A stretch of 32,119 nt of DNA from Desulfopila aestuarii DSM 18488. Its GTDB lineage: Bacteria; Desulfobacterota; Desulfobulbia; Desulfobulbales; Desulfocapsaceae. Below the pieces are notes generated by a model that was not told the origin of the DNA, searched no databases, and saw nothing but the letters and a program-made list of their open reading frames with translations. Below are positions 1-32,119 of this stretch, in pieces. Where the stretch lies: assembly GCA_945863875.1 (NCBI GenBank), contig CAMBBS010000046.1:1-32119 (forward strand), read 5' to 3'. Numbering within the stretch: the stretch's first letter is position 1; each line of letters begins with the position of its first letter. A program made the position numbers and the translations under genes.

Positions 1-393
1 GCAGGAGATCCATCCGGGTGGCGATCTCAGCCAGCTCTTCCCCCTGATCCAAACACCTCTGAACCTCTACAAGTACCGGCGGTGTCAGAACTGCAGCTCC
101 GCGCCTTCGCGGTTCTTCGTAAAATCCGGCGATTCCCTTCTCGCGATACAACTTTACGCCTCGCTTCACATTGATTGCTGCGATGCGAAAAGCTCGACAG
201 ATTTCAGACTGTTTCGCGCTGCCATTTACATAGAGCTGACTGGTAATCATGCGAAAGCTTCGTTGGTCGCGTCAACCCCATGGCGAAAAACAGGGAGATG
301 GCCATGAAAATAGGTGATGTTGTCTCCCTCACGATGAAAACCGATGTTGGCATTAATGAGCGTCATCCCTTGGGGAAAAACGGTAATTGGAGT
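1..393 (-). pseudogene. Helix-turn-helix transposase-type protein, frameshifted and cut by the window edge
   Basis: On the minus strand, a stretch around 366-393 (reading FPQGMTLINANIGFH) continues to about 249. It then needs a one-base shift to continue as ITSQLYVNGSAKQSEICRAF and onward through KRGVKLYREKGIAGFYEE to the window start. The second part has the look of a Helix-turn-helix DNA-binding domain from transposases or resolvase-like mobile proteins (the pattern VKRxVKLYRExGxxGFY). The first frame stops with TGA at 249-247, overlapping the ATG of the second frame, which fits loss of a single base in a once continuous gene. The rest of the protein lies outside the window. The region sits among other transposon relics, so I call it a decayed mobile gene. 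The exact IS family is not certain. Confidence 0.5.
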
Positions 394-594
394 TGTGGCA
401 TTTCGTCGGTCCCTGGTTGCTAAGATGTGCATTAGAAGTGCTAATTGATGAAAGGGCGGTATCTTATCAGAATCCTCACCCGTCGCCAATCTTCTCAAGC
501 CAACTAGGAAATCGTTTATCTATACTCCATTGTTATTACAGGAATATTTGTAACATAAACCAATTGCTGCTTCTTTCTAGAGATCAGGAGTTCT

Positions 595-1022
595 GACGTT
601 GCGCTCCTTTTGCGGATTGCGCAGGTAGCGCAGCGTATAGATACTAGGGATGAGCTTGTCGAACTCGAAGACCGCACGCCGCGTCGGATTCGGCGTGGTG
701 TAGGTGCACAGCTTGCGGATCAGGGTACCCTGGGTCATCTCTTTAAGGCCCGGGGTGGCGACAATCTTGTCGATGTTTGGCTTCTCGCTGACGATGAGCT
801 GTCGGTCTACTTGGCCGACAGGACGGATCAGGCATTTCTCGTACTGCGCCGGATCGTCAACGCAATACAGCCCCTTCAACTGGTCGTCGAGGTTGGTGAA
901 GCGCGGCTCGAAGCGCAGTCCGAACCACTGCAGAATGGCGAAGTTGGCCTTATTGACGCTGTGCATATCGCCATTGATCCCGGTCGGCATGTCTGGAAAA
1001 AATTCCTGCCATGCGGTGAACA
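595..1022 (-). pseudogene. tnpA: Tn3-family transposase (TnpA) C-terminal fragment
   Basis: The minus-strand frame reads TAWQEFFPDMPTGINGDMHS, then NKANFAILQWFGLRFEPRFTNL, and ends in FEFDKLIPSIYTLRYLRNP and QKERNV. This is the late DDE catalytic part of Tn3-family TnpA: the GDMHSxNxxNFxxLxxFG block followed by the FDKLxxSIYxLRYLRxPxxRxxV block. A full TnpA is close to 1000 residues; only about 143 remain. Homology stops abruptly at both ends. At the upper end (about 1023) another frame takes over, and at the lower end the expected continuation after ERNV is replaced by unrelated residues and a stop. It is therefore a non-functional remnant. I see no terminal inverted repeats or resolvase nearby. 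Confidence 0.8.
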
Positions 1023-1370
1023 CTCGAATTCAATCGTGCCGTCCGGGTGGAGATATGCCAGCGAAAAAGCCTCTTCCCATAAATCCATCCAGGCAAAGCC
1101 CTGTCGATATTTCCGCCGGTCGTATAATTCGCTCCGGGCCCATCCTGCATCAAGTAGCTCTTGCCGGTGTTCTTTCAACCATGCCAACGCAACAGGTGAC
1201 GGCTTTGCTTTGCCCCTCACGTGCCGTTTCGCTGGTATGTCTGTCTGCTGTTTGTTGCGTGACGGTGGCAAGTCGTCTTTGCTTAGTTGCGGTTCGGTCA
1301 ACGCCTCAACAATCGCTTGCCGGTTCGAGGTAATCTGTCCACGAATATCATCGGTGATTAATGCCTTCGG
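1023..1370 (-). pseudogene. Fragment of an unrecognised protein joined to the Tn3 relic
   Basis: The minus-strand frame is open and reads ALITDDIRGQITSNRQAIVE, later VALAWLKEHRQELLDAGWAR, then SELYDRRKYRQGFAWMDLW. The pattern WLxxHxxELxxAGWxxxxLY followed by a tryptophan-rich GxAWxxLW block resembles small accessory proteins that I associate with recombinases and mobile elements, but I cannot name the family. The frame runs directly into the TnpA region out of register, and its other end overlaps the plus-strand IS1634 remnant. Both borders therefore look like rearrangement joints. It has no convincing start or ribosome binding site. Treat it as a gene fragment of unknown function. Confidence 0.3.
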
Positions 1371-2347
1371 TCGTGCCCACCGAAATGGATGCAGACGCGG
1401 GCACAATGGTTCAGACCATGGTACTCGATACGCTCTCGGGGCGCAGTCCGCTGTACCGTTTGGCCGATTTTTTCAAGCACCAGGACACTGAACTTTTACT
1501 TGGCCGGCATCTCGCCGACTCGGTGTTCAATGATACGAGCGTAGGTCGTGCCATGGATGCCATCTTCGAGGTGGGAGCCGAAAAACTCTTCGGCGACGTC
1601 GCCTGCCAGGTTTGCCGGCGGTTCCCCTTGGACATGAGCAAGGCGCATTTCGATACTGCCTCGGTTAACGTCTGGGGGAATTATGACCAGTGCAACTCTG
1701 ATTCCGACAAAATCAACATCACTCAACTCCATTACATCGAGACCTCGGTGTGCAAAAAGGTCCGCTATGCTCGTGGCCGCCCGAAAAAGGGCCAATCTTG
1801 CAATATCGCCTCGGAGTACTACTTCCTCGACGCCAAAGTTCGGCCAAACCTGGAACATATTGAACAACAACCGAAAGAAGCAGGATGTTTCGTGCTCCTG
1901 TGCAATGTTCGGCTTGAGGGAGATGGTGCTCAAACTGGTGCTGATCTTCTGCGCGCATACAAAGAACAGTACACCATCGGGCGCAACTTTTCCTTTCTCA
2001 AGGATCCACTGATCGTCAAAGACATGTTCCTTAAGAAACCGGAACGAATTGAGGTACTCGGCGCAATTTTACGGATGGCGCTGCTGATCTGAAACCTCAT
2101 CGAGCACCTTCTGCGTCAACATGTGCTCGAGAATAACGTTGAGTTTCCCGGTTGGGCCAACAAAAAGACACGTCGCCCCACCGTATTCATGATGAGCACG
2201 ATGTTTGCGGGCCTTCAGATTGTCAGATTCGGTGCGATATGTCGCCTGACTATGCCCCTGACTGATATCCAGTGCCAATATTTGCAAGCCCTTGGCCCCA
2301 AGCAACAACACATTCTATCGCTCGATACGCCTTCAAGCTACGGTTAA
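1370..2347 (+). pseudogene. IS1634-family transposase remnant with internal deletion and in-frame stop
   Basis: The frame begins inside the N-terminal domain (VLDTLSGRSPLYRLADFF, then DTELLLGRHLADSVFNDTSV, then FPLDMSKAHFDTASVNVWG), which is the DUF4277-like start of IS1634-family transposases. It then jumps to the C-terminal third: KEAGCFVLLCNV, RAYKEQYTIGRNFSFLKDP, FLKKPERIEVLG. The central catalytic part is missing, so the roughly 500-residue protein has lost a large internal segment. At 2090-2092 a TGA replaces the tryptophan normally found in the ALLxWxLxE motif, after which the same frame continues as NLIEHLLRQHV and PTVFMMSTMFAGL to 2347. The 5' end is also missing. This is a dead copy. 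I did not find its terminal repeats. Confidence 0.8.
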
Positions 2348-2487
2348 AAAAATCCTTGCTACGATAGTAAAATGGGTGGGGAAAGTGAGTCGAGAGAAAA
2401 GAACGAAGGAAATTGGAAAAAGATGGTCACATTGACACAGAGAACAACACTCCCATGCTGGGGTACTGTTCAGAAAGAAGAGGCCGC

Positions 2488-3978
2488 TCAATGCGTAATG
2501 CAATGATCGAGGTAAGGAAGTGTAATTATGAAAGTTGTTCCTTCGTTGACTTTCGATTGAGCTTCAATTGTTCCCCGGAGGGCCAATACCTCATTGCGCA
2601 CCGCAGAAAGACCAACTCCTCGTCCGGAAAGCATGCTCACTTCGCTCTTGGTGGAAAACGAGTCCAGAAAGATAGTGTTGATGATTGCCTCGTCAGACAG
2701 GGCAGCGGCCTCTTCGCTGGTGTAGATGCCTTTTGCTTTCGCCAGTGAAATAATGTTGGGTGGATTGATCCCTGCTCCGTCATCGGAGATTTTGATGATG
2801 AAATTAGAACTGTTCTTCAGGAGTTCACAGCGGATTCTTCCCCTCCCCACCTTCCCCTTTTCAGCCCGCTCTTCGGGGTGTTCGATGGCATGATCGATAA
2901 TATTTCTGAAGATATGAATCATTGATTTGAGGAAATTCGCGTATATTTGCCGATTGACATAGATTATGTCGCCAAAAATTTCAATTTCAGCAATTGCCTT
3001 GTTCAGTTTTAAAGCGAGAATTTCTATATATCCGCTATAACCGAGGAGAATTGAGTTGAGTGAGGGGTAGGTGAGTTCTTGAATGCTTCCTACGAGAAAT
3101 TGTTTGTCGTCGCCGTGGTACCGATCCTCGATGATATTGATGAGGGACTCAAAGCGGTCATAGTTGATGTTGATTTGCTTGCCTGAGTCAAGAAAACCTT
3201 CACCGAGAAACTCCTGGATGATGGTCATATCTTCTCTGATGACAGCATTGAAATCGATCTTGGCGATGAGGCAGCGCAGCATAACAGGAGGGTGTTTTTC
3301 CGGTTCCTTCAACATGGTGACAAACTGTTCCTCTAGCTGATGCAGTTTGACTGCGGTATTATGGAGGAAGCGTAACGCGAAGTCGCCCTTCATAGTGTGA
3401 ATGATCCGGAACAAGACCGTTAAGACGTCTTTGACGGAATGGTGCTGGTCAAGGATCTGCCTCGCCTCAAAAGAGAAGAAGTCCCGTGCTTCCGCTACCG
3501 CCTCGATGATCTCGGATTTACAGTTGATCGCCGACAAGATTAACTTCATGTTGTTCCTTTCTTCCTGTGCCTTTTTCTCCAAGGATTTTTTGTCGGTGAT
3601 GTCAGTCAGGATGACCATGAGGATCTTCGATTCGCTGAAGGAGATGATCTTGTAGGCGATGCTGATAGAGCGATTGTCCGCCCTAAACTCATGTGGCAGC
3701 AGCTTCAGATAGACTTTGGATCTAGCTTCTTTCTTTTGTTCAAACAGACTGTCGAGTGACTTGATTAGTAACATGTGCTGTTTTTCATCAAGATAGTCCT
3801 TCATTAAAACGCCAAAGTTCATGCTGGCGATTGGGCGCGTGAATATGTTGTTGCAGACGACGCTGTGCTCTTCATAGATGATCAGGTCGGCATTAAACGA
3901 GAGAAAACCCTGATCCGCATTGTCTAAAAGGTTTTTTATCGAGCAGTTTTTAACTGAAGTTTCCTGTGTATCTGTATA
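2488..3978 (-). pseudogene. CheA-like sensor histidine kinase with Hpt and ATPase domains, 5' truncated
   Basis: The frame is open from about 3978 down to the stop at 2488. The first internal ATG is at 3822, but coding similarity extends upstream of it (LLDNADQGFLSFNADLIIYE, typical of the start of a PAS-like domain), so the true N-terminus is gone. Counting from the 3822 ATG, a linker leads to an Hpt-like helix with the phospho-accepting His in IIHTMKGDF (about residue 142). A CheA-type HATPase follows with an N box (IFRNIIDHAIEHP), a DDGAG motif and GRGVGLSAV. There is no CheW-like domain, as in many soluble CheA-like kinases of deltaproteobacteria. The upstream frame meets TGA at 3981-3979, right at the edge of the IS element, with no start codon in between. 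The IS removed the 5' part, so this is probably inactive. Confidence 0.75.
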
Positions 3979-3982
3979 TCAC

Positions 3983-5434
3983 AAATTCTGCTGCCTTTAA
4001 GCAACCATGCGTAACAGCGTTTTGACGAAAGAATTTTGCGGTCTTTGCTTTGGCAATGGGCAAATCGATTGAAAATCCTCCCCCAATGCCGCCTCTGCTA
4101 TAATTCTTCGTACATCAGAAAATGCAAATCCAGATCGGCCGCGGATCTTAAATTTTCGATCTGGTGCATATTGCAATCGATCGGCATAAATCCAAGTCAA
4201 TGTTGTAGCCATCATGCAGAAGTTGAGGTGATTGAGCACGGCATCGGCATTTCGTGTCTGTGATTTTGAACTGCCAATCTCCTGCTTGATTTCTTTGAAT
4301 CCCGCTTCAATCTTCCAGCGTGCTCCATAGTATTCAATTATCTGTTCAACGGAGAGAGTCAAGTCCGTTGTCATGAGTGCAACATATCTTGTTTTTCTGT
4401 ACACCCAGACAACACGTACTGGACACTTCATCGTTTTTAACATGATGGTCTGTGCATGAGCCAGCACTTGTCTCTGCTTACCGTAGAGAAAAGCAGTATA
4501 TGGCAGCGCCTTTTCTTTCCATCTGGCGGCACATTCATCGACACTACCCAGACGATCCCCGTATTTTCTGGGACGCCCCGCTTTTGGTTTTCCGTCTTTG
4601 GCCGGAACAGGTGCAAAATCGTACAGCGTAATATTGGTGCGCATGCGGGATAACAAATGAAAATGTCCCTTCGATCCTCTTTTCAGTCGAGACCAGAGGC
4701 CATCATTTCCAAACCAGCTATCAGTCACTACCAGCAGCGGCTTTTGGAAATGCTCATGAATTTCTTTGAGCATTTCAGCAGCCTGTTCCATCTTCGTCGC
4801 AAAAGGGATAAGATGGCCTTTTCGTTTAGCATTACCTGACTTTGCCTTAATGTCCTTCTGCATCATATAAAATCGAAAATCAAGAGGCAGGCAGGCCCAA
4901 CGGGATTTCACTTTTTTAAGCAAACCAATTGCCAGTATACACTGTGACCATGGGTAAGAACTCTGATTTCCTTTTGCTGCATGATCGTGGAAATGGCCAC
5001 AGCCGAAAATCTTCCGACCACTCTTGGGATTGATCGAATCATCGAGTGCAACAATAATGCGCTTTTCTGTTGCCGGCTGGGGAATCAATCTCCACATAGT
5101 TCTCCATAAAGCTTTCCAAGGCAGCGTTGTACTCCCCATGAAGGTATAAAACCGCTGACTCTGGATCTCCAATCCAAACAAAGTTTGCAAGGCACGCAGC
5201 AGATTGGACGTAATTGAGGAGGTGAACGGAACGACCACTGCAAGCAATGTGTATGCAAACCAAATTTTTCTTTTCTGTCCCTGCTTTGTATTGGAAAATT
5301 CCTCTTGCAAAGGTGCAAGTAAATCACGTAATATAAACATGGCAAGCGGCTCCTTTTGATATAATTTCAATGGGTTAGATCATGAAACTATACCATGGTG
5401 TCGCTTGTCTTTCACCACCTATCTTGCTGAATTC
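3983..5434 (-). mobile_element. IS4-type insertion sequence
   Basis: The element carries one transposase gene (3997-5340). Short imperfect inverted ends can be seen: AATTCTGCTG at about 3984-3993, and AATTCAGCAA on the opposite strand at about 5433-5424. The ends were picked by eye and may be off by several bases. No matching target-site duplication is visible: the left flank reads TGTATATCAC and the right flank ATATAATATA. The flanking genes are unrelated and both truncated. Confidence 0.55.
3997..5340 (-). CDS. IS4-superfamily DDE transposase
   Basis: This 447-residue transposase catalyses cut-and-paste movement of its IS. The catalytic triad is visible: the first Asp in IVALDDSINPKSG, the second in LLVVTDSWFGNDGL, and the Glu in YGARWKIEAGFKEIKQEIG. 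That last stretch is an exact YREK signature (Y-x2-R-x3-E-x6-K) of the IS4 superfamily; IS4 or IS701 type is the best call. A TTG-started extension to 5370 is possible, but the ATG at 5340 has a strong ribosome binding site, AAGGAG nine bases upstream. The frame is uninterrupted, and the length and all catalytic residues are normal, so the gene may be active. It is the only intact mobile gene in the window and separates the truncated kinase from the truncated rtcB. Confidence 0.85.
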   Translation of the reverse strand: MFILRDLLAPLQEEFSNTKQGQKRKIWFAYTLLAVVVPFTSSITSNLLRALQTLFGLEIQSQRFYTFMGSTTLPWKALWRTMWRLIPQPATEKRIIVALDDSINPKSGRKIFGCGHFHDHAAKGNQSSYPWSQCILAIGLLKKVKSRWACLPLDFRFYMMQKDIKAKSGNAKRKGHLIPFATKMEQAAEMLKEIHEHFQKPLLVVTDSWFGNDGLWSRLKRGSKGHFHLLSRMRTNITLYDFAPVPAKDGKPKAGRPRKYGDRLGSVDECAARWKEKALPYTAFLYGKQRQVLAHAQTIMLKTMKCPVRVVWVYRKTRYVALMTTDLTLSVEQIIEYYGARWKIEAGFKEIKQEIGSSKSQTRNADAVLNHLNFCMMATTLTWIYADRLQYAPDRKFKIRGRSGFAFSDVRRIIAEAALGEDFQSICPLPKQRPQNSFVKTLLRMVA

Positions 5435-5443
5435 ATATAATAT

Positions 5444-5470
5444 ATGCCACAACCAGCCTCATTGTGGCAT
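5444..5470. repeat. 9-bp inverted repeat (hairpin) between the IS and the rtcB fragment
   Basis: ATGCCACAA at 5444-5452 and TTGTGGCAT at 5462-5470 are perfect inverted copies with a nine-base loop. It has no T-run, so it is not an obvious terminator. The stretch from here to about 5605 shows no recognisable gene and may be the end of a second lost element. Confidence 0.5.
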
Positions 5471-5604
5471 AGAAGTTGAATCCTCTTTCTAATAGCCATT
5501 CTCATGTGATATCGAATCCCTTTAAGATGCTTTTCATTTCTAGGAAACTTCAGACAATACCTCTCGGCTTTAAACACCATGCCAGAGCGCAGCCGGACAG
5601 CAAC

Positions 5605-6426
5605 ATGCCCCAGGCCGACCGAGCCCTCACCGCCAAAGAACTGCCGGTGGTCTATCGGGAATATGAAAACGGCCGCCTGCAGCTCGGCACGCTCGGCGGC
5701 GGCAACCATTTCATCGAGATACAGCTTGGCGACGACGGCTGTATCTGGCTGATGATCCACTCCGGCAGCAGAAATATCGGCTACCAGGTGGCCGGCCATT
5801 ACAATCGACTGGCGATAGCATACAATCAGACCCACGGCGCCAAGGTTCCGGCCAAGTGGCAGCTCGACTATCTGCCCATGCAGTCGGACCCCGGCCAGAC
5901 CTATCTGCGGGAAATGCACTACTGTGTGCAGTTCGCCGCTGCCAACCGGCGGGCGATGACGCAGCGGGTCCTCGACATCCTGCACGACGTCGAGCCAGCG
6001 GTTACCTTTTCCCCCGCCCTGGATGTGGCCCATAATTATGCCGCGCTGGAATACCATTTCGGCAAGGAGGTGCTGGTGCACCGCAAAGGGGCTACCCGGG
6101 CTGCAGCAGGGGCCATAGGCATCATCCCCGGCTCCCAGGGGAGTACCAGTTATATCGTGCAGGGCAAGGGCAATAAGGAGAGTTTCTGTTCCTGTTCCCA
6201 TGGGGCCGGCAGAAGACTCGGCCGGAAGCAGGCGCAGCGGCAGCTCGATCTCAAAGAAGAGATCCGCCGCCTCGACCAGCAGGGCGTTCTGCACGCCATT
6301 CGTCAAAAAAAGGATCTTGATGAGGCCGCGGGGGCCTATAAGGATATCACCGTGGTGATGCACAACCAGCGTGACCTGGTGAAGATACTGACTGCCCTGC
6401 AGCCGCTGGCGGTGGTGAAGGGTTGA
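5605..6426 (+). pseudogene. rtcB: RtcB-type RNA ligase, N-terminal part missing
   Basis: RtcB joins 2',3'-cyclic phosphate and 5'-OH RNA ends using GTP and Mn2+. The remaining 273 residues match the C-terminal two thirds of the family: the metal-binding histidines in LGTLGGGNHFIE and MIHSGSRNIG, another in DVAHNYAALE, the VHRKGATRAA segment, and the CSHGAGRRLGR motif that contains the guanylylated His. Family members are about 400-480 residues. The N-terminal part with the metal-binding Asp/Cys is absent, and the upstream sequence up to the IS (5434-5605) does not resemble RtcB in any frame I read. The open frame extends back to 5476, but those residues look non-coding. No good ribosome binding site is seen. 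Without the first metal ligands it should not ligate RNA. The reading frame is otherwise undamaged, so the truncation looks recent. Confidence 0.8.
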
Positions 6427-6430
6427 ACAT

Positions 6431-6453
6431 CCGGCCGTTGGTGCAACGGCCGG
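6431..6453. terminator. Bidirectional hairpin terminator between rtcB and pdxH
   Basis: CCGGCCGTTG at 6431-6440 pairs perfectly with CAACGGCCGG at 6444-6453 around a three-base loop, followed by AAAATTCTC. It lies five bases after the rtcB stop and seven before the pdxH stop, serving the two convergent genes. Confidence 0.75.
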
Positions 6454-6460
6454 AAAATTC

Positions 6461-7102
6461 TCAAGGGGCCAGCCGCTCGATGGCCCACTCTTTTGCTTCG
6501 CCGGTTCTGCTGTAGAGAAAACGGTCATGCAGGCGGTTTTTGCGTCCCTGCCAGAACTCGATTTCGACCGGTTCAACGCGGTAGCCGCCCCAGAAAGAGG
6601 GTAGCGGTACCTTGCCGGCACCAATTTTCCTCTTCATCTCGTCAAATTTCTGCAACAGCATCTGCCTTGAGGAAAGGGGATGACTCTGGCTTGACACCCA
6701 GGCGGCCATCTGGCTTTCCTTTGGTCTGGACAAGAAATATTTTGCCGATTCGGCCGCCGATATCTTCGAGGCGATACCGTTGATCATTACCTGGCGCTCC
6801 AGGTCGAGCCAGACAAAGAGCAGACTGACCCTGGCGTTATCCTGTATCTCTTTCGCCTTCCGGCTTTCATAATTGGTAAAAAAGACAAATCCTTTCCCGT
6901 CATAGTACTTCAACAGGACCGTCCTCTGACTGGGTTGGCCGTTGCCGCCGACGGTCGCCAGCGTCATGGCGGTTGGATCGGCTATTTCGGTTTTCTGCGC
7001 CTGCTCGAACCACTCGGTAAACTGCTGCATCGGGTCACTCTGCAGATTGGCGCGAGACAGGCCTCCCTTTACATATTCCCGACGGAACTGACTAAGATCC
7101 AC
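6461..7102 (-). CDS. pdxH: Pyridoxamine 5'-phosphate oxidase
   Basis: PdxH oxidises pyridoxine or pyridoxamine 5'-phosphate to pyridoxal 5'-phosphate with FMN, the last step of vitamin B6 synthesis and salvage. The 213 residues match the usual length of about 215. Recognisable family parts are [20 protein letters not shown] with the following [21 protein letters not shown] (FMN binding), the [15 protein letters not shown] strand, [16 protein letters not shown], and the C-terminal [17 protein letters not shown] block that closes the active site. Translation probably starts with GTG at 7102, preceded by GGGGAAGC. It is a cytosolic homodimer in known cases. It is transcribed leftwards and separated from the upstream Tim44-like gene by a REP-like hairpin, so it may have its own promoter. 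Confidence 0.95.
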
Positions 7103-7179
7103 GCTTCCCCCACTATAAAAATACCACCGTCAAACACTCGTAAACAATCCGGACAGTGGCATGCACCCCAGCCATTGTC

Positions 7180-7200
7180 ATTCCGGCCTTGACCCGGAAT
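7180..7200. repeat. REP-like short palindrome
   Basis: ATTCCGG at 7180-7186 and CCGGAAT at 7194-7200 form a perfect 7-bp stem around CCTTGAC. The text TCATTCCGGCCTTGACCCGG resembles the ATTCCGG-type repeats scattered between genes in many proteobacterial genomes. It sits between two codirectional genes. Confidence 0.5.
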
Positions 7201-7218
7201 CTACCGATTTCCGGGCCT

Positions 7219-8139
7219 TCAGACCTCTTTAATGCCTTCCAGCTTCCAGGCCTCGGTCCCGACCGGCCTTGCCCAGGTCCATTCTTCACTGAATTTGATC
7301 GGCGTGGTCATACTGCCCTCGACCAGCTCGCCGGTTTTATCGTCGACGGTATAATCGAGCAGGTTGGCGGCAAACAGCACCGTGACAAAATCTTCCTGAC
7401 CGTCACTGCCCGCCTGGACGATCTCCAGGTTGCGCACGGCGATGGATTCCAGCTTGTTGATATGTCCCTTGCTGCGCATTTCGGCAAAATGACCGGCATA
7501 TTCCCCGGCCAGCTGCTCGCCGAGGAGGTGTTTATAAGAGTCTACATCCCGTCGCATCCAGCCGGCCTGAACCTGAAAAAAGACGTCCGAGGCCACTTCC
7601 TTGAAATAAGCGGGATCAAAACTGCTGTCGTTTTCACGAATCTGCTCAATACCTTCTTCCAGGAGATTGCCGCCGATAACCGGGGCGGCCGGGGGCGGCT
7701 GCGCACTATTGCCGAAGGCCCCGCTAAACATATTCGACGGGCTCTGCGACTGGCCATTATGCTGAGAGGCCTGATAGGTGCCCGGACGGGGCTTGGTGGA
7801 AAAACGTTTGAAGAGGAAATAGGCGACTCCGCCAAGAAGCAAAAGCGGCAGAATCCCCATCCCCGAACCGCCGGCACCGAACATCGAACCGAAAAGCATG
7901 CCGCCGATCGCCCCGCCGAGAAGCCCTCCGGCAAGACCGCGGCCGAAGGTCGACCCTCCCTGCTGTTTAGTTGTCGCCGGCGCGACACTCTTCGCCGGGG
8001 CCTTAGGCGTCATCCTGAAGGATTTTCCACCGGAAAAAGACTTGGCCTCGGTGTATTGGGCCGTCAGCCCGGCCTCAAACAGGGTAAAGGCTATAAAAAA
8101 CATAAAAATCGGAACCATTTTTTTACAAAGCATCATCAT
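7219..8139 (-). CDS. Tim44-like domain membrane protein
   Basis: The protein has 306 residues. An N-terminal hydrophobic signal or anchor (about 6-26) is followed by a basic, low-complexity region (SFSGGKSFRMTPKAP). A glycine-rich hydrophobic stretch with GGLLGGAIGGMLFGSMFG comes next, then LPLLLLGGVAYFLFKRF, giving one or two membrane segments around 65-110. After a polar linker, residues about 160-306 form a Tim44/MRPL45-like domain (FFQVQAGWMRRDVDSYKHLL, then EEWTWARPV). Bacterial Tim44-like proteins sit in the inner membrane; their function is poorly defined and has been linked to membrane protein handling. The start ATG is preceded by AAAGGATGTGATTT, a good ribosome binding site. It is divergent from the radical SAM gene. 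The domain call is fairly sure; the role is unknown. Confidence 0.8.
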   Translation of the reverse strand: MMMLCKKMVPIFMFFIAFTLFEAGLTAQYTEAKSFSGGKSFRMTPKAPAKSVAPATTKQQGGSTFGRGLAGGLLGGAIGGMLFGSMFGAGGSGMGILPLLLLGGVAYFLFKRFSTKPRPGTYQASQHNGQSQSPSNMFSGAFGNSAQPPPAAPVIGGNLLEEGIEQIRENDSSFDPAYFKEVASDVFFQVQAGWMRRDVDSYKHLLGEQLAGEYAGHFAEMRSKGHINKLESIAVRNLEIVQAGSDGQEDFVTVLFAANLLDYTVDDKTGELVEGSMTTPIKFSEEWTWARPVGTEAWKLEGIKEV

Positions 8140-8182
8140 AAATCACATCCTTTTGAAATTTTTTCATTGATCATCTCCAAAC

Positions 8183-8208
8183 CCGGACTACATTACCGGA
8201 CTACATTA
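8183..8208. repeat. Tandem 13-bp direct repeat in a divergent promoter region
   Basis: CCGGACTACATTA occurs twice, head to tail without spacer (8183-8195 and 8196-8208), between the starts of the Tim44-like gene and the radical SAM gene. The second copy runs into TATAGT, a possible -10 element. It may be a regulator site or a simple tandem duplication. Confidence 0.55.
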
Positions 8209-8264
8209 TAGTACAACTTTGCCAAGAAGCGAGATAAAGCGGAATTTATTCACAAGAGAGTCCC

Positions 8265-9779
8265 ATGCTGATCGTCCATCCACCCCACACCAAACCCTGC
8301 GAGCCGCCGGCTTCCCTGGCCTACCTCTGTGCCTCCCTTGCCGCCCATGGCTACCCGTGCACCATCTGCGACATGAATATCGAAGGGTTGCATTATCTCC
8401 TCAAAACGGCTGAACCGGCGGCGGACACCTGGTCAAAAAGGGCCTTCAAGCACCTGGAAGAGTCTCTTGCCAACCTGCAGCGCGGGGAAATTTATGGCAA
8501 TGTCGATAGGTACCGCCGGGCGGTGGCGGATATAAACCGTGTTCTGGAAAGAGCGGGGAAAGGCTATGGCCTGCAGCTGTCACTGGCCAATTACCAGGAC
8601 GACACCAGATCCCCGCTGAAAAGCGGTGACCTGCTGCTGGCGGGTAAAGAATATGCGGCGAATATTTTCTACCCCTATTTCAGCCGCCGGCTGGAAGAAC
8701 TTCTGGCCGCCGACAATTCCGGGCAGATAGGCTTTTCCCTGAGCTACCTCAGCCAGGCGCTGTGCACCTTCGCCATGATCGGCTACCTGAGGGCGCACCA
8801 TCCGCAAGTGCGGGTCATTCTCGGCGGCGGCCTGGTCACCACCTGGTTGAGCCGGCCGCAGTGGCAAAATCCTTTTGCCGGCCTGGTTGACCAGCTCATC
8901 GGCGGCCGGGGGGAGGGTCCGCTGCTGGCCCTTCTCGGCTCAGAGCAGAGAGTTGAGCCGATACGACCCGACTATGACCAGCTGAGGCACAATGCCTATC
9001 TCTCGCCCGGCTTCATCCTTCCCTACACCAGCTCCTTTGGCTGTTTCTGGAAAAAATGCAGCTTCTGCCCGGAGACCAGTGAAGACAACCCCTATCAGCA
9101 CGTCGCACCGACGACTACCATCGCCGATCTGCAGGCGCTGACCGCGGCCACCTCGCCGAGCCTTATCCATCTTCTCGACAATGCCATCAGTCCGGCAACA
9201 TTAAAGGCTTTGGCCGACACGCCGCCGGGCGTCCCCTGGTATGGTTTTGCCCGCATCGACCGACTGCTCGGCGACCTGGAGTTTTGTCGTCGGTTGAAGG
9301 ATTCCGGTTGCCGCATGCTGAAACTCGGACTCGAATCGGGCGACCAGGGGGTGCTCAACAGCATGCGCAAGGGGATTGATCTCGAGCTTGCCGCACGGGT
9401 ACTGGATAATCTGCATGCTGTCAGCATCGCCACCTACATCTATCTGCTGTTCGGCACCCCTGCGGAGAGTTATCAAGAGGCCGAGCGAACGCGTGCCTTT
9501 GTCGAAGAGCATCACCCGGCGATCAGCTTTCTCAACCTGGCAATTTTCAACCTGCCCATCTCCAGTCAGGAAACGGCGAGCCTTGAGGTGGCTGATTTTT
9601 ATGCCGGCGATTTATCCATCTACCAAAATTTCACCCACCCCAGGGGCTGGAACCGCCAGGAGGTCCGACGTTTTCTCGACAACACCTTTAAACGTTCCCC
9701 CGGAATTGCCGAGATTCTGCGGCGGGATCCCCCATTTTTCACCTCAAACCACGCACCTTTTATGAGCGGCTTGCCCTAA
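8265..9779 (+). CDS. B12-binding-type radical SAM protein
   Basis: The 504-residue protein starts like cobalamin-binding radical SAM enzymes (MLIVHPPHTKPCEPPASLAY), with a Rossmann-like N-terminal region up to about 230 (IGFSLSYLSQALCTFAMIGY, then VRVILGGGLVTTW). The radical SAM core follows. Its cluster motif GCFWKKCSFC has Cys 260, 265 and 268, that is C-x4-C-x2-C instead of the standard C-x3-C-x2-C; this wider spacing is also found in other proteins of the group with a CYWxKCxFC motif. Later core elements are IHLLDNAI, WYGFARIDRL and MLKLGLESGDQGVLNSMRKG. The ATG is preceded by AAGAGAG. It has no partner genes that suggest a substrate: the divergent neighbour is the Tim44-like gene. The enzyme class is clear; the reaction is not. 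Confidence 0.85.
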   Translation: MLIVHPPHTKPCEPPASLAYLCASLAAHGYPCTICDMNIEGLHYLLKTAEPAADTWSKRAFKHLEESLANLQRGEIYGNVDRYRRAVADINRVLERAGKGYGLQLSLANYQDDTRSPLKSGDLLLAGKEYAANIFYPYFSRRLEELLAADNSGQIGFSLSYLSQALCTFAMIGYLRAHHPQVRVILGGGLVTTWLSRPQWQNPFAGLVDQLIGGRGEGPLLALLGSEQRVEPIRPDYDQLRHNAYLSPGFILPYTSSFGCFWKKCSFCPETSEDNPYQHVAPTTTIADLQALTAATSPSLIHLLDNAISPATLKALADTPPGVPWYGFARIDRLLGDLEFCRRLKDSGCRMLKLGLESGDQGVLNSMRKGIDLELAARVLDNLHAVSIATYIYLLFGTPAESYQEAERTRAFVEEHHPAISFLNLAIFNLPISSQETASLEVADFYAGDLSIYQNFTHPRGWNRQEVRRFLDNTFKRSPGIAEILRRDPPFFTSNHAPFMSGLP

Positions 9780-9805
9780 ACGTTCACCAGCACCACCGGC
9801 TGCCT

Positions 9806-10093
9806 CTAGCAAACCCGCACAACCGGTCGCGGATCACGCCTCGACCTTTTTTTCTCGGCGATTTTTCCGTACGTTCCGAGCTTTTTCTCCGCAGTTTCGC
9901 CAAGCAGATCTGCGCGGCTAAAGAAAACATACCAATCACCGCGCACCACTTTCTTGGCGGATTTCTGAGCAGCCTGACCTCGGTCGGATCGACTCTTCGT
10001 CCACCAGTTGGCCACCTGTTCGGATGTCCGGCAGACCAGATGGAGAGCACCGATGCCCACTATGAATTCTGCAAACACTATTGATGGTTCCAT
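9806..10093 (-). CDS. Small basic protein of unknown function
   Basis: A 95-residue frame starts at ATG 10093 with AGAGGTG four bases upstream, so translation is likely. The N-terminal 25 residues are hydrophobic (IVFAEFIVGIGALHLV), perhaps a weak membrane anchor. The rest is basic and rich in Lys and Arg (KSAKKVVRGDWYVFFSRADL, then GKIAEKKRSRRDPRP). I do not recognise the family. It lies 86 bases after the stop of the tandem UspA gene in the same direction and could be the last gene of the Usp/TSUP operon. A longer frame to 10166 exists in another register but lacks a good ribosome site. Confidence 0.5.
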   Translation of the reverse strand: MEPSIVFAEFIVGIGALHLVCRTSEQVANWWTKSRSDRGQAAQKSAKKVVRGDWYVFFSRADLLGETAEKKLGTYGKIAEKKRSRRDPRPVVRVC

Positions 10094-10179
10094 AATTCAC
10101 CTCTTTTGGTAAAAAACGCTCAGTCAAATAGCGCCATCGCTCAGTTTTTAATCGTTTACACCCCAATCTTTCCAGGCGG

Positions 10180-11040
10180 TCAGCTGTTCATTTTCACCAC
10201 CTGGACCGGGCAGGTAGCCAGAGCGGCAACCCGCTCGACGACACTGCCTAAAAGAATATCACCCACGCTGGAATATCCCTTTGATCCTAAAACAATATGC
10301 TGCATGCCCTTCTCCTGCGTATACCCTGTCAGACATTTTTCCGGGCTAGCCTCCTGCAATTCGGTAATTACCTGCACGCCAAGTTGTTCCCCCTGCCTGG
10401 CAACGGCCTCCAGGGCCTTGAAGCCCTTATGCCGGGCATCTTTTAACACGCCATAGCGAAGACTCTGGTCCACTGGTACGTCGATTGCGGTTACCGCGTG
10501 CACCTCACCGCCATAACTGAGGGCCAGATCAAAGGCCCGTTGTCCGGCCGCCATGCCGGCAGGGGTGCCGTTTATGCCGACAAGGATTTTTCCATAACGA
10601 ATTTCCGACATTTCCGGCACGAGCAGCACATCACACGGACTGCCGTCGATAATTCTGGCCCGGAGCCTGCCGAGCAGCACCTGTTCCATCTTCGACCGCT
10701 TGGTGTTGCCGAGAATGATCAGCTCGACCCCTTCCTCCTCGGCCAGCCGCACAATCTCCTCGCTCGGCTCGCCGGTCCGGTGTACCGTTTTGATCGACAG
10801 CCCGAGAGACGCGGCATAGGATGCAGCGTCCTCGAGGCTTTTACGAAACGGCGCACTCAGCTGCCTGTCGGCATCATCAATTTCCAGGCGGCTCATATTC
10901 CCCTCGTATCTGGGAGTCACGCTGACAACCACCAGTTGAGCGCGCATCGAGGCCGCCAGGGCCAAAGCCTGCTTGAAAGCCGAATGACTGACGTGGGAAT
11001 TATCGACCGCCACCAGTATTGACTCCATCATGGCGCACAT
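10180..11040 (-). CDS. Tandem-domain universal stress protein (UspA family)
   Basis: The 286-residue protein has two Usp domains, about 1-145 and 146-286. The second carries a full ATP-binding motif, G-x2-G-x9-G-S, in GSKGYSSVGDILLGS; the first has a degenerate version (GNTKRSKMEQVLLG). Each domain begins with the usual beta strand (SILVAVDNSHVSHSAFKQAL and KILVGINGT). Usp proteins are cytosolic ATP-binding stress or signalling proteins of no fixed reaction. The ATG at 11040 is preceded by GGAGG and lies just after the stop of the TSUP exporter gene, so the two are translationally coupled. The operon order (Usp-like/membrane protein, TSUP exporter, Usp) suggests the Usp monitors or regulates the transporter, which is an inference. 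Confidence 0.9.
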   Translation of the reverse strand: MCAMMESILVAVDNSHVSHSAFKQALALAASMRAQLVVVSVTPRYEGNMSRLEIDDADRQLSAPFRKSLEDAASYAASLGLSIKTVHRTGEPSEEIVRLAEEEGVELIILGNTKRSKMEQVLLGRLRARIIDGSPCDVLLVPEMSEIRYGKILVGINGTPAGMAAGQRAFDLALSYGGEVHAVTAIDVPVDQSLRYGVLKDARHKGFKALEAVARQGEQLGVQVITELQEASPEKCLTGYTQEKGMQHIVLGSKGYSSVGDILLGSVVERVAALATCPVQVVKMNS

Positions 11041-11042
11041 GT

Positions 11043-12110
11043 TCAGGCCTCCGCCCGGGCCATTATCAGGGCGTTTTCCTCGCTTCTCGCCTTGAACATG
11101 TTAAAGAGTATGATAAAAGCACCGGTCAAGAGGGCAAAACACATGATGTAAAAACTCATCTGGCTCATCAGCCTCACACTGCCGGCGGTGAAAGATGTCA
11201 CTTCCAGCTGATTCAGATACCGCGGTATGGCGAGAAACCGGCTGACCGCAACGATCAGCATAATGGTGGCCATGACGTATTTGATCATGTAGTCCTTGAC
11301 ATAGGTGGTACCGATCGCCCCCAGCTGGACACCAAAGAGGGAGCCGCCGAGGATAAGCAGGGTGAGACGGATATCGACCATGCCGTAAAAGGCCCAGATA
11401 AGTGTGCCGCCCAGCCCCATGACAAAGGCCACGACGAGCTCGGTGGCCGAAGCGATGATACTCGTTGCGCCGATGATATACATGAGTCCCGGAACACCGA
11501 TAAAGCCACCCACGGCGATGGTCGCCGCGAGCATCCCGGTGGCCAGGGCCACGGGAAGAATGAACCAGACGCTGATGCGCAGGTTGGCTCTTTTGAAGGT
11601 CATCATCGGCCACAACTCGATCTGCTGCAGACGCGCGGCAAGACGTGGTTTCACCCAGCCGTCCCCGCCCGCCTTCCTCAGTTTCAGGGCATCGCGCAGG
11701 ACAAAGGAGCCGACGATGACCAGGACGGAGACGAAACAGACACTGACGTAGAGATTCGATCCCGCCTCGCCCCAGCGGTCGAGGATATTTTTCTGCACCA
11801 TAATACCGACCTGAACCCCGATCTCGGCGAAGACACCCATTATCAGTCCCAGCTTGATATCCACCTGGCCATAGCGGTATCTCTTGATCGAGCCGACCAG
11901 GGCCTTCGGAAACTTATGGCACATATTGCTGGCCACGGCCACGGTACCCGGCACGCCCATGCTCATCATTGCCGGGGTAAGAACAAAGGCGCCGCCCGAG
12001 CCGATAAAACCGCTGACCAGGCCGCCGACAAAACCAACGATTATTAAAAAGACGATGGATGCAAAATTTAAATCAATAAACTGGATCGTTTCAGCTATCG
12101 GTCCGTGCAT
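11043..12110 (-). CDS. TauE/SafE (TSUP) family anion exporter
   Basis: This 355-residue inner-membrane protein has about eight to nine hydrophobic segments. The family signature GLVSGFIGSGGAFVLTPAMM is near residue 30-50, and its internal repeat VGGFIGVPGLMYIIG lies in the second half. TSUP proteins move sulfite, sulfoacetate, taurine-related or other organic anions across the membrane. The large soluble loop in the middle (about 150-180, RKAGGDGWVKPRLAARLQQ) is longer than in the smallest members. The ATG has a strong GAGGAGGAG site six bases upstream. It is the second gene of a three- or four-gene leftward operon with two Usp-type genes. In a sulfur-metabolising host sulfite or a related anion is a likely substrate, but the sequence does not prove it. 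Confidence 0.9.
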   Translation of the reverse strand: MHGPIAETIQFIDLNFASIVFLIIVGFVGGLVSGFIGSGGAFVLTPAMMSMGVPGTVAVASNMCHKFPKALVGSIKRYRYGQVDIKLGLIMGVFAEIGVQVGIMVQKNILDRWGEAGSNLYVSVCFVSVLVIVGSFVLRDALKLRKAGGDGWVKPRLAARLQQIELWPMMTFKRANLRISVWFILPVALATGMLAATIAVGGFIGVPGLMYIIGATSIIASATELVVAFVMGLGGTLIWAFYGMVDIRLTLLILGGSLFGVQLGAIGTTYVKDYMIKYVMATIMLIVAVSRFLAIPRYLNQLEVTSFTAGSVRLMSQMSFYIMCFALLTGAFIILFNMFKARSEENALIMARAEA

Positions 12111-12198
12111 GGCAGACTCCTCCTCTTGCGAATTTTAGTTATTGACATTTCGTGGCGCTGTTCAATTCCAGGGTGCTTTGATCAACCTGGTCATCATC

Positions 12199-13080
12199 TC
12201 ACGCGTCGGCACGCAGACGTGGTCTGGTATCGGGCCGTTTTTCCTCGGATCGTTTTTCGACAGTTCTCGTTTGCTTTAACGTTGCACCCTTCGACCCCTC
12301 GATGCCAAGGGCCGACCAGAAATTGCTGGTGAACGAACCATGGGCATAGGAGAAGGCAAAAACCGTCGCGACCGGCAGCAGCGCAAACAATCCGCCTTTG
12401 GTAAAGTATTTCATGATGAAATCGGCATTACTGAAAACCGCCGCATAAAAAACCGCCGTCATCGCACCGAAAAGAATCGTTTGCCAAAAATGACTTTTCC
12501 TGCTTGTTACCTTCATGGGTTTTTCTCCTTTTAAAATTTTTTTAGCCTGATGGTGCGGGATCATCCTGCCGGTTCGCGCATCGGTGCAGACGATGTTGAA
12601 CACCGGTACGGGTGAAGCCGAAGCCGCTTCTTCAATCTTTATTCCCTGATCAAGCAAAACAAACTCAACCCTCTTGACGATGCGACACAACCTACTGATA
12701 ACCTGACTTATTCTTCCTGATTCTTCGACGAATTCGAACTCCACCCCCCTGGCCGCCGCTTTTTCCTTGAACGCCGCACCATTCTGCTCAATCGCTGCCG
12801 TAAAGAGATCCTGCTGCGTCCCACCCTGCCAAAAGAGCGGCTGGGTATGCACATAGGTGGCCAAAACCTTGCAGTTCATCCGATCCGCCACACTTACCGT
12901 ATAATCCATCACCGGTGGCTCAAGCTGACTGTTTGCGGTTACCAGCAAAATGCAGGATCGTTTGGCCAGGCTGCAGTGCTGTAACATATCGCTGGGCTCT
13001 GTCCGCTGCAAAACCGTCCGCCGGGTGACCTTGCCGTGCATTGTTTTTTCCATAAGCCAGCTTTTCCCTTGTCCGATCAT
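12199..13080 (-). CDS. Usp-like domain fused in frame to a two-helix membrane domain
   Basis: From the chosen start (ATG 13080, GGTGA seven bases upstream; GTG 13137 and ATG 13053 are alternatives) the protein has 293 residues. The first part is a Usp/Rossmann-like domain (SCILLVTANSQLEPPVMDYT, then NCKVLATYVHTQP, then VEFVLLDQGIK) without the ATP-binding G-x2-G motif. After a lysine-rich linker comes MKVTSRKSHFWQTILFGAMT with two membrane helices (TILFGAMTAVFYAAVF and GLFALLPVATVFAFSY) and a charged tail. The Met of MKVTS has its own ideal AAGGAG site eight bases upstream, so this domain can probably also be made alone. The junction contains an A7 run; removing one A gives a TAA right before that site. 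The ancestral state was probably two genes. It leads the operon with the TSUP exporter. Confidence 0.75.
   Translation of the reverse strand: MIGQGKSWLMEKTMHGKVTRRTVLQRTEPSDMLQHCSLAKRSCILLVTANSQLEPPVMDYTVSVADRMNCKVLATYVHTQPLFWQGGTQQDLFTAAIEQNGAAFKEKAAARGVEFEFVEESGRISQVISRLCRIVKRVEFVLLDQGIKIEEAASASPVPVFNIVCTDARTGRMIPHHQAKKILKGEKPMKVTSRKSHFWQTILFGAMTAVFYAAVFSNADFIMKYFTKGGLFALLPVATVFAFSYAHGSFTSNFWSALGIEGSKGATLKQTRTVEKRSEEKRPDTRPRLRADA
12499..12516 (-). promoter_or_regulatory. Internal translation start for the membrane domain
   Basis: On the minus strand AAAAGGAG stands eight bases before the ATG at 12516-12514, inside the fused Usp/membrane gene. Its strength suggests independent translation of a roughly 105-residue membrane protein ending at 12199. 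Confidence 0.6.
12537..12543 (-). other. A7 homopolymer at the domain junction
   Basis: Seven A residues on the coding strand are followed by TTTTAAAAGGAG. With seven A the two domains are in one frame. With six, the frame ends at TAA overlapping the AAGGAG of the second start. This is a candidate site for indel variation, transcriptional slippage or a sequencing error. Confidence 0.6.
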
Positions 13081-13107
13081 CTTTATTTCACCAAGCATTC
13101 TTTCCAT

Positions 13108-13123
13108 TTCAAAAAACAGGCCA
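13108..13123 (-). promoter_or_regulatory. Candidate sigma-54 (-24/-12) promoter for the Usp/TSUP operon
   Basis: On the minus strand TGGCCTG-TTTT-TTGAA matches TGGCAYG-N4-TTGCW in spacing and in all but two positions (C for A, and A for C in the -12 box). It lies about 75-140 bp downstream of the three GTTGC-N5-GCAAC repeats, the usual distance for NtrC-type enhancer sites, and just before the favoured start at 13080. Confidence 0.4.
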
Positions 13124-13195
13124 CTTTGCCTTGTCACTCTATCATATTGTTATTTTGATTTTTATTTTGCAGGACAACACACCATTCTGTTGTGC

Positions 13196-13262
13196 GTTGC
13201 AAATAGCAACGGAATCAGAAAAAAACAAGTTGCACAATGCAACAACCGTTGCGCTCTGCAAC
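13196..13262. promoter_or_regulatory. Three GTTGC-N5-GCAAC operators between the Usp/TSUP operon and lon
   Basis: Three perfect 15-bp inverted repeats lie at 13196-13210 (spacer AAATA), 13229-13243 (ACAAT) and 13248-13262 (GCTCT). Arms are identical and spacers differ, as expected for a dimeric DNA-binding protein. Centres are 33 and 19 bp apart. They lie in the divergent region upstream of lon-REC and of the Usp/TSUP operon. The Fis-type HTH of the NtrC-like regulator at 15422-16783 is the natural candidate to bind them. Confidence 0.75.
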
Positions 13263-13368
13263 CTGGATGGAAGTTCCGAAGTAAAGATTGCTTTTTTGCC
13301 GGATTTGGTACAAAACAACAGAGAGAGGCACGCCCTTGATTCCCCCAGAACAGACGAGGATGGAAATC

Positions 13369-15414
13369 ATGTTTTTCAAAAATAATTCGAAAAATAACGA
13401 GGCACTCCCCGACAAACCGGACAGGGAAGATTCCCCGCTCGACAAACTGCGCAAACAGATTACCGAGGCAAATCTGCCCCGCCATGCCCTGGATGCGGCC
13501 AACAAAGAGCTTGCTAAACTGGCAACGACCGATGCCGCTGTTGCCGAATATTCCGTCGGTCTCAATTACATCGAACTGATCAGTTCCCTGCCCTGGAATG
13601 TCTCCACCAAGGGCACCCTGGACATGGCCCGGGTCCAGTCCATACTCGAGGGTCGACACTGCGGGCTGGCCCAGGTCAAACAGCGCATTCTCGAATTTCT
13701 CGCCGCCAAAACCCTGCGCGGCAGCGTCAGGCAAAACATCCTCGTGGTCGATGACGAAGAAATTGCCCGGTCGAACATGTCCCACGTCCTGCGCAAGGAC
13801 GGTTATGATTGCAAGGGTGCCGAAAACGGCGTCGCGGCCCTGAAAATCCTTGCAGAAGAAGATATTGATCTCATTATCAGCGACCTGAAAATGGATCACA
13901 TGGATGGGTTGGAACTGCTCAACGAGGTGAATCGCAGCTATCCGGCAATTCCGGTCGTCATGGTTACCGGCTTTGCCACGATCCATTCGGCGGTTCAGGC
14001 GATGAAAAGCGGTGCGGCCCACTACCTCGGCAAGCCTGTCAATCTTGATGAACTGCGCCGAACGGTGCGGGAAGTGCTGGCGCAAAAACTCACCAGCGAG
14101 ATGGGCAAAGGACCGATCCTCTGTTTTACCGGCCCGCCGGGAACCGGGAAAACGTCGGTGGGTAAAGCCATCGCCGAGGCGCTGCAGCTCGAATTCATCA
14201 GAATCTCTCTGGCCGGCCTGCGCGATGAAGCGGAACTACGGGGGCATCGACGCACCTACGTCGGCGCCATGCCGGGCCGTATCATCATGGAACTGAAAAG
14301 AGCGGCGGTGAACAATCCCGTCTTCATGCTCGATGAGATCGATAAAATCGGCCAGGACTTTCGCGGCGATCCGGCCTCGGTGATGCTCGAGGTGCTCGAT
14401 CCGGAGCAGAACGTTACATTCATGGACCACTACCTGGATATCCCCTTTAATCTGTCGCGGATCATGTTCATCGCCACGGCCAACGATGTCTCAACCTTGC
14501 CCGGCCCCCTGCTTGACCGCATGGAGCTGATAGAGTTTACCGGCTATACCGAGAAGGAAAAATGCCGCATTGCCCAGGATTTTATCATCCCCCGCCAGCT
14601 CAAAGCCGCCGGTTTGCATAATCTCGGCATCGGCTTTTCACTTGAGGCCATATCGAGAGTGATCAACGATTACACCAGAGAATCCGGGCTTCGTAACCTG
14701 GAAAGAGAGATAGCCAATGTCTGCCGCAAACTGGCGCTGCTCTATCTCGATTCCCAGAAAACGGCGATTGAAACGAAAATCGAGGCCAGCACCATCGCCA
14801 CCCTTCTCGGCCCGCGCAAGTTTATCAGAAACAGCGCCGAAAGTGCGCCCAAAGTGGGTATTGCCACCGGGCTGGTCTGGTCAGGGGTCGGGGGGGAAAT
14901 CATCAGTGTGGAGACGGCATCGATGCGGGGGTCGGGCAAGCTGCTGCTCACCGGTTCCCTGGGCGAGGTCCTGCAGGAGTCGGCCCAGGCGGCGCTGAGT
15001 CTTATCAGGAGCAGATCGGCGGAGTTCGGCATTAAAGAATACTTCTTTCAAGACATGGATATCCATATCCATTTTCCCGCCGGCGGGATTACCAAGGACG
15101 GTCCGTCCGCCGGAATAACCATTTTTGCCGCGCTGCTCTCCCTGTTAACCGGACGTCCGGCTCGAAGTGATGTCGCCATGACCGGAGAAATGACCCTCAG
15201 CGGACGAATTCTGCCCATCGGCGGCATCCGGGAAAAACTGCTGGCCGCACAGCGGGCGGGGATAAAAACCGTGCTGTTGCCCTTGGCCAATAGGGAGGAG
15301 GTGGAAATACTATCGGCCGATGTGCTCGCCGATCTTGACGTGATCCTGGTGGACAACGCCGATGCAGTCATCCCCCGTGTCCTGCTCGCGGCTCAGGAAC
15401 CAACACACGGCTGA
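13369..15414 (+). CDS. Lon-type protease with an inserted response-regulator receiver domain
   Basis: The ATG at 13369 follows GAGGA by eight bases and gives 681 residues. Residues about 25-122 match the helical bundle before the Lon motor (PLDKLRKQITEANLP, ISSLPWN, ILEFLAAKTL). Residues about 123-238 are a complete receiver domain: acidic pair Asp128-Asp129, phospho-acceptor Asp172 (SDLKM), Thr200, Lys222. From 250 the Lon sequence resumes exactly where it left off: Walker A GPPGTGKTS 255-263, Walker B VFMLDEIDKIG, sensor FIATAND, then the protease domain with catalytic Ser580 (DGPSAG) and Lys623 (REKL). Their 43-residue spacing equals that of E. coli Lon. The N-terminal PUA-like substrate domain is missing. 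Phosphorylation could switch the ATPase or substrate choice. It is divergent from the Usp/TSUP operon and convergent with a kinase/NtrC pair. Confidence 0.9.
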   Translation: MFFKNNSKNNEALPDKPDREDSPLDKLRKQITEANLPRHALDAANKELAKLATTDAAVAEYSVGLNYIELISSLPWNVSTKGTLDMARVQSILEGRHCGLAQVKQRILEFLAAKTLRGSVRQNILVVDDEEIARSNMSHVLRKDGYDCKGAENGVAALKILAEEDIDLIISDLKMDHMDGLELLNEVNRSYPAIPVVMVTGFATIHSAVQAMKSGAAHYLGKPVNLDELRRTVREVLAQKLTSEMGKGPILCFTGPPGTGKTSVGKAIAEALQLEFIRISLAGLRDEAELRGHRRTYVGAMPGRIIMELKRAAVNNPVFMLDEIDKIGQDFRGDPASVMLEVLDPEQNVTFMDHYLDIPFNLSRIMFIATANDVSTLPGPLLDRMELIEFTGYTEKEKCRIAQDFIIPRQLKAAGLHNLGIGFSLEAISRVINDYTRESGLRNLEREIANVCRKLALLYLDSQKTAIETKIEASTIATLLGPRKFIRNSAESAPKVGIATGLVWSGVGGEIISVETASMRGSGKLLLTGSLGEVLQESAQAALSLIRSRSAEFGIKEYFFQDMDIHIHFPAGGITKDGPSAGITIFAALLSLLTGRPARSDVAMTGEMTLSGRILPIGGIREKLLAAQRAGIKTVLLPLANREEVEILSADVLADLDVILVDNADAVIPRVLLAAQEPTHG

Positions 15415-15421
15415 CACGCCA

Positions 15422-16783
15422 TCAGTTTTCGGGATCATCGAGACCATAGCGCTTGATTTTTCTCCACAGGGAAACCCGGTCGATCTGTAATATTTTTGCC
15501 GCTTTCGATCTGTTGCCTGCCGTCTCGTCAAGGACATCGAGAATATAATTTTTTTCATGTTCCTCAAGGGACGGCCAGGAATCCACGGCGACCCGGGAAG
15601 GGGTCACCGAACTGCCGTGCAGATCTTCGAGGAGATGGGCTGACGCAATGACCTCGCCGTCGCTCTGAAGCAGCAGGCGCTGGGCGATATTCTCCAGCTC
15701 CCGGACGTTTCCCGGATAGGCATATTGTTTGAGCTGCTGGGCAACTTCCGGGGAAAGCCTCGGCACTGTTGCCGACGGAGGGGAATGTTTGGCCAGGAAA
15801 TGGTTGACGAGGATGGGGATATCTTCCTTGCGCTCGGCCAGAGCCGGAACCTTGATGGTCAGGACATCTAGCCGGTAAAAAAGGTCAAGCCGGAACGCCC
15901 CGTTTTCCGCCTCCTTTTTCAAGTCTTTATTGGTTGCGGCGATAATTCGGATATCGATGGGAATCTCCTCTGTGCCGCCGACCCGCATGAGCGTTCGTTC
16001 CTGGAGAACCCGGAGCAGCTTCACCTGCATCGGCAGGGACAGTTCACCCACCTCGTCAAAAAATACCGTCCCGCCTTCGGCCAGTTCCAGCAGTCCTTTC
16101 TTGATCTGCGATGCCCCGGTAAAAGCGCCCTTTTCATGGCCGAAAAGCTCACTGGTGATCAGCTCCTCGGTAAAGGCGCCGCAGTTGAAGGCGACAAAAC
16201 GTTTCGCCGACCGGGGACTGAGCTCATGGATCGTCCGCGCCACCAGTTCCTTGCCGGTACCGGTTTCTCCCTGAATAAGCACATTGCAGTCCAACTGGGC
16301 GACCTGCACGATACTCTCACGCAGCAGTTGGATTTTCAGGCTCCTGCCGAGAATCCTGGTGACCCCGGTGGTGGAAGAAACCCGTTTCCTGAGCTCGATC
16401 ACCTCTTGACGCAAGGCCCTTTTTTCCAGGGCTTTTTGTACCAGGGCGAGCATCTCCTCCTTCTTGACCGGTTTTGCCAGATAATGGTAGGCACCTTTCT
16501 GTATGGCCTCCACCGCGGTATCGACACTGGCGTAGCCGGTGACGACAATCACCTCGGTCTGGGGCCACAATCTTTTACAGGCGTCAAGAACCGCCAGGCC
16601 ATCCTTGCCCTTCATGCGCAGATCGGTCAAAACAAGATCAACTTCCCGGTTCTCCAGAACACCAATGGCCGCCAGCCCATCTTCAGCGGTAAGGACTTCG
16701 TACCCGCCTTTCTTCAGGAGATATGCGACATTATCCCGGGCGATGGCCTCGTCATCGACCACCAGCAGCTGTGGTGCACTCAC
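15422..16783 (-). CDS. NtrC-family sigma-54-dependent response regulator
   Basis: The 453-residue protein has a receiver domain (1-120, phospho-acceptor Asp54 in LTDLRM), a sigma-54 activating AAA+ domain (about 143-370) and a Fis-type HTH (about 410-450, NRSKAAKILQIDRVSLWRKI). The AAA+ domain has Walker A GETGTGKE 172-179, the sigma-54 contact loop GAFTGA 219-224 and Walker B TVFFDEVGEL. The start is a GTG overlapping the kinase stop by four bases, with GGGAG seven bases upstream, so the two are coupled. Only seven bases separate its stop from that of the convergent lon-REC gene. Its receiver is about 50/114 identical without gaps to the Lon receiver, suggesting a common origin and the same kinase. 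It probably binds the GTTGC-N5-GCAAC sites at 13196-13262. Confidence 0.93.
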   Translation of the reverse strand: MSAPQLLVVDDEAIARDNVAYLLKKGGYEVLTAEDGLAAIGVLENREVDLVLTDLRMKGKDGLAVLDACKRLWPQTEVIVVTGYASVDTAVEAIQKGAYHYLAKPVKKEEMLALVQKALEKRALRQEVIELRKRVSSTTGVTRILGRSLKIQLLRESIVQVAQLDCNVLIQGETGTGKELVARTIHELSPRSAKRFVAFNCGAFTEELITSELFGHEKGAFTGASQIKKGLLELAEGGTVFFDEVGELSLPMQVKLLRVLQERTLMRVGGTEEIPIDIRIIAATNKDLKKEAENGAFRLDLFYRLDVLTIKVPALAERKEDIPILVNHFLAKHSPPSATVPRLSPEVAQQLKQYAYPGNVRELENIAQRLLLQSDGEVIASAHLLEDLHGSSVTPSRVAVDSWPSLEEHEKNYILDVLDETAGNRSKAAKILQIDRVSLWRKIKRYGLDDPEN

Positions 16784-18237
16784 GACAAATCTCCCTGTTC
16801 GGCCACCTGCTCATGCCGCAGCGGCAGATAAATAAAAAAGGACGCTCCGTTACCCGGCACGCTTGCCACAACTATCCTGCCATTATGCTTCTGGATGATG
16901 CCATAGGCGATAGACAAGCCCAGGCCGGTCCCCTGCCCCTCTTCTTTCGTCGTGTAAAAGGGATCGAAGAGACGATCTTTTATTTCGTCAGGGATCCCCG
17001 TCCCGGTGTCGGTGATCTCGATAACCGCTTCACTGCTGCTTCTCTCAACAGACGCGGAAAGGGTGATTCTCCCTTCATCGACGATGGCCTGCGAGGCGTT
17101 GATGATCATTATGATCAGCACTTCCTGTATTCTCTGGACATCCATCGGCAGGAACAGATTTTCCGGAACATCGACCAAAATGTCGACTGCCGAGGGCACC
17201 TGGCTTTTAACGAGCTGCACCGAGCGGTTGACCACATTCTGCAGGTTGGCGGGATGCAGCTGAAATTCCTTGCTCCGTGAAAATTCCAGCAGTCCCTGCA
17301 CAACGTCTCTTGCCCGATAGGTTTCCTGTTCGATATTGCGCAGCATCTGTTTGATCAGCTGTGGATCGTCCGCATCGAAATCATCGACGGCAATCTGGCA
17401 GGAGGTGGAAATATTATTCAGAGGATTGTTCAACTGGTGGGCGATACCGGCGGTAAGAGTGCCGATAGAGGAAAGCTTTTGTGACTGAACGAGCTGATCC
17501 TGCCGGCGTTCCAGCTCTTTCACCATGATATTGAATGCCTCCATGACCTGCTGCATTTCATCTCTGGTGTCGAGTACCTCAATTTTACTGAAACGCCCCT
17601 GGGCGATATCTTCGGTAGCCTCTTTAATAATGCGCAGCGGCACGAAAATACGAAACGTCATGATCAGGGGCATAAAGATGCCGACGGTTATGGCCACAAG
17701 AGACCAGGCAATAAGCCGCCTGACCAGTTCGTCTAAAATGATGCGGATCTGATTATGTTCAAAGCTGACCAGCTCCTCACTGAGCTCGGTCATCTCCTGC
17801 CCCTGATAGCGGAGCTCGTCGGCCAATTCGCCATGTGCCACCTGGCTGTTGACACGCATTTTTTTCGAAAGAAGCTCCATGCCCGTCTGATAGGAGGCGG
17901 CAAGATTCTTCAGTTGCCTGAGCATGGCATGCGCTTTGAGCCTCGCCACCTTTTCGGAGATCTTCTCCACTGTTTTCAGGGCGAGGGCCAGTTGTCTGGT
18001 GTTTTCCTGCAAAGACTCCTGCGTTCCATAGAGGAGAAAATTCTTCTCATATCTCCGTACTTCAAGGACCATGTTATTGAGACTGTAGGCCAGTTCAACC
18101 ACCTCGAGCTTTTCTTTGGCCGTCTGCAGATCCTCCTGGGAGACTATAAACATGACGAGAATACCAAAGACATAGCATCCCAGGATAATGATGATTTTAG
18201 ATCTCAGGCTGAGAGAGAGTATGTTGCGATGCTTCAT
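16780..18237 (-). CDS. Membrane sensor histidine kinase (HAMP-HisKA-HATPase)
   Basis: The ATG at 18237 (GGAG seven bases upstream) gives 485 residues; the frame is open to 18378 but has no better start. Two membrane helices (about 13-33 and 174-196) flank a helical periplasmic domain of about 140 residues with no cysteines or cache motifs. A HAMP linker (MTFRIFVPLRIIKEATEDIA) and a short coiled coil lead to HisKA with His267 in AGIAHQLNNPL. The ATPase domain has INASQAI, DTGTGIP, FDPFYTTK and GTGLGLSI. The residue after the phospho-His is Gln where most HisKA kinases have Glu or Asp. The gene overlaps the NtrC-type regulator by four bases. It likely phosphorylates that regulator and possibly the receiver inside Lon. 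The signal is unknown. Confidence 0.92.
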   Translation of the reverse strand: MKHRNILSLSLRSKIIIILGCYVFGILVMFIVSQEDLQTAKEKLEVVELAYSLNNMVLEVRRYEKNFLLYGTQESLQENTRQLALALKTVEKISEKVARLKAHAMLRQLKNLAASYQTGMELLSKKMRVNSQVAHGELADELRYQGQEMTELSEELVSFEHNQIRIILDELVRRLIAWSLVAITVGIFMPLIMTFRIFVPLRIIKEATEDIAQGRFSKIEVLDTRDEMQQVMEAFNIMVKELERRQDQLVQSQKLSSIGTLTAGIAHQLNNPLNNISTSCQIAVDDFDADDPQLIKQMLRNIEQETYRARDVVQGLLEFSRSKEFQLHPANLQNVVNRSVQLVKSQVPSAVDILVDVPENLFLPMDVQRIQEVLIIMIINASQAIVDEGRITLSASVERSSSEAVIEITDTGTGIPDEIKDRLFDPFYTTKEEGQGTGLGLSIAYGIIQKHNGRIVVASVPGNGASFFIYLPLRHEQVAEQGDLS

Positions 18238-18622
18238 TTCCTGACTCCAGACATTTCCGCGCCGAACTCCCGCGGCAGACCCGGCAAGGTGTCGAGCCAG
18301 CGATGCCGACGTCCCTGGTGATGTTGCAAATTCCACCATATACCAAGACAATAGCGAACACAACCAAATCCAGACCATTGGCCGGTGAAGAGACTTTTCT
18401 GAGCGACGGCTGACAGTTGGCTAAAAATCGACATGCCAGTTTATGGGCATATACTGACAAAGTGCGGAGAAAAAGGAGGATATCCAAAACCATTGAGGAT
18501 CAATTAAAAAAATTTTGGATTAAACAGTAAAAAAAGGATAGGATGAAGAAATGCATCTTTCAAGAAAGAAATTAATCACTTCATTACCCTTTAGACCGAA
18601 GCAACATAACATGAGGATTGCC
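18238..18622. other. Divergent intergenic region
   Basis: This 385-base stretch lies between the kinase start and the OmpA-type lipoprotein start. It becomes AT-rich from about 18480 on (TTAAAAAAATTTTGGATTAA). An AAAAAGGAGGATATCC string near 18470 looks like a ribosome site but has no convincing ORF after it. No GTTGC-N5-GCAAC copy is present. Promoters for both genes must be here, but I cannot place them with confidence. Confidence 0.4.
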
Positions 18623-19225
18623 ATGAACAAAATGAGTCACACCCCTGCCCTGTATCGACTGGGACCAGTTCTCCTTCTTTGCTCTTTTCTCATTGCTGGA
18701 TGTGCCGGTTCGCCAACGGAATATCGGTATGACGACAGGATAGCCACCTCGACAATCGGCCAGCATGATAAAACAACGGCCCACTACATCCTTCGACCGG
18801 GCAACCGGCCCGATATCCAGCCAAGATTGAAAGCCTCGACAACAGCGACCGACCAGGCAGGTCTCCCCGTGACCGAGGCAGGCGACCTGCAGATGGTGCT
18901 CGAGGTTTCCGACATACTCTTTGATTTTGACAAGGCCGTCATTAAACAGAGCGTTGTCCCCGAATTGGACCGATGGGCCGATTACTTTCAGACCAATCCC
19001 CAGGTAACCGCCGAGATCTATGGGCACGCCGACAGTACCGGCCCAGGCACCTACAACGAGAAGCTTTCCCGTAAACGGGCCGAGGCTGTGATCAACTACC
19101 TGGTCGGTAAAGGCATTGACGCCCATAGGTTGTCGGCCAAAGGCTTTGGCGAGAGCCAACCAGTCGCGCCCAATACGACAAGTGAAGGGCGGCAAAAGAA
19201 TCGGCGGGTTGAGTTGAGTCTGTAA
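18623..19225 (+). CDS. OmpA-family peptidoglycan-binding lipoprotein
   Basis: The favoured start is ATG 18623 (GAGG six bases upstream), giving 200 residues; ATG 18611 and 18551 are in frame. A lipoprotein signal ends in the lipobox LIAGC (Cys near residue 27). After a variable linker, residues about 90-200 form an OmpA-like domain: DILFDFDKAVIK, EIYGHADSTGPGTYNEKLS with KRAEAVINYLVGKGI, and GFGESQPVAPN ending in GRQKNRRVEL. The Asp and Arg that hold diaminopimelate (in the HADSTG and NRRVEL motifs) are present. It resembles Pal or YiaD-like envelope proteins but has no Tol genes beside it. It likely sits in the outer membrane and tethers it to the cell wall. Transcription probably ends at the long hairpin at 19283-19335. 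Confidence 0.9.
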   Translation: MNKMSHTPALYRLGPVLLLCSFLIAGCAGSPTEYRYDDRIATSTIGQHDKTTAHYILRPGNRPDIQPRLKASTTATDQAGLPVTEAGDLQMVLEVSDILFDFDKAVIKQSVVPELDRWADYFQTNPQVTAEIYGHADSTGPGTYNEKLSRKRAEAVINYLVGKGIDAHRLSAKGFGESQPVAPNTTSEGRQKNRRVELSL

Positions 19226-19282
19226 GGGGGGCAGCCTCTTTCGCGGGGATTTTGTCTCCACATCTCTGAGCGTTGCATTATC

Positions 19283-19335
19283 GACCTTGTGCTTCTTTTC
19301 AGCCCTGTCCGGCGGCCGGGAAGAAGCACAAGGTC
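19283..19335. terminator. Long hairpin between convergent genes
   Basis: GACCTTGTGCTTCTT at 19283-19297 and AAGAAGCACAAGGTC at 19321-19335 are perfect 15-base inverted copies around a 23-base GC-rich loop. It lies between the lipoprotein stop (19225) and the carboxypeptidase stop (19342) and probably ends both transcripts. It lacks a clear T-run, so a repeat-element origin is also possible. Confidence 0.6.
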
Positions 19336-19341
19336 TGGCGG

Positions 19342-20430
19342 TTACAGGTAACCGCGAGAATTCGCACGTTTCTTCGCATTTTGTCTCGACAAGAACAGGG
19401 CAACCGCACCTGACAGCGCTATGCCGACCAGCATTCCACCAAAAAACATCCCCCAGCCGCCGCCCCCAGACGATCCAGCGGTCTCCTGCTTTACCTCGAC
19501 AGGCGGAGCGGTCTCCGGTGCCGCGGATGTCGGCGCGGCCATTTTCTCCGGGCTCACTTCAGGTTTTTCCACCACAGCTGCAGCCACCGGTTTCGGCGGC
19601 ACCAGGGCGAATCCCTTCGCCAATAATTCCGCTGTCTTGGCATCCCGGATTTTCCGGTCCTTGCTGCCCATGACAATGGCAATAAGTCGCACCCCATCCC
19701 TTGCTGCGGTAGCCACTATGGAAAATCCCGCCGCCTGAAAATAGCCGGTTTTGAAACCATCGCAGCCATTGACCATACCCAGCAGATGGTTGTGGTTGCG
19801 CATAATGAACTTGCCATCCCGAAAAGGTCGTTCCCTGGTATTGGTGTACTCAAAAATCGCCGGGCGTTTGGCCAGTTCACGACCGAGCAGAGCGAGATCA
19901 CGGGCCGTGGTCTGATCCGGTTGCTGGCCCTTTGCAGGCGGCAGCCCATGCACCGAATAAAATTTACTGTCCTTCATGCCCAGCTCCTCGGCCTTTTTAT
20001 TCATCAGGGCAACAAAACCCTCGGTCGATCCAGCCACATGGATAGCCAGGGCGACAGCCGCGTCATTTGCCGACTGCACCGCCAGGGCGTAGAGGAGGTC
20101 TTCAACGGAAAATTGCTCACTTGGGTCAAGATAGACCTGAGAGCCGCCCATCTGCGCCGCTTCCTTGGTCACCTGCACCATCTGGTCCAACTGCACCTTG
20201 CCCTGCTCAAGCTGGTCAAGAATGACCAGCATGTCCATAATCTTCAAAACGGAAGCTGGATAGACCACGGTCTCGGCATGGTCTTCAAAGAGGACCTCGC
20301 CCGAAGCCGCATCCACGACCAGGGCCGATATGTATGGATCCCGGGCGATATCATCCACCTTGGCACGTTCCGCCCATACGTTCCCACTGCACAGAAGGAC
20401 AACACACACTGCTAGAATAATGCGCTTCAT
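19342..20430 (-). CDS. D-alanyl-D-alanine carboxypeptidase (peptidase S11)
   Basis: The enzyme trims the terminal D-Ala from peptidoglycan stem peptides. A signal peptide (1-20, ending NVWA) precedes the penicillin-binding fold with SxxK (Ser60-Val-Leu-Lys63), SxN (Ser120-Ala-Asn122) and KTG (CDGFKTGYF, near 235). After the catalytic domain (about 275) the usual PBP5 C-terminal beta domain and amphipathic anchor are absent. Instead there is a Pro/Ala/Glu-rich linker, a glycine run and a real membrane helix (WGMFFGGMLVGIALSGAVAL), then a basic tail. The protein of 362 residues would thus be anchored with the catalytic part in the periplasm. AAAAAAGGTT sits just before the ATG. It is downstream of fba in the same direction, 60 AT-rich bases apart. 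Confidence 0.92.
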   Translation of the reverse strand: MKRIILAVCVVLLCSGNVWAERAKVDDIARDPYISALVVDAASGEVLFEDHAETVVYPASVLKIMDMLVILDQLEQGKVQLDQMVQVTKEAAQMGGSQVYLDPSEQFSVEDLLYALAVQSANDAAVALAIHVAGSTEGFVALMNKKAEELGMKDSKFYSVHGLPPAKGQQPDQTTARDLALLGRELAKRPAIFEYTNTRERPFRDGKFIMRNHNHLLGMVNGCDGFKTGYFQAAGFSIVATAARDGVRLIAIVMGSKDRKIRDAKTAELLAKGFALVPPKPVAAAVVEKPEVSPEKMAAPTSAAPETAPPVEVKQETAGSSGGGGWGMFFGGMLVGIALSGAVALFLSRQNAKKRANSRGYL

Positions 20431-20490
20431 AACCTTTTTTGGTCAACCTGATAGAGTTAAAATTTATGAAAATATTATGAAAACAAACAA

Positions 20491-21522
20491 TTATATATTT
20501 TTCCCCAGCGACGTCCCTGCCGAACGGAGATCGTGGCAGGCACGAATGATGCGATCCGCCATGCCGCGCTCTCCTTTTTTACCGTAGGAACGGGGATCGT
20601 AGACCTTTTTATCACCGACCTCCCCTTCAATCTTCAGCATGCCGTCGTAATTTTTCATGACATGATCGACCAGGGGGCGGGAAAAAGCATATTGGGTGTC
20701 TGTATCAATATTCATTTTCACCACGCCGTATTCGAGAGTCTCGTGTATTTTTTCAAGCTCGGAACCGGACCCGCCGTGAAAAACCAGGTCGAGAGAGCTA
20801 TCCGCTCCAAGGGCTTTGGCGACCGCCGCCTGACCTTTCTGCAAGATCGCCGGCGTCAGTTTGACATTCCCAGGTTTATAGACCCCGTGCACGTTGCCGA
20901 AGGTGGCCGCCAGGAGAAAGCGCCCCATCGAGCCGACCTCTTTGGCCGCCATGACCATGTCTTCGGGGGTGGTATAGAGTTTGTCGGCGGCGACAGCCGA
21001 GGTGTCGTGGCCATCTTCTTCCCCGCCAACGATGCCGGTTTCGATCTCGAGGAGAAGATCGTTTTCGACACAGACCTGCATGAGTCGTTTTGATTCAGCA
21101 ATGTTTTCCTTCATCGGCAGGGCCGAACCATCGTACATATGCGAACTGAACAAATTCGGCAGGCCCGCGGCACGACGTTTTTTCGTCTCTTCAATGAGCG
21201 GCAGCAGAAAGCCCTCGACATACTCGGGATGACAATGATCGGTGTGCAGGGCAACGTTGATATCATATTCCGCCGCGAGGATATGGGTGTAGACCGCCAG
21301 GGCGATGGCGCCTTTGCTCATCGAGCCGACCCCGATTCCCGAGGCAAATTTTCCGCCGCCGGTGGAGACCTGAATGATACCGTCGGAATTGGCCTCTTTA
21401 AAAGCAAGCAGTGCGGCATTGATGGTTTCGCTCGAGGAAATATTGATGGCCGGATAGGCGAATTTATTCTGCTTCGCATTATCCAGCATGTGGCAGTACT
21501 GCTGATAGTTGACAACAGGCAT
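20491..21522 (-). CDS. fba: Class II fructose-bisphosphate aldolase
   Basis: This zinc enzyme splits or forms fructose 1,6-bisphosphate from dihydroxyacetone phosphate and glyceraldehyde 3-phosphate in glycolysis and gluconeogenesis. The 343 residues are near the 345-360 of the FbaA-type family. Visible motifs are the Zn and catalytic segment ALHTDHCHPEYVEG (His and Asp), an acidic loop LLEIETGIVGGEEDGHD, the metal His in TFGNVHGVYKPG, the phosphate loop VFHGGSGSE and NIDTDTQYAFSRP. The ATG has AAAGGA eight bases upstream. It belongs to the FbaA-like (class IIA) group by its long C-terminal part (KVYDPRSYGKKGERGMADRI). A dispersed repeat lies just upstream, and pyruvate kinase is 2 kb away but not in the same operon. 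Confidence 0.95.
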   Translation of the reverse strand: MPVVNYQQYCHMLDNAKQNKFAYPAINISSSETINAALLAFKEANSDGIIQVSTGGGKFASGIGVGSMSKGAIALAVYTHILAAEYDINVALHTDHCHPEYVEGFLLPLIEETKKRRAAGLPNLFSSHMYDGSALPMKENIAESKRLMQVCVENDLLLEIETGIVGGEEDGHDTSAVAADKLYTTPEDMVMAAKEVGSMGRFLLAATFGNVHGVYKPGNVKLTPAILQKGQAAVAKALGADSSLDLVFHGGSGSELEKIHETLEYGVVKMNIDTDTQYAFSRPLVDHVMKNYDGMLKIEGEVGDKKVYDPRSYGKKGERGMADRIIRACHDLRSAGTSLGKNI

Positions 21523-21543
21523 GGTATGTATCCTTTACTGTTA

Positions 21544-21570
21544 ATTTTGATGGCGTCGTAAAAACTCTTC
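21544..21570. repeat. Dispersed repeat, copy 1
   Basis: ATTTTGATGGCGTCGTAAAA followed by ACTCTTC. A related copy lies upstream of pyruvate kinase at 23615-23645 (ATTTTGATGGGCGGCGTAAA, then AAACCCTCTTC). Both stand in the 5' region of a glycolytic gene. Confidence 0.55.
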
Positions 21571-21937
21571 GTCTGCTCCGTTGTTTCAATTTCTTGATTA
21601 CCGGGAGGCAGCGGAAGCAGTCCGATTCTGTCGAGATGTTTTTTTTTTACATCTTTACTCATTCATGCAGACATCTGCAAGAACTACCATATACAACGAC
21701 AGTCCGCCTTAGCCGCACATTGACTCAACACACAAGACGTGCATGAAACAGACAGCGACAAAGGCGCACCTGGTCCGGCCTGGCAAAAGAAAAACATCTT
21801 CCCCTGAACGAAAAGAAGTGCAAAGTGGCCATGCTGCAGCTACTTTATGTTTTTCAAGAGTCGGACAACTTGACCGGACCGACTGCAGAACAAAGAGCGG
21901 ATACCGGCTGCACAACCCGGAACCACAAGGAAGGACA
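21571..21937. other. Intergenic region between fba and the EamA transporter
   Basis: There is no convincing gene. A 6-bp stem (AGATGT 21634-21639, ACATCT 21649-21654) encloses a run of T residues. The open frame reaching back to 21743 is an in-frame extension of the transporter without a hydrophobic or conserved look. Promoters for the two divergent genes must lie here. Confidence 0.4.
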
Positions 21938-22852
21938 ATGAATATAGGCGGAGTACTGACAGCAATCCTGGCTGCTCTGTTCATGGGAACAATGGGCGTT
22001 TTTTCTCGAAAAACCGGCCTCGATGCGGAAGTTATCACCTTTTTCAGGCTCTTTCTCGGCGCAGGTTTTTTGACGCTCCTCATGGCCTTTACCGGGCGGA
22101 TCCGGCTCCTATGGTCCTGGCCCACCTGGCCTGTGCTTATCAATGGACTGATGCTCGCAGGTTTTATTATTTTTTACGTCCAGGCGATGTACCTGACCAC
22201 CATGGCCAACGCCATCATGATCCTCTATCTTGCGCCTCTGGTGGCCTCGATCTTCGCCCATTTCTTTCTTGGCGAAAAGCTCAATCTCATCAGTGCCGGA
22301 CTTATCTGCAGTGCACTGTTTGGTTTTGCGATGATGATGGAATTTAAAATCGATTTTTCTTCCGGCTCCAACCACGCCCTAGGCCTTGGTTTTGCCGCCC
22401 TTTCCCTCTTCTGCTATGCGGCATTCATTCTCATCAACAGAATCATCCGTACCTCGGTGCATGTCTACACACGTACCTTTTATCAACTGCTCACCGGCGC
22501 CCTGTGCATGGTACCTTTTTTCATTGGCGATTTTCCGGCAATTACCCCAACAACCTGGCTCTGGCTCGCCGGAACGGGTTTTTTCCCCGGATTCCTCGGC
22601 ATTCTCTTTGCCGTCATTGCCCTGGAACGGCTTCCAGCAGCGACCTTTGGCACCCTTGCCTATTTCGAAGCTATTTTTGTGGTCATTCTCGGCTGGATGA
22701 TCTTTGCGGAAACACTGAACGTTGTACAAATTGCCGGCTGCCTGTTGATTATTGCCAGCGGGGCATGCAAAGGATACCTGGCCGCCTATGCTGTTCCCGC
22801 CGGCAAGCGGAAAGACCTGCCGCAGGTCGATCCGATCAATTCAAATACCTAG
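21938..22852 (+). CDS. EamA/DMT-family transporter
   Basis: The ATG at 21938 follows AAGGAAGGAC and gives 304 residues; the frame extends to 21743 but that part is hydrophilic and unlike the family. About ten membrane helices in two EamA repeats of five are visible. The first begins VLTAILAALFMGTMGVFSRK and contains FIIFYVQAMYLTTMANAIMI and LYLAPLVASIFAHFFLGEKL. The second begins HALGLGFAALSLFCYAAFIL and contains FFPGFLGILFAVIALERLPA and AIFVVILGWMIFAETL. These proteins export or import small metabolites such as amino acids or nucleosides; the substrate cannot be read from sequence. It ends seven bases from the convergent FKBP gene and has no obvious partner. Confidence 0.88.
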   Translation: MNIGGVLTAILAALFMGTMGVFSRKTGLDAEVITFFRLFLGAGFLTLLMAFTGRIRLLWSWPTWPVLINGLMLAGFIIFYVQAMYLTTMANAIMILYLAPLVASIFAHFFLGEKLNLISAGLICSALFGFAMMMEFKIDFSSGSNHALGLGFAALSLFCYAAFILINRIIRTSVHVYTRTFYQLLTGALCMVPFFIGDFPAITPTTWLWLAGTGFFPGFLGILFAVIALERLPAATFGTLAYFEAIFVVILGWMIFAETLNVVQIAGCLLIIASGACKGYLAAYAVPAGKRKDLPQVDPINSNT

Positions 22853-22859
22853 AAGCCCG

Positions 22860-23294
22860 TCAGGGAGCGGCACAGGCAACCAGTTCAATCTCGAAGGTGA
22901 GATCCTTTCCGGCAAGGGGGGGATTCGCGTCCAGGGTGATATGGGTATCGGTGATTTCGGTCACCACCACGCGGAGGATTTCCCCATTGGCGCCGCCCAT
23001 TTCCAGCCGCATGCCCAGCTCCGGATGCAGATCGGGCGGGACCTGCTCTATCGGCGCCTGAATAACCATCGCATCGTTACGCTCTCCATAGGCCTTGGCC
23101 ACGGGGATCTCGACGACCCTTGACTCACCGACTATCATACCGACAACGCCCTCTTCGAACCCGGCGATGACCTGTCCGCTGCCGACAGCGAATTCCAGCG
23201 GTTCACCGCCGGCGGAGCTGTCAAAAACAGTTCCATCCGTGAGTTTCCCGGTATAGTGTACCTTGACGTTATCGCCTCTTTTTACTGCAGTCAT
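22860..23294 (-). CDS. SlyD-like FKBP-type peptidyl-prolyl isomerase
   Basis: The 144 residues show an FKBP domain split by an insert-in-flap domain: [37 protein letters not shown], then [19 protein letters not shown] as the flap start, and [19 protein letters not shown] with FEIELV closing the fold. The motif [11 protein letters not shown](T/N)FE is typical of SlyD-type cytosolic isomerase-chaperones. The His/Cys-rich metal-binding tail of E. coli SlyD is missing; the protein stops at VACAAP. It helps folding by turning prolyl bonds and by holding unfolded chains. The ATG has GGAGGAG four bases upstream. It is convergent with the EamA gene and divergent from pyruvate kinase. Confidence 0.93.
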
Positions 23295-23452
23295 TTTTCT
23301 CCTCCAAAGCCATACGGCTCGATATCTCTTTATTGTTTAATCTATGCTCCTCCACACCTCATCCACCGGCAGAGATAAAAAACTGACAGCACCCGGCACC
23401 CCGACAGGCAGAGGACCTGTTTCTCCTGTGACAGGAAAGAACATCCAATGGA

Positions 23453-23468
23453 CCATCAAATTTGATGG
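23453..23468. promoter_or_regulatory. 16-bp perfect palindrome upstream of pyk
   Basis: CCATCAAATTTGATGG is a perfect palindrome in the region shared by the divergent slyD-like and pyk genes. It may be an operator; the CATCAAATTTG core also resembles part of the dispersed repeat nearby (TCAAATTTTGATGG at 23611-23624). Confidence 0.45.
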
Positions 23469-23576
23469 CCGATAGCAGACTATCATTAAACATCTTCAGT
23501 GATTTTTCAACCGTAAAACGGGGGGCGAATATTACGAAGCAGTGAGATATCCATTCGGACCTGCTTGTCTCTTCAT

Positions 23577-23606
23577 TTGTTCTTTTTCTTTTCTTGGCTC
23601 TATAGT
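23577..23606 (+). promoter_or_regulatory. Candidate sigma-70 promoter for pyk
   Basis: TTGTTC at 23577-23582 and TATAGT at 23601-23606 with an 18-base spacer. It lies about 70 bases before the pyk start. The rest of the 380-base gap from 23295 holds only the palindrome and the dispersed repeat. Confidence 0.4.
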
Positions 23607-23614
23607 AGTGTCAA

Positions 23615-23645
23615 ATTTTGATGGGCGGCGTAAAAAACCCTCTTC
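23615..23645. repeat. Dispersed repeat, copy 2
   Basis: ATTTTGATGGGCGGCGTAAA followed by AAACCCTCTTC, related to the copy at 21544-21570. It lies in the predicted leader of pyk. Confidence 0.5.
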
Positions 23646-23674
23646 CCACAGCAAACTTTTTCGAAAAATAAGAC

Positions 23675-25420
23675 ATGAACAAGACAAAAATAATAGCAAC
23701 CCTCGGTCCGGGCACAGAGAGCGAAGAAAAGATAATCGAATTAATTCGAGCCGGCATGGATGTGGCGAGAATCAACCTCTCCCATGGCGACCGGAACAGT
23801 CATGCCCAGTTCATCACACGGGTCAAAGGGGCCCGACGCGTGGCCGGCACCGACACAGCGATTCTCCTCGACACCCGCGGACCGGAAATTCGCGTCAACG
23901 ATCTCGAAACCCCCATTGACCTGCGAGCCGGCCAGACCCTGACCATCACCGCCAACCATGCCTCCTGCTCCGCCGAGCGTATCGGAGTGAACTATCCTGG
24001 TCTCATCGATGACATCCGCCCCGGTAACCGGATACTTCTTGACGACGGCAAACTGGTCCTCGTGGTCGAGCGTATCGAAAATGGCGATGCACTCACCCGG
24101 ATACTGGTCAGCGGCAGACTGTCCAGCCGCAAACGGGTCAGTTTGCCGGACTGCATCGTCAATCTGCCCTCCCTGTCCGACAAAGATAAAGAGGATATCG
24201 CTTTTGGCGTACAGCAGGAAGTCGACTTCATCGCCGCATCCTTTGTCAGAAAAGCCGGCGATGTCTGGGCGGTGCGGAAAATACTTGCGGAAAACGGCGG
24301 CAACCAGGCGATCATCGCCAAAATTGAGAACAGGCAGGGGGTGGAAAATCTGGAGGAAATTCTCCAGGCGGCGGATGGGTTGATGGTCGCCCGGGGGGAT
24401 CTCGGGGTAGAAATGCCCGCTGAAGAGGTGCCGATCATCCAGAAGAGGATTATTCGCGCCGCCAATCTTGTCGGCAAACCGGTCATCACCGCCACACAGA
24501 TGCTCGAATCGATGATTACCAACCCTTCGCCAACCAGGGCGGAGGCAAGCGATGTCACCAACGCCATCTATGACGGCACCGATGCCGTCATGCTCTCGGC
24601 GGAGACGGCAGTCGGCGCCTATCCGACAGAGGCCATCCGTTTTCTCGTCCGCTGCGCAACGATTACCGAAAACTCCCTCGACTACGAGGCGATACTTGCC
24701 GCGGGCCTCAGGCACAAACGCCAGACGGTCACCGACGCCATCTCCTATGCCTGCTGCGCCACCGCCGCCGATCTCGGCGCGGCGGCAATCATCACCTCGA
24801 CCACTTCCGGCTCCACCGCCAGGATGGTGGCCAGACACCGGCCGAAAACACCGGTCATTGCCGTCAGTCCCAACCTGGAAAGCCTGAGGAAACTCCAGCT
24901 TATTCGCGGGGTAACGACGATTTTTTCCGACTGTGCCTCGACAATGGACGAGCAGCTGAACCGATCGACCAATGCCGTCCGCCAGGCCGGTCTCATCCAG
25001 AATGGGGATCTGATCATCATCACCGCCGGCATGCCCATCGGCACGACCGGCAACACCAATATGTTAAAGGTCCGCACGGTCGAAGACCTCTGTTTTGCCG
25101 GCCAGGGAGCAAGCGGCGCCACCGCCGAAGGCAAAATCCATCTTATCAGGCAAAAAAGCGACTGGCTGGAGCTGCCGGAGGATGCCATTGTCGTGGTCAA
25201 CACCACCGACGAATCAATGCTCGTCTATCTGCGTCAGGTGCGGGGGATTATTACCGAACAGGCGGGATTCACCTCCCATGCCGCCATTGTCGGCCGAGAG
25301 CTGAATATTCCGGTCGTCGGCAATGTTCTTGATGCCACCACCCTGTTTAAAAACGGCCAGACAGTTTCCATTGACGGCAGTACCGGGCGTATTTCCTACG
25401 GCAGCGTCTCTTCCCGATGA
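23675..25420 (+). CDS. pyk: Pyruvate kinase with C-terminal PEP-swivelling domain
   Basis: The enzyme makes pyruvate and ATP from phosphoenolpyruvate and ADP. The 581 residues exceed the usual 470-480. Residues 1-475 are the normal fold: TKIIATLGPGTESEEKI, INLSHG, ILLDTRGPEIR, the catalytic IAKIENRQGVEN, MVARGDLGVEMP, ITATQMLESM and MLSAETAVGAYP. The extra 100 residues form a swivelling phosphohistidine-type domain (IITEQAGFTSHAAIVGRELN, then IPVVGN), as in Geobacillus-type pyruvate kinases; the His of TSHAA is present. In those proteins the domain is structural or allosteric and has no proven transfer role. The ATG has no good Shine-Dalgarno sequence. The stop overlaps the next start by four bases (ATGA), so it is coupled to the flavoprotein gene. 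Confidence 0.96.
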   Translation: MNKTKIIATLGPGTESEEKIIELIRAGMDVARINLSHGDRNSHAQFITRVKGARRVAGTDTAILLDTRGPEIRVNDLETPIDLRAGQTLTITANHASCSAERIGVNYPGLIDDIRPGNRILLDDGKLVLVVERIENGDALTRILVSGRLSSRKRVSLPDCIVNLPSLSDKDKEDIAFGVQQEVDFIAASFVRKAGDVWAVRKILAENGGNQAIIAKIENRQGVENLEEILQAADGLMVARGDLGVEMPAEEVPIIQKRIIRAANLVGKPVITATQMLESMITNPSPTRAEASDVTNAIYDGTDAVMLSAETAVGAYPTEAIRFLVRCATITENSLDYEAILAAGLRHKRQTVTDAISYACCATAADLGAAAIITSTTSGSTARMVARHRPKTPVIAVSPNLESLRKLQLIRGVTTIFSDCASTMDEQLNRSTNAVRQAGLIQNGDLIIITAGMPIGTTGNTNMLKVRTVEDLCFAGQGASGATAEGKIHLIRQKSDWLELPEDAIVVVNTTDESMLVYLRQVRGIITEQAGFTSHAAIVGRELNIPVVGNVLDATTLFKNGQTVSIDGSTGRISYGSVSSR

Positions 25421-26652
25421 GCCTTGGACGAACGATCGTTATCGGCGGAGGCGCCGCCGGTCTAATGGCTGCGGGCCGGGCGGCCCAAAGAGGCGCCAGG
25501 GTGCTCCTGCTGGAAAAAATGAGCCGGACCGGGCGAAAGATCGGCATCAGCGGCAAGGGCCGGTGCAATCTCACCAACACCGCCGCGCTTGACGATTTCA
25601 TGCGCCGTTTTGGCAAGAACGGCCGCTTCCTGCGCCAGTGTTTTCAGCAATTTTTCACTGAGGATTTGATACGCTTTTTCGAGAGCCGCAACCTGCCTTT
25701 GGTCACCGAAAGGGGTGGCCGTGTCTTCCCGGCAAGCGGCCGCGCCCTCGATGTCGTGCATGTGCTGAACAACTGGCTGCAGGCGGAAGGGGTCGAGGTG
25801 AAAAAAACCTCCGCCGTGTCCGCCATCCTGGTCACCCAGGGTCAGGTAACCGGAGTGGTCTGCAATGGCGAAAAGCTGGCCTGCGCCAAGGTCATCCTGG
25901 CCACCGGCGGCAAATCCTACCCGCGGACCGGTTCGACCGGTGACGGTTACCGCCTTGCCGAAAACCTCGGCCACACCATCGTTCCCCTGCGGCCGGCCCT
26001 TGTGCCGCTGGTCAGTCGCGACCCAAGGGTACACCGGATGGCCGGACTCGAACTGCGCAACGTCCAGGTTCGCCTCTACCTTGACGGCAAGCGCAAGGGG
26101 CAGGAATTCGGCGAACTCTCCTTTACCGGATTCGGACTTACCGGACCGGTCATTTTAACCCTGAGCAGCAGCATCGTCGACGGGCTGAACAATGGCCGAC
26201 AGGTGTCATTGTCTCTTGACCTCAAACCGGCCCTCGACGACAAAAAGCTGGACAACCGGCTCATCCGCGAGTTTACCGGTCGCGGCGGCGAGCCGATCGG
26301 CAGCATTCTCCGGGGCCTTTTGCCGCAGCAGATGGTGCCGATCTGCCTCGAATCCTGCGACATACCCGGGGATGTCGATACGAAAAACTTTCCCGGCAAA
26401 ATGCGCAGACGCCTGGTGCAGTGGCTGAAAGACCTTCGCATCGACATCAGCGGCTACCGCTCCTTTGATGAGGCAATCATCACCGCCGGCGGGGTGAGCC
26501 TGAAAGAGATCGATCCCTTGACCATGGAATCAAAAATCGTCAAAGGGCTGTATCTTGCCGGGGAACTCCTCGATCTTCAGGCCGACACCGGCGGCTACAA
26601 TCTCCAGGCGGCCTTTTCCACCGGCTGGCTTGCCGGTTCCTCGGTCTCTTGA
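25417..26652 (+). CDS. BaiN/HI0933-type FAD-dependent oxidoreductase
   Basis: The 411-residue flavoprotein has the FAD-binding start VIGGGAAGLMAAGRAAQRGA with an acidic strand end (LLLEKM), then the family hallmark TGRKIGISGKGRCNLTN. The C-terminal FAD motif is GLYLAGELLDLQADTGGYNL, followed by QAAFSTGWLAG. This is the YhiN/BaiN family; some members from gut bacteria act on bile-acid or other unsaturated ring substrates, but most have no known reaction. The start overlaps the pyk stop (ATGA), so the two form an operon. The link to pyruvate kinase is only positional. It is convergent with the serine protease gene, 22 bases apart, with no obvious terminator. Confidence 0.9.
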   Translation: MSLGRTIVIGGGAAGLMAAGRAAQRGARVLLLEKMSRTGRKIGISGKGRCNLTNTAALDDFMRRFGKNGRFLRQCFQQFFTEDLIRFFESRNLPLVTERGGRVFPASGRALDVVHVLNNWLQAEGVEVKKTSAVSAILVTQGQVTGVVCNGEKLACAKVILATGGKSYPRTGSTGDGYRLAENLGHTIVPLRPALVPLVSRDPRVHRMAGLELRNVQVRLYLDGKRKGQEFGELSFTGFGLTGPVILTLSSSIVDGLNNGRQVSLSLDLKPALDDKKLDNRLIREFTGRGGEPIGSILRGLLPQQMVPICLESCDIPGDVDTKNFPGKMRRRLVQWLKDLRIDISGYRSFDEAIITAGGVSLKEIDPLTMESKIVKGLYLAGELLDLQADTGGYNLQAAFSTGWLAGSSVS

Positions 26653-26674
26653 GGCTTTCCATCACCGTTCTTCG

Positions 26675-27862
26675 TCAATACAGAGTGGACCGAAACTCCT
26701 CGAAGACCTTTTCAATGGGAATAGCAAAACCGATCCCTTGGGTATCGCGAAGAATCATGGTGTTCACCCCGCGGGCATAGCCGTGCTCGTCGATCAGCGG
26801 TCCACCGCTGTTGCCGGGATTAATGGCCGCGTCGGTCTGCAGATAGACCTGGCCATTGGTTTCATGCTGCCGGTAGCCGGAAAAGATGCCCGCTGTCACC
26901 GTATGCCGCAGGCCAACAGGGCTGCCGATGGTGTACACCTTGTCACCCTGCTGCATGCCGATCATGTTCGGAGGTCGCTCGATATATGGAGAGTCCCCGG
27001 CGAAAAGCGACAGCAGCGCCAGATCGCAGGTCTCGCTCACCAGCAGATAATTGGCGGCATGTTCGCTGCCGTCGGCCAGGAAAATTTTGATATCCGACGG
27101 CTGGATCTTTCTGTCAAGTTGCGCAAGCTGCCGTTGCCCATCCTGAAACTGGGGTAACACCCGGTTCAGCTCCTCTTCGCGTCCGGAGATGATTATGGCG
27201 AGCTGACTTCGCGACGGGCCTTTGGGCATCTGCTGCAAGGTCCTTTTCATCCCATTAATTTTCTGCTGTTCAAGCTCAATCAATCGCCGGGTCGTTTCGA
27301 TCTTTTTTTTAAAGTCAGCGAGTTTCTCCTCTTCAAATGCAACGACATGCCGGTTGGTGACAATATAATTTTCATTGACGAAAAAGCCTGAGCCGGTCCC
27401 CCACGGCGTTTCGATGGACACTGTCGCCTGGCGGGCCCTTTCAATGGCACTTTGCGTGCTCATCACTGCTTGCAACGGTGCCTGCACCTCGGCGTCCACC
27501 GCCCCTGGTTGCGTCGGTGCCTGTTTTATCTCCTCTCCCCCCAGGGCGGTATCGACAGGTACGGCGACGGCCATGCGCTGAAGACTCTTTTGCCGGTGGT
27601 AAGCGGTGAAATAATAGGTGGTTGCGGCAACCACGACCACCAGCAGGAAGAGCTGAAGAATTTTCAGACCATTACCTGCTTTTCCACCTGCTTTGACAGC
27701 GTTGTCGGCTTTTTCGGCAAGCAGAGCCTCTTCTTGCTTCTTGCGCTCAACAACCTGGCGATATTTGGCGAATATCAGCCCGCAGGCCGCACACTCGAAA
27801 TTATTTTTCTGTTCATGCTTGCATTTAGGACAGCGCATTTTGCACCAGGGGCGTTGATTCAT
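26675..27862 (-). CDS. Zinc-ribbon, membrane-anchored trypsin-like serine protease
   Basis: The 395-residue protein (or 387 from ATG 27838; neither start has a clear ribosome site) begins with a zinc ribbon, Cys11-x2-Cys14 and Cys24-x2-Cys27, followed by a basic helix and one membrane helix at about 68-84 (ILQLFLLVVVVAATTYYF). The rest is an HtrA/DegP-like trypsin fold: His172 in YIVTNRHVV, Asp280 in CDLALL and Ser352 in NPGNSGGPL. Between His and Asp sits a charged coiled-coil insertion (about 178-255, with KKKIETTRRLIELEQQKING) that is not part of normal HtrA. There is no PDZ domain. With the ribbon in the cytosol, the protease would face the periplasm. It may be a quality-control or signalling protease. 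Confidence 0.85.
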   Translation of the reverse strand: MNQRPWCKMRCPKCKHEQKNNFECAACGLIFAKYRQVVERKKQEEALLAEKADNAVKAGGKAGNGLKILQLFLLVVVVAATTYYFTAYHRQKSLQRMAVAVPVDTALGGEEIKQAPTQPGAVDAEVQAPLQAVMSTQSAIERARQATVSIETPWGTGSGFFVNENYIVTNRHVVAFEEEKLADFKKKIETTRRLIELEQQKINGMKRTLQQMPKGPSRSQLAIIISGREEELNRVLPQFQDGQRQLAQLDRKIQPSDIKIFLADGSEHAANYLLVSETCDLALLSLFAGDSPYIERPPNMIGMQQGDKVYTIGSPVGLRHTVTAGIFSGYRQHETNGQVYLQTDAAINPGNSGGPLIDEHGYARGVNTMILRDTQGIGFAIPIEKVFEEFRSTLY

Positions 27863-28000
27863 TTTTTAAAAAACCAGTATAATCGCCTAAGAGGTATGGA
27901 CAGAAGCGATTCATCCATCTATCTTATCAGGATAAATGAGCCTCTTCAATGCGCTCGCTCTCTTTTTATAAAATGCCCTCTTTTACCCACAACTACCGAG

Positions 28001-28420
28001 ATGGTCCTTCCAATCAGCAATAGCATAGCTCTTCCCCTGCACGAGATCACCCTGACGCCCATCCGCGCCCAGGGTGCCGGAGGCCAGAATGTCAACAAGG
28101 TGTCGAGTGCCATTCACCTTCGCTTCGACATCCGCAGCTCTTCCCTGCCGGAATTTTATAAAGAACGGCTGCTTGCCCTGAGCGACAGCCGGATAACCGA
28201 CGAAGGGGTTGTCGTCATAAAAGCCCAGCAGCACCGAACCCAGGAAAAAAACCGGGAAGACGCCCTGGCGCGCCTGACCCTGCTCATCCGCCGGGCCCTG
28301 CATACGCCGAAAAAAAGAAAACCGACCCGTCCCTCCGGTTCTGCCCGGCAAAAGCGTGTCGACAAGAAAACCCTGCGGGGAAAAGTGAAGGCCCTGCGAA
28401 AAAAGATCTCGGACTCCTGA
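28001..28420 (+). CDS. arfB: Alternative ribosome-rescue peptidyl-tRNA hydrolase ArfB
   Basis: ArfB (YaeJ) enters ribosomes stalled at mRNA ends and hydrolyses the peptidyl-tRNA. The 139 residues from ATG 28001 match the family length of about 140. The catalytic GGQ motif sits in IRAQGAGGQNVNKVSSAIHL, followed by the class I release-factor-like core (LPEFYKERLLAL, VVVIKAQQHRTQEKNREDAL). The C-terminal tail is basic (HTPKKRKPTRPSGSARQKR and KTLRGKVKALRKK), as needed for the mRNA channel. The upstream ribosome site is weak (ACCGAG close to the ATG), so low expression is likely. It is divergent from the protease gene; the 140 bases between them show no strong promoter. Confidence 0.95.
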   Translation: MVLPISNSIALPLHEITLTPIRAQGAGGQNVNKVSSAIHLRFDIRSSSLPEFYKERLLALSDSRITDEGVVVIKAQQHRTQEKNREDALARLTLLIRRALHTPKKRKPTRPSGSARQKRVDKKTLRGKVKALRKKISDS

Positions 28421-28478
28421 TCCTGCACCTTGTCCCGCTCATACGACAACCCATTAACCCGAAGAAAGGAACACACCA

Positions 28479-28979
28479 ATGAACAAGAGAGACTATCTGC
28501 ACGATGCGGCCACCATCATGGAATGCATAACCAAGGGCGCTTTTCTCACCGTCAAGGCGGGAGAGCAGCTGAACACCATGACCATCGGCTGGGCGACCCT
28601 CGGCTATATCTGGCAACGCCCCGTTTTCATGATTGCCGTAAGGGACTCCCGGCACACCTTTACCCTGCTCGAACAGACAGATAATTACACCGTTTCCATC
28701 CCGGTGGGAGATAATTATAAAGATGCGATCACGTTCTGCGGCACCAAATCCGGCCGCGAAATCGACAAGTTTGCTAAATGTGCCTTAGCCACCAAAGCGG
28801 CGCAGCGGGTCCAATCGCCGATCGTCGACATCCCGGCTATCCATTACGAATGCACGATCATTCACAAATCGGCCATGGACCCTCATTGCATGGCCAACAG
28901 CCTCGAAAAACTCTACCCGAAAAAAGATTACCACACGCTCTACTTTGGTGAGATTGTCGCCTGCTACGAAACCGCTTAA
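28479..28979 (+). CDS. Flavin reductase-like FMN-binding protein
   Basis: The 166-residue protein has the flavin reductase-like split-barrel fold: ITKGAFLTVKAGEQLNTMTI, GWATLGYIWQRPVFMIAVRD, SRHTFTLLEQTDNYTVSIPV and the GTKSGREIDKFAKC segment. Members bind FMN and pass electrons to acceptors or act as small reductases in anaerobes; the electron donor and partner are unknown. An AAAGGA site eight bases before the ATG supports the start. It lies 58 bases after arfB in the same direction and may be cotranscribed. A 9-bp hairpin about 80 bases after the stop may end the transcript. Confidence 0.88.
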   Translation: MNKRDYLHDAATIMECITKGAFLTVKAGEQLNTMTIGWATLGYIWQRPVFMIAVRDSRHTFTLLEQTDNYTVSIPVGDNYKDAITFCGTKSGREIDKFAKCALATKAAQRVQSPIVDIPAIHYECTIIHKSAMDPHCMANSLEKLYPKKDYHTLYFGEIVACYETA

Positions 28980-29057
28980 CCGACATACCGGCCGATTTTT
29001 GCCGAGGCAGAAAGGAGGCGGGCGCAAAAATAATGCGCTGCGCTGCAGTTGTTTGGC

Positions 29058-29080
29058 CAGCGGAACCTGGTGTTCCGCTG
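29058..29080 (+). terminator. Hairpin after the flavin reductase gene
   Basis: CAGCGGAAC (29058-29066) and GTTCCGCTG (29072-29080) form a perfect 9-bp stem around a five-base loop. No T-run follows, so it is a possible but not certain terminator. Confidence 0.4.
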
Positions 29081-29447
29081 CCCGGAGGAAAATCCCCTGT
29101 AACAACCTCTTATCGTGAATTAATTTTCTTGGAATATTTTTTCAAAAACAGGCCATCCACAGGACCATTCCGACCGACTCCGTGGCAAAACCGGTGATCC
29201 TCCTCGAGATAAACATTGCAAAGTGACGACAGTTCTGGTATTTAGCCAGGTTCTTTATTGTTAGTGTCAGACCAGAATATAGATTTTTGGGGAAGTTGCG
29301 CAAAACCTGGACGGACACGAACACATCGGCCGCTGAGAACCGCTGCATGGTTTTCATATATTGGGAGGCCGATATTTCTTTCCTGGGCAGGCTTTACACA
29401 ACAAGTTCTTCTTTTGGAATCAACCCATTTCATCTATAGGTATTTCT
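29081..29447 (+). other. Long leader region before the deaD-type gene
   Basis: These 367 bases have no clear gene. A short open frame (29347-29439, 30 codons plus stop) ends eight bases before the helicase start. Long, structured 5' leaders are common for cold-induced DEAD-box helicase mRNAs, so an untranslated leader is plausible here. I see no defined riboswitch class. Confidence 0.35.
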
Positions 29448-31274
29448 ATGTCTTCCGAGTACGAATCAACGCCGTTTTCTTTTGCCGATTTTGACCTTGC
29501 CGCACCCCTTCTTCAAGCCGTGAACGAGGCCGGGTATGAAACCCCGACGCCGATCCAGAAAGAGATGATCCCCCATGTCCTGGCGGGCAGGGATGTCGTC
29601 GGCCAGGCGCAGACCGGTACCGGTAAAACCGCTGCCTTTGCCCTGCCGCTTCTCTCCATGCTGCAGCCGACGAAGGACAAGAGCCCGCAGATTCTCGTCC
29701 TGGCCCCGACCCGGGAGCTGGCTATCCAGGTGGCGGAATCGTTTACCGACTACGGCAAGCATCTGAAAAATTTCAATGTCCTGGCGATCTTTGGCGGCCA
29801 GGATTACAGCATCCAGCTGCGCCAACTGCAAAAGGGTGTGCAGGTAGTCGTCGGCACCCCCGGCCGGGTCATGGATCACCTGCGCCGCGGCACGCTCAAA
29901 GCGACGACCATCCACAGCCTGGTCCTCGACGAAGCCGACGAGATGCTGCGCATGGGTTTTCTCGACGATGTCGAATGGATCCTCGAACAGCTGCCAAACC
30001 GAAAACAGACCGCACTCTTTTCGGCAACCATGCCGCAAAATATCCGCAAGATCGCGCAAAAATATCTGCACGAGCCGGTGGAAATCACCATAAAAAATAA
30101 GGCGGTCACCGCCCAGACCATCAACCAGCGCTGCCTCATTACCGCCGGCGGCCTGATGAGCAAGGTCGAGGCCCTGTCACGAATTCTCGAGGCCGAAAGC
30201 TTCGACGGCGTGCTCGTTTTCGTGCGCACAAAAATACAGACCGCGGAAATTGCCGAACAGCTCACCGCCCTGGGCTACCTGGCCGCGCCCCTGAACGGCG
30301 ACATCCAGCAAAGCACGCGGCTGCGCACCATCGACCAGCTGAAATCGAAAAAAATCGATATCCTCGTCGCCACTGACGTCGCCGCCCGAGGTCTCGATGT
30401 TGAGCGAATCAGTCATGTGATCAATTTCGACATTCCGTTTGATACCGAGTCCTACATTCACCGCATCGGCCGAACCGGCCGGGCCGGCCGCAGCGGCGAG
30501 GCTATTCTGTTTGTCAATCCGCGTGAACAGTCGATGCTGCGCTCTATTGAACGGGCTACCCGGCAAAAGATCCAGACCATGGCCTTGCCATCGATCACCG
30601 ACATCAACAAAAAACGCATCGAGAACTTCAAAGAGAAGATCAGCGGCGCTCTCCTCGGGGATATCGCCTTTTATGAGAAGCTGATCGAAGAATACCTGCA
30701 GGAGACCCAGGCGGATCCGCGCCGATTGGCAGCGGCCCTGGCCATGCTCACCCAGGGCAACACGCCGCTTTTAAAGCCTGAACCAAAGTTCGCCCCCATG
30801 GCCGCTCCGGAAAGCCGTCGCAGCGTCCCGGAAAGCCGTCGGGGCATGTCGGAAAACCGCCGCACCAAGCCTGCGGAAAATCGCCCCAGGGCCAGAAAAA
30901 ACATGGCCGTACAGCTCCCGCCGGAAGAAGGCATGGAACGTTTCCGCATCGAACTCGGCAACGACCAGGGGGTCAAGCCGGGAAATATTGTCGGGGCCAT
31001 TGCCAACGAAGCGGATATCAACAGCAAATTTATCGGTCGAATTGCCATTTATGACAACTACAGCACCGTCGACCTCCCCTTCGGCATGCCCGAGGATGTC
31101 CTGCGCGTACTACAGCGGGCCCGTATTGGAAGTAAGGCAATGAAATTACAGAAGATAATCGATGACACCTCACTTGCCGCACCGGGCACCGCCGTGCAAA
31201 AACCGAAAAGAAAAAGTACCGAAACCAGAAAAAAAGACCAGTACAAGGGCGTGCCGGCCAACGCCGCGCTCTAA
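29448..31274 (+). CDS. deaD: DEAD-box RNA helicase of the DeaD/CsdA type
   Basis: The 608-residue helicase unwinds short RNA duplexes with ATP and takes part in ribosome assembly and mRNA turnover, often in the cold. Start ATG 29448 has AGG seven bases upstream; the Q-motif region (FADFDLAAPLLQAVNEAGYE, then TPTPIQ) follows at once. Motifs I AQTGTGKT, Ia PTRELA, II VLDEADEM, III SATMP, V ATDVAARGLD and VI HRIGRTGRAGR are all present. After the two RecA domains, a linker of repeated (E)SRR/NRR units (about 465-490) leads to a DbpA-type RNA-binding domain (RFRIELGNDQGVKPGNIVGA, then DNYSTVDLPFGMPED) and a basic tail. This layout matches CsdA. The gene is followed after 18 bases by the exonuclease gene. 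Confidence 0.95.
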   Translation: MSSEYESTPFSFADFDLAAPLLQAVNEAGYETPTPIQKEMIPHVLAGRDVVGQAQTGTGKTAAFALPLLSMLQPTKDKSPQILVLAPTRELAIQVAESFTDYGKHLKNFNVLAIFGGQDYSIQLRQLQKGVQVVVGTPGRVMDHLRRGTLKATTIHSLVLDEADEMLRMGFLDDVEWILEQLPNRKQTALFSATMPQNIRKIAQKYLHEPVEITIKNKAVTAQTINQRCLITAGGLMSKVEALSRILEAESFDGVLVFVRTKIQTAEIAEQLTALGYLAAPLNGDIQQSTRLRTIDQLKSKKIDILVATDVAARGLDVERISHVINFDIPFDTESYIHRIGRTGRAGRSGEAILFVNPREQSMLRSIERATRQKIQTMALPSITDINKKRIENFKEKISGALLGDIAFYEKLIEEYLQETQADPRRLAAALAMLTQGNTPLLKPEPKFAPMAAPESRRSVPESRRGMSENRRTKPAENRPRARKNMAVQLPPEEGMERFRIELGNDQGVKPGNIVGAIANEADINSKFIGRIAIYDNYSTVDLPFGMPEDVLRVLQRARIGSKAMKLQKIIDDTSLAAPGTAVQKPKRKSTETRKKDQYKGVPANAAL

Positions 31275-31292
31275 GCCGGAGGCTGTCGGATC

Positions 31293-32119
31293 ATGCTGCA
31301 GCATACCTTCTGCCATATTCCCGGTATCGGCATGAAGACCGAACGGAGGCTCTGGGAGGCGGGCATTACCCGGTGGGCACACTGGGAGTCGCCGTCTCCC
31401 ATCCGCCTGCCTGCGGCCGCCCGACTTGATGCGGCCAGGGTGCTTGACGGCTCCCTGGCCGCCCTGCACAATGACCCGACTTTTTTCACCGGGCGACTTG
31501 CCAGCACCGAACCCTGGCGGATTTTTCCGCATTACCGTGACCGCACCGCCTATCTGGACATTGAAACCACCGGCCTCGACGATTATGCCGAGGTGACGAC
31601 CATTGCCCTGTATGACGGCCACGAGGTGTTCACCTATGTCAACGGCAGAAACCTTGATGATTTCGCCGATGATATTCAGCAGTATCAGGTGATCGTCAGC
31701 TATAACGGCAAAAGCTTTGATGTCCCTTTTCTCGAGAGATATTTCCGTATCCGGCTGACCCAGGCGCAGATCGACCTGCGTTATGTGCTGGCCCGGCTGG
31801 GCTTTAAAGGCGGCTTAAAGGGCTGTGAAAAACAGCTGGGGGTGCATCGGGGCAACCTCGATGGCGTTGATGGCTCCTTTGCCGTGCTGCTCTGGCAGCA
31901 ATACATCGAGAACAACGACGAACGGGCCCTGGAAACACTGCTTGCCTACAACATCGAAGACACGGTCAACCTGGAAAGGCTGGCCGTTGAGGCGTACAAT
32001 CGAAATGTCCTCGACACCCCTTTTGCCGCCGAACTGCTCCTGCCCTGCCCCACGCCTTTGCCCAATCCCTTCGTCGCCGATTATGACTGTATTGCCGCGA
32101 TCAAGCGCCGGCTGCCGGC
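31293..32119 (+). CDS. YprB-type 3'-5' exonuclease with RNase H-like fold (partial)
   Basis: The frame is open from ATG 31293 (GGAGG ten bases upstream) to the window end, 275 codons so far. An N-terminal helix-hairpin-like segment (HIPGIGMKTERRLWEAGI) precedes the exonuclease domain. The three DEDD exonuclease motifs are visible: YLDIETTGLDDY, VSYNGKSFDVPFLER and LLAYNIEDTVNLE. This is the RNase H-like YprB family, thought to act on nucleic acids with two metal ions; no member of this branch has a settled role. It lies 18 bases after the deaD-type helicase, so the two are probably one operon with linked RNA or DNA processing. The C-terminus is outside the window. Confidence 0.85.
   Translation, partial: MLQHTFCHIPGIGMKTERRLWEAGITRWAHWESPSPIRLPAAARLDAARVLDGSLAALHNDPTFFTGRLASTEPWRIFPHYRDRTAYLDIETTGLDDYAEVTTIALYDGHEVFTYVNGRNLDDFADDIQQYQVIVSYNGKSFDVPFLERYFRIRLTQAQIDLRYVLARLGFKGGLKGCEKQLGVHRGNLDGVDGSFAVLLWQQYIENNDERALETLLAYNIEDTVNLERLAVEAYNRNVLDTPFAAELLLPCPTPLPNPFVADYDCIAAIKRRLP

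Follow-up and report, generated by a model that had tools for sequence, protein, structure and literature searches.

A Lon protease with an inserted receiver domain, probably phospho-regulated and linked to a conserved kinase and NtrC-type regulator

The gene at positions 13369 to 15414 (+) of the window, the 32,119-nucleotide stretch of Desulfopila aestuarii DNA that was analyzed, encodes a LonA-type AAA+ protease that lacks the N-terminal substrate domain and carries a complete receiver (REC) immediately ahead of the Walker A strand. This protein, here called REC-Lon, is real and conserved and is probably a phospho-regulated Lon. The reading we prefer, with a probability of roughly 0.6, is that a single two-component pathway would have two outputs, an active REC-Lon being one of them, with the Lon motor switched by phosphorylation. 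The REC-Lon architecture and its genetic system are already in print and hence not new; what is added here is the insertion point of the receiver, the joint group formed by the Lon and neighbor receivers, their shared alpha-1 contact residues, and the enrichment of a palindrome upstream of the gene.

Domain architecture and the position of the receiver

The translation begins with MFFK and runs for 681 aa with no internal stop. Pfam assigned Response_reg to residues 124 to 233 (1.4e-29), AAA to 251 to 390, Lon_lid to 412 to 463, and Lon_C to 470 to 672 (4e-76, 259 bits), and the NCBIfam model of endopeptidase La, TIGR00763, matched with 700 bits against a cutoff of 608. When compared with the PDB by phmmer, the segments from residue 23 or 24 to 117 to 119 and from 238 to 245 to 676 or 677 aligned with Lon, and in both alignments shown (Thermus and Bacillus subtilis Lon) the receiver was a clean, unaligned insert. 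On the plus strand, the protein is therefore laid out as the Lon helical bundle with the presumed first AAA+ helix (13435 to 13719, residues 23 to 117, from the alignments with these two Lons), the inserted receiver (13729 to 14088, approximately residues 121 to 240, from Pfam, the structural model, and conservation), the AAA+ core and lid (14101 to 14757, residues 245 to 463, with Walker A GPPGTGKT at 255 to 262, from Pfam, phmmer, and conservation), and the S16 peptidase domain (14776 to 15384) with the Ser580/Lys623 dyad. These results confirm the original prediction of a Lon carrying a complete inserted receiver; D128, D129, D172, T200, K222, Walker A at 255 to 262, S580, and K623 are all where they had been placed. 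The E. coli-like spacing claimed for the dyad was also borne out, being 43 residues and equal to that of S679 and K722, the latter of which we take to be the dyad lysine of E. coli Lon.

The loss of the N-terminal substrate domain, likewise predicted, was supported from two sides. The N-terminal LON domain was not among the nine Pfam families listed for REC-Lon and gave no Pfam match in the eight relatives scanned, and 27 of 28 aligned REC-Lons had an ATG at the equivalent start, which lies at the bundle; none was found in L018. In the stop-to-stop frames of 88 REC-Lons, the residues ahead of residue 23 had a median of 31 and a maximum of 153. Compared with bacterial LonA (TIGR00763), REC-Lon therefore retains the bundle, AAA+ core, lid, and S16 dyad but differs in having a receiver before Walker A and no N-terminal substrate domain.

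The insert had been predicted to lie between the helical bundle and the motor. Its position before Walker A stands, but it presumably lies inside the AAA+ module. The predicted structure (mean pLDDT 79.8, pTM 0.64; top Foldseek matches, Lon chains) shows helix 101 to 119 ahead of the receiver, whose final helix, 226 to 245, is long and leads into the P-loop strand at 250 to 254, with the joint between the receiver and the AAA+ domain modeled at low confidence (pLDDT 58 for block 241 to 250). Helix 101 to 119 comes after H97-x-G99-L100, assumed here to mark box II of the AAA+ module. If this helix is the first AAA+ helix, we take it that the receiver sits inside the module, between that helix and the P-loop strand.

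The D. aestuarii genome contains six Lon_C matches, including three other strong ones in frames of 785 to 821 aa, so REC-Lon is an additional Lon. Two weaker Lon_C-related matches were also recorded, one at C7:10998-11303 (43 bits, 827-aa frame) and one at C68:9611-9838 (34 bits, 455-aa frame).

Distribution and conservation of REC-Lon

Full-length, stop-free matches to a 232-aa fragment spanning the junction were found in 28 of 57 genomes, counting the genome of origin. The original prediction had allowed for an assembly error unseen in relatives; this result and the searches that followed rule out an error or chimera of that kind. The search across genomes that it had proposed did find the same architecture. 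With a 28-row profile of the REC-Lon junction, the class search found REC-Lon in 94 of 257 genomes, in 95 rows that all reached 1.3e-64 or better, some of the frames being cut by contig ends and one containing a stop, and the phylum search found REC-Lon in 48 of 395 genomes; the class, phylum, and relatives searches have some genomes in common. The class matches were bimodal, and from 6e-50 on only the receiver part was matched, in frames of response-regulator length. REC-Lon was also found in 25 of 198 genomes of Nitrospirota. In a wider contig scan, at least 3 of the best 80 loci matched the junction in full within one segment (1e-56 or better). Among the named holders were Desulfobacter vibrioformis DSM 8776, a Desulfocurvus metagenome-assembled genome (MAG), a "Proteobacteria" MAG, and a "Nitrospirae bacterium" MAG, all with the identical domain order. 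In the phylum of a Methylobacter MAG, REC-Lon was found in 0 of 398 genomes in a search run without a positive control, for which reason this count does not contradict the orthologs in Thioalkalivibrio and Dechloromonas stated by Rajeev (2011, PMC3333781).

The catalytic residues of all three modules were nearly invariant. Among 88 distinct REC-Lons, D128, D172, and K222 were present in all 88, D129 in 87 (the remaining one having Glu), and the T200 position was occupied by Thr in 82 and Ser in 6; a vestigial receiver is ruled out by this conservation. In the motor, K261, T262, E323, R384, and R442 were conserved in 88 of 88 and D322 and N372 in 87, residues which we take to be those of Walker A and B, the sensor, and the Arg finger. 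Both S580 and K623 were found in all 87 REC-Lons that contain the region.

In a tree of the Lon part, built by a quick method with no bootstrap, 39 REC-Lons (sampled from the 79 with the motif) were separated by one branch (SH-aLRT 99) from 56 canonical Lons, a set taken from a scan favoring GPPGTGKTS and possibly biased by it. This topology is consistent with a single origin of the family. At one locus, L190 (G064), a second REC-Lon copy lies near the first at 13239 to 14711; it is 491 aa long, with a receiver and AAA+ domain and no Lon_C match, and is possibly a protease-less paralogue.

Linked genes, shared receiver ancestry, and upstream palindromes

Downstream of REC-Lon, and convergent with it, lies a gene for an NtrC-type sigma-54 response regulator (15422 to 16783, minus strand; Pfam), followed by a histidine kinase gene with HAMP, HisKA, and HATPase_c domains (16780 to 18237, minus strand; start uncertain, the listed open reading frame reaching 18378). 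The end of the kinase gene and the start of the regulator gene overlap by 4 bases. Upstream of REC-Lon, and divergent from it, is a gene read by eye as USP-like with a membrane stretch (12199 to 13137, minus strand; start uncertain), whose product had no Pfam match; beyond it on the same strand are a TauE/SafE family permease (11043 to 12110; Pfam) and a tandem universal stress protein (10180 to 11040; two Pfam Usp stretches).

Linkage was surveyed in 43 other loci, with ∼8 kb fetched on either side; these were L035 to L037 and 40 regions picked for contig room and spread among the REC-Lon genomes rather than drawn at random. A regulator scoring at least 400 bits was present in the fetched stretch of 34 loci. 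Because the best paralogue of the regulator in its own genome reaches only 378 bits, these neighbors resemble orthologs more than NtrC proteins in general. Nine loci had no regulator of at least 400 bits in the fetched stretch, and two of the nine have one at 331 or 397 bits. The regulator and kinase occurred as a pair in 32 of the 43 loci, so that the proposed check of neighbors across genomes turned out in favor of linkage. The kinase at 16780 to 18237, originally suggested as the partner, is the best candidate. In 24 loci, the near end of the regulator gene was 1.8 to 4.2 kb from the REC-Lon start (20 convergent, 4 codirectional). A TauE match of at least 350 bits was found in 26 of the 43 loci, as was a match of >60 bits to the USP-like product near REC-Lon. 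At L155, L156, L176, L178, and L193, a TauE homologue (58 to 59% identical) lies upstream and codirectional with REC-Lon, with the USP genes farther off.

The Lon receiver was found to be related to that of the neighboring regulator. Among the 97 receiver hits in its own genome, REC-Lon included, the regulator's receiver was the nearest to it (7e-30), the next scoring 1.6e-24. In a tree of 148 receivers, 88 Lon receivers and 33 neighbor receivers formed one group (support 99/91), with 27 other receivers of the same genome outside; 2 of 35 neighbor receivers were too short and were dropped, and the outsiders were the usable 27 of the 28 nearest among the 96 other hits. Descent of the receiver from an unrelated regulator is ruled out by this grouping. 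The Lon receivers were not resolved as a single clade within the tree (two changes, with one neighbor receiver inside).

The likeness was concentrated at the positions expected to meet the kinase. The alpha-1 contacts of Spo0F, residues 14, 15, 18, 21, and 22, presumably correspond to REC-Lon residues 132, 133, 136, 139, and 140. At these five positions, Lon and neighbor receivers were 68% identical, compared with 3.5% for Lon against the 27 others and 14% among those others; N136 was present in 88/88 Lon receivers, 33/33 neighbor receivers, and 0/27 of the rest. No excess identity (Lon to neighbor versus Lon to others) was observed in the remainder of alpha-1 (34% versus 32%), in alpha-2 (32% versus 31%), in alpha-3 (30% versus 31%), or in the beta5-alpha5 loop, another kinase contact (39% versus 36%). 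Identity was moderately raised in alpha-4 (53% versus 40%) and alpha-5 (40% versus 31%) and strongly raised in the beta4-alpha4 loop (77% versus 36%), elements that are not all kinase contacts. Common descent accounts for part of the alpha-1 likeness; since the contact positions lie far above the rest of the same helix, the comparison also points to a shared kinase serving both receivers. Cognate and noncognate Lon-regulator pairs gave 0.68 and 0.69 at the contact positions, with no extra covariation, and the putative kinase face is by this measure fixed across the family rather than tuned in each genome.

The palindrome TTGC-N5-GCAA occurs three times in the window, at 13197 to 13209, 13230 to 13242, and 13249 to 13261, all within the divergent intergenic region between REC-Lon and the USP-like gene, and each copy is a putative site of the neighboring regulator. 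When the whole window was shuffled 100 times, 7 of the shuffles reached three or more copies; the signal there is hence where the copies lie and not how many there are. Across 44 loci, 37 copies were counted in 17,239 bp upstream of REC-Lon and 37 in the other 697,889 bp, a 40-fold enrichment, the p-value of which counts related loci as independent. The palindrome was present upstream in 21 of the 44 loci, the next commonest palindrome of that form being in 4; the other 23 had no exact copy within 400 bp upstream, one of them offering just 39 bp. As the palindrome had first been spotted in the window, the count was repeated without it, giving 34 versus 37 copies, a 36-fold enrichment, in 20 of 43 loci. 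Tandem copies occurred at one place in the 4.69-Mb genome, upstream of REC-Lon, and nowhere in a reversed control.

In L035, L036, L160, L161, L165, L172, L184, and L186, two copies of the palindrome upstream of REC-Lon are 87 to 91 bp apart, perhaps one for each divergent promoter, and in L177, L191, and L192 two copies are 51 to 53 bp apart. A sigma-54 promoter match upstream of REC-Lon in the window was not significant (p ∼0.38); good matches do occur in certain relatives, in part on the other strand.

A proposed phosphorylation switch, its alternatives, and the published system

The original prediction set REC-Lon against known Lons, said to respond to substrates and nucleotides and not to a built-in receiver, and here it missed a case already published. 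DVU3303 of Desulfovibrio vulgaris has been described as a response regulator containing a Lon protease and proposed, with a kinase and an NtrC-type regulator, as a "three-component system" (PMC3333781). DVU3303 to DVU3305 are given as one operon (PMC3333781 and PMC4641369), and the DAP-chip targets of DVU3305, listed in both papers, are a neighboring operon that encodes membrane proteins, UspA proteins, and an anion transporter. According to Trotter (2023, PMC10102598), all pairwise cofitness values of the trio exceed 0.9 over 757 measurements, and the three genes are detrimental in chlorate, where the target anion transporter DVU3299 is important. In view of the single operon, the cofitness could partly reflect polarity (a search of the text of PMC10102598 for "polar" gave nothing), and the chlorate signs are puzzling for a simple activator, because the system is detrimental while its target transporter is needed. 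A biochemical study of REC-Lon was not found in the literature searched, which covered few subscription journals.

The prediction of a two-component-controlled Lon is well supported by the conserved receiver site, the adjoining kinase and NtrC-type regulator, the alpha-1 contacts, and the D. vulgaris genetics. Phosphorylation would likely switch the protease. In the proposed scheme, the kinase would phosphorylate both the regulator and Asp172 of the Lon receiver. The phosphorylated regulator would use the TTGC-N5-GCAA sites to act on the divergent promoter region between REC-Lon and the USP-TauE genes. In Lon, where the last receiver helix leads directly into the Walker A strand, receiver phosphorylation may change motor assembly or ATPase activity and thereby switch the breakdown of a few substrates belonging to this stress and anion-transport response; activation is the direction we would favor. 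A more specific version, which has about an even chance of being right, is that the protease is a direct enzymatic output of the two-component system, with the last receiver helix coupled to the Walker A strand in such a way that one aspartate phosphorylation gates the Lon AAA+ ring. A duplicated receiver would let one kinase control a transcription factor and a protease side by side, and the arrangement would have had a single origin and been retained in both Thermodesulfobacteriota (Desulfobacterota) and Nitrospirota.

Alternatively, the receiver could be a substrate-docking or adaptor domain that replaces the N-terminal domain, with phosphorylation picking the protein, for example a partner receiver, to be brought to a constitutively active Lon whose motor is not switched. 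Receivers can pair, the receiver proteins RssB and CpdR act as adaptors of this kind for ClpXP, and the absence of the N-terminal domain from REC-Lon and the eight scanned relatives, with the ATG at the bundle, would suit such a role. We nonetheless hold it to be rather unlikely, as the insertion adjoins Walker A and not the N terminus, a poor place for a mere tether, and the alpha-1 kinase face is what stands out among the surfaces compared. A negative-feedback role, in which the pathway is reset by REC-Lon breaking down its kinase or its NtrC-type regulator, seems improbable. Passages of a review describe the degradation of response regulators by Lon and other AAA+ proteases, and the close linkage and common receiver ancestry could permit REC-REC contact; yet loss of the Lon gene in D. 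vulgaris gives the same phenotype as loss of the kinase or regulator (cofitness of >0.9 in PMC10102598), whereas an antagonist, once removed, should give the contrary effect, unless polarity is responsible for the agreement.

There is only a slim chance that the receiver serves mainly as a phosphate sink, which would vie with the regulator for access to the kinase and leave the protease unaffected. Its alpha-1 face is the same as the regulator's, as a sink would have it, but a sink would not call for one fixed insertion point in a Lon that has stayed catalytically intact in both phyla. The idea that the fusion is accidental, or that a housekeeping Lon merely contains a degenerate receiver, can practically be dismissed in view of the many genomes with REC-Lon, the phospho-acceptor Asp and the Lys fixed in 88/88, and the three other strong Lon_C matches in frames of 785 to 821 aa.

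The favored switch of the motor has partial parallels elsewhere. Like the NtrC-family regulators, with one of which its receiver groups, REC-Lon has a receiver that feeds an AAA+ ring; it differs in that the output is a protease instead of sigma-54 activation and in that the receiver presumably lies inside the AAA+ module and not ahead of it. RssB and CpdR, receiver adaptors for ClpXP, likewise place an AAA+ protease under two-component control, but as separate proteins. Other Lons are regarded as controlled by substrates, nucleotides, and adaptors. Should the receiver gate the motor, REC-Lon would offer a naturally occurring phospho-switch on Lon that is accessible to genetics, through which on/off control of the ring could be tested with a defined input, and two-component biology would gain a protease output. 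In Xanthomonas citri, phosphorylation of Lon at Ser654 is deactivating (PMC5784255), which resembles the change in Lon activity proposed here; there the phospho-site is a Ser of Lon itself, and the abstract mentions no receiver.

The window resembles the DVU3303 system in having a receiver and Lon in one protein, in the linked kinase and sigma-54 response regulator (DVU3304 and DVU3305 in D. vulgaris), and in the USP, TauE, and USP-like genes at 10180 to 13137, a likeness that is based on the published description and the gene neighborhood. From its position and family, the TauE gene would correspond to DVU3299. The Desulfocurvus MAG (L036, Desulfovibrionaceae), presumably of the same family as Desulfovibrio, has the same domain order, a TauE neighbor, and the palindromes. 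Unlike the D. vulgaris operon, REC-Lon in the window is convergent with the regulator-kinase pair, and convergent loci of this kind permit genetics free of single-operon polarity. Farther out, the window also contains a radical SAM protein gene with a weak B12-binding match at 8265 to 9779 (+), whose best NCBIfam matches are far below the cutoffs, and a DDE-type transposase gene (DDE_5, DDE_Tnp_1) at 3997 to 5370 on the minus strand, ∼8 kb from REC-Lon.
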